DNA from: Pseudomonadota bacterium
GTDB lineage: Bacteria; Desulfobacterota; Desulfobulbia; Desulfobulbales; CALZHT01
Direction: 5' to 3'
Length of the DNA: 64,000 nt
Assembly (NCBI GenBank): GCA_018823135.1
Contig: JAHJJF010000136.1
Span: 1-64,000 of the forward strand
Position 1 is the stretch's first letter. The number at the start of each line of letters is the position of its first letter. This document shows positions 1 to 64,000 of the stretch, piece by piece. The translations under genes and the position numbers were made by a program. Below the pieces are notes generated by a model. That model ran no database searches and had not been told where the DNA came from. It saw only the letters and a program-made list of their open reading frames with translations.

Positions 1-174
1 CTTTTCGGCATCGGCCAACCCTGCCAATTTGCCGATGGCCGATGCCGCCAGCCGCCGGACATTGGCTGCGGGCGAGCGGGTCAACTCAATAAGCTCCGAC
101 AACGCACCGGAGTCGCCGGAGTTGCCCAGTGCAACAGCCCGGTCCCGGAATTGTTTTTCTAGTTTTTTGTGCAT
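1..174 (-). CDS. HEAT-repeat protein, N-terminal part (runs off window)
   Basis: The minus-strand frame opens with ATG at 174 and stays open to base 1, giving 58 residues. Its ATG shares one base with the cas7 stop codon (TAATG), so it is translationally coupled to the cas operon. The visible residues include GALSELIELTRSPAANVRRLAASAIGKLAGL cut here as GALSELIEL, NVRRLAASAIGKL: paired amphipathic helices with the conserved R-xxAA-xxIGKL pattern of HEAT/PBS-lyase repeats. HEAT repeats normally mediate protein or nucleic-acid contacts. Canonical I-C operons continue with cas4, cas1 and cas2 at this point; here a HEAT protein comes first, so it is a candidate accessory subunit. The full length and any other domains lie outside the window. 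Confidence 0.7.
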   Translation of the reverse strand, partial: MHKKLEKQFRDRAVALGNSGDSGALSELIELTRSPAANVRRLAASAIGKLAGLADAEK

Positions 175-1037
175 TAGAGCATTTCAATCAACTGGACTCC
201 GGCAGGCGCAGAACCGATTGTAACAGTATAGTCGCCAAAAGAACGTGGCGGCATATCACCGCAATTCTTTTCCACAGTTATCAAATCAAACAGTTTCTGC
301 GCCGGGGTGTTGCCGAGTTCTCCGTCATGCTTGAAGACGATCAGTTTTTGGGCATTCATCTCGCCACGGGCCGCAGACCGATCATGATCAAACATGTACT
401 GCAATGATTCCCAGAATAATTTCAAATCTTCTTCGGAAAATACGGTCTGTTTGGCAAGAGGTGCTGAAATAAAACCGTGGGCGCGATAGAGGCCATAGGG
501 GACTGTGAACTTTCGACCCATTGTCCTTTCTTTTTCCAGGTCTTGCTCTTTGGTAACCGCCATGCGGGTTATGCTGTGCTCAGCGGTAAAAATCCGATCA
601 ATGCTTCGAGCGAAAGCAAACTGTATAGGCCCTCTTACCTGACCGGCATTTACTTCGGTTGACATGACCGCCCCAAAAGTCCGCACATCAAAAAAATTCT
701 TACACATCCAGCCGGTGATCTTACGGGCGTCCTCTTCGTTCTTGGGTAATTTTTTACTTTCCGGTTTCAACTCGAATGCTTGGTATGCCCTTTCATGCTG
801 TCTATTAAGCACAGCCTTTTCCTTAACGTAAATCTCGAAAGGCGGTTGTTCTCCCTTAACCAGGCCGATATAATTTCTAACCTTACGTTTCAAGCAGACA
901 TCAGTAACCAGGCCGTTGCCGGTTTCCGGATCGATACGGGGCAGGTTGCCGGCATCAGGGTCGCCGTTGGGATTGCCGTCTTTTACGTCAAACAACAGCA
1001 CGAATTCATAGCGGTTCTTGATTGCGTCACTCATCAT
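174..1037 (-). CDS. cas7c: Type I-C CRISPR backbone protein Cas7c (Csd2)
   Basis: 287 residues; the second ATG (1034) is an alternative start. Cas7c forms the helical backbone of the I-C Cascade complex along the crRNA spacer. The N-terminus reads [20 protein letters not shown], the family signature of Csd2 proteins (RRM-like beta strand followed by GNPNGDPD), and the middle carries [21 protein letters not shown], again typical. The length matches the usual 280-290 residues. The start overlaps the cas8c stop by one base (TAATG) behind an AGGAG-type ribosome binding site, so the two genes are coupled. The order cas3-cas5-cas8-cas7 is the standard subtype I-C order. The family assignment is very secure; activity is inferred. 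Confidence 0.95.
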
Positions 1038-1417
1038 TATTCTCCTTTTGTCTCGTCTTCTTTTTTATTGAAGAAATCCTGTCGTTGATGATAATAGCCA
1101 ATGGCAAACCGGCCCTGGTCTTCGAGGGCCAACGCTACTGGAACACCACTGGCGGGAACCTTGCCCATGATTTCCTGCATGAGTTTGTCCAGCCACACCG
1201 TGCTCTTGCCGGCATTGCGAATTTTGGCCAGATGATGGATGGCCAGATCCTGCAGACGCTTGAAAGTCACCAACGGATTGCTGGTAGCCGCGCTGAAATA
1301 GGTGTCGCGGATTGTTTTGTTCAGGCCCGCCTGCGCCTGTTCCTGGATGCGCTCCAGCACGGCAAACAACCGACCGAGCACATATCCTTTGTTCTCGTTT
1401 GTCTTATCCAATGACAT
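1037..1417 (-). CDS. cas11c: Predicted internal small subunit Cas11c within cas8c
   Basis: An in-frame ATG at 1417 inside cas8c is preceded by a near-perfect ribosome binding site (GGGAGG, six bases before ATG) in a place where no signal is needed for cas8c itself. Starting there gives a 126-residue, helix-rich protein beginning [19 protein letters not shown] and sharing the cas8c stop. In studied type I-C systems the small subunit Cas11 is made by internal initiation in the 3' third of cas8c and is needed for Cascade assembly. The position, size and strong Shine-Dalgarno sequence here fit that arrangement. The start is inferred, not shown by expression data. Confidence 0.8.
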
Positions 1418-2782
1418 TTGAACCTCCCTTGTTTTTATTCCTCTAAGCCTTGAATCGCGAGTCAGAAAACCTTTGATGAGAGCAGCGCGGGCGTGGGTCA
1501 CTTTCTGTTCGGCCTTGCAGCGGCGCACCGCGCCAGCGAGCAGGGTACGCGGATATCCTATCCCGGTTAAAATTGACCGCGCCACCTCGCCACCGAGATT
1601 TGGCGAAATATTATCGGCTTTTCCTTCCGTTGCCGTTGTTACCAACAGTTGAAACAGTGAAAGAAATTCCCGGTCATGCGGAGCGCGCACAATTTCGATG
1701 TCTTCAAAATGGCGGGCGATCTTTTCTTTAATGTCGCGGATGTTGCCCTCGTACCAGAAACGAATGACGATCCGGGAGGCATTGGGGCCAAGGCCAAGGA
1801 CATAAAAAGGCATTGCATCTTCAGCAGGAAGTACCCCAGTCCGCACTGCGGCAAGAAGGGAACGGATTTTACCGTAATCCGGCTCTTCGCCTTTAGGTGG
1901 CTCTCCGAGGAAACAGGAAAAATCCTCCTCAAAAGGATGATTTTCCTTGGCCCAGAAAACCGTGCTGGCATCGCCTACCTGCATGCGTTGTCGCGATCCT
2001 TTGGCCAGAAGGGTATTCAGAGCAGTGGTGTAGGCAAATTCATTATGTTTTCCAATAGGAGCGTTTAATCCTTGATCTTTTTTTGTGCACCCAAAGGAGC
2101 AATAGGCACTATCATTAAAACTGACGATATTTGCTCCTGAAGTTTGCGCTCCCCATACACCTTTAATTGACGTATGCAATATGGAGATTTCATCAATATC
2201 TCCACTCAGCGCACAAGCTTGTAATTTACCATTAACTTCTTCGAAACAGTCGGCGATTCTTGCAACAACTTTTGAGTGCTGTGCAATAAGTTCGTTTTCA
2301 CCTTCTAAGATAAAAGTAAGATTTGCATTTTCCTCTTTTAAATCATGAAAAAGTGGATGCTCAAAAATGGGCTGCTTTGAAAATGACTCATAGAAGCTAT
2401 TAATGACTTCTATTCCTTCATCTTCAACATCATTGAATGTCTCTTGAATCTTCCCCCTAAATGCAGTTAAAGATTTGTGGGATTTTTCTGCATCTTTCGA
2501 GCTATTCGATTTAGGCACTCCCAATACATACTGAGGATTATCCCACAACAAATTTGTTTTAATGCCAGATGTTTTTTTAGCACCAAGTGGAACGCGAAAT
2601 ACACGGGCACTTTTCTTCTTACCTTCTCCTGTTCTGGTATCCCTAATATTTACGAAACGTCCATTTTTACTCAATACTATCAGGAAAGGAATTGCTTTAT
2701 CTTCAAACCCATAGGGCGGTACATCGTAATCTGGGTCATCCAGCATCCTCTCGTAGTAATCAGCCAAAGCCTTCAGGATCAT
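1037..2782 (-). CDS. cas8c: Type I-C CRISPR large subunit Cas8c (Csd1)
   Basis: 581 residues, normal for Csd1. Cas8c is the large subunit of the I-C Cascade and recognises the PAM and unwinds the target. The start [29 protein letters not shown] is cut here as [14 protein letters not shown] and [16 protein letters not shown], the typical Csd1 opening; [26 protein letters not shown] is shortened to QGLNAPI and FAYTTALN, the conserved central motif. The ATG overlaps the cas5 stop by four bases (ATGA). The 3' third encodes the predicted Cas11c. Residues about 27-247 (bases roughly 2040-2700) are encoded by visibly AT-rich DNA between GC-rich flanks, which suggests a recombined N-terminal half. 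Confidence 0.95.
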
Positions 2783-3441
2783 GACCGCACCTCCACGTTT
2801 CGGAGATCAACGCATCCGTTCTCCATCCGGGCATGAAAAAACTGCGGCATCGCTTCCTTGCCGGAATAATCCATGTCAAAAAGCATCCATCCCAAGTCGC
2901 GGCTTTCATCAAGAGGTGTCGGTAGCTCAGCGTCCCTGGGCAGAAACTCGAAATCAACGGGAAACTCCCGGCAACCGAAATAGGGCCGGTGAAAACATTG
3001 ACCAGTTGAAGCGCGGCGAATGAACATCTGCTCGAATTTGGTGACGTTGTCCTCTGCTCCGGCCTGATCGGTCATCTCGAATTCTGCATGGATGACATAG
3101 GCGATATCCCGCAGAAAAAGCCCGGCTCTCTGCTGCCGCTCCTTCTCGATATACATTCCGAGAGTCCCCGTGCCCTGGCTCATTGCCTCAGTCACGTTCC
3201 GGGCCGGGATGACCGCGCCCACCTCGTTGCGTCGCACCGACTCCCACCTGACCGGCTTGAGCACATCGATTTGCAGGATTCTCCAGGCCATAGCAGGCTT
3301 CCAGAGAATAGCCTCAAGAATGCCTCGAGCGGCCGACGGCGTCATCACGTCGTAGCTGACCCGCTCTACTTTCATCTCCGGCCTGGTGAAACAGGCGTTT
3401 TCCCCGCTCACCTTCAACCGGAATGGGTTGCTTTTCTTCAT
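2779..3441 (-). CDS. cas5c: Type I-C crRNA endonuclease Cas5c (Cas5d)
   Basis: 220 residues from the ATG at 3441, chosen because it has a strong AGGAGG site and gives the family N-terminus (MKKSNPFRLKVSGENACFTR, close to the xxVxGxxACFTRPE signature of Cas5d). A longer frame to 3606 overlaps cas3 and is rejected. In subtype I-C, which lacks Cas6, Cas5 processes pre-crRNA and caps the 5' handle. RVSYDVMTPSAARGILEAI is the conserved motif that follows. The gene starts 19 bases after cas3 stops and overlaps cas8c by four bases, so it is one transcription unit with them. Confidence 0.95.
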   Translation of the reverse strand: MKKSNPFRLKVSGENACFTRPEMKVERVSYDVMTPSAARGILEAILWKPAMAWRILQIDVLKPVRWESVRRNEVGAVIPARNVTEAMSQGTGTLGMYIEKERQQRAGLFLRDIAYVIHAEFEMTDQAGAEDNVTKFEQMFIRRASTGQCFHRPYFGCREFPVDFEFLPRDAELPTPLDESRDLGWMLFDMDYSGKEAMPQFFHARMENGCVDLRNVEVRS

Positions 3442-3460
3442 ACGCAGTCCTCCTTTTCGT

Positions 3461-5692
3461 TCATGCAAAAAATTTCTCTGGATCAACTCCTGTGGACTCG
3501 TCCGGCGGAACAAAGCCATAACAGTCGTCATAAAGCGTGTAATCAAGCATATAAACACCGGGATAGCCGGTTTCTCTGATATAGTCCTTTGCTGCCAGCG
3601 CCTCAAAAAAATACCTGGATATACCGATGGAAAAACGCCCCAGTCTGCCTAAAATTTCATGCTGCCGCCACGTTTCGGAGGTGAGTCGTCCAAGGAGATT
3701 GACTGCTTCACCGTAAGGCACGACCACTGTCGCCTGCCAGTCATCTTCAATGAACCGGAATTGCTGAGCAGCGGTGCGGAAATAATAATTCATGCTACGC
3801 CCTGTTGATATTTTCAGGATGTTTTTGGCATCCAGAGCATCCTGGCCAAGCTGCCAAAAATGCTGGCGGAAATATTTTTCGTAATTGGCGGGCGTCAGCA
3901 GACCGTCCAGATTTTTGGCTTCAAGTAACTCCCTGGCAATCCCGGCTGATTGCCGCACATAAGCTGGTTGTTCTGCGGGGACAAAAACTACTGTTTTCCC
4001 AAGATCGGTCAATTTTCCCTCACGGTTGCATCGGCCCGCCGCCTGTGCTATGGAATCAAGGCCAGACAAAGCGCGATACACAACCGGGAAATCAATATCC
4101 ACCCCTGCCTCGACCAGGGAAGTGCTGATCACGAAAACAGGCCCCTTTTTATCAGCCAGCCACTTCTTGACTTCTGCAAGGACTCGAGTGCGGTGCTCGG
4201 CGCACATATTGGTTGAAAGGTGAATGGTTTGTTCCACCGGAAGCAGTCGAGCAAGTTTGCGAGCATCATCCTTCCGATTGACGATGCAGAGAACCGCCTT
4301 TCTTTCTTCCATGATTGACACTGCAAGTTCAGGCAAATCGACAGGAGTCAGACGACCTCCATGCAACACCGTCTCCACGCGCTTTAACTTTGTGGCCAAT
4401 CCATCAGGATTCTCAACAATCTCCGTCACATTTTCAAATCCTTCCCTGAATTTAAAGTCAAATGCCTCGGTTCTGGTCAGAACAGGCTGGGTGGCAGTAC
4501 ACAAAACAGGAGTGACTCGGTAATGACGGAACAATTCCCGAATGGCAAAGACCACTGGCCGGAGATACTTTGGCGGCAGGCACTGAGCTTCGTCGAAAAT
4601 GACAACACTGTTGACGATGTTATGCAATTTACGGCACCGGCTTGTTCTGCAGGCATAGAGCGACTCGAAAAACTGCACCGAAGTTGTAACGATCACCGGA
4701 GCATCCCAGTTTTCGGCGGCCAACCGGTTGCGAACTGTTTCCTTGTCTTCCTCTGTTGTCACCACATTGCTGTGATGCTCGATTACCGCATTTTGAAAAC
4801 CGGGAATTTTACGGAAAACATCAGCAGTCTGTTCGATAATGCTTGTATAGGGAATCACATAGATAATACGATTTTTTTTGTGCTTTACTGCGTGACGCAA
4901 GGCAAACGCAAGTGAAGACAAAGTCTTGCCCCCGCCGGTGGGTACAGTCAATGAAAATACATCGGGTGGCTTTTCTGCTTTTTTTCTGCATTGCTCCAAG
5001 ACTTGCGCCCGAATTTCATTTACCGTTGTCGATTGCGCCTTGCGGCACATGGTATCGATATAGTCATCAAAAGTGGGCAACAATGTCTGCAGTGAAGGGT
5101 ATTGGCGATTTCGGGTGCCAGCCCTACTTTTGTCCATGAAATTTTCCGTATCCAGGAAGTCAGCATCGACCACACAGGAAAATAGCATACGGAGAAAGAA
5201 GGCAGGATCAGCGCCGGAAGGTATCGGTTGCCGGGGCATCTCTTGGTTGGCTATCGAGAAAGGAACATTTTTTAAGATATATTCGGATTGATCAGGTGTA
5301 CGCATTTTCGGCTCAAGCGCTTTTGGTCCGATTTTTTCCGATTCGAAGTCGGTCAATCCAGCATGATGTCCCATGATAATCCACGATAGTACGCGATCAG
5401 CCCCCTTCCATTCATTTAATGATGCCAGGTGACCGCCAGCCTGGGAATGTACTACCCTGCCAGGCTTGGTCTCCAAATGACACTCAAGCCCATTTTCGGT
5501 ATAAAGCATTGACTGAAATTCGTTGGAATATTTCCCAAGATCATGCCAGAGTCCTGCAAGACCTGCCCATTCATCCCCGCCGAATGGTTTGGCAAACCTC
5601 GCCGCCATTTCAGCCACATTCCTCAAATGCTCTTCCAACAACTGCCATTTTTCCGGCGGCTGACCTTCCAAACTATGGGCGTAATATTTCAT
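3461..5692 (-). CDS. cas3: CRISPR-associated HD nuclease-helicase Cas3
   Basis: 743 residues from the ATG at 5692 (MKYYAHSLEG), the usual Cas3 opening; an upstream TTG at 5722 overlapping the preceding stop is possible but adds ten unconserved residues. The N-terminal HD nuclease shows H-D at residues 50-51 (WHDLGKYS) and a later GHHAG. The superfamily 2 helicase part shows Walker A (TVPTGGGKT), DEAH-like FDEAQ, motif V (STSLVEAGVDID) and motif VI (QAAGRCNREG). Cas3 is recruited to Cascade-bound DNA and degrades it. All key motifs are intact, so interference should be functional. It lies 26 bases downstream of the chimeric ORF6N gene, hence probably co-transcribed. Confidence 0.95.
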   Translation of the reverse strand: MKYYAHSLEGQPPEKWQLLEEHLRNVAEMAARFAKPFGGDEWAGLAGLWHDLGKYSNEFQSMLYTENGLECHLETKPGRVVHSQAGGHLASLNEWKGADRVLSWIIMGHHAGLTDFESEKIGPKALEPKMRTPDQSEYILKNVPFSIANQEMPRQPIPSGADPAFFLRMLFSCVVDADFLDTENFMDKSRAGTRNRQYPSLQTLLPTFDDYIDTMCRKAQSTTVNEIRAQVLEQCRKKAEKPPDVFSLTVPTGGGKTLSSLAFALRHAVKHKKNRIIYVIPYTSIIEQTADVFRKIPGFQNAVIEHHSNVVTTEEDKETVRNRLAAENWDAPVIVTTSVQFFESLYACRTSRCRKLHNIVNSVVIFDEAQCLPPKYLRPVVFAIRELFRHYRVTPVLCTATQPVLTRTEAFDFKFREGFENVTEIVENPDGLATKLKRVETVLHGGRLTPVDLPELAVSIMEERKAVLCIVNRKDDARKLARLLPVEQTIHLSTNMCAEHRTRVLAEVKKWLADKKGPVFVISTSLVEAGVDIDFPVVYRALSGLDSIAQAAGRCNREGKLTDLGKTVVFVPAEQPAYVRQSAGIARELLEAKNLDGLLTPANYEKYFRQHFWQLGQDALDAKNILKISTGRSMNYYFRTAAQQFRFIEDDWQATVVVPYGEAVNLLGRLTSETWRQHEILGRLGRFSIGISRYFFEALAAKDYIRETGYPGVYMLDYTLYDDCYGFVPPDESTGVDPEKFFA

Positions 5693-5718
5693 AGTAAAAC
5701 CGTTTGAGATGTTATTAT

Positions 5719-6177
5719 TCAAAAGCCGATTTTCCGTTTCGGTTTTTTATCTTCACTGAAAAGCTGACGAATGGCCTCAAAAACCACCCGGAAGTTCTCG
5801 TCGTACTTGTTCTCCATTTCCTCGATTTTATTTTTCAGATCCTTATGCCGTCCAAGAAGCTTCCTTAATTTGACAAACGCCTTGATAATCTCGATGTTGA
5901 CTCGAATGGCTCTTTCACTGTTCAGAACGCTGGAGAGCATCGCCACGCCATGCTTGGTAAATGCAAAGGGCATTGTCCTGGCAAATCTCAACGGCTTGAG
6001 GTCATCACAAATTGTGATAACCTCGTCACGTTCTTCACGATTGAGTTGAAACATGAATTCCGGGGGAAACCTTTTGATATTGCGTTTTACCGCCTGGTTG
6101 AGATGCTCCAGGTAATACATATTGGCCCGCTTGGAGTGCAGGATAGTTTTTAAGTCTGATGGTGACAGGTCATTCAT
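5719..6177 (-). CDS. Chimeric protein: type I-F Cas1 N-terminus joined to ORF6N domain
   Basis: 152 residues from the ATG at 6177 (AGGTG site; GTG at 6186 and ATG at 6180 are in frame). The first 25 residues, containing LSPSDLKTILHSKRAN and YYLEH, are recognisably the N-terminus of subtype I-F Cas1. At residue about 26 the sequence switches in frame to the middle of an ORF6N domain (LNQAVKRNIKRFPPEFMFQL), continues through GVAMLSSVLNSERAI, a coiled coil, and ends in KPKRKIGF like its neighbour. The usual ORF6N opening (RG-xxVLLDRDLAELY) is missing. ORF6N is a DNA-binding domain of phage antirepressor-like proteins. Whether the chimera is functional or a deletion scar is unknown. Confidence 0.85.
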   Translation of the reverse strand: MNDLSPSDLKTILHSKRANMYYLEHLNQAVKRNIKRFPPEFMFQLNREERDEVITICDDLKPLRFARTMPFAFTKHGVAMLSSVLNSERAIRVNIEIIKAFVKLRKLLGRHKDLKNKIEEMENKYDENFRVVFEAIRQLFSEDKKPKRKIGF

Positions 6178-6186
6178 CATTTTCAC

Positions 6187-6696
6187 CTAAAACCCGATCT
6201 TTCCCTTGGGTCGTTCTTCCGTTGTCAGCAACTGCTTGATTGCTTCAAAGACAATTCGAAAATTATCGTCATGGTCGGTGAGGCGTTTTTCCAACGCGTT
6301 GAGTTTCTCTGCAAGCTTCTTGTTTGAGGATAAAAGTTCACGCATTTGCACAAAAGCCCGCATGATGGTGATATTAACCTGGATTGCTCGCTTGCTGTTG
6401 ATTACGCTGGAAAGCATGGCAACTCCTTGTTCGGTAAAGACCATCGGCAGATGCCGTAAACCCATTTTTACCGCATTGGAGGTGCCAAATTGGCTTCTCC
6501 AATCTTCCAGCTCCTGCTTTGACATTTCAAACATGAAGTCCGACGGAAAACGATCTATGTTTCTTCTGACAGCTCTTTTCAATTGACCTGTTTCCACTTC
6601 GTATAATTCCGCCAGGTCTCGGTCTAGCAACACTTTATGACCTCGGATAAAATGTACCTTATTAATGATCGCTTCCACAGGGATCAGACTGTTCAT
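6187..6696 (-). CDS. ORF6N-domain DNA-binding protein
   Basis: 169 residues from ATG 6696, which has an AAGAGGA ribosome binding site; the frame continues upstream to 6813 but those residues are not family-like. The complete ORF6N domain is present: IINKVHFIRGHKVLLDRDLA, LYEVETGQLKRAVRRNIDRF, then FTEQGVAMLSSVINSKRAIQ, a C-terminal coiled coil (about residues 115-145) and the tail RPKGKIGF. Such proteins resemble phage antirepressors (KilA-N/ORF6N group) and are often encoded singly in bacterial genomes. It ends nine bases before the chimeric paralogue starts, and both lie directly upstream of cas3 in the same direction. Role unknown; a regulatory or phage-derived part is possible. Confidence 0.85.
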   Translation of the reverse strand: MNSLIPVEAIINKVHFIRGHKVLLDRDLAELYEVETGQLKRAVRRNIDRFPSDFMFEMSKQELEDWRSQFGTSNAVKMGLRHLPMVFTEQGVAMLSSVINSKRAIQVNITIMRAFVQMRELLSSNKKLAEKLNALEKRLTDHDDNFRIVFEAIKQLLTTEERPKGKIGF

Positions 6697-7330
6697 AAAT
6701 GTCCTCTTAAAATATGGGATTCGCTCTGTCCAGTCCCGCAAGGTCGCGATCAAGCGACACCCGTAACACTCCGATTTGATATGTTTTATTGGAAACTTCC
6801 GTAGCCTGGACAACTGGGTCCATACAAACTCCAGTGCTGATTTTGATACTCATCATACACCCGAACCTGGGTCAAATACTGTCCCAGTCTTATTTTTTTT
6901 CTGACAAAAGAATAACGCTGGCGGTCAGCGTAATCTGACGGCCAAACAGTGTCAATTAAATTAGGATATTGGAGTGATAGGGTTGGTGCGGAAAAAAACG
7001 TGGGGTGGGCGCTGAAGCGCCGGAATATCACGGAGCCTCTTCTTGACCCTCCGCCAACTTACTTCCCACCTGAAATTCGTCATCAATGTTTACAGAACTC
7101 TTTTGTTGAATAGACTCTTGACTGCATTGTCACCTGGAAACAAGGCCACATGGAAACCTCGTTTACTTCACGCGTTTTTTGTTCTTTTCAAGGAAACAGG
7201 AGCCAGGTATCAGCGATAGCAGGAATACTCCCCTTAACTTCCCGTATGTATTAAACAAATAGCCATAATCTTCGGTTTGATTTTTGTGAACAAGTGCAAC
7301 TGAAATTGATTACAGGCATGGTATTCACAA
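6697..7330. other. Intergenic region without a convincing gene
   Basis: No gene could be supported between the ORF6N gene and the sigma54 promoter at 7331. A minus-strand frame of 81 codons (6786-7031) contains plausible-looking protein (LIDTVWPSDYADRQRYSFVR) but has no ribosome binding site or family match that I recognise, and could be a remnant. A short GGCGCT-GA-AGCGCC hairpin lies at about 7009-7022. The rest is unstructured, AT-rich sequence. Confidence 0.5.
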
Positions 7331-7346
7331 TGGCACAAGAATTGCT
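7331..7346 (+). promoter_or_regulatory. Predicted sigma54 (-24/-12) promoter
   Basis: The sequence TGGCAC-A-AGAA-TTGCT matches the RpoN consensus TGGCAC-R-N4-TTGCW at every fixed position with exact spacing. It lies 258 bases upstream of the beta-helix gene on the same strand, in a non-coding region. Transcription would require an NtrC-type activator; no matching palindrome was identified immediately upstream. The long leader (about 245 bases) is unusual. Confidence 0.65.
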
Positions 7347-7603
7347 TTAACGATAATGCGAAACAATACTCTTAAACTGTAATCTGCTCAAATGACGAGA
7401 TTAAGAGTCATCGTCGGTCTCTCTTCTATGATACGAAATCAGGACTGATGGAAGGGGAAATAGCCAGCCCCAAGCACAAATTGATCTCGCGTTTTTTCCA
7501 CTTAGGCGAATTGAAGTCATGTTTCATTCAACTGATTTTTTCATTTCCCTATTACCAATTTCCCTGGGGGGAAAATCACTTTGCAGATCAGGAGGCACAC
7601 TTT

Positions 7604-9193
7604 ATGTCAGTGTTTAAAAGTAAAACTCTATTACTCCTTGTATCAATATGGCTGCTTAGTTGCGGTTTTGCAAACGGTGGAGAATATTATGTTTCAAAGG
7701 CGGGAAATGATCAAACCGGGGACGGCAGGATTACCAATCCATGGCATAGCATCGCCATGGGGGTAAGCAGACTCGCAGCCGGGGATACCCTTAATATCCG
7801 GCAAGGAACATATCAAGAGGCGGACGTGAGGATTCGCACGAGCGGCAGCGAGGGAAACCCCATTATTATTAAAAACTTTGAGAATGAAAAAGTAGTTTTG
7901 AGTGGCACGAAACAAATCGACAACGGTTGGGAACAATACAACAACAATGGACAAATCGTCTGGAGATTGAATGTCTGGCAGGATGACATCTCAAAATGGC
8001 AAAAGGACGCAGGGAGTAATTTGGGAGTAAACAGTCGCGGCACAAAATTCTGGCCAAGAATTGTTATACAAAATGCCAAGGGTTACGTACAGGGACAATT
8101 TTTGAAAAGTGATCCGGAAAGTGACCTCCCTGTCCCTCCCCACCAGGAAGAGTTCCTTTCGGATGTGGATGTCCCTGGAGAATGGTATTTTGAGAAAACG
8201 GATGGCTTCCTGTATGTCTTTCCAAGAGATATTTACGGAGCAGGATATAACGCCAATAATTACACCTTTGAAATCGGCGTGCTGGGGAGAGCTTTCCAGG
8301 AGTTAAACAGTGATACTTTCTCTTACATCATTATTGAAGGGCTTCATTTTTATGGTTATACCGCGATATCACTCGTGGAGAATGATCAGGTACAATCAGC
8401 CGGTGCTATCAGTTTCTCTAAATGGGAAAAAACCGAGGATTCAATTCGTTCTCATATTGAAGTCAGAAACTGTATGTTCGAAAAATGTTACAGACCAATC
8501 GTTCTGGTGCAAATAGATGATATCAAAGTGACTGATTGTCAATTTATCGAGTGCTTTGATCAGGGGATTGCCTTGTATGCCGTGGAAAGTCAGGATTTAT
8601 CCGATGCAAGAAATCACAATGCAACTATTTCAGGGTGTTCATTTACCAGGATGTATGATCATTACCCCACGATTGCAGGAGGCGGAAATGCGCGCTCGGC
8701 TGCAATAAAAATCATGGGCACAGTAAATGCTGTGGTGGAAAACTGCGAAATAGACTTTGCTGAAAACATGAATGGAATCTGGTTCGATGTAGCTTCAACG
8801 GATGGTGTCATATCTGACAATATTGTCTCACAGGCAGGGAAAGCCGGCATTTTCATTGAAAACAGATCTGACAATGCCCAGGTCACCGGCAACATAGTCA
8901 GAGACTGCAGAATGGGTATTAAAGTTGGAACTGTTAATGAAATACAGGGGGAAACTAATGCTCCAAAAAATACAGTAATATACTCAAATTATATCGTTAA
9001 TTGCCTCGATAGTATCTACCTTCTGGCAGCAATCAAACCAAGTGTAATTTATAACAGTATGGTCGATTCAACAAGAATGAACATCTATCTTTCAGACTCT
9101 GTTTATCTCTGGAATAATGCGGATGATATTCTTCTGGACTCGAATATTATCGGTTTGTTAACACCAGCTATGACAAAGATGGAATCTCGATAG
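7604..9193 (+). CDS. Exported right-handed beta-helix repeat protein
   Basis: 529 residues from ATG 7604, chosen for its AGGAGG site and because a signal sequence follows at once (residues 3-20, LLLLVSIWLLSCGFANG; the Cys could be a lipobox). Mature protein opens with a DUF1565-like motif (YYVSKAGNDQTGDG, then NPWHSI, AAGDTLNIRQGTY) as in parallel beta-helix polysaccharide lyases and surface proteins. Downstream are repeated short strands with N/D ladders (ISGCSFTRM, VENCEIDFAENMNGIW, ISDNIVSQAGKAGIFIENRS, VTGNIVRDC) of the pectate-lyase-type coil. It may act on or bind polysaccharide outside the cell; no catalytic residues can be assigned. The last coil appears frameshifted (see findings). 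A sigma54 promoter precedes it. Confidence 0.8.
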   Translation: MSVFKSKTLLLLVSIWLLSCGFANGGEYYVSKAGNDQTGDGRITNPWHSIAMGVSRLAAGDTLNIRQGTYQEADVRIRTSGSEGNPIIIKNFENEKVVLSGTKQIDNGWEQYNNNGQIVWRLNVWQDDISKWQKDAGSNLGVNSRGTKFWPRIVIQNAKGYVQGQFLKSDPESDLPVPPHQEEFLSDVDVPGEWYFEKTDGFLYVFPRDIYGAGYNANNYTFEIGVLGRAFQELNSDTFSYIIIEGLHFYGYTAISLVENDQVQSAGAISFSKWEKTEDSIRSHIEVRNCMFEKCYRPIVLVQIDDIKVTDCQFIECFDQGIALYAVESQDLSDARNHNATISGCSFTRMYDHYPTIAGGGNARSAAIKIMGTVNAVVENCEIDFAENMNGIWFDVASTDGVISDNIVSQAGKAGIFIENRSDNAQVTGNIVRDCRMGIKVGTVNEIQGETNAPKNTVIYSNYIVNCLDSIYLLAAIKPSVIYNSMVDSTRMNIYLSDSVYLWNNADDILLDSNIIGLLTPAMTKMESR

Positions 9194-9249
9194 TGATGGC
9201 TCGAATTGGAAATCTAAAGACAATGCTAAATAAATTTGCAAATGCCGGT

Positions 9250-9340
9250 TCAGGACAGCTTCTTGAGCAGCCAGGCCAAATTGATCCCGTGATCGTGATC
9301 TTTGCGAGGCCGCCCAACAAATAGCCATTTGTCCCGCATG
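9250..9340 (-). pseudogene. Remnant 3' end of an FMN-reductase-like gene
   Basis: Minus-strand translation ends in INLAWLLKKLS followed by TGA, matching VNMAWLLKKLS at the end of the intact FMN reductase at 12844-13416; the DNA around the stop (CTTGAGCAGCCAGGCCA) is also nearly identical. Upstream only a few residues (GVRLMRD) still resemble the parent family, so this is a decayed fragment. It could be a leftover of a duplicate or of a recombination event. Confidence 0.6.
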
Positions 9341-9366
9341 AGCCTGACCCCTTTGATGGAAGGATA

Positions 9367-9406
9367 AAATAAGAACGGGCAGGCAAATGCCCACCCGTTC
9401 TTATTT
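9367..9406 (-). terminator. Hairpin terminator
   Basis: Arms AAATAAGAACGGG and CCCGTTCTTATTT are exact inverted repeats of 13 bases, with a few extra GGC/GCC pairs and an AAAT loop. The stem ends in A/T on both sides, so it can act in either direction. It lies 21 bases after the stop of the minus-strand gene that ends at 9428. Confidence 0.75.
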
Positions 9407-9427
9407 CGTGAATCAGGGACATGAACC

Positions 9428-11014
9428 CTAGGGCCCATTTTTGCTGACGTTGGATTCAAGCATGGGATCGGATCCCTGGTGCAGGTTGCCATACAGCGGT
9501 CCCCAGCCGCCGTCACTCAACTTATCCTGGGCCAGAGCGACTGTAATGAGCCGTACGCCATCGGAAGCTGCCGCCACCTGGGCGGTTTGATGTCTGGTGG
9601 TGCGCCAGCGTAATGTGGTTTTTGAAGTGTCGGTCCACTCTTCCACGGATTCTTCCCGCCAGTTTTCATCAATAATGGTACACCGCAGGGGATTGCCACC
9701 CTCCTTATTATTGCTCTTGACCAGAGATGTGGCTTTTTCCTTGAGCGATTGGATATCCTTGCCGGTGTACTTATCCGGTGTCATATAGGTGCGCTCCATG
9801 CGGATCTGGCGATTTCCCTTGTCTTTAGCCACCAGGGCGTCAAACTTTGTCTGGACCTGCTGGGCCTTGGGATCGGTGCCGAGTGCGGTAACCGCATTCT
9901 TTGTTTCCTCGCCAATGGACGTCATCCTCTTGTGATCCAAAAGATTTGGCCTGATGGATTTGTCCGATTTCCAGCCGTTGTCTTTTTCAAGATAGGCCAT
10001 TGCCGCGCTGATCTCACTTTCAGCTCTCTCGGATACCGAGCCCATGCGGCTTGCAAATCCCTCTTCAAAGTCCTTTAAACGCATCGGGGCCTGGTTATCT
10101 GCGATATCTTCAAGTGCCCATGTCCTGCCATTGGGAAAATCCGTCTTCTTGTATTCCTCGTAGAATTTCTTAAACGCCTCGTACCGTTTTTTCGCATCGG
10201 CGAACTTTTCAGGCTCTGATGTTCCCGGCACAAACACTAATTTGGCGGGATTATGTCCTTCACCGCTACTGTAGGCGAGGTATTCGCGAAACTTTGCCAC
10301 CCATTCCTCGGATTTTTTTTCCTTGGCAGCCTCGGCGCCCGCAGCATCGGCCTCTGCCTTGATCTCAGCGTTACCTTGTGCAGCGACCTTATTGACAAGC
10401 TCGTTATAGCGATTTTTTACGGCAACGTAGTCAGGGTGGGTCGGATCAAATTGATTTGCGTACATCCTGTCGATATACGCAAACGAACTCTCCGCCTCCT
10501 TGAGCCAGCGGTTGGCATTATTGGCGTCTTTTCCGGCGTATTCATCAGCGTTGTCGAGATTTTCATTAATGCCCTCAAGATTCTTTTTTAGCCCTGCTGG
10601 AAGCTTGGTGAGATCAATTTGTTTTGTGGTGGTGGCGGGTTTTGAGGAATTGGCAGATATCGCCTTGGGTTGCGGTTTTTTGGGCAATGCCGGGCCTGAA
10701 GGCGATGTATTTACCGTCGCATGGCCAAGCTTCTTGTCAACATTCTGCTGCATACGTTCGAGCTTTTTCTCGACCTGTGATATTTTTGGGTTATCAGGCT
10801 CTTCGGTCTTACCCTGTTCAAGGAGTCCGGCCGCTTCCTGCAACATGGTGGCTGCTTCTTCGCTTTTCCCGCTATGCATTTTTCGCTCGGCGTCACGAAT
10901 AATTTTTTCAGCCTCTTTGGCAAGATCATTTGCTCCGGCAAAGGCTGCACCTGGCGCCAACAGAGATATGGCTAAAAAAACTGTAATAATGACTCTCCAC
11001 CAGTTCGAACCCAT
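9428..11014 (-). CDS. Exported coiled-coil protein of unknown function
   Basis: 528 residues with a clear signal peptide (VIITVFLAISLLAPGAAFAG, cleavage near residue 27). Residues about 28-100 are charged and helical (KEAEKIIRDAERKMHSGKSE, then AATMLQEAAGLLEQGK), with a TPR-like look, followed by a Pro/Ala/Ser/Thr linker (about 105-135) and long Lys/Glu/Ala-rich helices (about 150-400). The last 100 residues contain RCTIIDENWREESVEEW and WRTTRHQTAQVAAA and may be a small beta domain. I do not recognise the family. It is a single gene with its own terminator downstream; the upstream 190 bases to the flavin reductase hold no recognised promoter. Confidence 0.75.
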   Translation of the reverse strand: MGSNWWRVIITVFLAISLLAPGAAFAGANDLAKEAEKIIRDAERKMHSGKSEEAATMLQEAAGLLEQGKTEEPDNPKISQVEKKLERMQQNVDKKLGHATVNTSPSGPALPKKPQPKAISANSSKPATTTKQIDLTKLPAGLKKNLEGINENLDNADEYAGKDANNANRWLKEAESSFAYIDRMYANQFDPTHPDYVAVKNRYNELVNKVAAQGNAEIKAEADAAGAEAAKEKKSEEWVAKFREYLAYSSGEGHNPAKLVFVPGTSEPEKFADAKKRYEAFKKFYEEYKKTDFPNGRTWALEDIADNQAPMRLKDFEEGFASRMGSVSERAESEISAAMAYLEKDNGWKSDKSIRPNLLDHKRMTSIGEETKNAVTALGTDPKAQQVQTKFDALVAKDKGNRQIRMERTYMTPDKYTGKDIQSLKEKATSLVKSNNKEGGNPLRCTIIDENWREESVEEWTDTSKTTLRWRTTRHQTAQVAAASDGVRLITVALAQDKLSDGGWGPLYGNLHQGSDPMLESNVSKNGP

Positions 11015-11206
11015 ATGTATCCCCCCTAAATCAATTTGGTATTCTTATATACAGTGCTCCCATGGCCACAGTAAACTTCAGATCATCCATTACACTCTAA
11101 CATTCTCTAATCAGCAAGTAACCTGTTTCCAGCGAATACTAATCAAGTGAGCACATTAAGTCGGGACCTTCAAATGATCGGCTGTCTGGTGGTTATCCAG
11201 CGCTTA

Positions 11207-11821
11207 TCATCTGAGGGACTGGAGGACTCTGCGTCTGGTATTTTTCTTGCGTATGGAAAAGCCGAAATGGTCGATGACCGGACCGAGGGAGAAGTAGTTT
11301 CCTAAGCCATACGCTAGCAGGCCGACTTGGTCGAGCCGCAGCTTTCCAGTGGCATCGATGAATTGGGAGGAAACCTGTACCCCAACCACTTCCGCCACAA
11401 ACATGGTATGACTGCCGAGGGGCATGGTGTGGCGCACTTGACATTCGATGTTGATGACGCATTCCTGGATAATCGGACATTTTACCGTGCCGGATGCTCC
11501 TTGGGTGAGCCCTGATTCAGCAAATTTGTCAATAGTGCTACCGGAGACCATGCCGCACCAGTCTGTAATTTTTGCCTGCTTGTGGGTGGGAATGTTTACC
11601 ACAAACTCCCCTGTAGCCTGGATTATTTCATAGGAATGACGTTCCCGGCGTAACGAAATGGAAAGCATTGGAGGGTCGGTGCAGACAGTGCCTATCCACG
11701 CAATGGTGATTATATTCGGTCGCCACTCCGGAGCATGCCCGCAACTAACCAGCACCACAGGCACTGGCGCTAGGACATTACCCGGCTTCCAACATTGTTT
11801 TTCGTTGTTACTTTTGGCCAT
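11207..11821 (-). CDS. Flavin reductase-like FMN-binding protein (flavoredoxin type)
   Basis: 204 residues from ATG 11821 (an in-frame GTG at 11827 is possible). The protein follows the flavin reductase domain: VLVSCGHAPEWRPNIITIAW (substrate loop and T/W core), PPMLSISLRRERHSYEII (typical P-x-h-x-h-x-h-x-RxxxxT/SxxxI), GEFVVNIP, and DKFAESGLTQ, which is the FMN-binding split barrel signature. Members reduce flavins or, as flavoredoxin in sulfate reducers, carry electrons. CECQVRHT-like ECQVRHTMPLGSHTMFVAEV completes the barrel. The C-terminal basic tail (IRKKNTRRR) is unusual. No partner gene is adjacent apart from the FMN reductase further upstream. Confidence 0.85.
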   Translation of the reverse strand: MAKSNNEKQCWKPGNVLAPVPVVLVSCGHAPEWRPNIITIAWIGTVCTDPPMLSISLRRERHSYEIIQATGEFVVNIPTHKQAKITDWCGMVSGSTIDKFAESGLTQGASGTVKCPIIQECVINIECQVRHTMPLGSHTMFVAEVVGVQVSSQFIDATGKLRLDQVGLLAYGLGNYFSLGPVIDHFGFSIRKKNTRRRVLQSLR

Positions 11822-11983
11822 AGTCACTCATGTAAATCTCAAGATAAATTCCAGCAATGCACAACTCCTGGGCCTCGGCCAGGATGACAGGGAATCAGCA
11901 GGTCAGGCTTACAAGGAAAAAAGGAAAATGTCACATCGGCCAGATATTATAATCGGTATGGATTGGCGGTGCAACTTTCGCGG

Positions 11984-12754
11984 CTACAGCTTACGGAACA
12001 GTCGGATCAAATCCTCCGGTATCCCGGTGTCAAAGGTCATGAGCTCATGGGTGAAGGGGTGAGTGAAAGAAATTGAGCGGGCATGGAGGGCGAGCCGTTT
12101 TGAACCGGTGTCCTTATTCTCGTATTTCCTGTCACCGACGACGGGATGGCCCTTTTCCGCAAAGTGCACGCGGATCTGGTGCTTGCGGCCAGTGAGAAGA
12201 TGAATATCAACCAGGCTGAACCTTTTTGACTCTTCAGAAACTTTGTAAGCCGTATGAGCAAGCTTCCCCTTGGCAGCATCACTGGTCGAGTAAACTCTCT
12301 GGGCTTTATTCTCGACCAGATAGGAGGAGATCGTTCCCTCTTTGACCGTCAGTCGACCATGAACGATTGCCAGGTAGTGTTTTTCGGTATTCTCCCAATC
12401 CTCCTGCAGGAATTTTTTAGTCTGTTCGCTTTTGGCAAAAATAAGTACCCCGGACGTATCCTTATCCAGGCGGTGGACCACATACACCCGGTTGCGTGAT
12501 TTTGGATACCCCTTGCGGACATAATCATTGAGCAGATAATGGACCGTTCTCGACTTTTCCCGATCAGTGCCAATGGTCAGCAACCCCGGAGGTTTCACCA
12601 CCACAATGATATCCTTGTCCTCATGCAGGATTGGCAGTCCTCTTGGTTGATGCTTTCTGGTCGGCCGATCGCTTTTGATCATAGTATCCAATATAATCCC
12701 ATATTCCCTTGGCCCGTTTTTCCTCTTCGAAGAAAGGTCGGCATAAGCCATCAA
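11984..12754 (-). CDS. RluA-family pseudouridine synthase
   Basis: 256 residues; an in-frame ATG at 12682 would shorten it by 24 residues and give a start close to the conserved domain. The catalytic motif HRLDKDTSG (Asp is the nucleophile) is present near residue 93, preceded by VVVKPPGLLTIG, the usual start of the RluA catalytic domain, and followed by TGRKHQIRVHFA and GHPVVGDRKYE. These features define RluA/RluC/RluD-type enzymes that isomerise uridines in rRNA or tRNA. No S4 RNA-binding domain is visible, so it resembles the short RluA/TruC subgroup. The exact target cannot be given. Confidence 0.9.
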   Translation of the reverse strand: MMAYADLSSKRKNGPREYGIILDTMIKSDRPTRKHQPRGLPILHEDKDIIVVVKPPGLLTIGTDREKSRTVHYLLNDYVRKGYPKSRNRVYVVHRLDKDTSGVLIFAKSEQTKKFLQEDWENTEKHYLAIVHGRLTVKEGTISSYLVENKAQRVYSTSDAAKGKLAHTAYKVSEESKRFSLVDIHLLTGRKHQIRVHFAEKGHPVVGDRKYENKDTGSKRLALHARSISFTHPFTHELMTFDTGIPEDLIRLFRKL

Positions 12755-12843
12755 AACAGCCTTTCCCTTGTCTCATTCCCATTATTTCAGCGCGATATCA
12801 TATACCTGGGGACACAATACCAATTAATTTTGCAATTGCCGTT

Positions 12844-13416
12844 TCAAGACAATTTCTTGAGCAGCCAGGCCATATTGACTCCGAGATCCTTCATGGTCTT
12901 GATGCCTTCTTCATCTTTCAGGACATCGCCCGGGTTCCCACCGATCCCCATATTCCAGTACGATGAACCCACCACAATCATCTGGCCGATGAGGAAGAAA
13001 TAATTGAGCGAACTTAAAACATGGGCGGAACCGCAGCGCCTCACTGCAACAACACCTGCTCCCGCCTTGCGTTTGAACATATCGCCGTTGGCCCGCGAGG
13101 TCATGCCGCAGCGCTCGATCAATGCCTTCATATTGGTGGACACATCGGCAAAATAGGTGGGCGAACCAAGGATGATGCCGTCCGCCGCCTTCATCTTGTC
13201 GATGTAGCTGTTCATCTCATCGTTGCTGACCCCGCAGCGTCCGTCCTTATTTTCAAAACATTTTAAACAGGCAATACAGCCGGCAAGATTTTTGCCAGCC
13301 AGCTCAACCAGTTCCGTCTCGACCCCTTCTTTGTTGAGCGCGTCAAGAACGGTGTTCAACAGATGGGCGGTGTTGCCGCCCTTTCTGGCGCTGCCGTTAA
13401 AAGCCACGACTTTCAT
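12844..13416 (-). CDS. NAD(P)H-dependent FMN reductase (flavodoxin-fold)
   Basis: 190 residues from ATG 13416 (AAGGTG site; GTG at 13425 is in frame). It has the flavodoxin-like fold: KVVAFNGSARKGGNTAHLL is the phosphate-binding loop, LAGCIACLKCFENKDGRC carries a Cys cluster (C-x2-C-x2-C) common in this iron-sulfur flavoprotein-like branch, and GIILGSPTYFADVST is the FMN ring-binding segment. Such enzymes reduce FMN or small aromatic substrates with NAD(P)H. The C-terminus NMAWLLKKLS is repeated in the remnant at 9250. A MITE-like element lies between it and glycogen phosphorylase. Confidence 0.85.
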   Translation of the reverse strand: MKVVAFNGSARKGGNTAHLLNTVLDALNKEGVETELVELAGKNLAGCIACLKCFENKDGRCGVSNDEMNSYIDKMKAADGIILGSPTYFADVSTNMKALIERCGMTSRANGDMFKRKAGAGVVAVRRCGSAHVLSSLNYFFLIGQMIVVGSSYWNMGIGGNPGDVLKDEEGIKTMKDLGVNMAWLLKKLS

Positions 13417-13441
13417 AGAATTCACCTTTTTTTTGATTGAC

Positions 13442-13603
13442 TAGTGTCTGTCCATATATGAGTATTTTTGTTCAAGATCAAGGAATACTTAAAAAATAAC
13501 CGCAGGCATATACATGATATTCCGAGGATTATTTTTTAAGTATGACGCTGAGATTGGGCGAGATAAGCGCAGACTTCGAAGGACCATTTATGGACGGGCA
13601 CTA
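13442..13603. repeat. MITE-like element with nested inverted repeats
   Basis: The outer ends TAGTGTCTGTCCATATATG (13442-13460) and the complement of 13585-13603 match at 16 of 19 bases. Inside is an exact 15-base inverted repeat (ATACTTAAAAAATAA at 13485 and its complement at 13529-13543). The element fills the gap between two genes and almost touches the glycogen phosphorylase stop. No open frame is present. It may serve as a hairpin terminator for either gene. Confidence 0.6.
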
Positions 13604-13608
13604 TGAAA

Positions 13609-16086
13609 TCAGACCTTAATACCCCAGATATCCTCTGCATATTCTCTGATTGTCCGGTCGCTGGAGAATTTACCCATACCGGCCACATTCAATATGGACT
13701 TATGCATCCAGGTCTTCTGATCGAGATAGGCGCGGCCCACTTCATGCTGGGCACGGATATAATCCTCAAAATCAAGCAGCAGCAGATACGGATCATCACG
13801 ACTGAGAAGAGAGTCGACAATGGGTTGAAACAGGCCGGGATCCTGCTTGGAAAACATCCCGTCGCTGATTGAATCAATTACCCGTCTGACCTCAGGATTT
13901 TCAGTATAGACCTGCATGGGGGTAACACCATTACCAGACTTGGCAGCTTCAGCCTCCTGGGCATTCATCCCGAAAATGAACATATTTTCCTCGCCCACCT
14001 CCTCCTTGATTTCGATATTAGCGCCGTCAAGGGTGCCGATGGTAAGCGCGCCGTTCAGGGCAAATTTCATGTTACCGGTGCCCGAGGCTTCGGTGCCGGC
14101 GGTTGAAATCTGTTCGGAGAGGTCGGACGCCGGAAATATCTTCTCCGCCAGCGACACCCCATAATTCGGGATAAAAACCACCCGCAGTCTGCCGTTTATC
14201 CGGGGATCAGCATTGACAACCTCGGCTACGGAATTAATCATTTTAATGATCAGTTTCGCTCGCCAGTAGGACGGGGCAGCCTTACCGGCAAAAATTACCG
14301 TCCTGGAAGCTACTTTCAGATCAGGGTTATCCAGGAATCGGAAATACAGAACAATCACATGAAGGAGATTCAGCAGCTGGCGCTTATACTCATGAATACG
14401 TTTGACCTGCACATCAAACATCGAATCAACCGACACTTCAATGCCGCATTGTTCAGCAATCAATCTGGCCAGCCGCTGCTTGTTGTCCTTTTTGACTTTA
14501 TGCCATTTCTTCCTGAAAATCTTTTCCTCGGCAAAGGGCTTCAATTGTTTCAGCTGATCCAGATCGGTTATCCACTTATCGCCAATAGTCTCGGTTATTA
14601 ACGAGGCCAGACCGGGATTACATTTCAAAAGCCACCGGCGCTGGGTTATACCATTGGTTTTATTATTAAATTTACCTGGATATAATTCATCAAACAAAGG
14701 GAAAATTCGGGTTTTCAAGAGATGGGTATGCAGCATTGCCACACCATTGACCGAATGACTGCCGACAATGGCCAGATGCGCCATGCGGATCTTTTTCACA
14801 GAGCCTTCCTCAATGAGCGAAAGGGCTCTCAACTTCTCAACATCGCCGGAATAATGGGATGATACTTCTTTGAGAAAGCGTCGATTGATTTCATAAATGA
14901 TTTCCAGATGACGGGGCAGAACTCGCGCCATCAATTCAACCGACCAGGTTTCCAGGGCCTCGGGCATCAAGGTATGGTTGGTATAGCCGAAGGTTTTTAC
15001 ACATATTTTCCAGGCCTGCTCCCAGTGCAGCCCCTCAATGTCGAGGAAGAGCCGCATCAATTCCGGGATGGCGATGGCCGGATGGGTGTCGTTGAGCTGT
15101 ACGGCAATCCTGTCACTGAACTGCGCAAAGGTGGTGTTCTTCTTTTTATAGCGCCTGAAAATATCCTGAAAAGTAGCAGCAACAAAAAAATACTGCTGTT
15201 TGAGACGCAACTCCTGTCCCTCCCGAATGTCATCCGAAGGATACAACACCTTGGAAACGGTTTCCGATTTGACCTTGCTCTGGACCGCAGAGATGTAATC
15301 ACCCTTGTTAAAACAGGAAAGATCGATCTCGCGCGATGCTTTGGCGGTCCAGAGACGCATATTGATTACATGTTCGTTATTATAGCCCGGCACCAGATAA
15401 TCACAGGGAGTTGCGACGATCTCCTCCGTATCGATCCAGCTTGAGCGATAATTGCCATCGGCATCAGTATAACTTTTCACCCGACCGTAAAAATATACCG
15501 GGAAAAAAGTATCCTGGCGCTCGAATTCCCAGGGGGTGCCGAACCTAAGCCAGTTATCCGGATTTTCTATCTGAAAGCCGTCCAGTAATTTCTGATAAAA
15601 CAGGCCGTATTCGTATCTGATCCCATAGCCGTAAGCAGGTATCCGCAAAGTGGCGATGGAGTCAAGGAAACATGCGGCAAGCCTGCCCAGGCCGCCATTC
15701 CCCAGGGCGGCATCCTCTTCAGCCTCCCGTACCGATTCCAGATCGAAACCCAGTTGTTCCACGGCCTCGGTAACCTCATCGAGAATGCCGAGATTTATCA
15801 AGGCATTGCCCAGGGAACGGCCGATGAGAAACTCAAGGGAGAGGTAATACACCCGCTTCTTTTTTTTGGCGTAATAACTTTTCTGGGTTTGTATCCAGCG
15901 CTCCACCATTACATCACGCATGGAGTAGGCAATGGCCTTGAATAAATCTCTGATGCCGGCGCGTTCCGGATCCCTGCCTTGAACGGTCAGGAGATGATGG
16001 GTGATTTTTTGCTTAAGATCCTCAATACGTTTAGGATCGAAGGTTGTGGGGGAACCGGGGGGCTCGGCGATTATTTTCTTGGGCAT
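13609..16086 (-). CDS. glgP: Glycogen/alpha-glucan phosphorylase
   Basis: 825 residues from ATG 16086 (MPKKIIAEPPGSP); the frame extends 20 residues upstream without family similarity. The enzyme releases glucose-1-phosphate from glycogen by phosphorolysis using pyridoxal phosphate. Visible signatures: YYLSLEFLIGRSLGNALINL near residue 80, AALGNGGLGRLAACFLDS, VQLNDTHPAIAIPELMR, and the PLP-lysine motif EASGTGNMKFALNGAL-TIGTLDGANIEI in the C-terminal third. The length is typical. It stands alone with no other glycogen genes in the window; the gene is monocistronic between intergenic regions. Cytoplasmic reserve mobilisation is the expected role. Confidence 0.97.
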   Translation of the reverse strand: MPKKIIAEPPGSPTTFDPKRIEDLKQKITHHLLTVQGRDPERAGIRDLFKAIAYSMRDVMVERWIQTQKSYYAKKKKRVYYLSLEFLIGRSLGNALINLGILDEVTEAVEQLGFDLESVREAEEDAALGNGGLGRLAACFLDSIATLRIPAYGYGIRYEYGLFYQKLLDGFQIENPDNWLRFGTPWEFERQDTFFPVYFYGRVKSYTDADGNYRSSWIDTEEIVATPCDYLVPGYNNEHVINMRLWTAKASREIDLSCFNKGDYISAVQSKVKSETVSKVLYPSDDIREGQELRLKQQYFFVAATFQDIFRRYKKKNTTFAQFSDRIAVQLNDTHPAIAIPELMRLFLDIEGLHWEQAWKICVKTFGYTNHTLMPEALETWSVELMARVLPRHLEIIYEINRRFLKEVSSHYSGDVEKLRALSLIEEGSVKKIRMAHLAIVGSHSVNGVAMLHTHLLKTRIFPLFDELYPGKFNNKTNGITQRRWLLKCNPGLASLITETIGDKWITDLDQLKQLKPFAEEKIFRKKWHKVKKDNKQRLARLIAEQCGIEVSVDSMFDVQVKRIHEYKRQLLNLLHVIVLYFRFLDNPDLKVASRTVIFAGKAAPSYWRAKLIIKMINSVAEVVNADPRINGRLRVVFIPNYGVSLAEKIFPASDLSEQISTAGTEASGTGNMKFALNGALTIGTLDGANIEIKEEVGEENMFIFGMNAQEAEAAKSGNGVTPMQVYTENPEVRRVIDSISDGMFSKQDPGLFQPIVDSLLSRDDPYLLLLDFEDYIRAQHEVGRAYLDQKTWMHKSILNVAGMGKFSSDRTIREYAEDIWGIKV

Positions 16087-16237
16087 GTTTCTCTCAAATG
16101 GCAATAAAACATTAAAGTTTATGAACTCGAAAAGACTCCATCGCACAGCCTCGGATGGCTAAACATTCCAGGTAGTTGTGATACTTCAGGCTACAACGCC
16201 GCTCCACTGAAAGTCAATTTAAATTTGACCGCTCAGT

Positions 16238-17782
16238 TTATCTGGCTATGGGAGGGAGTTCCCTGTCACCCTTGTTTTCCCGGATATATTCTTGCACCCA
16301 GGCAATCGCATCTTCCCGGGTGATTACCTTTTTTTCAACCTGGGCCTGTTCAATACCTTCAAATATCTCCTTAAAGATCGGCCCGGGTTGCAGTTTAAAA
16401 ATGTGTTGCAATTCATGGCCGTCAAGTAAACGGGGCAAGGTCAGGACCGGCCGGATGCTTTCCCGGTAATGCGCCTCAACCTCGCAAAAAAGCATGGCCA
16501 GGGATTCTTCCATGCCTGCAGGCTTTTCCTTGCCCTGCCCGGCCAGACTGTCAGCCATTGCCAGCAGAAAGAGCCCTGGAAATTCATGGCCCGTTGCCTT
16601 GATGAGCCGCAGGCATGCCCTGGCGGAAACCCCGTCCCTGACCCTGACATTATTCAGATGAAAGGGCCACATGTGCAGGCCGATAAAAAGCAGAACCTTT
16701 TCCGTATCGCGTCTGCTCCAGCGCAGCCGTGCGCATATATCTTTCACCATCCGTTCCCCTGCCTTGTCATGGTTATGGAAGGTAATTTTATACCGCAAGG
16801 GCATAAGTCTCGTTTGAGCAGACAAGCTGCTCAACTCGGCTTTATCTTCACGTAGTGCACAGGTCGATGGCTTGCCTATATCATGGAGCAGCGCCGCCCA
16901 TTTCAGCAGCACAACCACTCTTTCGGTAGAAAGATATGCAACAAATAAACCATGGTGTTTCGGAAACACCTCCTGGGGCGCGGCACAGATTTTTTCCATC
17001 CAGGCAAGGGTCGCGAGGTTATGGGAAAAAACATCAAGATGATGGCTTTGCGGTTGAACCTGGCCGACGCCGGAATGCAATTCGGGAATTATTTCCCACA
17101 GCAGGCCGCTGGCCGCAATTGCCGAAAAGCCCTGATATGCCCGGGGGGATTGCATGATCTTTTCCAGCTCATAGGAGATTCGTTCGGGCGCAGTTCTTTC
17201 AAGGAGGTGCGCCTGGGAAGTTATAAGCTGCCCGGTTTTTTCCTCGACCTTAAAGTCCAGGGTTGCGGCAAAACGATACGCCCTGAGCAACCGCAACGGA
17301 TCTTTTTCAAAGACTTGATCAGAGGTTGCCCGAATAATCTTATCCTTCACATCCCTGATGCCGCCTGTGGGATCAATGACCTGAAATGACTGGAGGTCAA
17401 TGCCTTTTTCCGGCTCAAAGCGAACGGCCATGGCGTTTATGGTGAAATCGCGCTTTTGCAGATCCTCCTCAATTGACCGGGCGCCTTCCCGAAACGAGGA
17501 AAAGTCAAAGATCAAATCTCTCCAGACAACCCGGGCCACCCCTTCGGATTCATCAAGCGGCACATAGGCGCCGCCCAACCGCGCCGCCATCTGCGAGGCG
17601 CATGAAAAAGCATCGCCGGACACGGTGATATCCAGGTCTCCGGTGCGTTCGCCGCTATACCAGTCTCGCACCGCGCCCCCGGCAAAATACATCTCTCCCT
17701 TGAATTTTTCGCAGATCTCCGCCAGCGCATAAAATATTTTCGCAGGATATTCATTGAGTAGATTTGTTACCACAACAGTCAT
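16238..17782 (-). CDS. cca: CCA-adding-type nucleotidyltransferase with HD domain
   Basis: 514 residues. The N-terminal class II nucleotidyltransferase head shows YFAGGAVRDWYSG and GDLDITVSG (metal-binding D-x-D), then KRDFTINAMAV and DPLRLLRAYRFAA, the CCA/poly(A) polymerase neck motifs. A later HD domain shows HDIGKPST (about residue 298) and the FHNHDKAGERM segment. The protein probably adds or repairs the tRNA CCA tail, though poly(A) polymerases and A- or CC-adding enzymes share these motifs and cannot be excluded. The ATG overlaps the FolE2 stop by four bases (ATGA). Confidence 0.9.
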   Translation of the reverse strand: MTVVVTNLLNEYPAKIFYALAEICEKFKGEMYFAGGAVRDWYSGERTGDLDITVSGDAFSCASQMAARLGGAYVPLDESEGVARVVWRDLIFDFSSFREGARSIEEDLQKRDFTINAMAVRFEPEKGIDLQSFQVIDPTGGIRDVKDKIIRATSDQVFEKDPLRLLRAYRFAATLDFKVEEKTGQLITSQAHLLERTAPERISYELEKIMQSPRAYQGFSAIAASGLLWEIIPELHSGVGQVQPQSHHLDVFSHNLATLAWMEKICAAPQEVFPKHHGLFVAYLSTERVVVLLKWAALLHDIGKPSTCALREDKAELSSLSAQTRLMPLRYKITFHNHDKAGERMVKDICARLRWSRRDTEKVLLFIGLHMWPFHLNNVRVRDGVSARACLRLIKATGHEFPGLFLLAMADSLAGQGKEKPAGMEESLAMLFCEVEAHYRESIRPVLTLPRLLDGHELQHIFKLQPGPIFKEIFEGIEQAQVEKKVITREDAIAWVQEYIRENKGDRELPPIAR

Positions 17783-18729
17783 GAGCGCCCCGGCTGAAGA
17801 AGCTTGCTGATATCACCCAGGGTTGTTTCTAGCCGGCATTGCACATCATGGATGTGGATGCTTTCAAGACTCAACGACTGGATATGGATTTTCGTCGATT
17901 CCGGAAGCCTCCCGGCAAAACGCCTGCCTGCCGCCCTGGCTGTCTCTCGCACCGCATCTTCGGCAAATTGCGGATATTGATGCGCCTTCATGACAATTTC
18001 CGCCTCATCGGGTCTTTTCAATAAATCCTGGGTGACATGTAAGGCACCCTCAAGGCAGGCGATTATTTCGTCAATCCCGGGCCGGGCGTTATCCATTTCA
18101 ATGGACAATTGCGTATAAGACCGCTGGGAATGAGTGGGGAGCGGACATTCCTGGGGCGGATAGATCTCCTGGTTATACGCCTGGGTGCAGGGGCACGCTG
18201 TAATGTGGCAGACTCCGGCACCGGCCATGATTGAGGTTAGAATTTCTGCATCGCCTTTTTCAAAAACCGCCCTCGACTCAATGTCCACAGAATCAATGGA
18301 CATGTGTTTGCTCACCGGTGTTTCCCTGATAAACGGCAGTTTGCCGGAAAGCTTGACCTTGCCCTGACATCCCTGCTGCCGGGCAAGCATCCGGCGCCCC
18401 AGTTCCCTGGCATAATCATTGAGGCTGGTAAAACGGATTTCAAGAAGTTCGGAAATGACTTCTTCCATCCTTGACATGTGTATGCCGCGAACATCAGCAG
18501 GCAGATTTACCTGAAGTTCGGCGTTAAAAGGCAGTCTGCCCTGGGGGAGATGCACCCAGACGGTTTTATTGGAAATCCCCACTGCGGTGAGCGGCAAGGC
18601 GAATGAGGGAAGTTGTTCGGGGATGTCGACACTGCTGGCAAGAGCTTTCCGATGATCATCACTGGAAATAAATCTCAGAGCATCCCCTGTTTTTTCGCCA
18701 TCTCGTACCAATCCTGAACGGTTGTCCAT
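17779..18729 (-). CDS. folE2: GTP cyclohydrolase IB (FolE2 family)
   Basis: 316 residues. FolE2 converts GTP to dihydroneopterin triphosphate for folate or for queuosine/archaeosine-type pathways and is a metal enzyme. The signature ITACPCTQAYNQEIY (active-site Cys) and PLPTHSQRSYTQLSIE are both present, with VNLPADVRGIHMSRMEEVI in the N-terminal half, as usual for the family. The ATG start overlaps the upstream glycosyltransferase by 55 bases, which is long; no later ATG fits before the conserved region, so a non-ATG start is possible. Translation is coupled to the CCA enzyme by a four-base overlap. Confidence 0.92.
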   Translation of the reverse strand: MDNRSGLVRDGEKTGDALRFISSDDHRKALASSVDIPEQLPSFALPLTAVGISNKTVWVHLPQGRLPFNAELQVNLPADVRGIHMSRMEEVISELLEIRFTSLNDYARELGRRMLARQQGCQGKVKLSGKLPFIRETPVSKHMSIDSVDIESRAVFEKGDAEILTSIMAGAGVCHITACPCTQAYNQEIYPPQECPLPTHSQRSYTQLSIEMDNARPGIDEIIACLEGALHVTQDLLKRPDEAEIVMKAHQYPQFAEDAVRETARAAGRRFAGRLPESTKIHIQSLSLESIHIHDVQCRLETTLGDISKLLQPGRS

Positions 18730-19490
18730 TGTTCTCCTCTCTGGATAATCATTTGTTCCATGGCATGAAAACGATCCATCGCCACAGAATCAGTCTCTGG
18801 TAACTCCCTGATAATATCCCGCAGCCGCCGGACAAGATCAAGTATTTTACGGTGATCGCTCAGGCGACAGAGACTTCCCTGATGAAGACGTCTGATAGTA
18901 ATCGGCGCCCTGCCGGCAAAACCAAATTCAAACCTGGAAGCCAGGCGTATAAAGAAATCCCAGTCCTCGCCGATTCCATCCTTTCCCTGCACGTCAAAAC
19001 CGCCAATTTCGTCAAAAGCCTCGCGGGTCAGGGCAAAAGAGGACGGCACCATGGAGCACCACCGCAAGAGCTCCGGCAGACAATCCCCTTGAATGCCGGC
19101 TCCGCACTCCGGTATCAAGAACTCCCCGCCGTTGACCTGATCCAAGGTCCTGGTAGTGCCGTAGGCCGCCTCGTAGCCCTTGCCGAGCAGATCAATCAAT
19201 GCCTGAGCGTGATCCGCCAGCCAGCAATCATCGGAATCAAGAAACATGATCACCTCGCCCGTTGAGGCCCTCACCCCGGCATTTCTTGCAGGACCTGGGC
19301 CGAGCCCGTTAAGCCGGATCAGGCCGACAGACGGATATCGTTTTTCAAGAACATCCAGAGTGCCGTCAACCGAACCGTCATCAACCACAATAATTTCCAG
19401 ATCATCCCGCCGCTGATCAACAACGCTGGCAATGGCCTCCTGAACCATGAGGCTGCGATCTCGGGTTGGAATAATGCAGCTGATCAGCAT
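18675..19490 (-). CDS. Family 2 glycosyltransferase
   Basis: 271 residues from ATG 19490 (MLISCIIPTRDRS), preferred because upstream ATGs at 19517 and 19529 lie in or beside a repeat element. The GT-A fold is clear: SCIIPTRDRSLMVQEAIASV, EIIVVDDGSVDGTLDVL (nucleotide-binding DDGS), GPGPARNAGVRASTGEVIMF and LDSDDCW (metal-binding D-x-D), then a later GEDWDFFIRLA typical of the catalytic ED motif. It transfers a sugar from a nucleotide donor; the acceptor is unknown. It overlaps FolE2 but has no evident pathway link to it. Confidence 0.88.
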   Translation of the reverse strand: MLISCIIPTRDRSLMVQEAIASVVDQRRDDLEIIVVDDGSVDGTLDVLEKRYPSVGLIRLNGLGPGPARNAGVRASTGEVIMFLDSDDCWLADHAQALIDLLGKGYEAAYGTTRTLDQVNGGEFLIPECGAGIQGDCLPELLRWCSMVPSSFALTREAFDEIGGFDVQGKDGIGEDWDFFIRLASRFEFGFAGRAPITIRRLHQGSLCRLSDHRKILDLVRRLRDIIRELPETDSVAMDRFHAMEQMIIQRGEQWTTVQDWYEMAKKQGML

Positions 19491-19515
19491 GGGCAGGAAA
19501 ACTCCATTAGTTTTC

Positions 19516-19853
19516 ATGAAACCCACCACCTATGGTGGTGGACCCGGAAAGGTTCAACGGATCCGGCGAAAAATCAATTTTTATTGAAACCGCAAAATAT
19601 CGAATAAGGTGCCAATCGTCCGATATTCTGTTAGAGGACAATGTCGAATATCGAAGTGAACAACATGAAGTTTAAGGAAGAAGACCTTTCATGCGGACAA
19701 TTCGTTCCTCAAAACGATGAAGGTCAAAAGGTATCTGTCGGTATTATCCTTCATCATTCGCTATTCTGCGGTTCGATATTCGATATTCAAATCTGTAGTT
19801 AGGGCACCCTTTTAGGGGGGTACCTGAGGTCGAAAGCCATGCTGGAGGAGAAC
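19516..19853 (+). repeat. Dispersed intergenic element, copy A
   Basis: About 338 bases that match, in the opposite orientation, the element at 28966-29294. Shared landmarks in order are GAAACCCACCACCT, GACCCGGA, GATCCGGCGA, GAACCGCA-type, AATATCGAAGTGAAC, TTCAT-ATTCG, GATATTCAAATC, ACCTGAG and ATGCTGGAGGAG. The element contains several ATATCGAA/TTCGATAT inverted motifs and no real gene. It fills the space between the glycosyltransferase start and the PP-loop gene stop. Confidence 0.75.
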
Positions 19854-19876
19854 TCACTTATTTTTCAACCTTTTCA

Positions 19877-20638
19877 TCACTTCAGGCCATGGGTGTTGCC
19901 GGGTGGAAAACACCGGGCCGCCTCCTTGACTCGACCGGCAAGCTTCAAGTCGACAAATTCCGTCAACCGGGGAATCATCTCATCCATGTACTGGCCTATT
20001 TCCTTCGCCGTTGCCGTGGTCAAGGTCTGTGAAAAAAGGCATTTTCTCTCGCCGCCGCCGGTTGATGGCAGCCCCAGGTCCTCAAGGGTGTGACGGGTAA
20101 TGGTTTTGTCATCAAACGCCTCGTACACCGGGAAAGTCGATTTCACCCCGAAATGCCCGGTGAATTCCGCAATTTTTTCCATGAACACCGGGGTCTGTTC
20201 CGGATAATAATCCTGTTTGCTGCTGTATCCGGTTGCAATGGACGGAACGAGGTGTTCCATGGAATATAAAAGGGCCCGGGTGTGCATGGCAAGTTTGCAC
20301 GCCACACAGACAAGATTCTTGCCGTTGAACCGGGGCATCAATTCCTCATAATGATCCAGCCAGAGCCCCTGAAAAAGCCGCCCCATATCCAGTTCGACAT
20401 AGAGAGCTTCGGGAAGGTCTGCCGGTTTGGGAACCCGTTTGGCAAGAATGTCTTTTGCCACCTGAAAACGCGCTTGTGGAAAGTCGTGAAACCGGCTCAG
20501 GCCGTTGAGCATATGCAGGAGATGAATCCTTCGAGGTTTTTTCAGGTCTTCAAGATTGCCGGCTGCGGCAAGCCCGTAAAGAGCCAGGGAGTCAGTGCCC
20601 CCTGAAAAAAGTATCGCCATTTCCTGTTTGTCAAGCAT
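19877..20638 (-). CDS. PP-loop ATP-pyrophosphatase-like protein
   Basis: 253 residues. The N-terminus AILFSGGTDSLALYGLAAAG carries the SGG-x-DS PP-loop that binds ATP in the adenine nucleotide alpha-hydrolase superfamily (QueC, TilS, ThiI and others), which activate a substrate by adenylation. A central CVACK (C-x2-C) and a later Cys (RKCLF) could bind a metal as in QueC, but the rest does not match QueC closely. Its ATG follows directly on the TAA of the RibD-like reductase gene (no gap), so the two are coupled. Substrate unknown; near FolE2, a role in a pterin- or deazapurine-type modification is a guess. Confidence 0.75.
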   Translation of the reverse strand: MLDKQEMAILFSGGTDSLALYGLAAAGNLEDLKKPRRIHLLHMLNGLSRFHDFPQARFQVAKDILAKRVPKPADLPEALYVELDMGRLFQGLWLDHYEELMPRFNGKNLVCVACKLAMHTRALLYSMEHLVPSIATGYSSKQDYYPEQTPVFMEKIAEFTGHFGVKSTFPVYEAFDDKTITRHTLEDLGLPSTGGGERKCLFSQTLTTATAKEIGQYMDEMIPRLTEFVDLKLAGRVKEAARCFPPGNTHGLK

Positions 20639-21280
20639 TTACGATTTCTCCTTTTGTACCCGGTACCGGAGAAAAACCTCGCCGGTTTCCTGCGGTTCAC
20701 AGGAATACAGTTCAAGTTGCATGAATGAAAGCCCTAAGGGGCAAGGACCATCAGCCAGGCTCGCAGCATTCTCATCCCCTGAAACATAGGGCGCAAGGGT
20801 CAGATATATTTCATCAACCACGCCTTGCTTCAGGGCCGCATAATTGAGTTTTCCGCCGCCCTCGATGAGAATTTTTTCAGCACCCAGACCCCTGAGTTCA
20901 TCAAGGGCTCTGCTGATTGAAAGCCCCTTGTCCATTTCCGGCAGTATTATAATCCGCGCCCTGCCGGCAAGATTTTGCTCCAGACGTTTGCTGCCTTTTT
21001 CTCCGGTAAAAATAACTGGTAAAGGCTTGCCTGCAAACAATTTCCTGTTATCTATCGGAATATCTCCCGATCCTGAAATAACTGCCCGGATTCTTTTCTG
21101 CGGTATGACTCCGGCAATTTTCATCTCAGGGTCGGATTCACGAAGGGTCTGGGCACCCATAAGGCTGGCATCGGATTCCCCACGCGCCGCTTCAAGAAAA
21201 TCCCGGTCAAGACCGCTTCCGAACCCGGCCGGGCTTATTCGACCGCAGATGGTGCCTGCCGCAATAAGAATGACCTTCAA
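20639..21280 (-). CDS. RibD C-terminal-type pyrimidine reductase
   Basis: 213 residues, the size of a free-standing RibD-C/DHFR-like reductase. Visible landmarks are TICGRISPAG, GAQTLRESD, VISGSGDIP, and LIEGGGKLNYAALKQGVVDEIYLTLAP, the last being the highly conserved EGG-x3-N motif and D-E-x3-x-x-AP segment that binds NADPH and substrate. Stand-alone members reduce the riboflavin or methanopterin pathway intermediate 2,5-diamino-6-ribosylaminopyrimidinone phosphate or related compounds. The first gene of the unit; PP-loop gene follows with no spacing. The exact substrate cannot be inferred. Confidence 0.85.
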   Translation of the reverse strand: MKVILIAAGTICGRISPAGFGSGLDRDFLEAARGESDASLMGAQTLRESDPEMKIAGVIPQKRIRAVISGSGDIPIDNRKLFAGKPLPVIFTGEKGSKRLEQNLAGRARIIILPEMDKGLSISRALDELRGLGAEKILIEGGGKLNYAALKQGVVDEIYLTLAPYVSGDENAASLADGPCPLGLSFMQLELYSCEPQETGEVFLRYRVQKEKS

Positions 21281-21522
21281 ATCAATTCTCCGTTCAATTC
21301 TGCATCAGGCGATGCAGGATTATTTACAAGTAACAAATGGCTCTCAATTTTGATAATGTGTATAGTGTTGTGTCAAGGCTTGATTTTTTTATTCCTGCGC
21401 TTTCGCAACCAGAAAGCTTCAGGGCTGGCAAGAAACAATAATCAAACAGAACGATCTTTCAGGATCTCTCCCAGCATCGTTTCATCATAAGCATTACATA
21501 AAGTTTAAGGGCTGGTTAATTC

Positions 21523-22491
21523 ATGCGTACCACAAGAGTTCTTTTTAATCAAATCAACTATCTGGATGACACCTTCAGCCTTTCCCCGGCAAACAGTGAT
21601 CATGTTCCGGATGAGCTTCGAGAATCGATACAAAGAGTGGGAATTCTCCATCTGCCGATTCTCCTGGCCAGAGAATCCGGCAGCTACCTGATCGTCACCG
21701 GCAAAAAACGACTCCTTGCCTGCCGTGAAATTTTTGATCAGCTGAGCTGTGATTGCATGGTGCTGTCGGAAAAAACATCCAACATCGATGCCCTGGCCAT
21801 TGCCCTTGAGGAGATGTGTGTTTCAGGAAAGATAAATGTTATCGGCAAGGCGATCTTCTTCAAGAAAGCCCTGCAATGGATCGATGAAAAAACTGCGGCG
21901 GAAAAATTTCTTCCGGTCATGGGACTTCCTTTGGGAAGCTTTCAGATTAAACGACTGCTCAATCTTCTGGACCTTGAAGATCATCTTCTCCTGGCCCTTG
22001 AAAACGGCGTCCTTGATGAAACTGTGGCCCGTGAGATGCTCAAGATGCCCTTTGTCGACCGCATGACTCTTTTTGAAACAATTGAGTTTCTGCACCTCAG
22101 CGTCGGCAATCAACGAAAAATCACCTCAATCTGCCAGGAACTTGCCGCCCGGAACCGGACAAATATCATTGCAATCCTGTCCGATGCCGAGCTTCGGGAT
22201 ATCCTGCAGAATCAGGAAACCAACCCGCCTCAAAAGACCCAGCATCTCATGGCCAGGCTTACTGAGAAAAAACAACCCAGATTAACTGAAGCCGAATCGC
22301 AGTTCAAGGAACTCCGGTCGAGCCTTGCGCTGCCCGGCAATATCACCCTGGCTCACAGCCAGGCATTTGAAACCGATGGCCTCACCCTGTCAGTCAACTT
22401 CAACAACCGTCATGAGCTTGTGGATACCTGGGAAAAAATCAGGCCGCAGCTGACAAACACAAAAACAGATAAGTCAACCGCTATCGACTGA
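21523..22491 (+). CDS. ParB/Spo0J-like nuclease-fold protein
   Basis: 322 residues. Residues about 15-90 show the ParB N-terminal fold: LRESIQRVGILHLPILLARE, then YLIVTGKKRLLACREI (GxxRxxAC box of the CTP/nucleotide-binding pocket). The middle part (about 95-200) is helical with RLLNLLDLEDHLLLALENG, similar to the HTH region of chromosome-partition proteins. The C-terminal 120 residues carry Glu/Lys-rich sequence and VNFNNRHELVDTWEKI, not family-like. No parA partner is near, so it is not the chromosome-segregation ParB; it may be a regulator of another type. Confidence 0.75.
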   Translation: MRTTRVLFNQINYLDDTFSLSPANSDHVPDELRESIQRVGILHLPILLARESGSYLIVTGKKRLLACREIFDQLSCDCMVLSEKTSNIDALAIALEEMCVSGKINVIGKAIFFKKALQWIDEKTAAEKFLPVMGLPLGSFQIKRLLNLLDLEDHLLLALENGVLDETVAREMLKMPFVDRMTLFETIEFLHLSVGNQRKITSICQELAARNRTNIIAILSDAELRDILQNQETNPPQKTQHLMARLTEKKQPRLTEAESQFKELRSSLALPGNITLAHSQAFETDGLTLSVNFNNRHELVDTWEKIRPQLTNTKTDKSTAID

Positions 22492-22504
22492 AGCCGATAG
22501 CTTG

Positions 22505-22640
22505 AGGCACAGAGGCAGAAGGCACAAAGTGTAAAAAACAAACACCTTGTAGATCGACAGACAATCAGTGCCGTTATTTCTTCATATGGTTTTCTTTATT
22601 CCACTTTACTCTGTGCCCTCTGCCTTCTGCCTCTGTGCCT
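22505..22640. repeat. Inverted repeat flanking an AT-rich spacer
   Basis: A perfect 20-base arm AGGCACAGAGGCAGAAGGCA (22505-22524) has its exact complement at 22621-22640, with about 96 bases between. No frame of note lies within. Such arms suggest a small mobile or structural element. The region 22492-22794 otherwise holds nothing recognised. Confidence 0.7.
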
Positions 22641-22794
22641 GAAACTCATAGTATTTACATGCTCAAAGCTGACCGTCTGAAGACGGTGGTTTAACCCTGA
22701 CATGAGACCAATAAGCTATTCCGCACCATTGAACCCGCCACAACTTTTCATGCAGGTTATGTTTATCGATCAAAAGAAAACCAGGAGAATCTTT

Positions 22795-23211
22795 ATGAAA
22801 TCATACAGGAAGGAATTGTGGTTCCAGGTGCCCACCCGGCGGGCATTTATCAACATCACTCCCCAGGTTGAGGAATGCCTCAGAGATAGCGGTATTACCG
22901 ATGGCCTTCTCCTCTGTAATGCGATGCATATAACCGCCTCTGTCTTTATCAATGACGATGAATCCGGCCTGCACCATGACTATGAGGTCTGGCTGGAAAA
23001 ACTCGCGCCCCATGAACCGGTGTCGCAGTATAAACATAATGGTTACGAGGATAACGCCGACGCCCACATGAAGCGGCAGGTGATGGGCAGAGAGGTGGTT
23101 GTTGCGATCACCAAAGGACAACTTGATTTCGGCACCTGGGAACGAATATTTTATGGTGAATTTGATGGCCGCAGGAAAAAGCGAGTACTGGTCAAAATTA
23201 TCGGTGAGTGA
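22795..23211 (+). CDS. yjbQ: YjbQ/UPF0047 family enzyme
   Basis: 138 residues from ATG 22795, which has an AGGAG ribosome binding site and gives the usual family length; the longer frame to 22702 is not conserved. Signatures are [16 protein letters not shown] (conserved H-x-T-x-x) and [13 protein letters not shown] with the H-x-K segment, and [26 protein letters not shown] at the end, cut here to [13 protein letters not shown]. The family is annotated as secondary thiamine-phosphate synthase in genetic studies. No metabolic neighbours are present; it is a single gene. Confidence 0.9.
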
Positions 23212-23286
23212 TTTGTGCTGATCTGGATCAGGCTGCATGGTAAAAAAACAGCTTGAACCGCAACAACGTTCATAGATTGGAGGTCA

Positions 23287-25389
23287 TCAACTGAGATCGA
23301 GTTTTGCTGCGCCCTCATCCACAGCCTGCCTGAGCGGCAATCTGACAATAAATGTAGCGCCCTGGTCAGGTTTGCTTCTTGCGGTGATCTCTCCCCCGTG
23401 GCGACTGACAATTTTTTTACAGGTCGTAAGGCCGATTCCGGACCCTTCGCAACCGGGTATTTCATGTAATCTTTCAAAGGGCTGAAATATCTTTGTGATA
23501 AATTTTTCGTCAAAACCAATGCCATTATCCTGAACAGTGATCTCACAGAATTCGTCACCAATAAGCGTACTTTTTACGGTAATGACCGGGGGTACATACT
23601 CGCGCCGGTATTTCAGCGAGTTGGTAATCATATTCTGAAATAATTGCCGGACCTGCACCCTGTCCCCGTTCAGGGTATGCAGCGGGCCGAACTCCACCCT
23701 GCCGCCCGCCAGATTGATGCTTTCCTCAAGGTCCTGGACCACTTCATGGATAAGGTCGGTGAGATCAATGGGTTCGAACTGGCGATTACTTGACGTGACT
23801 CTCGACAGTTGCAGCAGTCCATCAACCAGTTGCTGCATTTTTCTCGCCGCCCTGAGGATACGATCAAGATATTCTTCCCCGGAGCCGGTGAGGACCTGCC
23901 CATAACGATGGAGCAGGCGTTCGCTGAAGGCTATTATCAGAAGCAGCGGTTCCTTGAGATCATGGGACGCCACATGGGCGAACTGTTCAAGCTCAGTATT
24001 GGAACGCTTGAGGCGGAGAGCAAGTTTTATGAGCGCCTCTTCGGCCTGTTGCCGATCATCAATCTCATGCTTTAACTGTTCGTTGGAAAACTTGAGCTCT
24101 TCAGTTCTCTCGTCAACCAGATCTTCAAGCCAGTCCCGGTATTCCTCCAGTTCTTCCTGTACGCGCTGCAGTTCCGTGATGTCCGATACCACACCGTCGG
24201 CCATCCAGACCCCGTCTTTTTCATAGATATTGCCGGCCCGGTCATGAAGCCAGATCCAGTCGCCGTCCTTTGTTTTAAACCGGTACCTGATATTGAATTT
24301 TTTATTCTCGGCAAAGAGCAGGCCGAACTCTTCCCTGACTTTTTCCGCGTCATCCTCATGGATCAATTCGGATCTGCCCGCGGGACCGGAAGCAATGATT
24401 TCCTCAGGCTTATATCCGGTTAATTTCCGGACATTGGGACTGATAAAGAGAAGATTGCCGTCCTGATCCACCCGCCATGTGACTTCAGGGACATTCTCAA
24501 CAAGGGACCGGTACTTTTCCTCACTCTCTTCCAGTGCATCGAGAATCTTCATTTTCTCAGTAAGATCCTGAAGTATGACCAGTCCCCCCGGCAGATCAGC
24601 ACCCATGTCACCAAGGGCTGCGCCGGCCATCGAAAAGATTTTTATTTCATTATTCACATCAATTGAAACTTGGATATCGGAAAACGAAGTCTGTTGTTTA
24701 AGCGCCTCTTCAAGTGCGCAGGAGGTACAGGCTTTCCTGCCGACAACATCACAACAGGATTTGCCGACAACCTCGTCTGCCCGCAGTCCGAAACAGGCTT
24801 CAAAAGCATGATTCACATCAACAAAGTTCATATTGCCGTCGATAACAAAGGCAGGTTCGGAAATTTTTTGAAATATCGAAAAATAGCGCTTTTTTTCGTA
24901 CAGGATGGAGTGCCTGGCCTCCCGGAGATCTTTTTTCAGTTTTGCCGCATCATCCCGCACCCATCGGGTAAAGGAAGCAATCTCAAGGGCGTCGAAATAA
25001 TCAAGAATACGCGGGCTGATACTCTGCCCGGTGTCTTCCATATAATGCGCCACATAGTCAATGACCACGGAGCGCAGCCTTTTCAGTCGTCTGCCAAACT
25101 GATCAAACAACAATCCGCTTGTTTTGAACAGGGTGGCAAGCTCATTTCCCAATTCATTTACCGAATCGTTGAGGGCGGGGTCCCTGGCATAAGGGATATC
25201 AACTTTTGTGCATGAGGTAAGCCACTGTGATAGCGAATCTGTAATCGTATAGACGGTCTGCCGCCATAAATCAATATGGTCGGCGACATCCGTATGATAC
25301 GCTCGAGACTGGGAGAGAAAGTTCTCAAGCAGGGCGGTTTTTCCCTGGCTCAGCTTCTCCGCATGAAAGACAAAGGCAGATTCGGCCAT
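23287..25389 (-). CDS. PAS-domain sensor histidine kinase
   Basis: 700 residues from ATG 25389 with a GGAGG site (a TTG at 25392 is in frame). No membrane segment is visible, so it is cytoplasmic. Order: an N-terminal helical region (1-170); PAS 1 (about 180-300) with a Cys-rich loop (GKSCCDVVGRKACTSCALEE) that might bind a metal or act as a redox switch; PAS 2 with PAC (YRSLVENVPEVTWRVDQDG); a coiled coil; the phosphoacceptor box HVASHDLKEPL; and the ATPase with N box (NMITNSLKYRR), VQDNGIGF and GSGIGL. It resembles bacteriophytochrome-type kinases. No response regulator is adjacent; its partner is unknown. Confidence 0.92.
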   Translation of the reverse strand: MAESAFVFHAEKLSQGKTALLENFLSQSRAYHTDVADHIDLWRQTVYTITDSLSQWLTSCTKVDIPYARDPALNDSVNELGNELATLFKTSGLLFDQFGRRLKRLRSVVIDYVAHYMEDTGQSISPRILDYFDALEIASFTRWVRDDAAKLKKDLREARHSILYEKKRYFSIFQKISEPAFVIDGNMNFVDVNHAFEACFGLRADEVVGKSCCDVVGRKACTSCALEEALKQQTSFSDIQVSIDVNNEIKIFSMAGAALGDMGADLPGGLVILQDLTEKMKILDALEESEEKYRSLVENVPEVTWRVDQDGNLLFISPNVRKLTGYKPEEIIASGPAGRSELIHEDDAEKVREEFGLLFAENKKFNIRYRFKTKDGDWIWLHDRAGNIYEKDGVWMADGVVSDITELQRVQEELEEYRDWLEDLVDERTEELKFSNEQLKHEIDDRQQAEEALIKLALRLKRSNTELEQFAHVASHDLKEPLLLIIAFSERLLHRYGQVLTGSGEEYLDRILRAARKMQQLVDGLLQLSRVTSSNRQFEPIDLTDLIHEVVQDLEESINLAGGRVEFGPLHTLNGDRVQVRQLFQNMITNSLKYRREYVPPVITVKSTLIGDEFCEITVQDNGIGFDEKFITKIFQPFERLHEIPGCEGSGIGLTTCKKIVSRHGGEITARSKPDQGATFIVRLPLRQAVDEGAAKLDLS

Positions 25390-25542
25390 CAATTAAAACC
25401 TCCAATAGTAACGAGAAACTGACGGGGTTTTATGATGTTGCAACTACGTTAAAACACGAAAGAGAGCAGAGGCAACTTTCCACTGCTATTCTATGTTGAA
25501 ACGAAAAAACAAATCAATAGCCAAATTAAGGTATCTTTTGAA

Positions 25543-26892
25543 TCAATCGTATTTCTTCCGCTGCCGCTCTTTTAAAACAACCCTCAGCGGCGATTTATCA
25601 AGACCGAGTTCCTTTCTGAATTGATTCACCAGAAAACGGTGGTAGGAAAAGTGAACCCCTTTGGGATAGTTCACAAAGATGATGAAGGTCGGTGGTTTTG
25701 TCGACACCTGCGTCACATAATAGAGTTTGAGTCTCTTTCCTTTATGGATCGGCGGCGTATGGATTTCCACGGCTTTCTGGAGAACCCGGTTGAGCTTGTT
25801 GGTGGTGAATTCGAGGCTAAACTGTTGGTGGACCTTCTGAATCTCCGGAAATATATTCTTCACCCCGGAACCGGAAAGGGCGGATATTTTCATACTGGGG
25901 GCATAACCGGCAAAAACCGTCGCCCGCTCCACTTCATCAAGAACCCATTTCTGCCTTTTGGTGTCGCCCTTGACCAGATCCCATTTATTGATGACGATTA
26001 TGCAGGCCCGGCCCCGCTCAAGGCAATATCCCATGACCTTGGTATCCTGTTCCGTGATCCCTTCGCCGGCGTCAATCAGCAAAAGTGCCACATCACATTT
26101 TTCAAGGGCCGACAAGGCATGCATGACGCTGAATTTCTCAAGCTTTTCACTGACCTTGCCTTTTCTTCTTATCCCTGCCGTATCAATCAGCAGATAATTA
26201 TCTTCCCCCCTGGTTAATAAGGCATCCACCGAATCGCGGGTGGTGCCCGGCATCTCTGAGACAACCATCCGTTCCTGGCCAAGGAGACGATTGATCAGCG
26301 AGGATTTTCCGACATTCGGGCGACCGATGCAGGCCACCCGGATCGTATTGGCAGGCAATTCCTGATCAGCATCAGTCTCTTCTTCTTTCAACGATTCGGT
26401 GAAACTGTCCAGAAAAGTAGTTATTCCATAGCCGTGCTCCGAAGAAACAGGCCATAATTCACTTACCCCAAGTTCGTAAAACTTCGGCATCATGATATCT
26501 TCAACTTCCGGACCGTCAACCTTATTGACAATATAGTATATCGGTTTTGCCGCCTTGCGAAGAAGACTTATAATGTCGTAATCCTCTTTGAGCACCCCGG
26601 ACTTTCCGTCAAGCAGAAAAAGGATGATATCCGCCTCCTGCACAGCCTGCCATGTCTGGTCCTGGATGAGTCCGGTGATCATTTCATGCTGCCCGACCTC
26701 AATACCACCCGTATCGATGAGGATAAACGGCCGGTCATTCCAGACAACTCGTTCGTAATGCCGATCGCGGGTGACTCCCGGAGTGGGGTCGACGATGGCC
26801 TTTCTGGATTTCGACAACCTGTTGAAAAAGGTTGATTTCCCCACATTAGGCCTTCCGACAAGGGCTATGAGCGGACACTGTTCACGGGTCAT
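25543..26892 (-). CDS. der: Ribosome biogenesis GTPase Der (EngA)
   Basis: 449 residues from ATG 26892 (GGAG site). It has the double GTPase layout unique to Der: G1 GRPNVGKSTFF at about residue 14 and again GRPNVGKSSLI at about 190; G3 DTGGIE and DTAGIRR; G4 NKVDG and NKWDL; and a C-terminal KH-like domain ending in LKERQRKKYD-like residues. Der acts in assembly of the 50S subunit. The start lies 22 bases after the AmgK-like kinase stop, so the two may be co-transcribed. Confidence 0.97.
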   Translation of the reverse strand: MTREQCPLIALVGRPNVGKSTFFNRLSKSRKAIVDPTPGVTRDRHYERVVWNDRPFILIDTGGIEVGQHEMITGLIQDQTWQAVQEADIILFLLDGKSGVLKEDYDIISLLRKAAKPIYYIVNKVDGPEVEDIMMPKFYELGVSELWPVSSEHGYGITTFLDSFTESLKEEETDADQELPANTIRVACIGRPNVGKSSLINRLLGQERMVVSEMPGTTRDSVDALLTRGEDNYLLIDTAGIRRKGKVSEKLEKFSVMHALSALEKCDVALLLIDAGEGITEQDTKVMGYCLERGRACIIVINKWDLVKGDTKRQKWVLDEVERATVFAGYAPSMKISALSGSGVKNIFPEIQKVHQQFSLEFTTNKLNRVLQKAVEIHTPPIHKGKRLKLYYVTQVSTKPPTFIIFVNYPKGVHFSYHRFLVNQFRKELGLDKSPLRVVLKERQRKKYD

Positions 26893-26914
26893 TATATTCT
26901 CCAGCTTACATAAG

Positions 26915-27973
26915 TTAATGGTTCTTTTGGGCAATCACCGCTGCCAGTTTCTCTGCGCACCCATGCGCAAGATCGGCAAGCGCCGGAAACTCACTCCCCA
27001 GAGGAAGCATCAGATGCCTTGTTAATGAATCAAGGGCGGGCTTGAGGTAATCCATAAAAAAATACTTGCCTTTGCTTTGCGAAAGAAAACTGTAAGCGCC
27101 GAGAACCTGCAGATTTCTGAGTAACGCAATATAATAATACCCTTTCAAGAAGGTATCCTTGTCAAGAGATATGTGCTCCCGGATCGTGTTTACATAATAA
27201 AGGCATAATTCTTCCTGTACAACGTGAGACAGGGAAACATAAGGATCATTGACCAGGGAAGCCAGATCATAGGCCAGCGGTCCCAGGCGGGCTCCCTGGA
27301 AATCTATGACGCGGATCATTCCCTGTTTCACCATCAGATTCCTTGATTGAAAATCCCGGTGGATCAGAAATTCAGCTGGTTCCTGCGCGGCACGATCCGC
27401 AAGCCTTAAAAACTCCTGATCGATTCTCTGACCATCTGCGCTGATTCCCAGAAAATTATTACAGAATTCCCGATAAAAATATCCTGCCTCACGATCAAGC
27501 ATCAGCTGCCGGTCGTATTTCCGGGTATCCCAGCACCATCGGGTTTGAAATCCCTTTCGCCCTTCCAGTTGTATTCTGACCAGGATTGCAATCGCCTGTT
27601 TATAAAATTCCCTGACCGCAGGATCATCAATTGATCGGCTGCTAATATATTCATGAAACAGTTCCTGACCCAGGTCTTCACAGAGGATCAGACCGGAAAC
27701 ATGATCAAAGCCGAAAATTTCCGGTACCGGAATGCCACACGAATAAAAGTGCTTGCCGATACTGTATGCGGCATGGGCTTCCGACATCGCCCTGGGTGAA
27801 GAGTGTGAAGGAAAAATCGCAATCAGCGGCTGATGATCATTACAACGCACCCTGAAAAACAACCGATCAGAGCCGTCCCCTGAAAGCGTTTCAAACCGGC
27901 AGGCCCCATGATTGATTTCCGGAGCGACCTGCTTAAGTGATTCCAGGATTTTTTGTTGGAACGCTGAAGACAA
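26915..27973 (-). CDS. amgK: Aminoglycoside phosphotransferase-fold sugar kinase (AmgK-like)
   Basis: 352 residues, TTG start at 27973 behind AAGGCGG. The kinase fold shows LSGDGSDRLFFRV (phosphate loop), LCEDLGQELFHEYI, the catalytic HRDFQSRNLMV and the metal-binding VIDFQGARLGPLAYDLA. Of this fold, the version with the GSDR-type loop next to a MurU-like uridylyltransferase matches AmgK, the anomeric kinase for N-acetylmuramate/N-acetylglucosamine that makes the 1-phosphate in cell-wall recycling. The MurU-like gene ends 22 bases upstream. The symbol rests on the pair; a homoserine kinase-like or other substrate is possible. Confidence 0.75.
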   Translation of the reverse strand: MSSAFQQKILESLKQVAPEINHGACRFETLSGDGSDRLFFRVRCNDHQPLIAIFPSHSSPRAMSEAHAAYSIGKHFYSCGIPVPEIFGFDHVSGLILCEDLGQELFHEYISSRSIDDPAVREFYKQAIAILVRIQLEGRKGFQTRWCWDTRKYDRQLMLDREAGYFYREFCNNFLGISADGQRIDQEFLRLADRAAQEPAEFLIHRDFQSRNLMVKQGMIRVIDFQGARLGPLAYDLASLVNDPYVSLSHVVQEELCLYYVNTIREHISLDKDTFLKGYYYIALLRNLQVLGAYSFLSQSKGKYFFMDYLKPALDSLTRHLMLPLGSEFPALADLAHGCAEKLAAVIAQKNH

Positions 27974-27995
27974 AATATCCGCCTTACAAATTCGG

Positions 27996-28889
27996 TCAAA
28001 TGATTATCGTGTCATGGTAATGTGCGCCGGCAGGAATATCCGCGCCATCCCAGACCACAACCCGCTCAAGTCTCGCACCGTCACCGACCCGTACATCCTG
28101 GCCCATGGAAACCCAGTCCGACAGGATAACGTCCCGGCCCATCTGCACATTCGCGGCACAATAAAATGGCTTCCGCTGCTTGTGACTGGCTGGCACATCC
28201 TTACCGGTCAACAGCGCGGCATGGAGCCCCAGATAATCCTCCGGAGTGCCGATGTCTTTCCAGAAATGCCCCTGCAGCTCAAGAGCGTTTATCCTGCCAC
28301 CATCCTGCAAAACCTGCCGATAGCAGTCGATAATATTATAAAATTCATTCCCCGGAATCATTGCAAGAACTGCAGGATCAATTACATGGATCCCGGTAAA
28401 GGCAAGGGTTCTTCCCTTGCCGCCAACCGCCTTTTCCGCGGTGGCAAATCCCGTCACCAGACCATCATCCGATACCTGCACCGTATTAAAGCGCGGGTAA
28501 TCGTGCAGAACCAGGGTTATGGTTGCATTGCTTTGCAAATGCTTTTCATACACTGCAGCCAAATCAATGGTATGAAAGATGTCGCCATTGACGACCAGCA
28601 CCGGCGTTTCATCAAAATGTTGCAAAGCACGTCGTAAGCCGCCGCCGGTGCCCAGAATCTCCTCTTCCTGCTGCAGGATCACGAAAGGATTGCCCTCAAG
28701 ATGTGTCCTCATCTGATCGCCGAGATAGTGGGCGTTGACCACAATCGGCTTGCAACCCGAACTGATTAATTGTTTGAGATGATAATAGATCAGCGGCACC
28801 CCCAAAACCGGAAATAAGGGTTTCGGGCGTTTAAAGGAAAAGGGCCTGAGCCGGGTTCCATGCCCGGCCGCCAGTATCATGGCTTTCAT
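27996..28889 (-). CDS. murU: MurU-like sugar-1-phosphate nucleotidyltransferase
   Basis: 297 residues, opening MKAMILAAGHGTRLRPFSFK, the G-x-G-T-R-x-R-P nucleotide-binding loop of sugar nucleotidyltransferases, with LVVNGDIFH (metal-binding D) and GTGGGLRRAL. MurU joins UTP to MurNAc-1-phosphate. After the catalytic domain (about 1-225) it has a short left-handed beta-helix-like tail (AANVQMGRDVILSDWVSMGQ), not present in shorter MurU proteins. With the AmgK-like kinase next to it, it suggests a muropeptide sugar recycling route that bypasses fosfomycin-sensitive synthesis. Mannose-1-phosphate guanylyltransferase-like activity is the main alternative. Confidence 0.75.
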   Translation of the reverse strand: MKAMILAAGHGTRLRPFSFKRPKPLFPVLGVPLIYYHLKQLISSGCKPIVVNAHYLGDQMRTHLEGNPFVILQQEEEILGTGGGLRRALQHFDETPVLVVNGDIFHTIDLAAVYEKHLQSNATITLVLHDYPRFNTVQVSDDGLVTGFATAEKAVGGKGRTLAFTGIHVIDPAVLAMIPGNEFYNIIDCYRQVLQDGGRINALELQGHFWKDIGTPEDYLGLHAALLTGKDVPASHKQRKPFYCAANVQMGRDVILSDWVSMGQDVRVGDGARLERVVVWDGADIPAGAHYHDTIII

Positions 28890-28965
28890 GACAAATCTGC
28901 TGTATCAATAGAAATTCGTTAAGAATGCCCCATAATGTTCAGAGGCTGGAGACTATTTTAATAAG

Positions 28966-29294
28966 TACTCCTCCAGCATATCTGGAGGTCTCAGGTAGCA
29001 CCCTCACTGGAGGCGAACTGATTTGAATATCAAATATCGAACAAGAAATATCGAATAATGAAGGAAAATCAAAGGGGCACTGATCAACAAAAATTACTTT
29101 CCACTTTAGTTCCTTTTTCACCTTAACCGTTTATGGAAACATAGAAGCATTAAAAAACATTTATCTTTGTTCCAATGAAGTTCACTTCGATATTCATAAT
29201 TTCTTGTTCGATATTCTGCGGTTCAAAGAAACCCTTTTACTCTATCGCCGGATCGGTAGAATCTATCCGGGTCACAAGAGGTGGTGGGTTTCGT
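28966..29294 (-). repeat. Dispersed intergenic element, copy B
   Basis: Read on the minus strand this 329-base stretch follows the same succession of motifs as copy A at 19516-19853. It also has inner inverted repeats (ATATCGAACAAGAA near 29035 and its complement near 29205). The element separates the MurU-like gene start from the LpxI stop. No gene is supported within 28890-29335. Confidence 0.75.
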
Positions 29295-29335
29295 GACAAC
29301 CAAGGAAACGGCCTTTCCAGGCGGCAAACAGCGTA

Positions 29336-30169
29336 TCAAAAGGCAAGCTCGCCATTTTGCGGTTCCTCGATCCCGAGAATAATAATTCCCGCCTTGTCAG
29401 CCTGCCGAATCACCGCCTCTCTGTCAAAAAGCAGCGACTGCCCGGCTTCCACGGCCAGAACCTTTGCCTTCACTTCCAGCATGCTGTCAATAGTAGTCCG
29501 GCCGATTGCCGGCAGATCAAACCTGAAATCCTGATTGGGTTTCTTGACCTTTACCACTACAGCCTTCTCACTTCCGAGGATTCCGCCTCTTTTTATCGCG
29601 GCGTCAGTCCCTTCAATGGCTTCAACAGCAAGCACCGACCGGTCTCTCACCACAACACACTGACCGATATCAAGCTCGCCCACAGAACGTGCAATGCGCC
29701 ACCCAAAGCGTATATCGTCAATTTGCTCCTCAGAGGGCTTCTTCTTGGTGAGAATCCCTTTGGGGAAAAGAAGATGCTGAAGATAAACCGTTGATTCGAG
29801 GATGCGGATGCCTTCTTTTTCAATGGCCCCGGCCACAGCTCTGAGGATGGCATCATCCTGGCGGGTATCAATTTTATTCCACAGGGTCAGACCCTTAATA
29901 TCAGGCAGAACATCCTTGAAAATCCTGGTTTTGGTGATCGTCCCCAGAAGCACGGCTTCACTGACGTCTTCCTGTTTGAAACACTTGATAATTTTCCCGA
30001 GCTGCCCGAGTTTTACCCAATGGAAACAGTCAACTTCCTGTTCCAGCTCAGGCATTGTTTCTCCCCGGTGCGCAACGACGACGACTTCCCTGCCCTGCTC
30101 TTTTGCAGCCCGGGCAAAAAGCAACGGGAATTGCCCGCCTCCGGCGATGATGCCGATTTTACTCGTCAT
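29336..30169 (-). CDS. lpxI: UDP-2,3-diacylglucosamine pyrophosphatase LpxI
   Basis: 277 residues from ATG 30169 (another ATG at 30172). LpxI makes lipid X from UDP-2,3-diacylglucosamine in lipid A synthesis, replacing LpxH in alpha- and many delta-class lineages. Signatures: IGIIAGGGQFPLLFARAA near the N-terminus, TRQDDAILRAVAGAIEKEGI, and DLPAIGRTTIDSMLEVKAKV-LAVEAGQSLLFDRE, a highly conserved LpxI run. It overlaps the 3' end of lpxA by 11-14 bases, so the two genes are coupled. Confidence 0.95.
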   Translation of the reverse strand: MTSKIGIIAGGGQFPLLFARAAKEQGREVVVVAHRGETMPELEQEVDCFHWVKLGQLGKIIKCFKQEDVSEAVLLGTITKTRIFKDVLPDIKGLTLWNKIDTRQDDAILRAVAGAIEKEGIRILESTVYLQHLLFPKGILTKKKPSEEQIDDIRFGWRIARSVGELDIGQCVVVRDRSVLAVEAIEGTDAAIKRGGILGSEKAVVVKVKKPNQDFRFDLPAIGRTTIDSMLEVKAKVLAVEAGQSLLFDREAVIRQADKAGIIILGIEEPQNGELAF

Positions 30170-30959
30170 CACTGCTTTCTCTTACAACATTACGCTGAGA
30201 ATTATTGAAAAAATTAACCAGGTACTCTACCGGCTCACAATCAGGAATTTCTTCTAATGCCTGATCCAGGGCATCTTTAAGAAGGAGTCCCGGTGTTTTA
30301 AAAATAATCTGATAGGCCTTCATCATTTTCCGGATTGTTTCATTATCAAAACCGGACCGCTTCAGACCTATTTTATTAATGCCGGTAATCCTCATTCCAC
30401 TTCTGGTTCCGGAAACGAGCAAATAGGGAGGAACGTCCTTGGTAATCCCCGACATGCCGCCGACATAGGCATATTTACCGATACGGGTAAACTGGTGGAC
30501 CGCCACAAATCCGCCGAAAGTCACCCGGTCTTCGACATCAACATGGCCGCTCAACTGGGCGGCATTGGCCATGATAATATAATCAGCCAACTTGCAGTCG
30601 TGGGCGATATGCACATAGGCCATGAGCAGATTATTGCTGCCGATGGTAGTCTGGCTGCGGCCTGAAGGGGTCCCCCGGTGAATGGAAACATACTCCCGGA
30701 TGATATTGTCATTACCGATAACAACCCGGGTATCTTCGTTATTATACTTCAAATCCTGCGGTGGAACGCCGATTGTTGAAAAAGAGCCGATCTTGTTTCT
30801 TTCGCCGATAAACGTCGATCCTGATATGACCGCATGTCCGGCAACTTCGCTGCCGGCACCAATCTTAACGCCTTTTTCGATGATAGCATAGGGGCCTACG
30901 GTAACGGAGCTGTCAAGTTCTGCGCCCGGATCAATTATAGCGGTTGGATGTATACTCAT
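30159..30959 (-). CDS. lpxA: UDP-N-acetylglucosamine acyltransferase LpxA
   Basis: 266 residues, the normal length. LpxA adds the 3-hydroxyacyl chain to UDP-GlcNAc, the first step of lipid A. The N-terminus MSIHPTAIIDPGAELDSSVT starts the hexapeptide-repeat left-handed beta-helix, with IREYVSIHRGTPSG and LLMAYVHIAHDCKLADYII (catalytic His region), GHVDVEDRVTFGGFVAVHQF. The C-terminal helical domain (about 195-266) is present. Position between fabZ and lpxI is typical. Confidence 0.97.
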   Translation of the reverse strand: MSIHPTAIIDPGAELDSSVTVGPYAIIEKGVKIGAGSEVAGHAVISGSTFIGERNKIGSFSTIGVPPQDLKYNNEDTRVVIGNDNIIREYVSIHRGTPSGRSQTTIGSNNLLMAYVHIAHDCKLADYIIMANAAQLSGHVDVEDRVTFGGFVAVHQFTRIGKYAYVGGMSGITKDVPPYLLVSGTRSGMRITGINKIGLKRSGFDNETIRKMMKAYQIIFKTPGLLLKDALDQALEEIPDCEPVEYLVNFFNNSQRNVVRESSDDE

Positions 30960-31048
30960 TAATTTTCCTTGGGATTACTCATAATTTAATTAAACAGGCG
31001 GTATCCTGATCCTGAGATAATAACATTCTTGTGCCGATGTTTTATGAA

Positions 31049-31492
31049 CTAAGCAAAAGTTGCCTTAAGCTGGGCTTCGGCGACCAACTCCCCATCCACA
31101 AAAGCCTTGCAGGCTAATATCCATAGCCCCATCTTCCTTTTAACCGCAATAACCTCAAACAAGAGCTGATCACCGGGAACAACTTTCTTGCGGAATTTCA
31201 CGGCGTCAAGGCCGGTAAAATAAGCGAGTTTCGTGCCAATCATCGACGGCTCTGTATTATAGGCAAGAACACAACCGGTCTGGGCAAGACCTTCCAGGAT
31301 AAGAACACCCGGCATCACCGGATCTTCCGGGAAATGCCCCTGAAAGAATTGTTCATTAATTGTGACATTCTTCAGACCGACAATTCTTTTTTCTTCCAGT
31401 TCCACAATCCGGTCCACCAGAACAAAGGGATATCGATGCGGTAACAGTTTCATAATATCCATGATATGAAACGGTATTTTATCGGAACTCAT
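31049..31492 (-). CDS. fabZ: 3-hydroxyacyl-ACP dehydratase FabZ
   Basis: 147 residues from ATG 31492 with a GGAGG site; the longer frame starts with TTG at 31507. FabZ removes water from 3-hydroxyacyl-ACP in fatty acid elongation and competes with LpxA/LpxD for their substrate. Motifs: IMKLLPHRYPFVLVDRI, FFQGHFPEDPVMPGVLILEG (catalytic His and Glu region). It sits between lpxD and lpxA as usual. Single-domain hot-dog enzyme. Confidence 0.97.
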   Translation of the reverse strand: MSSDKIPFHIMDIMKLLPHRYPFVLVDRIVELEEKRIVGLKNVTINEQFFQGHFPEDPVMPGVLILEGLAQTGCVLAYNTEPSMIGTKLAYFTGLDAVKFRKKVVPGDQLLFEVIAVKRKMGLWILACKAFVDGELVAEAQLKATFA

Positions 31493-31693
31493 TCCATCGT
31501 CCTCCAAAAATTAATAGATTGAACTTTCTGAGTATACGTAACTAACTGAATACCAATGAATAAATCTGCGACTTCGATTTAGTAATTAAATTTGAATTTA
31601 GAATTCAGTAGCCTGAAACCAAAAGAACTGCTGTAAAATGGCCCATTCTGAATTCTGCCTCTGGCTTCTGATGACATTGAATCAAGAGAGGCA

Positions 31694-32752
31694 TTATTCA
31701 TCTTTTGTATCTTCATGCGTTTGATTATTCAATAAAAGGGCATCCACCTTTTTTTGAAGAGCATGAAGATTCTTAATCAAATCAGGGATCCTGACAAACG
31801 CGGTTGCCGCCCTCAGCCATTGCTTATGCGGGATCGCCGGAAATCCTGAAACAACGGCTCCATCCTCAACGTCACTTGAAACGCCCGATTTCCCTGCTAC
31901 CATGGCCCTGTTGCCGACTTTGATATGATCGCGCACTGCTGACTGGCCACCAATAATTACATGGGAGCCCAAGGTTACACTTCCCGCAAAACCTGATTGA
32001 GCGACGATAAGACAGCCTTCTCCGATAACCACATTATGCGCTACCTGAACAAGATTATCAATTTTTGTTCCCTGCTTGATCCAGGTTTTCCCAAAGGTCC
32101 CCCGATCTATGCAGACATTGGCACCGACCTCCACATCATCATCAATCTGAACCGTACCCACATGGGGTCGTTTGATATGCCGGCCCCTTTCATCCGTTGC
32201 ATACCCGAAACCCTCACTGCCGACAACAGTATTGTTGTTTATGATGACCCTTGAACCAATCTTGCATCCTTTTTCCACGGAAACGTTTGCATGAAGTTCG
32301 GTATCTTCACCGATTTCCACCTCATCGCCCAATACAACACCTGGATGAATCGTCACCCTTTTGCCGATTTTAACCCGGTCGCCAATTACCGCCATGGGGC
32401 CGATGCTGACCTGTTCAGGAATTATGCAGTCTTTACCCAAGTGGGCCTTGGGATGCACACCGAAAGCATGAAAAGACTCCTTAAGCAGATAATTGTGGAT
32501 TATTGTCGCGGCGAGGTTTGGGTCGCGGACCCGGATCAAAGGTTTGGCGCTTTTTTCGATGGACAAAGGAACAATAACCGCCGTAGCCGCAATCTCATCC
32601 AATTTTTCAATGTTTTTTGCCTTGACAAGATATGTAATGTCTCCTGGTCCGGAAGTATCAAAATCAGCAAGATTATTGATTAATACCGCAGGATCACCGG
32701 AAATTTCCCCGCCCACTAATTCCGACAATTCCTGTAAACTTTTTGATTTCAT
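31694..32752 (-). CDS. lpxD: UDP-3-O-acylglucosamine N-acyltransferase LpxD
   Basis: 352 residues from ATG 32752 (GGAGAATAATA site); the frame runs 22 residues further up without support. It adds the second acyl chain in lipid A. N-terminal uridine-binding domain ([20 protein letters not shown]), then the hexapeptide beta-helix ([20 protein letters not shown]) with [30 protein letters not shown], and [17 protein letters not shown] with the catalytic His. The lpxD-fabZ-lpxA-lpxI order reads as one operon. Confidence 0.97.
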
Positions 32753-32930
32753 TATTATTCTCCGCCTCGGAGGTAAGCGAGCCTTGCTAATCTCCGAACA
32801 TTCGTCCGACAGTTTCAACGTCCAGCAACAAATTGATTTATGGGAGCACGCTGACTACCAGATCATTTACGAATTCATTCGTATTGAATATGTTATCGAT
32901 TCAAACAGATGGAGAGAATTCATACCAATA

Positions 32931-32970
32931 AAAAAAACGGGTCGCTTTCCTAAATGGGAAACCAACCCGT
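32931..32970 (-). terminator. Rho-independent terminator for the IHF-type gene
   Basis: Imperfect stem between ACGGGTCGCTTTCC and its partner GGGAAACCAACCCGT with a TAAAT loop; on the minus strand the stem is followed by seven T. It is located 71 bases after the stop of the IHF-type gene (33042), so the lpxD operon likely has its own promoter in 32753-33041. Confidence 0.8.
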
Positions 32971-33041
32971 CCGATTTATAACCTGTACTTCGAAGAAAAT
33001 TTCAGGCACCACTGATCAATGGGCGATCACAGATGCCTCTT

Positions 33042-33326
33042 TCACTCACCGTTAATCCTGCTCCGTAAAATCCCGGACGGCTTAAAGGTAACCACTCTTC
33101 TTGCATCCAATATCAATTCATCGCCGGTCTGCGGATTTCTCCCACGCCTGGCATTCTTTGCCTTAACGTTGAATTTGCCGAAGCCACTCAGCAGAAGGTC
33201 TTCACCCTTTTCCAGACAGGATTTGGTGATTTTCAAAAAAGCCTCAACGGCTTCTGTTGCCTGGGCCTTGGTAAGATTATGATTTTGATAAACCTTCTGA
33301 ACAAGATCAGCCTTCGTAAGAGTCAT
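33042..33326 (-). CDS. ihfA: IHF alpha-type DNA-bending protein
   Basis: 94 residues. It opens MTLTKADLVQKVYQNHNLTK, like IhfA, and contains LLSGFGKFNVKAKNARRGRNPQTG cut here to SGFGKFNVKAKNARRGRNP, the HU/IHF signature, followed by RRVVTFKPSGILRSRIN. IHF alpha partners IHF beta to bend DNA strongly, which helps sigma54 activators reach promoters. The N-terminus and length fit alpha better than HU, but HU-like roles cannot be excluded. Confidence 0.88.
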   Translation of the reverse strand: MTLTKADLVQKVYQNHNLTKAQATEAVEAFLKITKSCLEKGEDLLLSGFGKFNVKAKNARRGRNPQTGDELILDARRVVTFKPSGILRSRINGE

Positions 33327-33384
33327 CCCCTAAACCCTCCTTTGAGTTCAATAATGCATAACAAACCAGAATCACTGGATATTG

Positions 33385-34677
<1,293 letters not shown>

Positions 34678-34799
34678 CTATAATATCCTCCACCCTGCAT
34701 ATTCATTAAGATTACATAAAAGAAATGTCCCAAACATCAACTGGCGATCCATTCAACCCCGGGTTCAAAGAACCACAACAGCTGGCGACAATTATTTGC

Positions 34800-36008
34800 T
34801 TAACCTACGACATCGCCCAGCTTGAATATCGGCAGATACATGGCGACAACAAGCCCACCGATCATGCCGCCGAGAAAAACCATCATGAACGGTTCGATCA
34901 TGGCCGTAAGGTTTTCCACTGCCTGGTCAACCTCTTCGTCATAAAAATCGGCGATTTTTTCAAGCATTGTATCCAGGGCACCGGTTGATTCACCGACATT
35001 GATCATTTGAACAACCATGCTCGGGAAAACGCCTGTCTCGTCCAAAGGCTCCGCAATCGGCCGGCCCTCACTGATACTGTCCGCTACCCGATAGACAGCT
35101 ATTTCAATGACTTTATTGCCGGCGGTTCTCGCAACAACATTGAGGGATTCAAGAATCGGCACACCACTTTGCAGCATGGTTCCGAGAGTCCTGGTGAACT
35201 TGGCAACCGCAACTTTCTGGATAAGTTCACCCATAACCGGCACTTTCATCATCATACCATCAATCTTGATCTTGCCTTTTTCGGTGCTGTAAATCTTTTT
35301 ATAAATCATCACCAGGGCAACAACACCCACAATCATATATAAAATTTTGGCCTTGATGAAATTACTCATGGCCACAACAATCTGGGTCGGAACGGGAAGA
35401 GACGCACCGAAATCCGCAAACATTTTCTCGAATACAGGAACAACAAAAATAAGAATAACACCAAGAATTACTACAGAGATACAAAGACAGATAATCGGAT
35501 AGGTCATTGCACCCTTTACTTTTTTCTTAAGGGTCATTGCTTTTTCCATAAAAAGCGCAAGTCGTGAAAGAATGGTATCAAGAATACCGCCAACCTCGCC
35601 AGCATCAACCATATTGCAGTACAAAGTATCAAAAACCTTGGGGTGCTTTTTCATGGCATCGGCAAAGGTGGTACCAGTCTCAACATCGACGCGCACTTCC
35701 CTGAGCACCTTTTTGAAAGTAGGATTTTCCTGCTGATTACCGAGGATATCGAGACTTTGCACAAGGGGCAACCCGGCATCAATCATGGTTGAAAGCTGTC
35801 TGGTAAAAATTACGATGTCCCTGCCGGTTACCTTGGGCTTGAACATCTCAAAGTTTTCCAAAACGTCTTTGGGCGCCTCTTTAATTTTGGAAGGCTTGAC
35901 CCGCATTTTCTTCAGGTGATTTTCAACCGCCTCAATTGAGGGCGCTTCAAATTTACCTTTGCGTTTTTCTCCGTAGGAATTCTTTCCTTTCCAAATAAAT
36001 ATCGGCAT
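34800..36008 (-). CDS. pilC: Type IV pilus inner-membrane platform protein PilC
   Basis: 402 residues. PilC/GspF proteins form the platform on which pilins are assembled. The first T2SSF domain begins at about residue 65 (FTRQLSTMIDAGLPLVQSLDIL), and the second at about 268 (FTRTLGTMLQSGVPILESLNVV), each followed by hydrophobic helices near 168-190, 210-230 and a C-terminal one (MVFLGGMIGGLVVAMYLPIF). The GEVGG-type and VGESTGALD turns are typical. No pilB, pilT or pilA is next to it; the other side has 490 bases of non-coding sequence with a perfect palindrome. Confidence 0.93.
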   Translation of the reverse strand: MPIFIWKGKNSYGEKRKGKFEAPSIEAVENHLKKMRVKPSKIKEAPKDVLENFEMFKPKVTGRDIVIFTRQLSTMIDAGLPLVQSLDILGNQQENPTFKKVLREVRVDVETGTTFADAMKKHPKVFDTLYCNMVDAGEVGGILDTILSRLALFMEKAMTLKKKVKGAMTYPIICLCISVVILGVILIFVVPVFEKMFADFGASLPVPTQIVVAMSNFIKAKILYMIVGVVALVMIYKKIYSTEKGKIKIDGMMMKVPVMGELIQKVAVAKFTRTLGTMLQSGVPILESLNVVARTAGNKVIEIAVYRVADSISEGRPIAEPLDETGVFPSMVVQMINVGESTGALDTMLEKIADFYDEEVDQAVENLTAMIEPFMMVFLGGMIGGLVVAMYLPIFKLGDVVG

Positions 36009-36035
36009 ACCTAACCCCTTTGCTTGACGGGAATC

Positions 36036-36059
36036 AAATTAACAAACATTTGTTAATTT
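36036..36059. promoter_or_regulatory. Perfect AT-rich palindrome upstream of pilC
   Basis: AAATTAACAAA-CA-TTTGTTAATTT is an exact inverted repeat of 11-base arms with a 2-base centre, lying 28 bases upstream of the pilC ATG. Size and symmetry fit an operator for a dimeric repressor or a short hairpin near the transcription start. The remaining sequence of this gap (36009-36498) is AT-rich and without genes; a possible -35 box (TTGACA near 36355) may serve the gene at 36499. Confidence 0.45.
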
Positions 36060-36498
36060 ATAAATCAAGATGGTGCTGAATACAATAGCAATTTGAACAA
36101 AATCAAATATTTGTCGGACAAAAAAAATGCCCGTCGCAGACGAGAGCGCGGCGTCAGGCTCTGTAAAAACATTGAAATAAATACAAAAATGATCGTTTTA
36201 TATAAAAAAATCAAGTAATTGTACTTGAATCCGCTTCCGATTGAAGTGTTCAGACAAAAAAACAACATATTCGGAAGTTATCTATTTTAAATCAATGGGA
36301 TATCTCTTTTGTTTTCTTAATCAACCTGCGTCATGCTAAAGATTTCTATTGACAATATCCTGTTTTTTTTTTAAAAAAGTCCTCTTCTTCAAATAAACTT
36401 ATGATTCTTTACAATTAAAAATCATTATGCAATCACATATTAGTTCCATTTCATCTTTCACTTTATTCCGGATGAAATGAATAAAGGAGGATTCTCCC

Positions 36499-36780
36499 AT
36501 GGCAAAAGCTGAACGAAAAAAAGTGGACAAAGCAGCGCAGATGGCTTCAACAGAAATTTACAGCAGTGGTTTATTCAAACACATTATCGACAAATGCGAA
36601 GGCTGCGACAGAATTATTGAAAATAACAACAATAAATTTTGTACTTCTTATTCAAACCCTGAGAGCAAATGGCGTCTTGGGCTCTGCAATTTTGCGACCC
36701 ACGCAAAAATAGAATTAGCTGTCTCTCAAGTTAAAGTCAATCCACTGAAAGCTTCAAAACGGGCGATGGGGAAAAAATAA
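36499..36780 (+). CDS. PxxKW-type cysteine-rich small protein
   Basis: 93 residues behind a strong AAAGGAGG site. Residues about 30-80 carry HIIDKCEGCDRIIE, a further Cys in NKFCTSYSNPESKW, and RLGLCNFATH, that is C-x2-C, C, the PxxKW box and a final Cys. This is the pattern of the PxxKW family described by domain databases for sulfate-reducing and related bacteria. The Cys cluster may bind a metal or iron-sulfur unit. The two ends are basic (KKK, KASKRAMGKK). Function is unknown. It is a monocistronic gene with a clear terminator. Confidence 0.8.
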   Translation: MAKAERKKVDKAAQMASTEIYSSGLFKHIIDKCEGCDRIIENNNNKFCTSYSNPESKWRLGLCNFATHAKIELAVSQVKVNPLKASKRAMGKK

Positions 36781-36808
36781 TAATAGTCTGCCTTTAGTTG
36801 ATTACCCC

Positions 36809-36844
36809 GCTCCCCCCCAATTATTTGGCGGGGAGCTTTTTTTT
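36809..36844 (+). terminator. Rho-independent terminator
   Basis: Stem GCTCCCC / GGGGAGC with an AT-rich loop followed by eight T, 29 bases after the PxxKW gene. The remaining sequence up to 37140 holds no gene that can be supported. Confidence 0.85.
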
Positions 36845-37140
36845 GCCCGGACATCCCTGTTTCTAGGCCGCTTTTCTTACAAACCGGGACGGTTGCAGAT
36901 TCACGCAACAAGGTGTTGGCTCTATTTGCATATACCAAACACCCTGAGACAGAGAAGTGAGCCTGCAAGATTTCGAAGGAGATGCGGCTGTAGTTGTTTG
37001 CCTTTGGCAGACATTTAACCAAAGTTGTTGGCTGCTGTATTTTTACACGCTGATTATGCAAAACTCAGCCAAATTTACCTGAGCCCCATGCAATTAAAAC
37101 CATTGTTCCTTGATGATGAAGTGTCCGTGAGAAACACGGG

Positions 37141-37689
37141 CTAGACTTTTGCCCTGGGGAAAAGAGAACTTAATAATTCTTCATCTCGGATTATCTCTTT
37201 GAACCTGCCATAAGCAAACTCGAAATTTTCAGGGATGTTATCAGTGCTTAGGATCAATCCTGCCGCCTTGTCAAGAAGTCCATGCGAACGGTCATAGATC
37301 GTCTTATACAGTCTGTCTACAAGGAGTTCCTTGTTTTTCTCATAAGGAGGGGGCGTTTTTTTAAGCGCAATCACCAGGTCAGAAACAATGGGGTCTGGTA
37401 AAATACCCATGAGTTTTATTGTGTCATAAATATCAGCAGCCAGGAGCATTTTTGTCAACACAGATGGCTCAACATCCTTAAACAATTCCTTTAGATGAAC
37501 CATCCGGTATTCGCTTTCTTCAGTGAGCAGCAACCTGATATAAGGAGTGATTTCCTGGTCGGTCAACGTCCCCTTCCTGAACACTGAAACAAGCCACTTT
37601 ATCTGCATTTCAGGCGATCTGGCTATAAAAGGAAGATAATTCTCATACCATTTACTCTTGGTTTGTTTCCTTTCATGGTCAATGTTCAT
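37141..37689 (-). CDS. Conserved-looking helical protein of unknown function
   Basis: 182 residues from ATG 37689 (AAAGGA then six bases), preferred over the frame start at 37713. Sequence is highly helical and charged: SPEMQIKWLVSVFRKGTLTD, EESEYRMVHLKELFKDVEPS, LTKMLLAADIYDTIKLMGIL. No signal peptide or membrane segment. Regular helical spacing with Leu/Ile might reflect an alpha-solenoid. I recognise no family. It stands alone, followed on the low side by the PxxKW gene's terminator region and on the high side by a 356-base gap (37690-38045) in which I see nothing. Confidence 0.6.
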   Translation of the reverse strand: MNIDHERKQTKSKWYENYLPFIARSPEMQIKWLVSVFRKGTLTDQEITPYIRLLLTEESEYRMVHLKELFKDVEPSVLTKMLLAADIYDTIKLMGILPDPIVSDLVIALKKTPPPYEKNKELLVDRLYKTIYDRSHGLLDKAAGLILSTDNIPENFEFAYGRFKEIIRDEELLSSLFPRAKV

Positions 37690-38045
37690 CCTGGAATCCT
37701 TTGCTCGTTCCAATAAACAATAAGCTTATTAGCCCGATGTCATGAATAGGGTTGAAAAATTGTTCACCCTTCGGGTTAGACAGGCCTAACATGGTCTCTC
37801 AATAACTGAAACATCTTCATCAAATAATACAGATTTTTTTCGGATCATTAAAATGTTTTTTTCGAAAGTCCTTCGCTGCCAAACCTGCTTTGCACCTTAA
37901 CTTTCAGAAAGGATTGGCGCAAATGTTTTCATTTGACGTTGCGATGGAAGCACGATACATTACTGCCCTATTAATTGAATACCAACATTCGCCAATCGCT
38001 CCATGAACGTACTGATGAACAATTTGGACCAGGAGTGCACAGCCC

Positions 38046-38990
38046 ATGAAAAAAAATACTGCCACCAGCCGCGTCAAACAGAGAAATCCCTGGTTGCTGC
38101 CAATCGTAGTCTGTATCTGCCTTGCGGTGATCGCCTATATCAGCTGGGACAAAACAATCGAAAAGGCCAGCCAGAAAAGGGTCAATCAGGAAAAAAAGGA
38201 ATGGGAAAAACAGGTTGAAAATCTCGAAAAACAATTAACCACCCTGACAACAGGCGAGGAACAACAAGGAATCAGCTCTGATCTCCAATTGCTTGCTCCT
38301 TCGCCATTGCTTGATATGGAGCTTGCTGATAAGAAATCGAATGAACCCTCCTGTGAACAACTCAACCAGAAAATCCTGGATTTTTTCAAATATCTTGATG
38401 ATCAGGAATATATTGAAAAACGAAACATTACAGAGGGCACCCAGGCATTTACACAAAAACTCATCACCAAACTCACCCAAAACCCTCCGGTAATCATCGA
38501 TGAGACGAAAAACCTTATCTCGGTATTACAGAACACTGCACATTTCTTCAGGGTACTGGGGAAAGCTGATCTCGAAACCGCAAGGGAGATCCTCGCCAGG
38601 GAAGCGGGAATTCTCGAACTGACCATGGCGCTTTTTTATCAATGGTCAAAAAACGAAGAAAAATGCCGATCAGATACGGTTATAATCCATCTTCCCCTGG
38701 AACATCTCTACGAATACGCAAGTTTTTTCCTCAACACCCTTGGCGGCCAATCCTACCTCTTTCGCCGGGACTCTCATCTCAGGTTGATGGTCCGCTATTA
38801 CAGCATTCTCATCCTGGACCGCTCAAATGAAAAAGGAATGAATAAATACGGAATTGACATCAGATACCCCCTTAAGCAGATGCTTGCTGAACTGGAAGTC
38901 TCTGAAAGTCTCGTCTACAAAGAGGAGTATCTCAGAACTCTTTCCACTCTGAACAAAAAGTATGCAACCAGGTACAAATCAATACAATAA
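38046..38990 (+). CDS. Membrane-anchored coiled-coil protein of unknown function
   Basis: 314 residues behind an AGGAG site. A single membrane helix (PWLLPIVVCICLAVIAYIS, about residues 15-35) is followed by a coiled coil (WEKQVENLEKQLTTLTTGEE, about 52-70) and then a periplasmic helical domain (about 100-314) with YLDDQEYI, NLISVLQNTAHFFRVLG and YYSILILDRS. The layout recalls assembly or scaffold proteins of the envelope, but no family can be named. It ends with its own bidirectional terminator. Confidence 0.65.
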   Translation: MKKNTATSRVKQRNPWLLPIVVCICLAVIAYISWDKTIEKASQKRVNQEKKEWEKQVENLEKQLTTLTTGEEQQGISSDLQLLAPSPLLDMELADKKSNEPSCEQLNQKILDFFKYLDDQEYIEKRNITEGTQAFTQKLITKLTQNPPVIIDETKNLISVLQNTAHFFRVLGKADLETAREILAREAGILELTMALFYQWSKNEEKCRSDTVIIHLPLEHLYEYASFFLNTLGGQSYLFRRDSHLRLMVRYYSILILDRSNEKGMNKYGIDIRYPLKQMLAELEVSESLVYKEEYLRTLSTLNKKYATRYKSIQ

Positions 38991-39028
38991 GACCTCGAAC
39001 CTGCACAGGAATCGTTCCTTCATCCCAT

Positions 39029-39071
39029 AAAAAAAAGGGGATTTGCTTCCATCAGGCAAATCCCCTTTTTT
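39029..39071. terminator. Bidirectional rho-independent terminator
   Basis: AAAAAAGGGGATTTGC and its complement GCAAATCCCCTTTTTT form a perfect stem with a short loop; A-run on one side and T-run on the other let it end both the plus-strand gene stopping at 38990 and the minus-strand gene stopping at 39092. Confidence 0.9.
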
Positions 39072-39091
39072 AATTTTTCTTTCTCTCAGGT

Positions 39092-39811
39092 CTACCTCCT
39101 GTCGCCCAGCAACCGTAAAAGCATCAGGAAAAGATTAATAAAATCAAGGTACAATGCAAGGGCCCCCATGATTGCGCCCTTGCGAATTGCAGATTCGCCG
39201 CCCTGCATAATCCCTGAAGCGCCGATCCGGGAAATCTTCTGAACGTCATAGGCGGTGAGACCGGTAAAAACAACTACCCCCACTGCGGAAATAACCCAGG
39301 ACATCATGGAACTCTGCATGAAAATATTTACCACCGAAGCGATGATAATACCGATCAAGCCCATGAACATGAATGAGCCGACACCGGTTAAATCTCTCTT
39401 GGTCACCGTGCCGTATACCGCCATAGCCGCAAACATTCCACCGGCGATAAAAAAGGTGGATGCAACGGATGTTGCCGTGTACATCAGTAAGATGGCGGAA
39501 AGGGTTGCGCCGTTCAGGATCGAATAAAACAGAAAAAGACCGGTTGCTGCTGTTGCTGAAATTTTCTCAACCCGGGCCGACAGATAAAAGACAAGCCCCA
39601 GTTCCCCGAAAATCAGCCCGAAAAAAACAAGCTGATTCCCAAAAATCAACTGCTGGGCGGCAGCCGAGTTTGCCACCAGTGCTGCGGTGACTGCGGTCAA
39701 ACCGAGACCACAAGCCATCCAGTAAAAAACCTTGGCCAGGAAGATCGTTGCCACATCGGATTTTACCCGGTCCATTACTACATCTTTATTGTCATAGCCG
39801 AATCGTTGCAT
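39092..39811 (-). CDS. Bax inhibitor-1/YccA family membrane protein
   Basis: 239 residues with seven hydrophobic segments, beginning AKVFYWMACGLGLTAVTAAL. The conserved features of the family are IGIIIASVVNIFMQSSMMSW and GVVVFTGLTAYDVQKI, the last with the buried Asp pair of the pH-sensitive calcium leak in the BsYetJ-type structure, plus GALALYLDFINLFLMLLRL. Such proteins reside in the inner membrane; bacterial members (YbhL, YccA) affect FtsH or ion balance. No operon partner. Direction is convergent with the preceding gene. Confidence 0.92.
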   Translation of the reverse strand: MQRFGYDNKDVVMDRVKSDVATIFLAKVFYWMACGLGLTAVTAALVANSAAAQQLIFGNQLVFFGLIFGELGLVFYLSARVEKISATAATGLFLFYSILNGATLSAILLMYTATSVASTFFIAGGMFAAMAVYGTVTKRDLTGVGSFMFMGLIGIIIASVVNIFMQSSMMSWVISAVGVVVFTGLTAYDVQKISRIGASGIMQGGESAIRKGAIMGALALYLDFINLFLMLLRLLGDRR

Positions 39812-39939
39812 TTGTTTTCTCCTTATTAAAAATTAAAACAGTTAATTTCTGTTTGTATTGTCAGATTTCTGATTGTAATCATTTATTCTGGATAATCAAT
39901 ACATCCCGCTCAATCCCAGGTTATCTTTTTCATTAGACA

Positions 39940-40710
39940 TCAGAGCTTCACAGATGTTCCGGGTTCAGGCAGAAAGACACTGCAACCCTTGACCTTGAAT
40001 AGATATTCCATGATCGCAGCTTTTCGGCTTTCCCTTTCGCTTCGCTGAATATGAACGAGAGCCAGTTGCGGCGCCCCTGCTTTTTGAGCAAACTCAACCG
40101 CCCTGCTGACCGAACCATGTCCTGACATTTCCCCCTCAAAGCAGAATGCCTCATGGATTACCAGATCACATCCCTTTGCCAGAGCAAGGCTTTCCGGGGT
40201 CGGACCACCGTCGCCGCTATACAATACACTTTTCTGTCCGGTGCGGATCAACACCGAAAGGGCGCTTTGGGAGTGGTGATTTTTCGCGCTTTTCCATTGG
40301 AATCCAGTCGCCTCAACTCTCTTTCCAGGTTCAACAGGAAGATAGTCAACCGGAAATCCCAATTGTTCTCCGACTCCAGGATAGGCAAGCTCAAGAGCAG
40401 CTTCGATCTTCTGCTGAATGCTTTCCGGACCCAGAATCAGCAGCGGTTTTTCACGGCCCATTTCCGATAAACGCAACAGCAGCAGGGGCATACCAAAGAA
40501 ATGATCCCCGTGAAAATGTGATATCCACACACCCAGGAGTGCCTCAGGATCAGAACAGGATTTGAAATAAACATGAGGTGTGGTAAAACCACAGTCGAGA
40601 AGGACATGCTCACGTGCATCCTCAACCGCCGCCACCAGAATTGATGTATTGGGATATTGCGCGTCACAAGCTTCGCCGACGCCTAAAAAAGTTATCTTCA
40701 TAATGTTCAT
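39940..40710 (-). CDS. Metallo-beta-lactamase-fold hydrolase (RNase Z-like)
   Basis: 256 residues (ATG 40701 is an alternative start). It carries the metal-binding HFHGDHFFG motif at about residue 66, the GVGEACDAQYPNTS N-terminus, an SALSVLIRTGQKSVLYSGDGGPT segment shown here as SVLYSGDGG, HEAFCF and VHIQRSER, the usual order for RNase Z/ElaC-type or related MBL phosphodiesterases. The true tRNase Z exosite arm is not visible, so a different nucleotide or phosphodiester substrate is possible. Located divergent to the thioredoxin gene. Confidence 0.8.
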   Translation of the reverse strand: MNIMKITFLGVGEACDAQYPNTSILVAAVEDAREHVLLDCGFTTPHVYFKSCSDPEALLGVWISHFHGDHFFGMPLLLLRLSEMGREKPLLILGPESIQQKIEAALELAYPGVGEQLGFPVDYLPVEPGKRVEATGFQWKSAKNHHSQSALSVLIRTGQKSVLYSGDGGPTPESLALAKGCDLVIHEAFCFEGEMSGHGSVSRAVEFAQKAGAPQLALVHIQRSERESRKAAIMEYLFKVKGCSVFLPEPGTSVKL

Positions 40711-40742
40711 ACTGTTTTCTGAATTAGGAACCTAAATCTATC

Positions 40743-41180
40743 ATGAATACAATAATTGTGAAATGCCAATGCGGGACACCGAATAAAATTCCTCTCACCA
40801 AGCAGCACCTGCAGGCAAAATGTGGAAAATGCAAAAACCCCCTGGATATATCCGCCAGCGTCCAACCTGTGGAATTGTCGGACAGTGATTTTCAGACATT
40901 TATTAATCAAGCGAAATTACCGGTTCTGGTTGATTTTTATTCGCTGACCTGCGGCCCATGCAAGATGCTTGCGCCGGTAATTGACAAACTTGCAAAAAAA
41001 TATCATCGCCGCGCAATCATTGCCAAAATCAATACATCAAGCAACATGCTTACTTCGCAGCACTTCCAGATCCGGGGCGTGCCCACCTTGATCTTCTTCA
41101 AAAACGGTGCGCAACAGAATATTCTTGTCGGCGCAGCACCGGAACATGAAATAAGTCAAAAGCTGGAAAGCCTTCTTTAA
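40743..41180 (+). CDS. trxC: Thioredoxin with N-terminal zinc ribbon (TrxC-like)
   Basis: 145 residues. Residues 8-33 carry two Cys pairs (CQCG and CGKC) that form the zinc ribbon found in E. coli Trx2, followed by the thioredoxin fold with LVDFYSLTCGPCKMLAPVID (active-site CGPC) and the cis-Pro loop GVPTLIFFKNG. It reduces disulfides in the cytoplasm; Trx2-type proteins respond to redox or zinc. It has an unusual LTCGPC in place of WCGPC. The fused SpmA/B gene starts 31 bases downstream. Confidence 0.9.
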   Translation: MNTIIVKCQCGTPNKIPLTKQHLQAKCGKCKNPLDISASVQPVELSDSDFQTFINQAKLPVLVDFYSLTCGPCKMLAPVIDKLAKKYHRRAIIAKINTSSNMLTSQHFQIRGVPTLIFFKNGAQQNILVGAAPEHEISQKLESLL

Positions 41181-41211
41181 CGGTTGACTTGATTTTCTAT
41201 AGGACCAAACA

Positions 41212-42480
41212 TTGTTAAACAAGATATGGATAGGCTTTTTTCTCCTGGCGGCGCTCTCAGCACTCTACAACCTGATTTTCCTTGGCCAAACCGAGGTGCT
41301 TGCCGAAATCATGGAAGCACTGTTCAAAATGTCGGAAACAGCCTTCACCATCTCTCTCGGCCTCACCGGTGTCATGTCCCTGTGGCTGGGAATCATGAAA
41401 ATAGGCGAAGCAGGCGGCATGGTAAAAATCTTAAGCCGGCTGGTGGCACCGGTATTCACCAAACTCTTTCCCGAGGTCCCCAAAGACCACCCGGCAATGG
41501 GGGCCATGGTGATGAATCTCGCAGCAAACATGCTTGGACTGGACAATGCCGCAACCCCTCTGGGCTTAAAAGCCATGAAGGAGCTCCAGACATTAAACGA
41601 TTCCACTGATACGGCATCCAACGCCCAGATCATGTTTCTGGTGATCAATACCTCCTCGGTGACCCTGATCCCGATTACCATTTTCACCTATCTGTACCAG
41701 CTTAACTACCCAAACCCAACGGAACTGTTCATCCCCATACTCCTTGCAACAATCTGTTCGAGCTTTGCCGGGCTCATCGCGGTTTCCATCTATCAGCGGA
41801 TCAACCTTCTGCAACCGCAGATCCTTCTTTTTGTGGGCGGGCTTATGGGAATTATCACTACCCTATTATTATATATGCTCAAGCTCAACAAAACCGAACT
41901 TCAAGGAGTCTCGCTTTTATTGAGCAATGGAATAATTTTCGGTGTGGTCGTTCTGTTTATCCTGCTTGCCGCTGTCAAAAAAGTTAACGTCTATGAAGAA
42001 TTCATTGCCGGCGCAAAGGAAGGTTTTTCGGTTGCGATCTCAATAATCCCCTATCTTGTTGCAATGCTCGTCGCCATCGGTGTATTCAGGGCAAGCGGCG
42101 CCATGGATCTTCTTCTTGACTTTATCGAACAAATTACCAGAGTCATTGCCCTGGGATTGGATACAATCGGTTTGATTACCTATCATGGCGGCCCCATTGC
42201 CTTTATCGATGCACTTCCCACCGGATTCATGAAACCCTTGAGCGGCAGTGGCGCCCGGGGCATGATGATTGAAACCATCCAGACCCACGGTGTTGATTCC
42301 CTGGTCTCAAAAATGGTTGCGATCATGCAGGGCAGCACCGAAACCACCTTTTACATTATTGCCGTCTACTTCGGATCCGTGGGTGTCAGAAAAACCAGGC
42401 ATGCCGTGCCCTGCGGCCTGATTGCCGATGTTGCCGGGGTCACCGCCGCAATCATCATCTGCTATCTCTTTTTCGGATAA
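41212..42480 (+). CDS. Fused nucleoside recognition (SpmA/SpmB-like) membrane protein
   Basis: 422 residues, TTG start at 41212 with an AGGA site giving MLNKIWIGFFLL, the typical SpmA opening. The N-terminal half holds SLGLTGVMSLWLGIMKIGEA, GMVKILSRL and NLAANMLGLDNAATPLGLKA; the C-terminal half holds AKEGFSVAISIIPYLVAMLV and MQGSTETTFYIIAVYFGSVG. These match SpmA and SpmB of Bacillus, joined in one chain, as is common in non-spore-forming bacteria. They have about 10 membrane helices. Substrate unknown, possibly a nucleoside or related compound; no sporulation role is expected. Confidence 0.85.
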   Translation: MLNKIWIGFFLLAALSALYNLIFLGQTEVLAEIMEALFKMSETAFTISLGLTGVMSLWLGIMKIGEAGGMVKILSRLVAPVFTKLFPEVPKDHPAMGAMVMNLAANMLGLDNAATPLGLKAMKELQTLNDSTDTASNAQIMFLVINTSSVTLIPITIFTYLYQLNYPNPTELFIPILLATICSSFAGLIAVSIYQRINLLQPQILLFVGGLMGIITTLLLYMLKLNKTELQGVSLLLSNGIIFGVVVLFILLAAVKKVNVYEEFIAGAKEGFSVAISIIPYLVAMLVAIGVFRASGAMDLLLDFIEQITRVIALGLDTIGLITYHGGPIAFIDALPTGFMKPLSGSGARGMMIETIQTHGVDSLVSKMVAIMQGSTETTFYIIAVYFGSVGVRKTRHAVPCGLIADVAGVTAAIIICYLFFG

Positions 42481-42485
42481 AAATA

Positions 42486-43349
42486 ATGATCTGGTTCATC
42501 TTTGCCCTGCTCACTGCCTTTGCTGTTGCAACACGGGACATTTCGGTCAAAACATATCAGGAACTCAACGCCCTTGAAGTTGCGGGAATCGAGCTTTTCT
42601 GGTCGATTCCCTTGTTCGCCCTTGGTTTCTTTTTTGTGCCGCAGCCTGAACTTGATCAAACCTTCTGGGAAGTTTTTCTCATCTCTCTGCCGCTCAACGC
42701 TGTGCCCTACCTCCTCTATCTTTATGCGATCAAGGTTTCGCCGATCTCCCTTGCCGTGCCTTTTTTAAGCTTTACTCCGTTGTTTATGCTTTTTACCGGT
42801 TTTATCACCCTGGATGAAACCATTAACCTCTGGGGAGGTGCAGGCATCCTCTGCATTGTCTGCGGAAGTTATGTCCTCAATTTAGATCAGGCAAAACATG
42901 GGATTTTCAAACCCCTTACTGCCTTTATCCATGAAAGGGGTTCCTGGGTGATGCTGATTGTCGCCTTTCTCTATGCCTTTGCCGCAGCCTTCGGCAAAAA
43001 GGCTCTACTCCACTCATCGCCGCTGTATTTTTCCTATTTCTTTTTCCTGGTGTTTAATTGCCTGATCCTGGCCGGTCTCATCCTGTCCGGCAAAATACGT
43101 TGGGGTGTAATACTTGATCACAAGAAAAAAGGAATGTGGCTCGGAGGGCTTTTCATGTCGCAGATCACCACCCATTATGTTGCCATTTCCCTGAGCACTG
43201 CGGTGTACATGATTGCGGTCAAGCGCAGCAGCATTCTGCTGACCGTGCTTTTAAGCTGGCTTATCCTCAAGGAAGGTAACATCAGAAACAGAGGTCTGGG
43301 AGCCTTACTGATGTTCTGCGGCGTTCTCCTTATTACTCTTTTCGGCTGA
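42486..43349 (+). CDS. EamA/DMT-family transporter
   Basis: 287 residues with ten hydrophobic helices arranged as two EamA repeats (first ATRDISVKTYQELNALEVAG and second IVAFLYAFAAAFGKKALLHS). TRDISVK, PISLAVPFLSFTPLFML and the second-repeat VAISLSTAVYMIAVKRSSIL-LTVLLSWLILKEG are the usual family stretches. DMT transporters export or import small metabolites; substrate is not predictable. It starts six bases after the SpmA/B stop and ends two bases before mutY starts, so all three genes are one operon. Confidence 0.88.
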   Translation: MIWFIFALLTAFAVATRDISVKTYQELNALEVAGIELFWSIPLFALGFFFVPQPELDQTFWEVFLISLPLNAVPYLLYLYAIKVSPISLAVPFLSFTPLFMLFTGFITLDETINLWGGAGILCIVCGSYVLNLDQAKHGIFKPLTAFIHERGSWVMLIVAFLYAFAAAFGKKALLHSSPLYFSYFFFLVFNCLILAGLILSGKIRWGVILDHKKKGMWLGGLFMSQITTHYVAISLSTAVYMIAVKRSSILLTVLLSWLILKEGNIRNRGLGALLMFCGVLLITLFG

Positions 43350-43351
43350 CC

Positions 43352-44431
43352 ATGAAGAATCTCCTCCAATTTCAAACCGACCTTCTCGCCTGGTTCAAGC
43401 AGCAAAGCCGCGATCTTCCGTGGCGAAAAACCTATACACCCTATCATATCTGGCTTTCAGAGATCATGCTGCAGCAGACCCAGATGGACCGGGTGGTGAC
43501 TTATTTCAACAAATGGATCAAACGTTTTCCTGATATTCCAAGCCTTGCCAACGGATCAGAAGAAGAAATCCTCAAGCTATGGGAAGGACTCGGATATTAC
43601 TCCCGGGCAAGAAATCTTCGTAAAACCGCAATAATCCTTGTTGATAATTATGCCGGGACAATACCTGATACGCATCATGAACTCCTGAAACTGCCGGGAA
43701 TCGGCAGATACACCGCCGGAGCGATCATGAGCCTTGCGTTCAACAGGGAATATCCAATCGTCGACGCCAATGTGGAGCGGGTCTTTTCCAGGATATTCAA
43801 TATCGATACGCCAATCAAAGATAAGGAAAATCTCTCTTTTATCTGGGACAAAGCCACCAAGCTTATCCCCAGAGGCAAGGCCAGATATTTCAACCAGGCG
43901 CTCATGGAACTGGGCGCACTGGTCTGCAATAAAAATCCCCTATGCGTTACGTGTCCGGCAAGCAAAAACTGTCGGAGTTATGAACTTGGCATCGTTGCTG
44001 AACGCCCGGTACCAGGAAAAAGCAACGAGACCATCTTCATGGAAATGGCAACCGGCGTGCTCATCCACCAAGGAAAGTATTTTATTCAGAAACGCCCGAA
44101 AAACGGCGTCTGGGCAAGCTTATGGGAATTCCCCGGCGGCAGGCTTGAACCGGGAGAATCCCCGGAACAGGGTTTGATTCGCGAATTCAAGGAGGAAACC
44201 GAGTTTGATATCTCGCACCTTACAAAAATCCAAACCATCAAACATAATTACACCCGCTATAAAATCACCCTGCACTGCTTTTTCTGTGCTCTCGAAAATA
44301 ACAACACACAACCGACCTTACATGAAGCCCAGGAATATCAATGGGTTGTGCCTGCTGTTCTCGACAACTATGCCTTCCCTTCCCCGCATCGTAAACTCAT
44401 CGATTTTATCCGAGAAAAAAAACTGCTATAG
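43352..44431 (+). CDS. mutY: A/G-specific adenine glycosylase MutY
   Basis: 359 residues, the standard MutY length, with the N-terminal HhH-GPD glycosylase (LPWRKTYTPYHIWLSEIMLQ, QTQMDRVVTYF; LPGIGRYTAGAI; DANVERVFSR, the catalytic Asp) and a C-terminal NUDIX-like 8-oxoG-recognition domain (WEFPGGRLEPGE, REFKEETEF). It removes A mispaired with 8-oxoG. The iron-sulfur loop reads C-x5-C-x2-C-x5-C, one residue shorter than the textbook C-x6-C-x2-C-x5-C, but four Cys are present. Last gene of the operon. Confidence 0.95.
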   Translation: MKNLLQFQTDLLAWFKQQSRDLPWRKTYTPYHIWLSEIMLQQTQMDRVVTYFNKWIKRFPDIPSLANGSEEEILKLWEGLGYYSRARNLRKTAIILVDNYAGTIPDTHHELLKLPGIGRYTAGAIMSLAFNREYPIVDANVERVFSRIFNIDTPIKDKENLSFIWDKATKLIPRGKARYFNQALMELGALVCNKNPLCVTCPASKNCRSYELGIVAERPVPGKSNETIFMEMATGVLIHQGKYFIQKRPKNGVWASLWEFPGGRLEPGESPEQGLIREFKEETEFDISHLTKIQTIKHNYTRYKITLHCFFCALENNNTQPTLHEAQEYQWVVPAVLDNYAFPSPHRKLIDFIREKKLL

Positions 44432-44623
44432 AAAAACCCCGCGATTACCTCTACAGCCCAGACTCAACTATTAAATTAATTAATGCAAACCAAAACTAAC
44501 TTACTGCGATTAAATAATTTAACGGCGAAAGATTCGCTGCTGCCCGGTCCGAAAAAAATCTGCCATGAAAAATCTCTGCAAAAACATATGGTTGATTAAA
44601 TCTCAATTGTTTATCGCCCGTTT

Positions 44624-44639
44624 CAGCACGAATCTTGCT
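44624..44639 (+). promoter_or_regulatory. Weak sigma54-like promoter candidate
   Basis: CAGCACG-AATC-TTGCT agrees with the -24/-12 consensus at most positions and has the exact spacing, but the -24 GG is AG. It lies about 60 bases before the gene at 44700. Because the GG is generally needed this is a low-confidence call; the sequence 44432-44699 otherwise shows nothing. Confidence 0.3.
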
Positions 44640-44699
44640 CTCTTGTATAAGTGAAAGCAATTAAAGTTACAAAGCAATGAAGATCAGAAGGTGAACGAG

Positions 44700-45236
44700 A
44701 TGAGAGTAATCAAAAAAATTCAAAGAATGTTTGAATGCCTGATGATATTGTTATTGTTAACATTCTGCCCTTGCCCGGCTGCAATAGCTGATAGCGATAT
44801 CCCTAACGCAGCTGATGACATCAAAAACTTCAATTACATCCAGCTCGAATTCCGTGATTTTCCTCTTTCGGTATTATTGAAAATCAAAAAAGTGGCGCCG
44901 GCCCTTGAAAATATTGTTCCAGCAGATTTACAGGTTGGGATGGAACGGCAACAGGGGGAAGGAGTTCTCATTTTTTCCTATGAAAAGGATAAAGACCGCG
45001 TTCAATTAAAAATGTCATTGATGGAGGCAACCACCCAAAAAGTACCTGTTGAAACCCTGCTTGATTTCACCCAATCAATCGCAAGTCCATCCACCGAGTC
45101 GATCACCGGCATCCTGAAAGATTTATTCGTCTCCTTCTGTAATACCTGGAAACATAAACACTCTACCAAACTTGCACGGATAGATGATGCACTTGCTTCC
45201 TCCCTTCAAAAAGCTGAAAACGAGTTCCTCCTGTAA
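44700..45236 (+). CDS. Exported protein of unknown function
   Basis: 178 residues from ATG 44700 (AGAAGG site; GTG at 44691 in frame). It begins with a signal sequence (MILLLLTFCPCPAAIAD, cleavage near residue 31). The mature part is short and mixed alpha/beta, with FNYIQLEFRDFPLSVLLKIK and GEGVLIFSYEKDKDRVQLK, with nothing I recognise, followed by helices (VETLLDFTQSIAS, FCNTWKHKHSTK). Cys-x-Cys at the end of the signal might give lipidation, but the context is not a proper lipobox. Confidence 0.55.
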   Translation: MRVIKKIQRMFECLMILLLLTFCPCPAAIADSDIPNAADDIKNFNYIQLEFRDFPLSVLLKIKKVAPALENIVPADLQVGMERQQGEGVLIFSYEKDKDRVQLKMSLMEATTQKVPVETLLDFTQSIASPSTESITGILKDLFVSFCNTWKHKHSTKLARIDDALASSLQKAENEFLL

Positions 45237-45488
45237 GTTATCCTGTCCATACTATCCAGCTTCCTCGTTTAATTATCACCATAACCGCCCCGCTTCAGGA
45301 TATTATCGCCAAGCGATCATTCTCGCAATCTCACCAAATTCCATGCCCGCCCTCTTCGTTAGGTCCATTTTCCTATTTTTCGCAGTAGAAGAAAACCAAC
45401 ACCACTCACTTTCAATTGCTTAAATCTTGAAGAAAACACCTACAAAAGAAAAAATTGCTGCTTTGATTAATAGAAAAAATCTATTATT

Positions 45489-45517
45489 GTCGGTCTCGTA
45501 GAAAGCACGAGACCGAC
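45489..45517. repeat. Perfect hairpin in the gap before cstA
   Basis: GTCGGTCTCGT and its exact complement ACGAGACCGAC are separated by 7 bases. There is no T-run, so it is not a classic terminator; it lies about 90 bases before cstA and 250 after the preceding gene, and could be a regulatory hairpin in the cstA leader or an operator. The rest of 45237-45606 holds no gene. Confidence 0.55.
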
Positions 45518-45606
45518 GCGTATTCCGTTTCCAACTTATTAAAATAATCAGGGGCGATAATTCAGGTTTTGACTTTTCACGAAGTCATCATTATTAAAGT
45601 ACAATC

Positions 45607-47355
45607 ATGAACTCCCTGATCCTCGCTGCCATCTGTTTTGCCCTGTATATCGTTGCCTATCGCACATACGGACAATACCTCAGCAAAAAAATATTCGGCT
45701 TACGAAACAATAGAACCACTCCCGCCCATCGCCTGAAAGACGGTATCGACTTTGTTCCCACGAAAAAAGACGTGGTTTTCGGGCATCATTTCACATCGAT
45801 CGCCGGCACCGGCCCCATAGTCGGCCCGGCAATCGGCGTTATCTGGGGCTGGCTTCCTGCGCTGGTATGGGTGGTCCTCGGCCCGATTTTCATCGGCGCC
45901 ATCCACGATATGGGTTCCCTTGTCATCTCAATACGAAATGACGGAAAATCAGTGGCCGAAATAATCGGCAAAACTATTTCCCCGAGGGTTCGCAACCTGT
46001 TTTTCGTAATCGTTTTCCTCGAACTCTGGATTGTCATTGCCATCTTTGCGCTGATCATTGCAATCCTCTTCGGAATGTATCCAAACTCCGTGCTTGCAGT
46101 GTGGATTGAAATCCCCATTGCCCTGTGGATCGGCGCCAAAGTCCGCAGCGGCAACGCCAATCTCCTGGTTCTTTCAATCATCGGCGTCACTCTGATGTAT
46201 ATCGCGGTCATTGCCGGCAATTATCTGCCGATCAAGATGCCGCAGGTTTTCGGCCTTTCACCGATTCTCGTCTGGATGCTGATCCTTTTTCTGTATGCCG
46301 GCATCGCCTCTGCCATGCCGGTGGACCTTCTCCTGCAACCCCGGGATTATCTGAACTCCCACCAGTTACTCATCGCCATGGCACTCCTATTCGGCGGCCT
46401 GGTGGTTTCGCACCCGCCGATTGTTGCTCCTGCGGTGATTACAAATCCCCAGGGCGCACCATCGATGTTTCCGTTTCTCTTTGTAGTCATTGCCTGCGGC
46501 GCAGTATCGGGATTTCATGCACTGGTCAGTTCCGGCACCAGTTCCAAACAACTGAACCGTGAAACAGACGCGCTTTTTGTTGGATTTGGCTCGATGCTCT
46601 TTGAGGGGGCGCTTGCAGTGCTGGTGATCATGGCGTGTACTGCAGGAATCGGCCTGGGCATCCACACCTCAGGCGGAACGCTTACAGGCAGCGAGGCATT
46701 TGCAGGACATTACGCCTCCTGGGCCTCGGCAAACGGACTGGGCGCCCAATTAAGCGCCTTTATCGAAGGGGCGGCAAATATGATAACCTGCCTTGGCATA
46801 TCAAGAAACATTGCCATAACCATTATGGGGGTGTTCATTGTCTCCTTTGCCGCCACCACCCTGGACACCGCAACAAGAATTCAACGTTATGTGATCTCAG
46901 AACTTGCAGAAGGGCTGAATTTCAAAAGAATATCCGGACGAATTCCCGCAACCTGCATCACGGTTGGAACCGCCATGGCGCTCGCCTTTTATTCAGGGGA
47001 CGGCAAAGGCGCCATGACCCTGTGGCCCATCTTCGGGGCGGTCAATCAGTTGCTGGCAAGCCTTGCCCTGCTCTCAATCACCGCCTACCTTATTCACAAA
47101 AACAAGAATATCATCGTCACACTGCCGGCCATGATCTTTATGGTGATTACAACCTCATGGGCAATGGTCGGTAACGCTTCAAATCTTCTTGAGCAAAAGA
47201 ATTATTTTCTTGGCGGATTAAGCGTTTTGACCCTGGCTTTACAGGCCTGGATGTTAACGGAATCCTGGATTATCCTGAGTAAAAGGACAAAGGAGATAGA
47301 ACCGCAGGATGATAAATTTACTGAAACAGAAGTTCCCGTGCATGCAGACCACTGA
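45607..47355 (+). CDS. cstA: CstA-family carbon starvation transporter
   Basis: 582 residues, the short version of CstA, with about 16 membrane helices. The N-terminus YRTYGQYLSKKIFGL and DFVPTKKDVVFGHHFTSIAG-TGPIVGPAIGVIWGW are the family hallmarks; SGTSSKQLNRETDA and ATTLDTATRIQRYVISEL are further conserved segments. CstA/BtsT proteins import peptides or pyruvate under carbon limitation. No clear ribosome binding site precedes the ATG. It converges with the response regulator gene (7 bases between stops). Confidence 0.95.
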   Translation: MNSLILAAICFALYIVAYRTYGQYLSKKIFGLRNNRTTPAHRLKDGIDFVPTKKDVVFGHHFTSIAGTGPIVGPAIGVIWGWLPALVWVVLGPIFIGAIHDMGSLVISIRNDGKSVAEIIGKTISPRVRNLFFVIVFLELWIVIAIFALIIAILFGMYPNSVLAVWIEIPIALWIGAKVRSGNANLLVLSIIGVTLMYIAVIAGNYLPIKMPQVFGLSPILVWMLILFLYAGIASAMPVDLLLQPRDYLNSHQLLIAMALLFGGLVVSHPPIVAPAVITNPQGAPSMFPFLFVVIACGAVSGFHALVSSGTSSKQLNRETDALFVGFGSMLFEGALAVLVIMACTAGIGLGIHTSGGTLTGSEAFAGHYASWASANGLGAQLSAFIEGAANMITCLGISRNIAITIMGVFIVSFAATTLDTATRIQRYVISELAEGLNFKRISGRIPATCITVGTAMALAFYSGDGKGAMTLWPIFGAVNQLLASLALLSITAYLIHKNKNIIVTLPAMIFMVITTSWAMVGNASNLLEQKNYFLGGLSVLTLALQAWMLTESWIILSKRTKEIEPQDDKFTETEVPVHADH

Positions 47356-47361
47356 TCCGGG

Positions 47362-48717
47362 CTATTCCAACCCGAATTTTTTCAGCTTTCTCCACAAAGA
47401 TACACGATCAATGCCAAGCTCCTTGGCGGTTTCTGTTTTGTTTTGCCCCTTTTCCTTGAGCACCCATTCAACATAGGTTTTTTCAAGTTCTTCAAGGGTT
47501 GAGTATTTTCCGGCACTTTTCCTGAAAGTCTGCATTACCGAACCGCGCAGGTCATCAGGTAAATGGCTCAGCTCAATTGCCTGACTGTTGGTCAAGGCCA
47601 CGCCTCTTTCTATGATATTTTCAAGCTCCCGCACATTACCCGGAAAACCATAAGACATCAAAATCTCGGAGACTTCCGGACTGATCGTCGTCACTTCTTT
47701 TTCCATTAACGACGCATATTTTTTCAAAAAATGCAGCGAAAGAATCGGAATATCATCCCGTCTTCCCGAAAGGGGCGGCAATTCTATGGCGACAACATTA
47801 ATTCGGAAGAAAAGATCTCTGCGGAAACGACCGCTGTCAACTTCCGCCTGGAGATTACGATTGGTCGCCGCGATAAAGCGGACATTGACCTTTATGGGGC
47901 TGGTTCCACCAACCCGCAACACCTCTTTTTCCTGAATAACCCTGAGCAGCTTGACCTGCATCGCCAGAGGCATTTCAGTAATTTCATCAAGAAACAGTGT
48001 CCCATTATTGGCTGTCTCCACCAGCCCTTTTTTTGCGTCATCGGCTCCGGTGAAAGCGCCCTTTTCATGACCAAAAAGTTCATTGGCAAGCAAATCCTCG
48101 GTAAAGACCCCACAGTTAATGGCTACCATGATCCCGGCACTCCGGACGCTATTATTATGGATATAATTAGCCAGCAACTCTTTGCCGGTACCTGATTCAC
48201 CACTGATCACGACATTGGTGTCTGTTGAGGCAACCTGTTTTGCCAGAGCGAGTATCTGCCTCATATATTGATTATCGGTGATCAGGTCTCTTAGGCCATG
48301 GTAATTTTTCAGGCGCTCTTTCAGGAGGGCGTTTTCTTTTTTCAAACGGTTCTTTTCCAGGGACTCCTTGACAACCTTTCGAACTTCATCGAGTTTGTAT
48401 GGTTTGGCAATATAATGATAGGCCCCGGCCTTCATTGCATCAATGGCTGAATCAACCGTGGCATATCCGGTAATCATGATTACCTCCGTGTCGGGATGAA
48501 GCTCTCTGCTTCGCTTCAGAATCTGCATGCCGTCAACCTTCTCCATCTTCAGATCGGTAAGCACAAGGTCAAATTCTTCAGATTCAAGATATTTTATAGC
48601 CCCAGGACCACTCTGGGTGGCGGTTACGGCATATCCCTCTTTTGTAAGTATGTGCGACAGATTATTGAGCGCAATCTTCTCGTCATCAACAATCAGAATC
48701 CTTGACTCTTCCTTCAT
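47362..48717 (-). CDS. NtrC-family sigma54-dependent response regulator
   Basis: 451 residues. Receiver: DDE at 11-13, phosphoacceptor Asp 55 (LVLTDLKM), and IAKPYK Lys. AAA+ domain: Walker A GESGTGKE, the sigma54-contacting loop HEKGAFTGAD, Walker B GTLFLDEI, RRDLFFRINV, and R-finger region. C-terminal Fis-like HTH (KTETAKELGIDRVSLWRKLK). The full GAFTGA shows it activates sigma54 promoters. It overlaps the kinase gene by four bases (ATGA). The promoter and palindromes at 50461-50650 are its probable target, since a response regulator of this class usually acts on the divergent unit. Confidence 0.95.
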   Translation of the reverse strand: MKEESRILIVDDEKIALNNLSHILTKEGYAVTATQSGPGAIKYLESEEFDLVLTDLKMEKVDGMQILKRSRELHPDTEVIMITGYATVDSAIDAMKAGAYHYIAKPYKLDEVRKVVKESLEKNRLKKENALLKERLKNYHGLRDLITDNQYMRQILALAKQVASTDTNVVISGESGTGKELLANYIHNNSVRSAGIMVAINCGVFTEDLLANELFGHEKGAFTGADDAKKGLVETANNGTLFLDEITEMPLAMQVKLLRVIQEKEVLRVGGTSPIKVNVRFIAATNRNLQAEVDSGRFRRDLFFRINVVAIELPPLSGRRDDIPILSLHFLKKYASLMEKEVTTISPEVSEILMSYGFPGNVRELENIIERGVALTNSQAIELSHLPDDLRGSVMQTFRKSAGKYSTLEELEKTYVEWVLKEKGQNKTETAKELGIDRVSLWRKLKKFGLE

Positions 48718-50162
48718 TTCTCTTCTCCAGATTTATAGGGTAACCAGATTATAAATGTGGTCCCTTCACCCTCTCGACTGTCGATCCGCAAGGTTCCGCC
48801 GTGCATCTCAATAATATCATGGACAATGAAAAGTCCGAGTCCGGAACCATGGCCGACATCTTTGGTAGTAAAAAAGGGATCAAATATCTTATCACGTATC
48901 TCCAAAGGAATTCCTGGACCGTTGTCTTCAATGAGAATTTCCACCTCCCTGTTTTCCGATCCTCTGCTGATATCACGGCATGAAACCCAGACGATACCTC
49001 TCTCAGTCAACACGTCGACGGCATTTTTAATCAGATTCAGGAAAACCTGCTGCATCCGTTGTTTGTCCGCGACGATATAGAGATCTTCCGGAATCTCAAG
49101 CCTGATCTCAACATGACTGGGGACTTGACCGCGAAGCAAAACAAGCGTTTCGTCCAACAGACTCCTTAAGAGCAATTTCTGTCTGGTAAAATCCCTGATC
49201 CTTGAAAATTCCAGCAAGGTGCGAACAATATCCCGTGCCCGGTCGGATTGTCCTGTAATCTGCTCGATAAGCCCACGCTTGAAAACAATATCAGGATTCT
49301 CTATTTCTTCTGCAAGGATCTGGGCGGATGAAGAAACATTGGAAAGAGGATTGTTCAATTCATGTGCAACACCGGACAACAGAGTCCCCAGTGATGCGAG
49401 CTTTTCCGACTGAACCAGTTGGCGCTGACGAATCCGTAATTCATTGGTCATCCGGTTAAATGCCTGTAACAATGAATTGATTTCTTCATCAGCAACCCCA
49501 GGGTGCGCCAGTACAAAATCACCTCGGGATATTTGTTTGGTATAGGCTTCCAGAGTTTTCAGGGAACGCACAATATTCCGCCCCAAAAATCCGGCGATCA
49601 CAATAAAAAGGAAAACAAAGAGAACAATTGAAAAAAGAAGAACTTTACCTGTTGTATTCAGAAGTCTTTTAATTTCTATACGCTCTGTTTTTGCAGTCTG
49701 TTCAGCCTTGTCGGTAAGTCTTTTACCCCTCGACCGTATAGCGTTTTCAAGAATTATTTGTTCATTGAACAATGAAGGATCGGTAAAAAATTTCTTTTTT
49801 AGCTCCTGGAGTTTTTGCATGTCATTTTTGTATTCACCAACCGCATCCCATAAATTATTGAAAACATCGCCCGGCATTAAGGTGGTTAAAGATTTTATAT
49901 CGTGCAGAAGCAAACCTTGAAGCTTTTCGAGAAAAGCCATGTTGTCCTTATAGTCAGCCTCTTTGCCGTATAAGAAATAATTTTTTTCAAAACGCCGCAC
50001 TTCCAGGGTTGTATTCAAAAAATCGTCTATAATTTCAACATGTTCAATCCTACGCCCGACATCGCGAACAATCCCATAGGTAACAGCGGCCATAAATATG
50101 ACACAGAAAAGAAGAAAATAAAAACCAAGGGTTATTTTTTTTCGTATGCCTTTCGGAAACAT
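48714..50162 (-). CDS. Membrane-bound sensor histidine kinase (NtrB-type partner)
   Basis: 482 residues. A first membrane helix (ITLGFYFLLFCVIFMAAVTYG, residues about 9-28) and a second (VLLFSIVLFVFLFIVIAGFL, about 173-193) enclose a periplasmic helical sensor of about 140 residues (DDFLNTTLEVRRFEKNYFLY). HAMP, coiled coil, phosphoacceptor box SGVAHELNNPLSNVSSSAQI, N box LNLIKNAVDVL, and ATPase GPGIP and GSGLGLFIV follow. It signals to the overlapping response regulator. The periplasmic part lacks metal-binding clusters; its ligand is unknown. Confidence 0.95.
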   Translation of the reverse strand: MFPKGIRKKITLGFYFLLFCVIFMAAVTYGIVRDVGRRIEHVEIIDDFLNTTLEVRRFEKNYFLYGKEADYKDNMAFLEKLQGLLLHDIKSLTTLMPGDVFNNLWDAVGEYKNDMQKLQELKKKFFTDPSLFNEQIILENAIRSRGKRLTDKAEQTAKTERIEIKRLLNTTGKVLLFSIVLFVFLFIVIAGFLGRNIVRSLKTLEAYTKQISRGDFVLAHPGVADEEINSLLQAFNRMTNELRIRQRQLVQSEKLASLGTLLSGVAHELNNPLSNVSSSAQILAEEIENPDIVFKRGLIEQITGQSDRARDIVRTLLEFSRIRDFTRQKLLLRSLLDETLVLLRGQVPSHVEIRLEIPEDLYIVADKQRMQQVFLNLIKNAVDVLTERGIVWVSCRDISRGSENREVEILIEDNGPGIPLEIRDKIFDPFFTTKDVGHGSGLGLFIVHDIIEMHGGTLRIDSREGEGTTFIIWLPYKSGEEK

Positions 50163-50460
50163 CTGGGGCGCTCATATTGTAAAGGGTTTACAAAAAGTAA
50201 ATAAGTTACAAAACCCGACTAATGGAACAGCTATGTAAAAAATTTCATCCGTTGTCAGTACAGACTGCTGCCGATGATTGTTGAGTCCTCGCGGTTGAAA
50301 GACCAGCACTGAGAAAAAAATCCCCTCGAATTCCCAAACAGGATCTTTTCAAAGCCCCTGCCCTGCCTTGTCAACAAGCGACCAAAAACGCTTCCCAAAC
50401 ATCCTGGGTATCATACTTCCCTGCGCAACAAGTTTCATTAAAAGAACCATACATCATATC

Positions 50461-50475
50461 GTTGCAAATCGCAAC
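50461..50475. promoter_or_regulatory. Upstream activator palindrome 1
   Basis: GTTGC-AAATC-GCAAC is a perfect palindrome of 5-base arms with a 5-base centre, of the size bound by NtrC-type dimers, about 170 bases before the sigma54 promoter. Together with the second copy it forms a double enhancer. I found no other exact copy in intergenic sequence in this window. The rest of the 50163-50750 gap holds only these sites and the promoter. Confidence 0.7.
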
Positions 50476-50550
50476 AGCATCCACATAAAAGCAACAACAA
50501 GGTTAACTTCTTGTTTTTAAATAGAAAAATGGAAATATAGCCTTTTGCCT

Positions 50551-50565
50551 GTTACAAAGTGCAAC
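50551..50565. promoter_or_regulatory. Upstream activator palindrome 2
   Basis: GTTAC-AAAGT-GCAAC has the same layout as copy 1 with one arm mismatch (A for G). Its centre lies 90 bases from that of copy 1, a multiple of about eight and a half helical turns, and about 80 bases before the sigma54 promoter. Confidence 0.65.
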
Positions 50566-50634
50566 GCTTGCTGCTTACGACAACACAACGCGTAACTATT
50601 CGGAATTAAAGATAAAATAAGAATATTAGCGAGT

Positions 50635-50650
50635 TGGCACGATACTTGAA
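50635..50650 (+). promoter_or_regulatory. Predicted sigma54 (-24/-12) promoter
   Basis: TGGCAC-G-ATAC-TTGAA matches the RpoN consensus TGGCAC-G-N4-TTGCA except for one base at -12 (GA for GC). Spacing is exact. Expected start of transcription is about 50662, leaving a leader of about 90 bases to the gene at 50751. Two enhancer-like palindromes lie upstream and an NtrC-type regulator is divergently encoded. Confidence 0.8.
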
Positions 50651-50750
50651 ATAATACATGGCAACGCTTGACAAAAAAGAAGCGGAAACAATAAAAACCG
50701 AATTTCAGAAATGAAAAGCAGAATTAAGAAAAGACAAATTGGAGATGACA

Positions 50751-50930
50751 ATGAAAAAACAACTTAGCTGGTTTGACAGATTAATGCTGCAGATAACATT
50801 TGCAGAAGGAAATGACCATGAAAGCGCACTGGATTTCATGAATACTGCCCCCCAAAAAGGTCCTGAAAAACAAAAAGATTATTCGGCAAACAACAATAAT
50901 CTTACAGAAATCCTGCACAGTGCCGGATGA
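50751..50930 (+). CDS. Small TFAEAGE-module protein 1
   Basis: 59 residues from ATG 50751 with a TTGGAG site. Residues 1-30 (MKKQLSWFDRLMLQITFAEG then NDHESALDFM) align without gaps to the first 30 residues of the next protein, sharing F17-A-E at 17-19, S/T-A at 25-26 and F-M at 29-30. The rest (31-59) is polar and probably unstructured. It is the first gene of the unit behind the sigma54 promoter. It has no domain I can name; the module resembles half a TPR (helix end-turn-helix). A role as a short adaptor that binds the related longer proteins is a guess. Confidence 0.75.
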   Translation: MKKQLSWFDRLMLQITFAEGNDHESALDFMNTAPQKGPEKQKDYSANNNNLTEILHSAG

Positions 50931-50960
50931 GAATCTTTTACAACAAACGATGAGACAATT

Positions 50961-51464
50961 ATGAAAAACTTCCTAGGACAATTCCAAAAAGCAATGAGTG
51001 CAGCGGCTTTTGCTGAAGCAGGTGAATTCGATACCGCTCGGCAATTCATGCGTTCCGGGAAAAATTCCAATAAAAAGGTCCTGCTGGTAAACAATCAGGA
51101 CATGGTTAACCGAAAAGCATTCCGCCAAGCCTTAAATCTGTGCCAAAGACTTGAGGCTCAAATGGAAGTTATCCACATCCGAAAACCTGATGAAACGGGA
51201 CATCCAGACCCCAAGACGGCATTCAACAATATGAATCTGGAAAATATTGAAGTCTCTTATACATCGATAGTCAATAATAAAAACCTCAAGGAATCTTTAA
51301 CGGAATTTACCAGAGAACGCCGAGACATCCTCTGCGTCGTATTGGTTCCTGAAGAAAATGAGTCAGGAAAATTTCATGAAACAAAAGAAAAAATTGCTAA
51401 TTCCCTGACCAATTTACTCAAGCACTTCGACTGTCCAGTGCTGCTGTATTCCGAATGCTATTAG
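50961..51464 (+). CDS. TFAEAGE-module protein 2 with USP-like domain
   Basis: 167 residues. The module occupies residues 1-30 (AAAFAEAGEFDTARQFM at 14-30). A linker leads to a universal-stress-protein-like alpha/beta domain from about residue 38 (KKVLLVNNQD; helix; MEVIHIRKP; IEVSYTSIV; helix; ILCVVLVPE; and the end LKHFDCPVLLYSE, typical of the last helix and strand of USP). The G-x2-G-x9-G-S/T ATP motif is not seen, so it may not bind ATP. It begins 30 bases after the first small gene. Family unknown; USP call is from fold pattern only. Confidence 0.75.
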   Translation: MKNFLGQFQKAMSAAAFAEAGEFDTARQFMRSGKNSNKKVLLVNNQDMVNRKAFRQALNLCQRLEAQMEVIHIRKPDETGHPDPKTAFNNMNLENIEVSYTSIVNNKNLKESLTEFTRERRDILCVVLVPEENESGKFHETKEKIANSLTNLLKHFDCPVLLYSECY

Positions 51465-51600
51465 AGGAAACAACCAGGGTGGGAAGAAGTCTACATAAAC
51501 AGTTATGAGTCTGAATCAAAAATACAAATTAGCACATCAGTCTTCCACGGGGAAACTGAAAAAATATCTAACCAACGAAGAGAGATAAAGGAGTTCTACA

Positions 51601-52242
51601 ATGAAATTCAATTTTTTTGACAAACATATGGCCGCCGCAACCTTTGCTGAAGCCGGCGAGCATGAAACATCAATACAAATGTTAGAAGCTGACGATACGC
51701 TTCAGAAACCTCTGGCAAATGAGGGAGAAGTTAAAATATCCAAAGCCCCTGGGAAACTGTTTGAAACCGCTGCAATGGCAACAACATTTGCTGAAGCAGG
51801 TGAACATGCCACCGCTCGGCAGATTCTAACCAGTCGTGACCAGGACCATGCTCTTCTGGTTTTCGGTTCAGACAACGGTTTTTCAAAAGTTTTAATGGAC
51901 TATTCAGTCAAAATGGCCGCTAGAATCAAGTGCTCAGTGATTGCAGCTAGCATCACAGATGCGCCGCTCCGCCTGCCTGTTCACGCGAGAGAGGCTGCCA
52001 CTGCGGAATTTATTGAAAAAAGCAATCAATATGCCAAAAAATTTGCCGATAAAGCAGAAGAGCATGGACTATATTTCAGTCACATCATCGAGTTCGGTAA
52101 TCATGAAAAAATCATCGAGCAGATCCATACTGAACATCCTAACATCCAGTACTGCTTAACAGAACCTGATCCTGAAATTGCAAATGAAATGCCCGAGAAC
52201 ATTTCTATCCCGGTCTTTAACTTCGCAACTTCTGGAATATAG
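51601..52242 (+). CDS. TFAEAGE-module protein 3 with two modules and USP-like domain
   Basis: 213 residues behind AAAGGAG. First module at 10-28 (MAAATFAEAGEHETSIQML), second at 58-76 (AAMATTFAEAGEHATARQIL shown within 20). The USP-like domain starts near residue 83 (HALLVFGSDNG; long helix KVLMDYSVKMAARIK; SVIAASITDAP; KKFADKAEEHGLYFSHIIEF; NIQYCLTEP; SIPVFNFA). The two internal copies are clearer to each other than to protein 1, suggesting tandem duplication. No ATP-binding Gly motif is evident. The gene ends inside the left arm of a large hairpin. Confidence 0.78.
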   Translation: MKFNFFDKHMAAATFAEAGEHETSIQMLEADDTLQKPLANEGEVKISKAPGKLFETAAMATTFAEAGEHATARQILTSRDQDHALLVFGSDNGFSKVLMDYSVKMAARIKCSVIAASITDAPLRLPVHAREAATAEFIEKSNQYAKKFADKAEEHGLYFSHIIEFGNHEKIIEQIHTEHPNIQYCLTEPDPEIANEMPENISIPVFNFATSGI

Positions 52243-52325
52243 TATCTTTGTACACGCATGAAGCGGTCGTTTCTGGCTCGAAATATTTTTCGACCGACGA
52301 CCGCTTCATGCGTGGTGAAGATACT
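52241..52325. repeat. Long perfect stem-loop between the small-protein genes and the transporters
   Basis: CACGCATGAAGCGGTCGT (52253-52270) is the exact complement of 52297-52314. The stem resumes outside as AGTATCTT (52241-52248) with AAGATACT (52318-52325), and the 26-base loop itself contains TCGAAA/TTTCGA. There is no T-run. It overlaps the stop codon of the preceding gene. It is most likely an mRNA structure (stability or partial termination) or a REP-like element. The rest of 52326-52526 holds no recognised site. Confidence 0.8.
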
Positions 52326-52526
52326 TTCATGGAAATGTAACGCTCTATAATTCGAATCTCTTCATACAGTTCCTGTTGCAAAGAAGTTTGTTTGCACTTT
52401 CTGTCGATTCCCAACAAAAACCGTTACTTCCGGAAAAACTGTTTGATAGTTTGCGCTTAAAAAGCGGTGTAATACGAGATTGCTGCGCCTTAATACAATA
52501 ATTTTGAATATTAAAGAGGGAATAAA

Positions 52527-54329
52527 ATGACAGTGGAAATGTATATGGTCTCAGCCGTTCTGGTTTTGGCCATTTTATTGTTTATTTTCGAGTGGGTCCG
52601 CGTTGACGTCGTAGGTATCATGATGATGGTTCTTTTGCCGCTGCTGGGGCTCGTTTCTCCCAAAGAAGCGATCAGCGGTCTTTCCAGTAATGCGGTTGTC
52701 TCAATCATTGCGGTAATTATCATCGGCGCCGGTCTGGATAAAACCGGTGTAATGAATTCCATGGCCCGCATCATCCTGAAATTCGCCGGGAAAAGCGAAA
52801 GCCGGATCATGGCCCTGATTGCAGGCACAGTGGCCTTTATTTCGAGCTTCATGCAGAATATCGGTGCGGCAGCGCTTTTCATGCCGGCTGCCCGGCGCAT
52901 TGCCAAGCAGACCAACATCCCGGTATCGAGAATCCTTATCCCCATGGGATATTGCGCGATCATCGGCGGCTGTATCACCTTGATCGGTTCAAGCCCGCTC
53001 ATTCTGTTAAATGATGTAATGAAAATCACCAACCCTGACGTCGAGCCCTTCGGGCTTTTCTCCGTCACACCCGTTGGTCTGGCCCTGACCATCGCAGCAC
53101 TCCTGTATTTCATCTTTCTCGGACGCTTTGTCCTGCCGAGCTCCCAGGGAGAAAGTACAAGTGGACCGATGTCAGAACTCCTCAAGGGCACTTATAAGGA
53201 TTTCGGGAATATCTATGAACTGCATATCCCTGAAAACTATAACGGCCCCCGCGTGCTCGCCGAGCTCGGCCTTCGCCCGAAATATTTTGCCAGCGTTGTT
53301 GCCATCAACCATCCCGGGGTCATGAGAAATTTCGCTCCGGACCGGGATGCAGCAATCGCCCCGGGTGACGACATCGTCATCGTTGACAAGGCAAACATGG
53401 TAAAGCTCCTTGTTGAAGATCTTGGCTGGGTGCTCAAAGATGAACTCCAGACATTTGCCGAGGATCTTTCCCCCAACAACGCAGGTATGCTTGAGGCGAT
53501 CATCACCCCGAGATCGGAAATGGCCCGCAAAACCCTGAAGAATTTCGACTTCCGAAAAAGATATAATGTCAACCCTTTGGCGATTTTCCGTCAGAACAAG
53601 ATGTATGTAGCCGGCATATCCGACATTCCGCTGCAGTCGGGCGACGCCCTTCTTCTGCAGGGCCGCTGGGAAAAATTTCATAATCTCAAATCAAAACCAG
53701 ACCTGACATTCACCGAAGAAATCCAGGGTGAAATAATCAAAACCCACATGGCAAAATATGCTGTGGGATGCCTTATTCTTTCCCTGATCATGATTCTGGG
53801 ATTCAAGGTCCAGCTTTCCATAGCCCTGTTGACCGGTGCACTGGGCATGGTGCTCACCAAGGTAATGAGCATTGACGAGGCCTATAAATCAGTTGACTGG
53901 ATGACGGTATTCCTCCTGGGCGGCCTTATCCCCCTGGGTATTGCCTTTGAAAAAACCGGTACTGCCGGATACATTGCCGACTCGATCATGGGAGCCATAG
54001 GAACCGTACCGCCTTTGGTTCTGCTGACGGTCATCGGCCTTTTGACTTCGTTTTTCACCCTGGTTGCATCAAACGTAGGCGCCACGGTTCTCATGGTACC
54101 CCTTGCCATGAACATGGCGGTTACCGCCGGTGCAGATCCGAGAATGGCAGCGCTGGTTGTTGCCATAGCATGTTCAAACACCTTTATCCTGCCGACGCAT
54201 CAGGTAAATGCCCTGATCATGCGGCCGGGCGGTTATAAAACCATCGATTATTTTCGTGCAGGCGCAGGTATGACAGTTCTGTACATGGTTGTCATGATGA
54301 CCTGCATCTACTTCTTTTTCGGCATCTGA
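52527..54329 (+). CDS. SLC13-type anion transporter with TrkA-C (RCK_C) domains
   Basis: 600 residues behind AGAGGGAAT. The ArsB/NhaD superfamily membrane part is split: helices about 1-200 and 390-600, with GAGLDKTGVMNSMARIIL, the re-entrant loop SFMQNIGAAALFMPAARRIA and the second one NVGATVLMVPLAMNMAV. Between them lie two TrkA-C-type cytosolic domains (about 230-385; YELHIPENYNGPRVLAEL, GDDIVIVDKANMV and SGDALLLQGRWEK). Such proteins carry sulfate, dicarboxylates or similar with Na+; the regulatory domains may sense a ligand. It may share the sigma54 transcript but is separated by the long hairpin. Confidence 0.88.
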   Translation: MTVEMYMVSAVLVLAILLFIFEWVRVDVVGIMMMVLLPLLGLVSPKEAISGLSSNAVVSIIAVIIIGAGLDKTGVMNSMARIILKFAGKSESRIMALIAGTVAFISSFMQNIGAAALFMPAARRIAKQTNIPVSRILIPMGYCAIIGGCITLIGSSPLILLNDVMKITNPDVEPFGLFSVTPVGLALTIAALLYFIFLGRFVLPSSQGESTSGPMSELLKGTYKDFGNIYELHIPENYNGPRVLAELGLRPKYFASVVAINHPGVMRNFAPDRDAAIAPGDDIVIVDKANMVKLLVEDLGWVLKDELQTFAEDLSPNNAGMLEAIITPRSEMARKTLKNFDFRKRYNVNPLAIFRQNKMYVAGISDIPLQSGDALLLQGRWEKFHNLKSKPDLTFTEEIQGEIIKTHMAKYAVGCLILSLIMILGFKVQLSIALLTGALGMVLTKVMSIDEAYKSVDWMTVFLLGGLIPLGIAFEKTGTAGYIADSIMGAIGTVPPLVLLTVIGLLTSFFTLVASNVGATVLMVPLAMNMAVTAGADPRMAALVVAIACSNTFILPTHQVNALIMRPGGYKTIDYFRAGAGMTVLYMVVMMTCIYFFFGI

Positions 54330-54360
54330 AACCGCTTAAAATCCATAAAGGACTACAACA

Positions 54361-55797
54361 ATGCACACAACACTTACAGCAGTGGGAATGTTGCTGTTTT
54401 CTGCTCTGCCGGCAATGGCAAGCGAGGCAGCAGCGCATTCCCCTATAGCCAACCTCACAACATCAATATGGGGGTATGCTGCATTAGGACTGTTTGTCGC
54501 GGCCTACACCCTGGTTATCTTTGAAGAAAACCTGCACCTGCGCAAAAGCAAGCCGGTCATGGCAGCCGCAGGAATTATCTGGGTCCTGCTGGCAATAGTA
54601 TATGCACAGGCAGGAAACTACGAACTTGCCCATGACGCGATTCTGCACAATATGCTGGAATATGCGGAGCTTATGCTCTTCCTGCTCTCGGCAATGACCT
54701 ATATCAATTCCATGGAAGAACGAAACGTTTTTCAGCGCCTGCGTACCTGGCTGGTATCCAGAGGCTTTTCCCTGCGGATTATCTTCTGGATTACCGGACT
54801 GCTGGCCTTCATCATATCTCCAGTGGCCGACAATCTCACAACGGCGCTGCTCATGGGAGCCGTGGTCATGGCGGTGGGCGGCGACAACAAGAAATTTGTT
54901 GTGCTGGCCTGTATCAATATCGTGGTAGGAGCCAACGCCGGAGGGGCATTTTCTCCTTTTGGAGACATTACAACCCTCATGGTCTGGCAGAAAGGCAAGG
55001 TTGCATTTGGAGAATTTTTCATGATTTTCTTCCCGGCCCTGCTCAACTGGTTTATTCCAGCCCTGATAATGAGTTTTGCCGTAGCTAAAACCATTCCCAG
55101 CGCCCTCACGGAACAGGTCAAGATGAAGTTCGGCGCCAAGCGCATCATCTTTCTTTTCCTGCTTACCATCGCCACAGCGGTATCGTTTCATAATTTTCTT
55201 CACCTGCCACCAGCCGCAGGCATGATGTTAGGCCTTTCCTACCTGGGATTCTTTGCCTATTACATCAAAAGAAAAGAGAAAAGGATGCTTGAATACGATG
55301 CTGTTCTTGGTTCCGGTAACGAGTCATTCCCTCGCCCTGCCGGAGAAAGCGTCCAGCATTTTGACTTCATGCGCAAGGTGTCCCGGGCTGAATGGGATAC
55401 CCTGCTCTTTTTCTACGGGGTCATCCTGTGCGTCGGCGGTCTGTCTCAGTTCGGCTATCTGGCCCTTGCGTCAAATTATATGTATCTCGACCTCGGGGCC
55501 ACCAAGGCCAATATTCTTATCGGCTTACTTTCTGCGATCGTCGATAACATCCCGGTAATGTATGCGGTGTTGACCATGGATCCCACCATGCCTCTGGGGC
55601 AATGGCTCCTGGTCACCTTAACCGCAGGGGTCGGCGGCAGCCTTCTTTCCATCGGCTCGGCTGCGGGCGTTGCTTTGATGGGTTCCGCCCGGGGTGTTTA
55701 CACCTTTGGCGCCCATCTCAAATGGATGCCGGTTATCGCTCTGGGGTATGCGGCAAGTATTGCCTGCCATCTTTATCTGAACAGCAACTTGTTTTAA
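54361..55797 (+). CDS. nhaD: Na+/H+ antiporter NhaD
   Basis: 478 residues with an apparent signal sequence (LLFSALPAMASEA) before the first helix, as in NhaD of marine and soda-lake bacteria. About 12 membrane helices. Conserved segments: EYAELMLFLLSAMTYINSME, ISPVADNLTTALLMGAVVMA (the NLT motif), GANAGGAFSPFGDITTLMVW, and IVDNIPVMYAVLTM, with the charged residues thought to bind Na+ or Li+. It ejects Na+ in exchange for protons. It begins 32 bases after the SLC13 stop, so it is co-transcribed. Confidence 0.95.
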   Translation: MHTTLTAVGMLLFSALPAMASEAAAHSPIANLTTSIWGYAALGLFVAAYTLVIFEENLHLRKSKPVMAAAGIIWVLLAIVYAQAGNYELAHDAILHNMLEYAELMLFLLSAMTYINSMEERNVFQRLRTWLVSRGFSLRIIFWITGLLAFIISPVADNLTTALLMGAVVMAVGGDNKKFVVLACINIVVGANAGGAFSPFGDITTLMVWQKGKVAFGEFFMIFFPALLNWFIPALIMSFAVAKTIPSALTEQVKMKFGAKRIIFLFLLTIATAVSFHNFLHLPPAAGMMLGLSYLGFFAYYIKRKEKRMLEYDAVLGSGNESFPRPAGESVQHFDFMRKVSRAEWDTLLFFYGVILCVGGLSQFGYLALASNYMYLDLGATKANILIGLLSAIVDNIPVMYAVLTMDPTMPLGQWLLVTLTAGVGGSLLSIGSAAGVALMGSARGVYTFGAHLKWMPVIALGYAASIACHLYLNSNLF

Positions 55798-55924
55798 ACA
55801 GCGAAAAATGTATTCCAGAATCCTCAAAAAAGACAAGTACCGGAGCGTCCATACAATTTGCCGCGTTCCGGTGCTTAGGCTAAAGATAACCTCAGATAGC
55901 TGTTGATCTATGAAGGAGGTACAT

Positions 55925-56284
55925 ATGATAGGTCATGAGAATTATTCTACGGAAAACTATATCGGAATGTGCGAGGGGATCAAAAACCTTGTTAACGAAA
56001 ATCAATGCCAACCAGACGATGATCTGCTCGAACTCATGATCTCGCGGGTATGGACCGGTAAAATAATCCGGGAAGAAAGCAAGGATTTCCCTGATCCAAT
56101 TGATTTATTGAAACGGATCATGGAAGAACAGGGACTGACCAATCAGGATCTGTGCCCCTATATCGGCAACAACTCCCGGGTCTGCGATGTTTTGCACCGA
56201 AGACGTCCCCTTTCTCTGAAAATGATTCGTAATCTCAACAGAGAATTAGGGATCCCGGCGGAGATTCTCATCCAGCCTTACTGA
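55925..56284 (+). CDS. HigA-like helix-turn-helix protein
   Basis: 119 residues from ATG 55925, chosen because AAGGAGG lies six bases before it; the frame also runs from 55910. The C-terminal half carries an XRE-type HTH (DLLKRIMEEQGLTNQDLCPY, IGNNSRVCDVLHRRRPLSLKMIRNLNRELG shortened to VCDVLHRRRPLSLKMIRNL), typical of the HigA-type antitoxin domain. The N-terminal half is acidic. No higB toxin is adjacent on either side, so it is an orphan, perhaps a regulator of the upstream transporters. It has a strong terminator. Confidence 0.82.
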   Translation: MIGHENYSTENYIGMCEGIKNLVNENQCQPDDDLLELMISRVWTGKIIREESKDFPDPIDLLKRIMEEQGLTNQDLCPYIGNNSRVCDVLHRRRPLSLKMIRNLNRELGIPAEILIQPY

Positions 56285-56305
56285 CCCGTTCTCAAGCTCA
56301 TTCAA

Positions 56306-56337
56306 TAAAAAAGGCCCCGAAACAGGGGCCTTTTTTA
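56306..56337. terminator. Rho-independent terminator
   Basis: AAAAAAGGCCCC / GGGGCCTTTTTT with a GAAACA loop, 22 bases after the HTH gene stop. It ends the plus-strand block that starts at 50662. The symmetric A/T ends also permit function for the minus-strand flotillin operon, whose last gene stops at 56458. Confidence 0.9.
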
Positions 56338-56457
56338 TTGTTCAGACAATCACTCAATGCAGCCGACAATCCAATGATGCACCAATACATCTTCCGGCGG
56401 CAGAAAAAAACCCTGACCAATGAAATCCACCCCCCCCTGTTCACCGACCGCAAACAG

Positions 56458-56856
56458 TTAGTAGAGCCTCTCCTCATTCCTTAAACCAACCGGCGGAGCA
56501 AGAATCTCCGACCAGATAACCGCCTTCCGTAAGTCGCAAAGGCGAATTCCGGAGTGTCCCGGACTTTTTCTGCAACGCTGTGCATCTGCATTTTTTTTGT
56601 CTGAAGATTTTTTTTCAGGTTTGTGTAAAGATAAATTTACCCCCGGTAAATTCTGTGACTTGTTTTCGGCAAAAAATACCTCGGGAAGTTCGTCCGCTGA
56701 ATAATCCTCATAAACAGCAGGCTCTAAGGGAGCAGGAGTGATCTCCGTTTGGGCCTGCGGATTATTGGCTTGAGCCTTGCTTCGGGCGGTCATGATTGCA
56801 TTCCAGACAACTCCTGCAATGACCAGTAAAGCAAAGACAACATCAACGAGTTCCAT
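56458..56856 (-). CDS. Short membrane-anchored protein of a flotillin operon
   Basis: 132 residues. An N-terminal membrane helix (VDVVFALLVIAGVVWNAI) is followed by a Pro/Gln/acidic spacer and ends in RKAVIWSEILAPPVGLR, a short motif (AVIWSEIL-x-PPxxLR) known from small proteins next to flotillin-like genes and others in Bacteroidota and Desulfobacterota. A central Cys-rich RCRKSPG region is noted. It begins with ATG directly after the floA TAA (TAAATG), so it is translated with FloA. Function unknown. Confidence 0.65.
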   Translation of the reverse strand: MELVDVVFALLVIAGVVWNAIMTARSKAQANNPQAQTEITPAPLEPAVYEDYSADELPEVFFAENKSQNLPGVNLSLHKPEKKSSDKKNADAQRCRKSPGHSGIRLCDLRKAVIWSEILAPPVGLRNEERLY

Positions 56857-57840
56857 TTACGACTCCTCACCTGGTTTGTCGGGGGAACCGATCTTTTCCC
56901 GCATGGTGGTGTCTGCCATAATATTTTTCATTTTATAATAATCCATGATCCCCAGATTCCCTGCTCTGAAGGCCTCAGCCATGGCGAGCGGCACCTGGGC
57001 TTCGGCTTCAACCACCTTGGCGCGCATTTCCTGGACCCTGGCCCGCATCTCCTGCTCCACGGCAAAGGCCATGGCCCGCCGTTCTTCGGCTTTTGCCTGG
57101 GCGATCTTCTTGTCCGCCTCGGCCCGGTCGGTTTCAAGTTCAGCGCCGATATTCTTGCCGACATCGACATCGGCAATATCTATGGAAAGAATCTCATAGG
57201 CGGTACCAGCGTCAAGACCTTTGGCAAGTACGGTTTTCGAGATCAAATCAGGATTTTCCAGAACCTTTTTATGGGTCTCCGCCGAACCGATGGTGGTGAC
57301 AATTCCTTCACCGACCCTGGCGAGAATGGTCTCGGCACCGGCGCCGCCCACCAGCCGGTCAATATTGGCGCGCACCGTCACCCGTGAAATAGCCTTCAAC
57401 TGGATACCATCCTTGGCCATGGCCGCAACCAGCGGCGTTTCGATGACCTTGGGGTTGACGCTCATCTGCACCGCCTCAAGGACATTTCTTCCCGCCAGAT
57501 CAATGGCTGCGGCCCGGTTGAAATCAAGGGCGATGTTGGCCTTGTCGGCGGCGATCAGGGCCTGTACCACCCTTAAAACATTTCCGCCGGCAAGATAATG
57601 GGATTCCAGGCTGTTGGATGAAATATCAATTCCCGCTTTCACTGCCATGATTTTTGATTCCACAATGAGTTTCGGCGGCACCTTCCTGAACCGCATGAAA
57701 ATAATATTGAGCAATCCCACCCTGGCGCCGGAAACAATTGCCTGCACCCACAGAGAAACTGACGACCCGACAAAATAAAGAAGCGCGATAATCGCAATAA
57801 CAACAATTATCAACCCGAACTGCATCAAGCTAAAATCCAT
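56857..57840 (-). CDS. floA: Flotillin-like lipid-raft protein FloA
   Basis: 327 residues, typical of FloA/YqfA. An N-terminal membrane segment ([22 protein letters not shown]) leads into the SPFH-type domain ([40 protein letters not shown]), then [20 protein letters not shown] and a long EA-rich coiled coil ([38 protein letters not shown]). FloA organises membrane microdomains. NfeD proteins are encoded just upstream, the usual partners. Confidence 0.95.
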
Positions 57841-57855
57841 ACCTTCACCCCAAAT

Positions 57856-58335
57856 TTAGAGTTCCACTTCTTTAACAACTAGACGGTTGCCCGTTGCCTC
57901 AACAACAAGCACCGCGGTATCCTTTTCAATGTATTCGCCTCTTGTAACAACATCCAATCGTTTCCCTTCGATAACGGCAGTGCCCGCCGGATGAAGAACC
58001 GTTGCGGCTACACCATGTTTGCCGACAAAACCCGCCAATTCCGGTGATTGCGAAGTAACTCCTTCTTTACTGGACAGTTCCTGACGCAGGGTGGCAGGAG
58101 ACCTGGCAAGCATTTTCAATCCAACGATAATACTGATCGGAATGATAATAATATCCGCAACAATAAAGGCCATTCCCGCCCCGGTTGATAACTCGGTGAA
58201 CACGACATAGAGGGAGTAGCCGAACAATCCTGTGGCGATAACTGACAGCAGACCGCCCGAGGGCAGAATTATCTCGGCGATGATCACCAGGATCCCGGCA
58301 AATTGAAGTATTATTGCTAAAATTGCGGCGTTCAT
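57856..58335 (-). CDS. Short NfeD-family protein (partner of FloA)
   Basis: 159 residues: hydrophobic helices (about 1-85: AAILAIILQFAGILVIIAEI, VIATGLFGYSLYVVFTEL, IVADIIIIPISIIVGLKML), then a C-terminal NfeD OB-fold domain (FVGKHGVAATVLHPAGTAVI, then LDVVTRGEYIEKDTAVLVVE). It lacks the protease part. NfeD OB domains bind partner stomatins or flotillins. The gap to FloA is 15 bases, showing one operon. Confidence 0.88.
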   Translation of the reverse strand: MNAAILAIILQFAGILVIIAEIILPSGGLLSVIATGLFGYSLYVVFTELSTGAGMAFIVADIIIIPISIIVGLKMLARSPATLRQELSSKEGVTSQSPELAGFVGKHGVAATVLHPAGTAVIEGKRLDVVTRGEYIEKDTAVLVVEATGNRLVVKEVEL

Positions 58336-58384
58336 TTACACCCACTCGGTTGGGGACAGAATTAAATCCTGTCCCATTTGGCTT

Positions 58385-59896
58385 TCAGAGACCAACCACT
58401 ATTCTGTTGCCGGATAATTTGATTACCTGAATTTCAGATCCTTTGTCAATAAATCCGCCTTCGGTTATTGCATCGTAAACTTCCGTGCCGATTCTCACTT
58501 TTCCCGCCGGGCGCAGGGTCGTTATCACCGTCCCGCGATCACCGCTCCGGATATTCTTAAATGCATCCAACGAAGACTTTGACTCGGCCAGAGTTTCATC
58601 AAGATAAGGTCCGTCAACAACCCTGCCTAAGCGGGGAAGCATATAACGAATAGCCATAAGCCCGAAAATAAAGGCCAGCACAAATGAACCCATCACTTGA
58701 AGAATGTTGTTTAAAAGAATATCACCCTGCCATGGAAGGTTGGGATCGGGCAGCACAAAATCCTGGAAAGAAAGCACCATGCCGGCGCCGATGAAAAGAA
58801 AACCTAAGGTTCCGGCAATGCCGAATCCCGGAAGCACAAAAAGCTCCATGGCCATCAACACCAGGCCGAGAACAATCAACAGCAGTTCAGTATAGTCGGC
58901 GAGCCCCACCAGGTATTGATTGAAGAAAACAAGTCCGAGACAGATTATGCCGATTAATCCGGGCACCCCGAAACCAGGGGCCTTGAGTTCAGTATAAAGC
59001 GCCGCCATGCCGATCATCAACAGAATCGGGGCAAAGGCCGCGACAAATCGCCCAAAGGTTTCCGACCAGCTCTGCTCGATGCGCACCAGGTCATAATCAT
59101 TAATTCCGAACTGACCGAGCATCTCTTCAATACTTGAGGCAGTCATCCGGGAAAAACCGTACTCCAGGGCCTCGGCATCATCCATGGTCAACAGCTCACC
59201 CTTGGAGACAATGGTCTTCTTGCTGACGATGCCGTCACGTTCTTCCTGGGTCAAATCATCAAACTCCTGCTTGTCAAGGTAGACCGTCCTATCTTTAAAG
59301 ACAACCAGATAGACCTCCATTTCATCGGTCACCATGGATTCGGCAAGGGTCGGCGGATAGCCGTTCCGTCGAGCCAGAGTTCGGAATTTCGCTCTCAAGG
59401 GAGATTGAAACTTCTCCCCCATCATTTTCGGCCCCTCATTGGAAAAAGAAATCGGCGCACAATCACCGATGGTCGTATGAGGCTTCATCACCAGATCATT
59501 GCAGGCCAGGGCAATCAAAGCGCCTGCGGAAATAGCCTTATCGGTAACATAAGCAATGGTCCTGCCCCTGGGGACCGTAATAAGAGTGTCGACGATCTGA
59601 AGTGCCGAGTCAACCCTGCCGCCGAAGGTATTCATTTCAAAAACATAAACCGCCTTTTGCCCATGCGGGTGATCCTCAATGGCCCTTTTGATAAAGGCAT
59701 TCATGCCCGGCTCTACATCGCCTGAAACGGGAATCACATAGACCTTCTGATTTGAAACATCCTGCGCGGAAACAAGGAAGTATCCGGTCACGGTAAAAAA
59801 GAAAACGAACAGAAAAAGAAAATTTTCAATTCGTCTCCCATCACGTTTTTTCAATAATGCAACATTAAGGTATTTAAACAATTCCCTAACACCCAA
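58385..59896 (-). CDS. NfeD1-type membrane serine protease
   Basis: 503 residues. A signal anchor (ENFLFLFVFFFTVTGYFLVS) leads to a ClpP-class protease domain (about 45-280): VYVIPVSGDVEPGM, NTFGGRVDSALQIVDT, and AISAGALIALACNDLVM with the Ser nucleophile, while KPHTTIGDCAPI follows; a basic residue of the Ser-Lys dyad is plausible further on. Four or more membrane helices come next (APILLMIGMAALYTELKAPG, FGVPGLIGIICLGLVFFN) and an OB-fold NfeD domain at the end (RSGDRGTVITTLRPAGKVRI). The family works with stomatin/flotillin partners in membrane protein quality control. Confidence 0.92.
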   Translation of the reverse strand: MGVRELFKYLNVALLKKRDGRRIENFLFLFVFFFTVTGYFLVSAQDVSNQKVYVIPVSGDVEPGMNAFIKRAIEDHPHGQKAVYVFEMNTFGGRVDSALQIVDTLITVPRGRTIAYVTDKAISAGALIALACNDLVMKPHTTIGDCAPISFSNEGPKMMGEKFQSPLRAKFRTLARRNGYPPTLAESMVTDEMEVYLVVFKDRTVYLDKQEFDDLTQEERDGIVSKKTIVSKGELLTMDDAEALEYGFSRMTASSIEEMLGQFGINDYDLVRIEQSWSETFGRFVAAFAPILLMIGMAALYTELKAPGFGVPGLIGIICLGLVFFNQYLVGLADYTELLLIVLGLVLMAMELFVLPGFGIAGTLGFLFIGAGMVLSFQDFVLPDPNLPWQGDILLNNILQVMGSFVLAFIFGLMAIRYMLPRLGRVVDGPYLDETLAESKSSLDAFKNIRSGDRGTVITTLRPAGKVRIGTEVYDAITEGGFIDKGSEIQVIKLSGNRIVVGL

Positions 59897-60089
59897 AAAA
59901 AAAATTGAAATTCTACATTCGTTTATGAGACCATCCTATATCAGAAGTTGTCATTGTTCAAGCAATCATAAAATACCGTAAAAAGAGATTAATTTTCTTT
60001 TTCAATGCCCCCAAAACTAAACAGGGCATGAATGTGCTGAAAATTACCCAATCAAATACATCCATCATGGCTCATACAGGTGATAACTA

Positions 60090-60605
60090 ATGGATCAAGC
60101 AGTAAAAGTACTCATTGTAGACGATGACAAAACCATACTGAAAATGCTCCAACAGGTTTTCAAGAACACAGATCAGCAATGCAGCACGGCCCTGAGCGGA
60201 GATGAAGCACTCAAACTTTTGAAAACAGATCCAACCTTTGATCTGGTTTTGACTGATATTTCCATGCCGGGAATGGACGGGATCGAACTTACCCGTAAAA
60301 TTACCAAAAAGTATCCGGAAATCCCGATTATTGTGATGACCGGTTTTACCGAAGACTACACCTTTGATAAAGTCATTGAAGCCGGAGCAGCCGACTTCAT
60401 CAAGAAGCCATTTACCATAAAAGAAGTGATGAGCAGGATCGCTAGAGTACAAAGAGATTCCGAGATATTAAAAGAAATCAGAAAAAAAGAGCACAAACTA
60501 GAAAAAATGGGCACTGAAATGATTTCAGGGATTGAAGGCGAGTCCCGAACGCGCCTGCAGGAATTACAAGACGAAATTACTACTCTCCGGAAACAGTTAT
60601 GGTGA
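60090..60605 (+). CDS. Orphan response regulator with coiled-coil tail
   Basis: 171 residues. A complete receiver: acidic DDD at 11-13, phosphoacceptor Asp 56 (LVLTDISMPGMDG), Thr 84 (IVMTGF) and Lys 106 (FIKKPF). After residue about 125 a charged coiled coil (EIRKKEHKLEKMGTE; RTRLQELQDEITTLRKQLW) takes the place of an output domain. It thus signals by protein contact. No kinase is adjacent. The upstream gap to the NfeD gene (59897-60089) holds the divergent promoters but no clear consensus. Confidence 0.9.
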   Translation: MDQAVKVLIVDDDKTILKMLQQVFKNTDQQCSTALSGDEALKLLKTDPTFDLVLTDISMPGMDGIELTRKITKKYPEIPIIVMTGFTEDYTFDKVIEAGAADFIKKPFTIKEVMSRIARVQRDSEILKEIRKKEHKLEKMGTEMISGIEGESRTRLQELQDEITTLRKQLW

Positions 60606-60637
60606 TTTAGAGCTAAGATGCATCCTCTGCGGCATAC

Positions 60638-60850
60638 CTACTCCACGGACACCCCTTTACCCTTGAGGTCTTTAAGGACCGCTTCAATCTGTTCCCGGTT
60701 GCAGTCATCGATCTGGTACACATTTTTCATGCCATCCATGAAGTAGAGGATGAATCGCCCCTGTTCATCAACTGACACTCCTCTGATGTGATCCTTGTCC
60801 AACCATGGAGTCAATTCACTCATAAAGTCATGCAGGCTACAGGTTTTCAT
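60638..60850 (-). CDS. Small cytoplasmic protein of unknown function
   Basis: 70 residues, starting ATG 60850 with AGGAGG. It reads as a compact alpha/beta protein: LHDFMSELTPWLDKDHIRGV, DEQGRFILYFMDGMKNVYQI and DCNREQIEAVLKDLKGKG. The beta-hairpin RFILYFMDGMKNVYQIDD resembles short proteins found next to redox or transport genes in sulfate reducers, but I cannot name a family. It is convergent with the response regulator gene (32 bases between stops). Confidence 0.65.
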   Translation of the reverse strand: MKTCSLHDFMSELTPWLDKDHIRGVSVDEQGRFILYFMDGMKNVYQIDDCNREQIEAVLKDLKGKGVSVE

Positions 60851-60897
60851 GATTATGATTCCTCCTGTTATACCCCCTTCCGGGCTTATAAAACGAT

Positions 60898-60933
60898 TTA
60901 CCCCTCAAAAATATCCGCCAATTTGAGGGGTAA
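60898..60933 (-). terminator. Hairpin between two minus-strand genes
   Basis: TTACCCCTCAAA and its exact complement TTTGAGGGGTAA with a 12-base loop lie 17 bases after the stop of the glycine-rich protein gene. The minus-strand side continues with only a short T-rich run (ATCGTTTT), so termination may be incomplete. Confidence 0.65.
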
Positions 60934-60949
60934 TGTCAGCAGGTCCGTC

Positions 60950-61717
60950 TTATTTGCTCGCCTTTTCAAATATCTTTTTCCGCAGTTCGGTTATTTCCTG
61001 CTCAAGCCGGGCAATTTCTTCGGGTTTGGTAGCTGTATTACGAGTCAATTCAAAATAATCGAATTTCTTATTCAGTATCTGTCTTCGCAAGTCCTTTGTT
61101 TCATCGAGAAATTTTCGGACCTGTTCCGGCATAAAACCTCTGTTCACGTTCCCAAACATTGCAGATTGAAATCCCGAAATCATTGATTCCGGGCCAAAAT
61201 TGTTTGGCGCGAATCCCGGGTACATGCCGAAATTGCCTTGCGGCGGCATGGCGGACCGTTGTGCAAACCTGGGACCAAAGGAACCAGTGTTCCTTCCAGG
61301 CCCGTATCCGGAACCATATCCCGGGGCATAGGCATTGGCTCTTCCCAATCCCTGTCCGTAACCGGAACGCGCGCCGGGCCCGATCCCACTTACCATTCCA
61401 GGATCGAAGCCGGGACGAATGCCTGGACCATATACACTGCCGGCGCCAACATCACCCAGAGGCGTCCTGCCGCCGGGCACAAAACCTGCGCCGCCATAAG
61501 GTGCCTGGCTGGAAAACCCCGCTCTTCCCTGACGGCGAAGCTGCATCTGTTGCAACTGGTATTCACGGATCTGGTCAACAGGGACCTGATAGTTGGTAAT
61601 GCCTTGCATCTGCTGCTCCGAAAAACCTGCAGGAGATCCTCCCTCAACTTGCGCATAAACCGTTGAGCAGGTTAAACTCAACAAAATAATCCAGAATAGA
61701 ACGAGAAATTTTTTCAT
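60950..61717 (-). CDS. Exported glycine/proline-rich protein with ZraP-like tail
   Basis: 255 residues behind AGGAGG. Signal peptide (FLVLFWIILLSLTCSTVYAQ). Residues about 70-170 are Gly/Pro/Tyr-rich low-complexity sequence with GPG/GYG repeats (GYGQGLGRANAYAPGYGSGY). The C-terminal 65 residues (MPEQVRKFLDETKDLRRQIL; PEEIARLEQEITELRKKIFE) form a helical hairpin like the ZraP/CpxP periplasmic metal-responsive family. It may act as a periplasmic chaperone or zinc buffer. The low-complexity centre is unlike those proteins and could mediate adhesion or assembly. Confidence 0.65.
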   Translation of the reverse strand: MKKFLVLFWIILLSLTCSTVYAQVEGGSPAGFSEQQMQGITNYQVPVDQIREYQLQQMQLRRQGRAGFSSQAPYGGAGFVPGGRTPLGDVGAGSVYGPGIRPGFDPGMVSGIGPGARSGYGQGLGRANAYAPGYGSGYGPGRNTGSFGPRFAQRSAMPPQGNFGMYPGFAPNNFGPESMISGFQSAMFGNVNRGFMPEQVRKFLDETKDLRRQILNKKFDYFELTRNTATKPEEIARLEQEITELRKKIFEKASK

Positions 61718-62153
61718 GATAACCTCCTAAAAAAAATTGGATATTTGATAGGACTTATAAGTTTTCGCAATTTTGCTTACCTCTTGTCTGAACAGGAACA
61801 ACCAGTGCATTCCCGGTGGCTCGGAGTCGAAGTCTATACACTTTGCGGGTACTTTCCTGCCGCAGGGCTTCAATCTAAAAAAGACCGATCCAGTAAAGTT
61901 ATTATGCCTGTAATGTATCTAAAATCCTGACCCTGTTGATTGACCGGCAAACTTTTCAACGGTCCCGCGATTTTTATTTATCTACGAATGCCTCACTTTT
62001 TGTTACAATATACCTTCCAGTTTCTTAAAGCAAAATTTATTACATTTTCCAAAAACATGAAAAAACTTAACTGTTGCATTTTTTACTTCTACCCTTTTTA
62101 CTTGTTCAAAAGGGATGACCTTAAACATCTGCCCCCTTTTCTCGAAATTTGCC
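61718..62153. other. Intergenic region without a gene
   Basis: No open frame with support and no repeat was seen in this 436-base divergent gap. It must hold the promoters of the minus-strand glycine-rich protein gene and the plus-strand thioredoxin-fold gene, but no consensus is clear. Confidence 0.5.
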
Positions 62154-62522
62154 ATGCAGAATAAAATCCTCAGCATCTTTTTTTTCTTTGCTGTTCTCAT
62201 TCCGGCAGCAACTCAGGCTGATGACATTGCCCTTCTTGTCAACACCGACAAAGTCACCATGGTGAACTTCGGCTCTGAAAAATGTCTTCCATGCAGGATG
62301 ATGACGCCGGTGATCAACAAACTGAAAAAGGAATACGCAGGCAAGGCGTCAATCCTCTATATCGATATTTATGAAAACAGAAACATCGCCAGAAAATATG
62401 GAATATCCACCGTACCCACTCAAATTTTTTATGACAAACAAGGTCTGGAAGTTTTCCGGCATATTGGATTCTTTGACCATGAAAATTCCTGGGCCCAACT
62501 CGAAAAACTCGGTGTCCGGTAA
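62154..62522 (+). CDS. Exported thioredoxin-fold protein
   Basis: 122 residues from ATG 62154, chosen because a signal peptide follows at once (KILSIFFFFAVLIPAATQADD). The mature part is a thioredoxin fold with active site FGSEKCLPCRMMTPVINKLK (CLPC) and the cis-Pro loop ISTVPTQIFYDKQG. It probably works as a periplasmic thiol-disulfide enzyme, perhaps reducing a redox partner. It resembles the cytochrome-c-biogenesis or TlpA type only in fold. A 3'-5' exonuclease gene lies 130 bases downstream. Confidence 0.85.
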   Translation: MQNKILSIFFFFAVLIPAATQADDIALLVNTDKVTMVNFGSEKCLPCRMMTPVINKLKKEYAGKASILYIDIYENRNIARKYGISTVPTQIFYDKQGLEVFRHIGFFDHENSWAQLEKLGVR

Positions 62523-62652
62523 TTCTTCATGTGCACCGATAAATATCCGAATTAACAATTTCTTAATTAATTGAAGCTCTCACGGTCCGCCCGAGGCGGA
62601 GGGAAACGCTCGCTTTTCATGTCCAGAAAAAATACCTTATAAATATAAAATC

Positions 62653-63258
62653 ATGACGGATACAAACAAAAAAATCAGCTTCAAAAAGCGCATGACCCGC
62701 GATGAGATTAACTCGCTTTCCATCACTCGTTATGACGGAGCTGTCCGCATTGTTCGAACCCCGGAAGCCTTGGAAAATGCCCTTGGCAAACTTGCAGGTG
62801 AAACTTTTCTGGGTTTTGATACAGAAACACGACCAGCATATAGAAAAGGACAACAGTATCCAACATCCCTTCTTCAGCTTGCCGGAAAAGATACGATATT
62901 TCTGTTTCAGCTTGGAATCTTAGGCTTTCCTGAATCTTTGCGCAATATTCTCGCCGATCCCAAGGTTGCAAAAGCCGGTGTCGCCATTGGCCAGGACATT
63001 ATAAAACTCAAAGAGCTGGGTGATTTTGAAGAAGCGGGGTTTATAGAACTCGCCGACCTTGCCAAACAGGCTCGAATCAAAAACTACGGGTTAAGAGGCC
63101 TTGCCGCGCTCCTGCTTGGAATTCGCATCCCAAAAGGAGCCCAGCAGACAAACTGGGCAACCGAAAACCTTACCCCTATCCAGATACAATACGCCTCCAC
63201 CGACGCCTGGGTGAGCAGACGGATTTATCAATGGTTTTCTGAGCTGGGGATATTGTGA
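62653..63258 (+). CDS. 3'-5' exonuclease, RNase D-like DEDDy family
   Basis: 201 residues, the short single-domain form. Motif I FLGFDTETRPAY (D-x-E), motif II GVAIGQDIIKLKEL, and motif III YASTDAWVSRRIY (Y-x3-D) supply the four acidic residues and Tyr needed for two-metal hydrolysis. The helical HRDC domain of real RNase D is missing. The substrate (RNA or DNA) is not known. The gene is preceded by a weak CCGCC/GGCGG hairpin (about 62587-62601). Confidence 0.9.
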   Translation: MTDTNKKISFKKRMTRDEINSLSITRYDGAVRIVRTPEALENALGKLAGETFLGFDTETRPAYRKGQQYPTSLLQLAGKDTIFLFQLGILGFPESLRNILADPKVAKAGVAIGQDIIKLKELGDFEEAGFIELADLAKQARIKNYGLRGLAALLLGIRIPKGAQQTNWATENLTPIQIQYASTDAWVSRRIYQWFSELGIL

Positions 63259-63306
63259 TCTGAAATTTTTATTCCAACAAGGTGATACTGCCATTCAGAA
63301 CTTAGG

Positions 63307-64000
63307 TTAAAAATTAACTATCAGTCCCCCCCCCCAATAAAAGTCTGAATGCCATTGTCCGGTGAGTGAAATATTCTTGCAAACAGAATAGTTCAGAGCT
63401 GCTTTCCCCTCCCACCCCGACTCATGGGTATCATATTCCGCTTCCCCCATGAGAGAAAATCGGGGAGTAATAGCAAACTCCTTTTCAAAACTAATCCGGG
63501 CGCCGCTATCAGAATCGACCCAGAGGCGGGTTTCAATGAGGAACGGCATCAAATAATGAATGCCCAGGATAACCCGGGTATGATCTATTTCACTTTCTTC
63601 ACCCAAGATGTCGGCTCCGGCAAATATTGAGAAAAATCGATTAAAATACCGGTCCCAGATGAATATTCCCTCCCACTCGGTTTCATCCACCTCCTGCCAT
63701 CCAACCTCCCATTCAAAGGTCAAATTATTCCGGGTATCAGCAATAGTAATAAAGCCCTCAGTCATACTGCTCAAAATTTCCGCTTGACCCCAAAAATACC
63801 ACGACTCGTTATAAAGCGTGGGGCGTATTTGAGTGACCTCTTGAGGCGGCGTGAATTTGTCGTAATGGACAACACGGGTCATGCCGCTTTCCATGTGATA
63901 AAGGAGATGACAGTGAAAAAACCAGTCACCAGGCTCATTGGCGTCAAATTCAATGACCGTGGTGGACATGGGCGCAACATCAACCGTATGTTTAAGCGGT
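63307..64000 (-). CDS. Multicopper oxidase fused to CopB-like outer-membrane barrel (C-terminal part)
   Basis: The frame is open to the right edge, so only the C-terminal 231 residues are visible. The first 40 contain EFDANEPGDWFFHCHLLYHM (HCH-x3-H-x3-M, with the type 1 copper ligands), the end of a CopA-like multicopper oxidase. After a 30-residue link, FIWDRYFNRFFSIFAGADIL, LGIHYLMPFLIETRLWVDSD, FSLMGEAEYDTHESGWEGKA and the final GQWHSDFYWGGGLIVNF are the repeating strands of a CopB-type barrel, so copper oxidase and outer-membrane exporter or binding partner appear joined. Copper or metal resistance is the inferred role. Confidence 0.82.
   Translation of the reverse strand, partial: PLKHTVDVAPMSTTVIEFDANEPGDWFFHCHLLYHMESGMTRVVHYDKFTPPQEVTQIRPTLYNESWYFWGQAEILSSMTEGFITIADTRNNLTFEWEVGWQEVDETEWEGIFIWDRYFNRFFSIFAGADILGEESEIDHTRVILGIHYLMPFLIETRLWVDSDSGARISFEKEFAITPRFSLMGEAEYDTHESGWEGKAALNYSVCKNISLTGQWHSDFYWGGGLIVNF

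Follow-up and report, generated by a model that had tools for sequence, protein, structure and literature searches.

A chimeric Cas1f-ORF6N reading frame upstream of a type I-C CRISPR operon, very probably the deletion scar of a lost type I-F system

Gene content of the locus and the two halves of the chimeric frame

The window (the whole 64,000-nucleotide stretch of DNA analysed here) opens on the effector genes of a type I-C CRISPR-Cas operon, all on the minus strand, namely, in 5' to 3' order, cas3 (3461..5692; matches to Cas3_HD, Cas3-like_C_2 and cas3_core), cas5 (cas5c; 2779..3444; TIGR01876, E = 5.7e-52), cas8c (csd1; 1037..2782; TIGR01863, E = 2.2e-157), cas7c (csd2; 174..1037; TIGR02589, E = 4.6e-117) and the 5' part of a HEAT-repeat gene (1..174). 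Contig C136 ends at the start of the window, and contig C110, which overlaps it there by exactly 141 bp, continues with the rest of the HEAT-repeat gene, cas4, the type I-C cas1, cas2 and a type I-C CRISPR array. The HEAT-repeat gene, located between cas7 and cas4, encodes about 280 aa (positions 2569-3402 of L121 continue window positions 1-174), and its product shows 81-83% identity in other I-C operons of the same lineage (L178 and L179).

Upstream of cas3 is a chimeric open reading frame of 152 aa (5719-6177, minus strand), the stop codon of which is followed after 26 nt by the cas3 ATG; the coordinates are those of the original prediction and the strand is corrected to minus. Directly upstream of the chimera is a second, complete ORF6N gene (6187..6696, minus strand, 169 aa; PF10543 positions 1-86, E = 3.7e-33), whose stop codon, 9 nt ahead of the ATG at 6177, directly adjoins an in-frame GTG at 6186. 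A scan for promoters and terminators around the chimeric frame gave no result above shuffled sequences.

The first 25 codons of the chimera (6103..6177, minus strand), encoding MNDLSPSDLKTILHSKRANMYYLEH, correspond to the start of the TIGR03637 model and are the start of a type I-F cas1 gene, as originally predicted, i.e. of a different subtype from the I-C genes cas3, cas5c, cas8c and cas7c that follow. The peptide is identical at 24 of 25 residues (96%) to Cas1f proteins of independent genomes, including Providencia vermicola, the Olavius Delta 1 symbiont, Salinivibrio, several Desulfobacterales and L025; every annotated plasmid match of the peptide is Cas1f, and the stub DNA agrees with the cas1f gene of L057 at 68 of 75 nt. 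Among the 55,569 stop-free 75-nt frames of the window, the stub scores 127 against the Cas1f start, compared with 20 for the runner-up (mean -23, sd 10). Although the conserved Cas1f N-terminal sequence is present, the full-length integrase with its catalytic domain is not: the match amounts to 14.3 bits over positions 1-19 of TIGR03637 (cas1_YPEST; cut-off 150 bits), Cas1f residues 26 to the end, active site included, are missing, and the chimera is not a Cas1 protein.

The remainder of the frame (5719..6102, minus strand, stop codon included) is an ORF6N gene that lacks its first 38 codons and is joined in frame to the stub. Residues 19-87 match PF10543 (E = 2.1e-15) from profile position 16 onwards, and the score of 57.2 bits exceeds the curated cut-off of 27.8 bits; the domain is nevertheless incomplete, with Cas1f sequence standing where the N-terminal motif IRGxKVMLDxDLAxLYxVET is expected. 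In the 127 residues shared with ORF6N proteins, amino acid identity reaches 89% (residues 18-152) to the nearest ortholog, a protein of 165 aa in L021, and DNA homology to ORF6N genes starts at the junction (87% to L021 and 86% to L022). Thus, the predicted fusion to a beheaded ORF6N holds, but the missing part, measured against the L021 ortholog, is 38 residues rather than about 45. Residues 10-25 do align weakly to ORF6N in some tools, as they would if the first 25 residues were the ordinary start of an ORF6N protein or resembled Cas1f by coincidence; such an explanation has practically no likelihood, given that the 25 residues, which the original prediction required to be uncommon in ordinary ORF6N proteins, occur in 0 of 25 ORF6N homologs and that both the stub score, far beyond the window background, and the 24/25 identity to Cas1f argue against coincidence.

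A search for the same fusion in related genomes, as suggested originally, found none in 258 genomes of the class, nor did one appear in 65 genome-contig loci or in phages, plasmids and viral contigs, the last three of which held ordinary ORF6N or ordinary Cas1f only.

Relatives with adjacent cas1f and ORF6N genes, and the origin of the chimera

In relatives, ORF6N genes are found next to the I-F adaptation gene. In L025 (LH_M18, a Desulfobacterales MAG), the I-F operon is intact and consists of cas1f, ORF6N, cas2-3f, csy1, csy2, csy3 and csy4 in this order, followed by an I-F array, with ORF6N (9923-10447) overlapping the end of cas1f (8986-9948). L064 has an intact cas1f, a decayed ORF6N and cas2-3f in this order. 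L021 has the ORF6N gene nearest to that of the chimera (89%) directly behind a C-terminal Cas1f fragment (residues 244-318), and the order is Cas1f fragment, ORF6N, ORF6N, codons 1-55 of cas2-3f (91%), DUF1016 and an I-B operon. In L057, a Bro-N gene, not an ORF6N gene, separates cas1f from cas2-3f. As these four loci show, genes of this kind have repeatedly settled between cas1f and cas2-3f in this group.

The 258 class genomes were searched for the nearest relatives of the window Cas3, and the comparison genomes are mostly metagenome-assembled genomes (MAGs). L178 (G128, a member of another family) has a C-terminal Cas1f remnant (ARENATEQEFRQQCLQSFADHKAMDT) and a C-terminal ORF6N remnant upstream of an I-C operon on the same strand, which resembles that of the window in cas3 (72%), cas5 (88%), cas8 (52%), cas7 (85%), HEAT (83%), Cas4 (67%) and Cas1c (74%). 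Hence, two lineages have an eroded Cas1f and an eroded ORF6N before the same I-C operon, with opposite ends of Cas1f kept. In L022, a relative of the ORF6N of the chimera (80%) precedes a further I-C lineage, with a Bro-N gene in between. As judged from L025, L064, L021 and L178, a truncated cas gene is found where relatives have an intact one. In the genome under study, the sole Cas1 is of type I-C, no second Cas1f or other I-F trace was detected (the MAG is about 95% complete, and a remnant could be missing), and no I-F repeats were found at 3 or fewer mismatches.

At the junction, cas1f relatives read CTGGAGCAT|TGC, ORF6N relatives CGCATT|CTCAACC and the chimera CTGGAGCAT|CTCAACC. A GCATT microhomology was considered and rejected, because it would add one T and break the frame; the sequences support no more than a 1-nt overlap, provided that the parent did not differ. 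Projected onto L025, the deleted segment is 994 bp.

Since cas1f and ORF6N are adjacent in relatives, the chimera is very probably the deletion scar of a lost I-F system. The ancestral block would have carried a type I-F operon in which an ORF6N gene separated cas1f from cas2-3f; the I-F genes downstream of ORF6N would then have given way to a type I-C operon, either here or in the donor of the block; and a deletion of approximately 1 kb, reaching from codon 26 of cas1f through codon 38 of ORF6N, would have joined the two genes in frame by chance. An in-frame join has a prior of one in three and needs no selection. The fossil of a vanished I-F locus, as originally proposed, is thereby retained, with the refinement that no large deletion reaching a distant ORF6N gene is needed: with ORF6N resident in I-F operons (L025, L064 and L021), a local loss of about 1 kb is sufficient. 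A single deletion and this order of events are what we infer from the comparison. Counting against a deletion scar are the fully open frame of the chimera, the low dN/dS of its ORF6N half (see below) and the lack of a close relative in which this exact chromosomal site still has the precursor before deletion. With glycogen phosphorylase as a marker of the site, matching contigs were found in relatives; one flank of the site lies off the contig.

Whether the replacement took place at this chromosomal site or in a donor is a sub-question of the deletion scar. That a different family (G128) has this I-C lineage following a comparable relic speaks for horizontal transfer of the Cas1f stub, ORF6N and I-C genes as a whole block, whereas the retention of different Cas1f parts (the N-terminus in the window and the C-terminus in G128) implies that such a block would have moved before or between the erosions; we rate transfer of the whole block at somewhat short of an even chance. 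An artefactual junction, on the other hand, is highly improbable. The assembly is a draft of 157 contigs with strain variation at exactly this locus, but the contig overlaps of 139-141 bp suggest a k of about 141, longer than the 75-nt stub, so that the reads presumably held k-mers across both borders of the stub; moreover, the combination of a Cas1f stub with ORF6N makes biological sense given L025, L021 and L178.

Cas1f starts left behind by deletions are known from other genomes, too. In Shewanella salipaludis (L070, 10001-10451), 78 cas1f codons are followed, in another frame, by the start of cas2-3f; in G580 (L153, 9383-9481), a short N-terminal Cas1f piece lies beside a CRISPR array at a divergent I-F locus.

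The product of the chimera is likely non-functional. Unlike other ORF6N proteins, it lacks the first 38 residues, which form a hairpin and the first helix in the model of the ortholog, and it carries Lys in place of a Glu that is invariant among 25 ORF6N homologs. With comparable input alignments, AlphaFold2 gave a mean pLDDT of 62.5 for the chimera compared with 81.7 for the intact ortholog; residues 1-22 of the chimera fall below 50, and the strands of the hairpin as well as the first helix are missing from the model. The loss of the conserved N-terminus, the Glu-to-Lys change and the poor model jointly make a dead product probable. The converse, that the chimera is a selected functional protein with a Cas1f start swapped in, for instance, one that regulates cas3 within the I-C operon, could draw on the open frame, on the likely operon context (stops and starts no more than about 30 nt from the neighbours), on the slight extension of amino acid alignments past the junction and on the low dN/dS of the ORF6N half (dN 0.04-0.06 and dS 0.65-0.82 against the two closest orthologs; 0.043/0.82 for L021). 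The extension past the junction reflects a loose resemblance of RANMYYLEH to LAEMYGVET. As for the low dN/dS, most of the divergence is older than the decay, which leaves no visible mark in the substitutions, and the ratio alone is equally compatible with a young scar and with a constrained gene. With the fusion unique to one assembly, the most conserved ORF6N segment and the invariant Glu both lost, and the model poor, we regard a selected functional protein as quite improbable; the deliberate product that the original prediction had entertained as an alternative is disfavoured on the same grounds. The surviving start codon and open frame might, speculatively, act as a translated leader for cas3, a role that is possible but unsupported.

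ORF6N, Bro-N and DUF1016 genes next to cas3

ORF6N, Bro-N or DUF1016 genes turn up repeatedly just 5' of cas3, and in more than one type I subtype. Of 30 Cas3_HD loci retrieved from the class, 6 (L187, L188, L189, L191, L196 and L198) have an ORF6N gene (3 loci) or a Bro-N gene (3 loci, one together with DUF1016) within 1.5 kb of cas3; these genes are located directly 5' of an I-E-like cas3, on the same strand. With approximately 0.3 ORF6N matches per genome in the class, far fewer than one would be expected near 30 cas3 loci, by a rough estimate that uses the ORF6N rate alone and ignores kinship. At 24 other ORF6N loci, Cas3_HD and type I restriction specificity genes are each found twice among the neighbours. 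An ORF6N end beside Cas3 that had been suspected in L217 (G102) was withdrawn, the next frame not being Cas3.

At L021 8570-13800, ORF6N and DUF1016 genes form an array together with repeated AT-rich linkers (CAATTCATAATTC) and three stubs that keep about 12, 55 and 12 codons of the cas2-3f start, a picture that repeated insertion of gene cassettes at this start would produce.

The pattern of ORF6N and Bro-N genes may mean either that defence loci are hot spots of insertion or that the genes are functional partners. A tentative and rather unlikely proposition is that such genes are no chance insertions but accompany cas3 again and again in Desulfobacterota, directly 5' of cas3 or cas2-3f in I-F, I-C and I-E-like operons and near an I-B operon, perhaps with a regulatory or guard function, and also mark the boundary at which effector modules are swapped; if it were true, the chimera would belong to this partner class as a gene that has lost its start. 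CrePA is a KilA-N toxin that guards CRISPR-Cas (PMC12737573), and the ORF6N and Bro-N genes are likewise genes for phage-type DNA-binding domains that adjoin cas genes. Unlike CrePA, the ORF6N genes have no CRISPR-repeat-like antitoxin element nearby: neither a CrePA/CreTA antitoxin nor a repeat-like element rose above shuffled sequences near the ORF6N and Bro-N genes of the window, L025, L178 and L057. In the literature library searched, no paper ties ORF6N to CRISPR operons.

Exchange of effector modules within conserved flanks

In a further contig of the same assembly, C138 (G000:C138, L086 1-6295), the two flanks of the window operon (window 1-169 and 5642-5795) enclose a different I-C effector operon. 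The first 139 bp of C138 are identical to the end of the chimera plus the start of cas3, and its last 141 bp are identical to part of the HEAT gene, whereas the effector genes in between differ from those of the window (cas3 32%, cas5 28% and cas7 31% identity, and cas8 24% over part of its length). The first 17 codons of the window-type cas3 survive in C138 as an orphan stub, the stop codon of which overlaps the ATG of the new cas3 (position 187); a GTG at position 148 is an alternative start. C136 and C138 thus have different operons between conserved flanks, the arrangement expected of in situ effector exchange, and C138 appears to be a strain variant with a swapped effector module and unaltered flanks. 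Replacement of CRISPR effector modules appears, from these contigs, to be continuing at the locus. The turnover of CRISPR systems that was originally predicted for this site is supported both by the Cas1f and ORF6N remnants before I-C in L178 and by the alternative I-C effector operon within the same flanks.

In situ exchange of effector modules with fixed adaptation genes is already known (Koonin and Makarova 2019, PMC6452270), and the present locus resembles it in that identical flanks enclose two different I-C effector operons, that I-F traces precede I-C and that the adaptation genes lie on the conserved side. It differs in that gene-start stubs mark the upstream breakpoints and that an ORF6N gene forms the flank, which is not one of the attractor genes listed by the review, namely, cas6, cas1, cas2, cas4 and RT (PMC6452270). 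In L058 (10037-12813), an I-F locus with an intact-looking cas1f, divergent effector genes downstream of it are followed by a 66% remnant of the end of I-F Csy4, apparently another effector swap with a relic.

Exchange of CRISPR effector modules is usually deduced from phylogenies that disagree. At this locus, its scars can be read directly: the breakpoints are marked by gene-start stubs of the lost system, intermediate states are present in relatives, and one assembly contains two alternative effector operons within the same flanks. With such scars, the sequences at the upstream exchange boundary and the role of the ORF6N and Bro-N genes become questions that can be asked.
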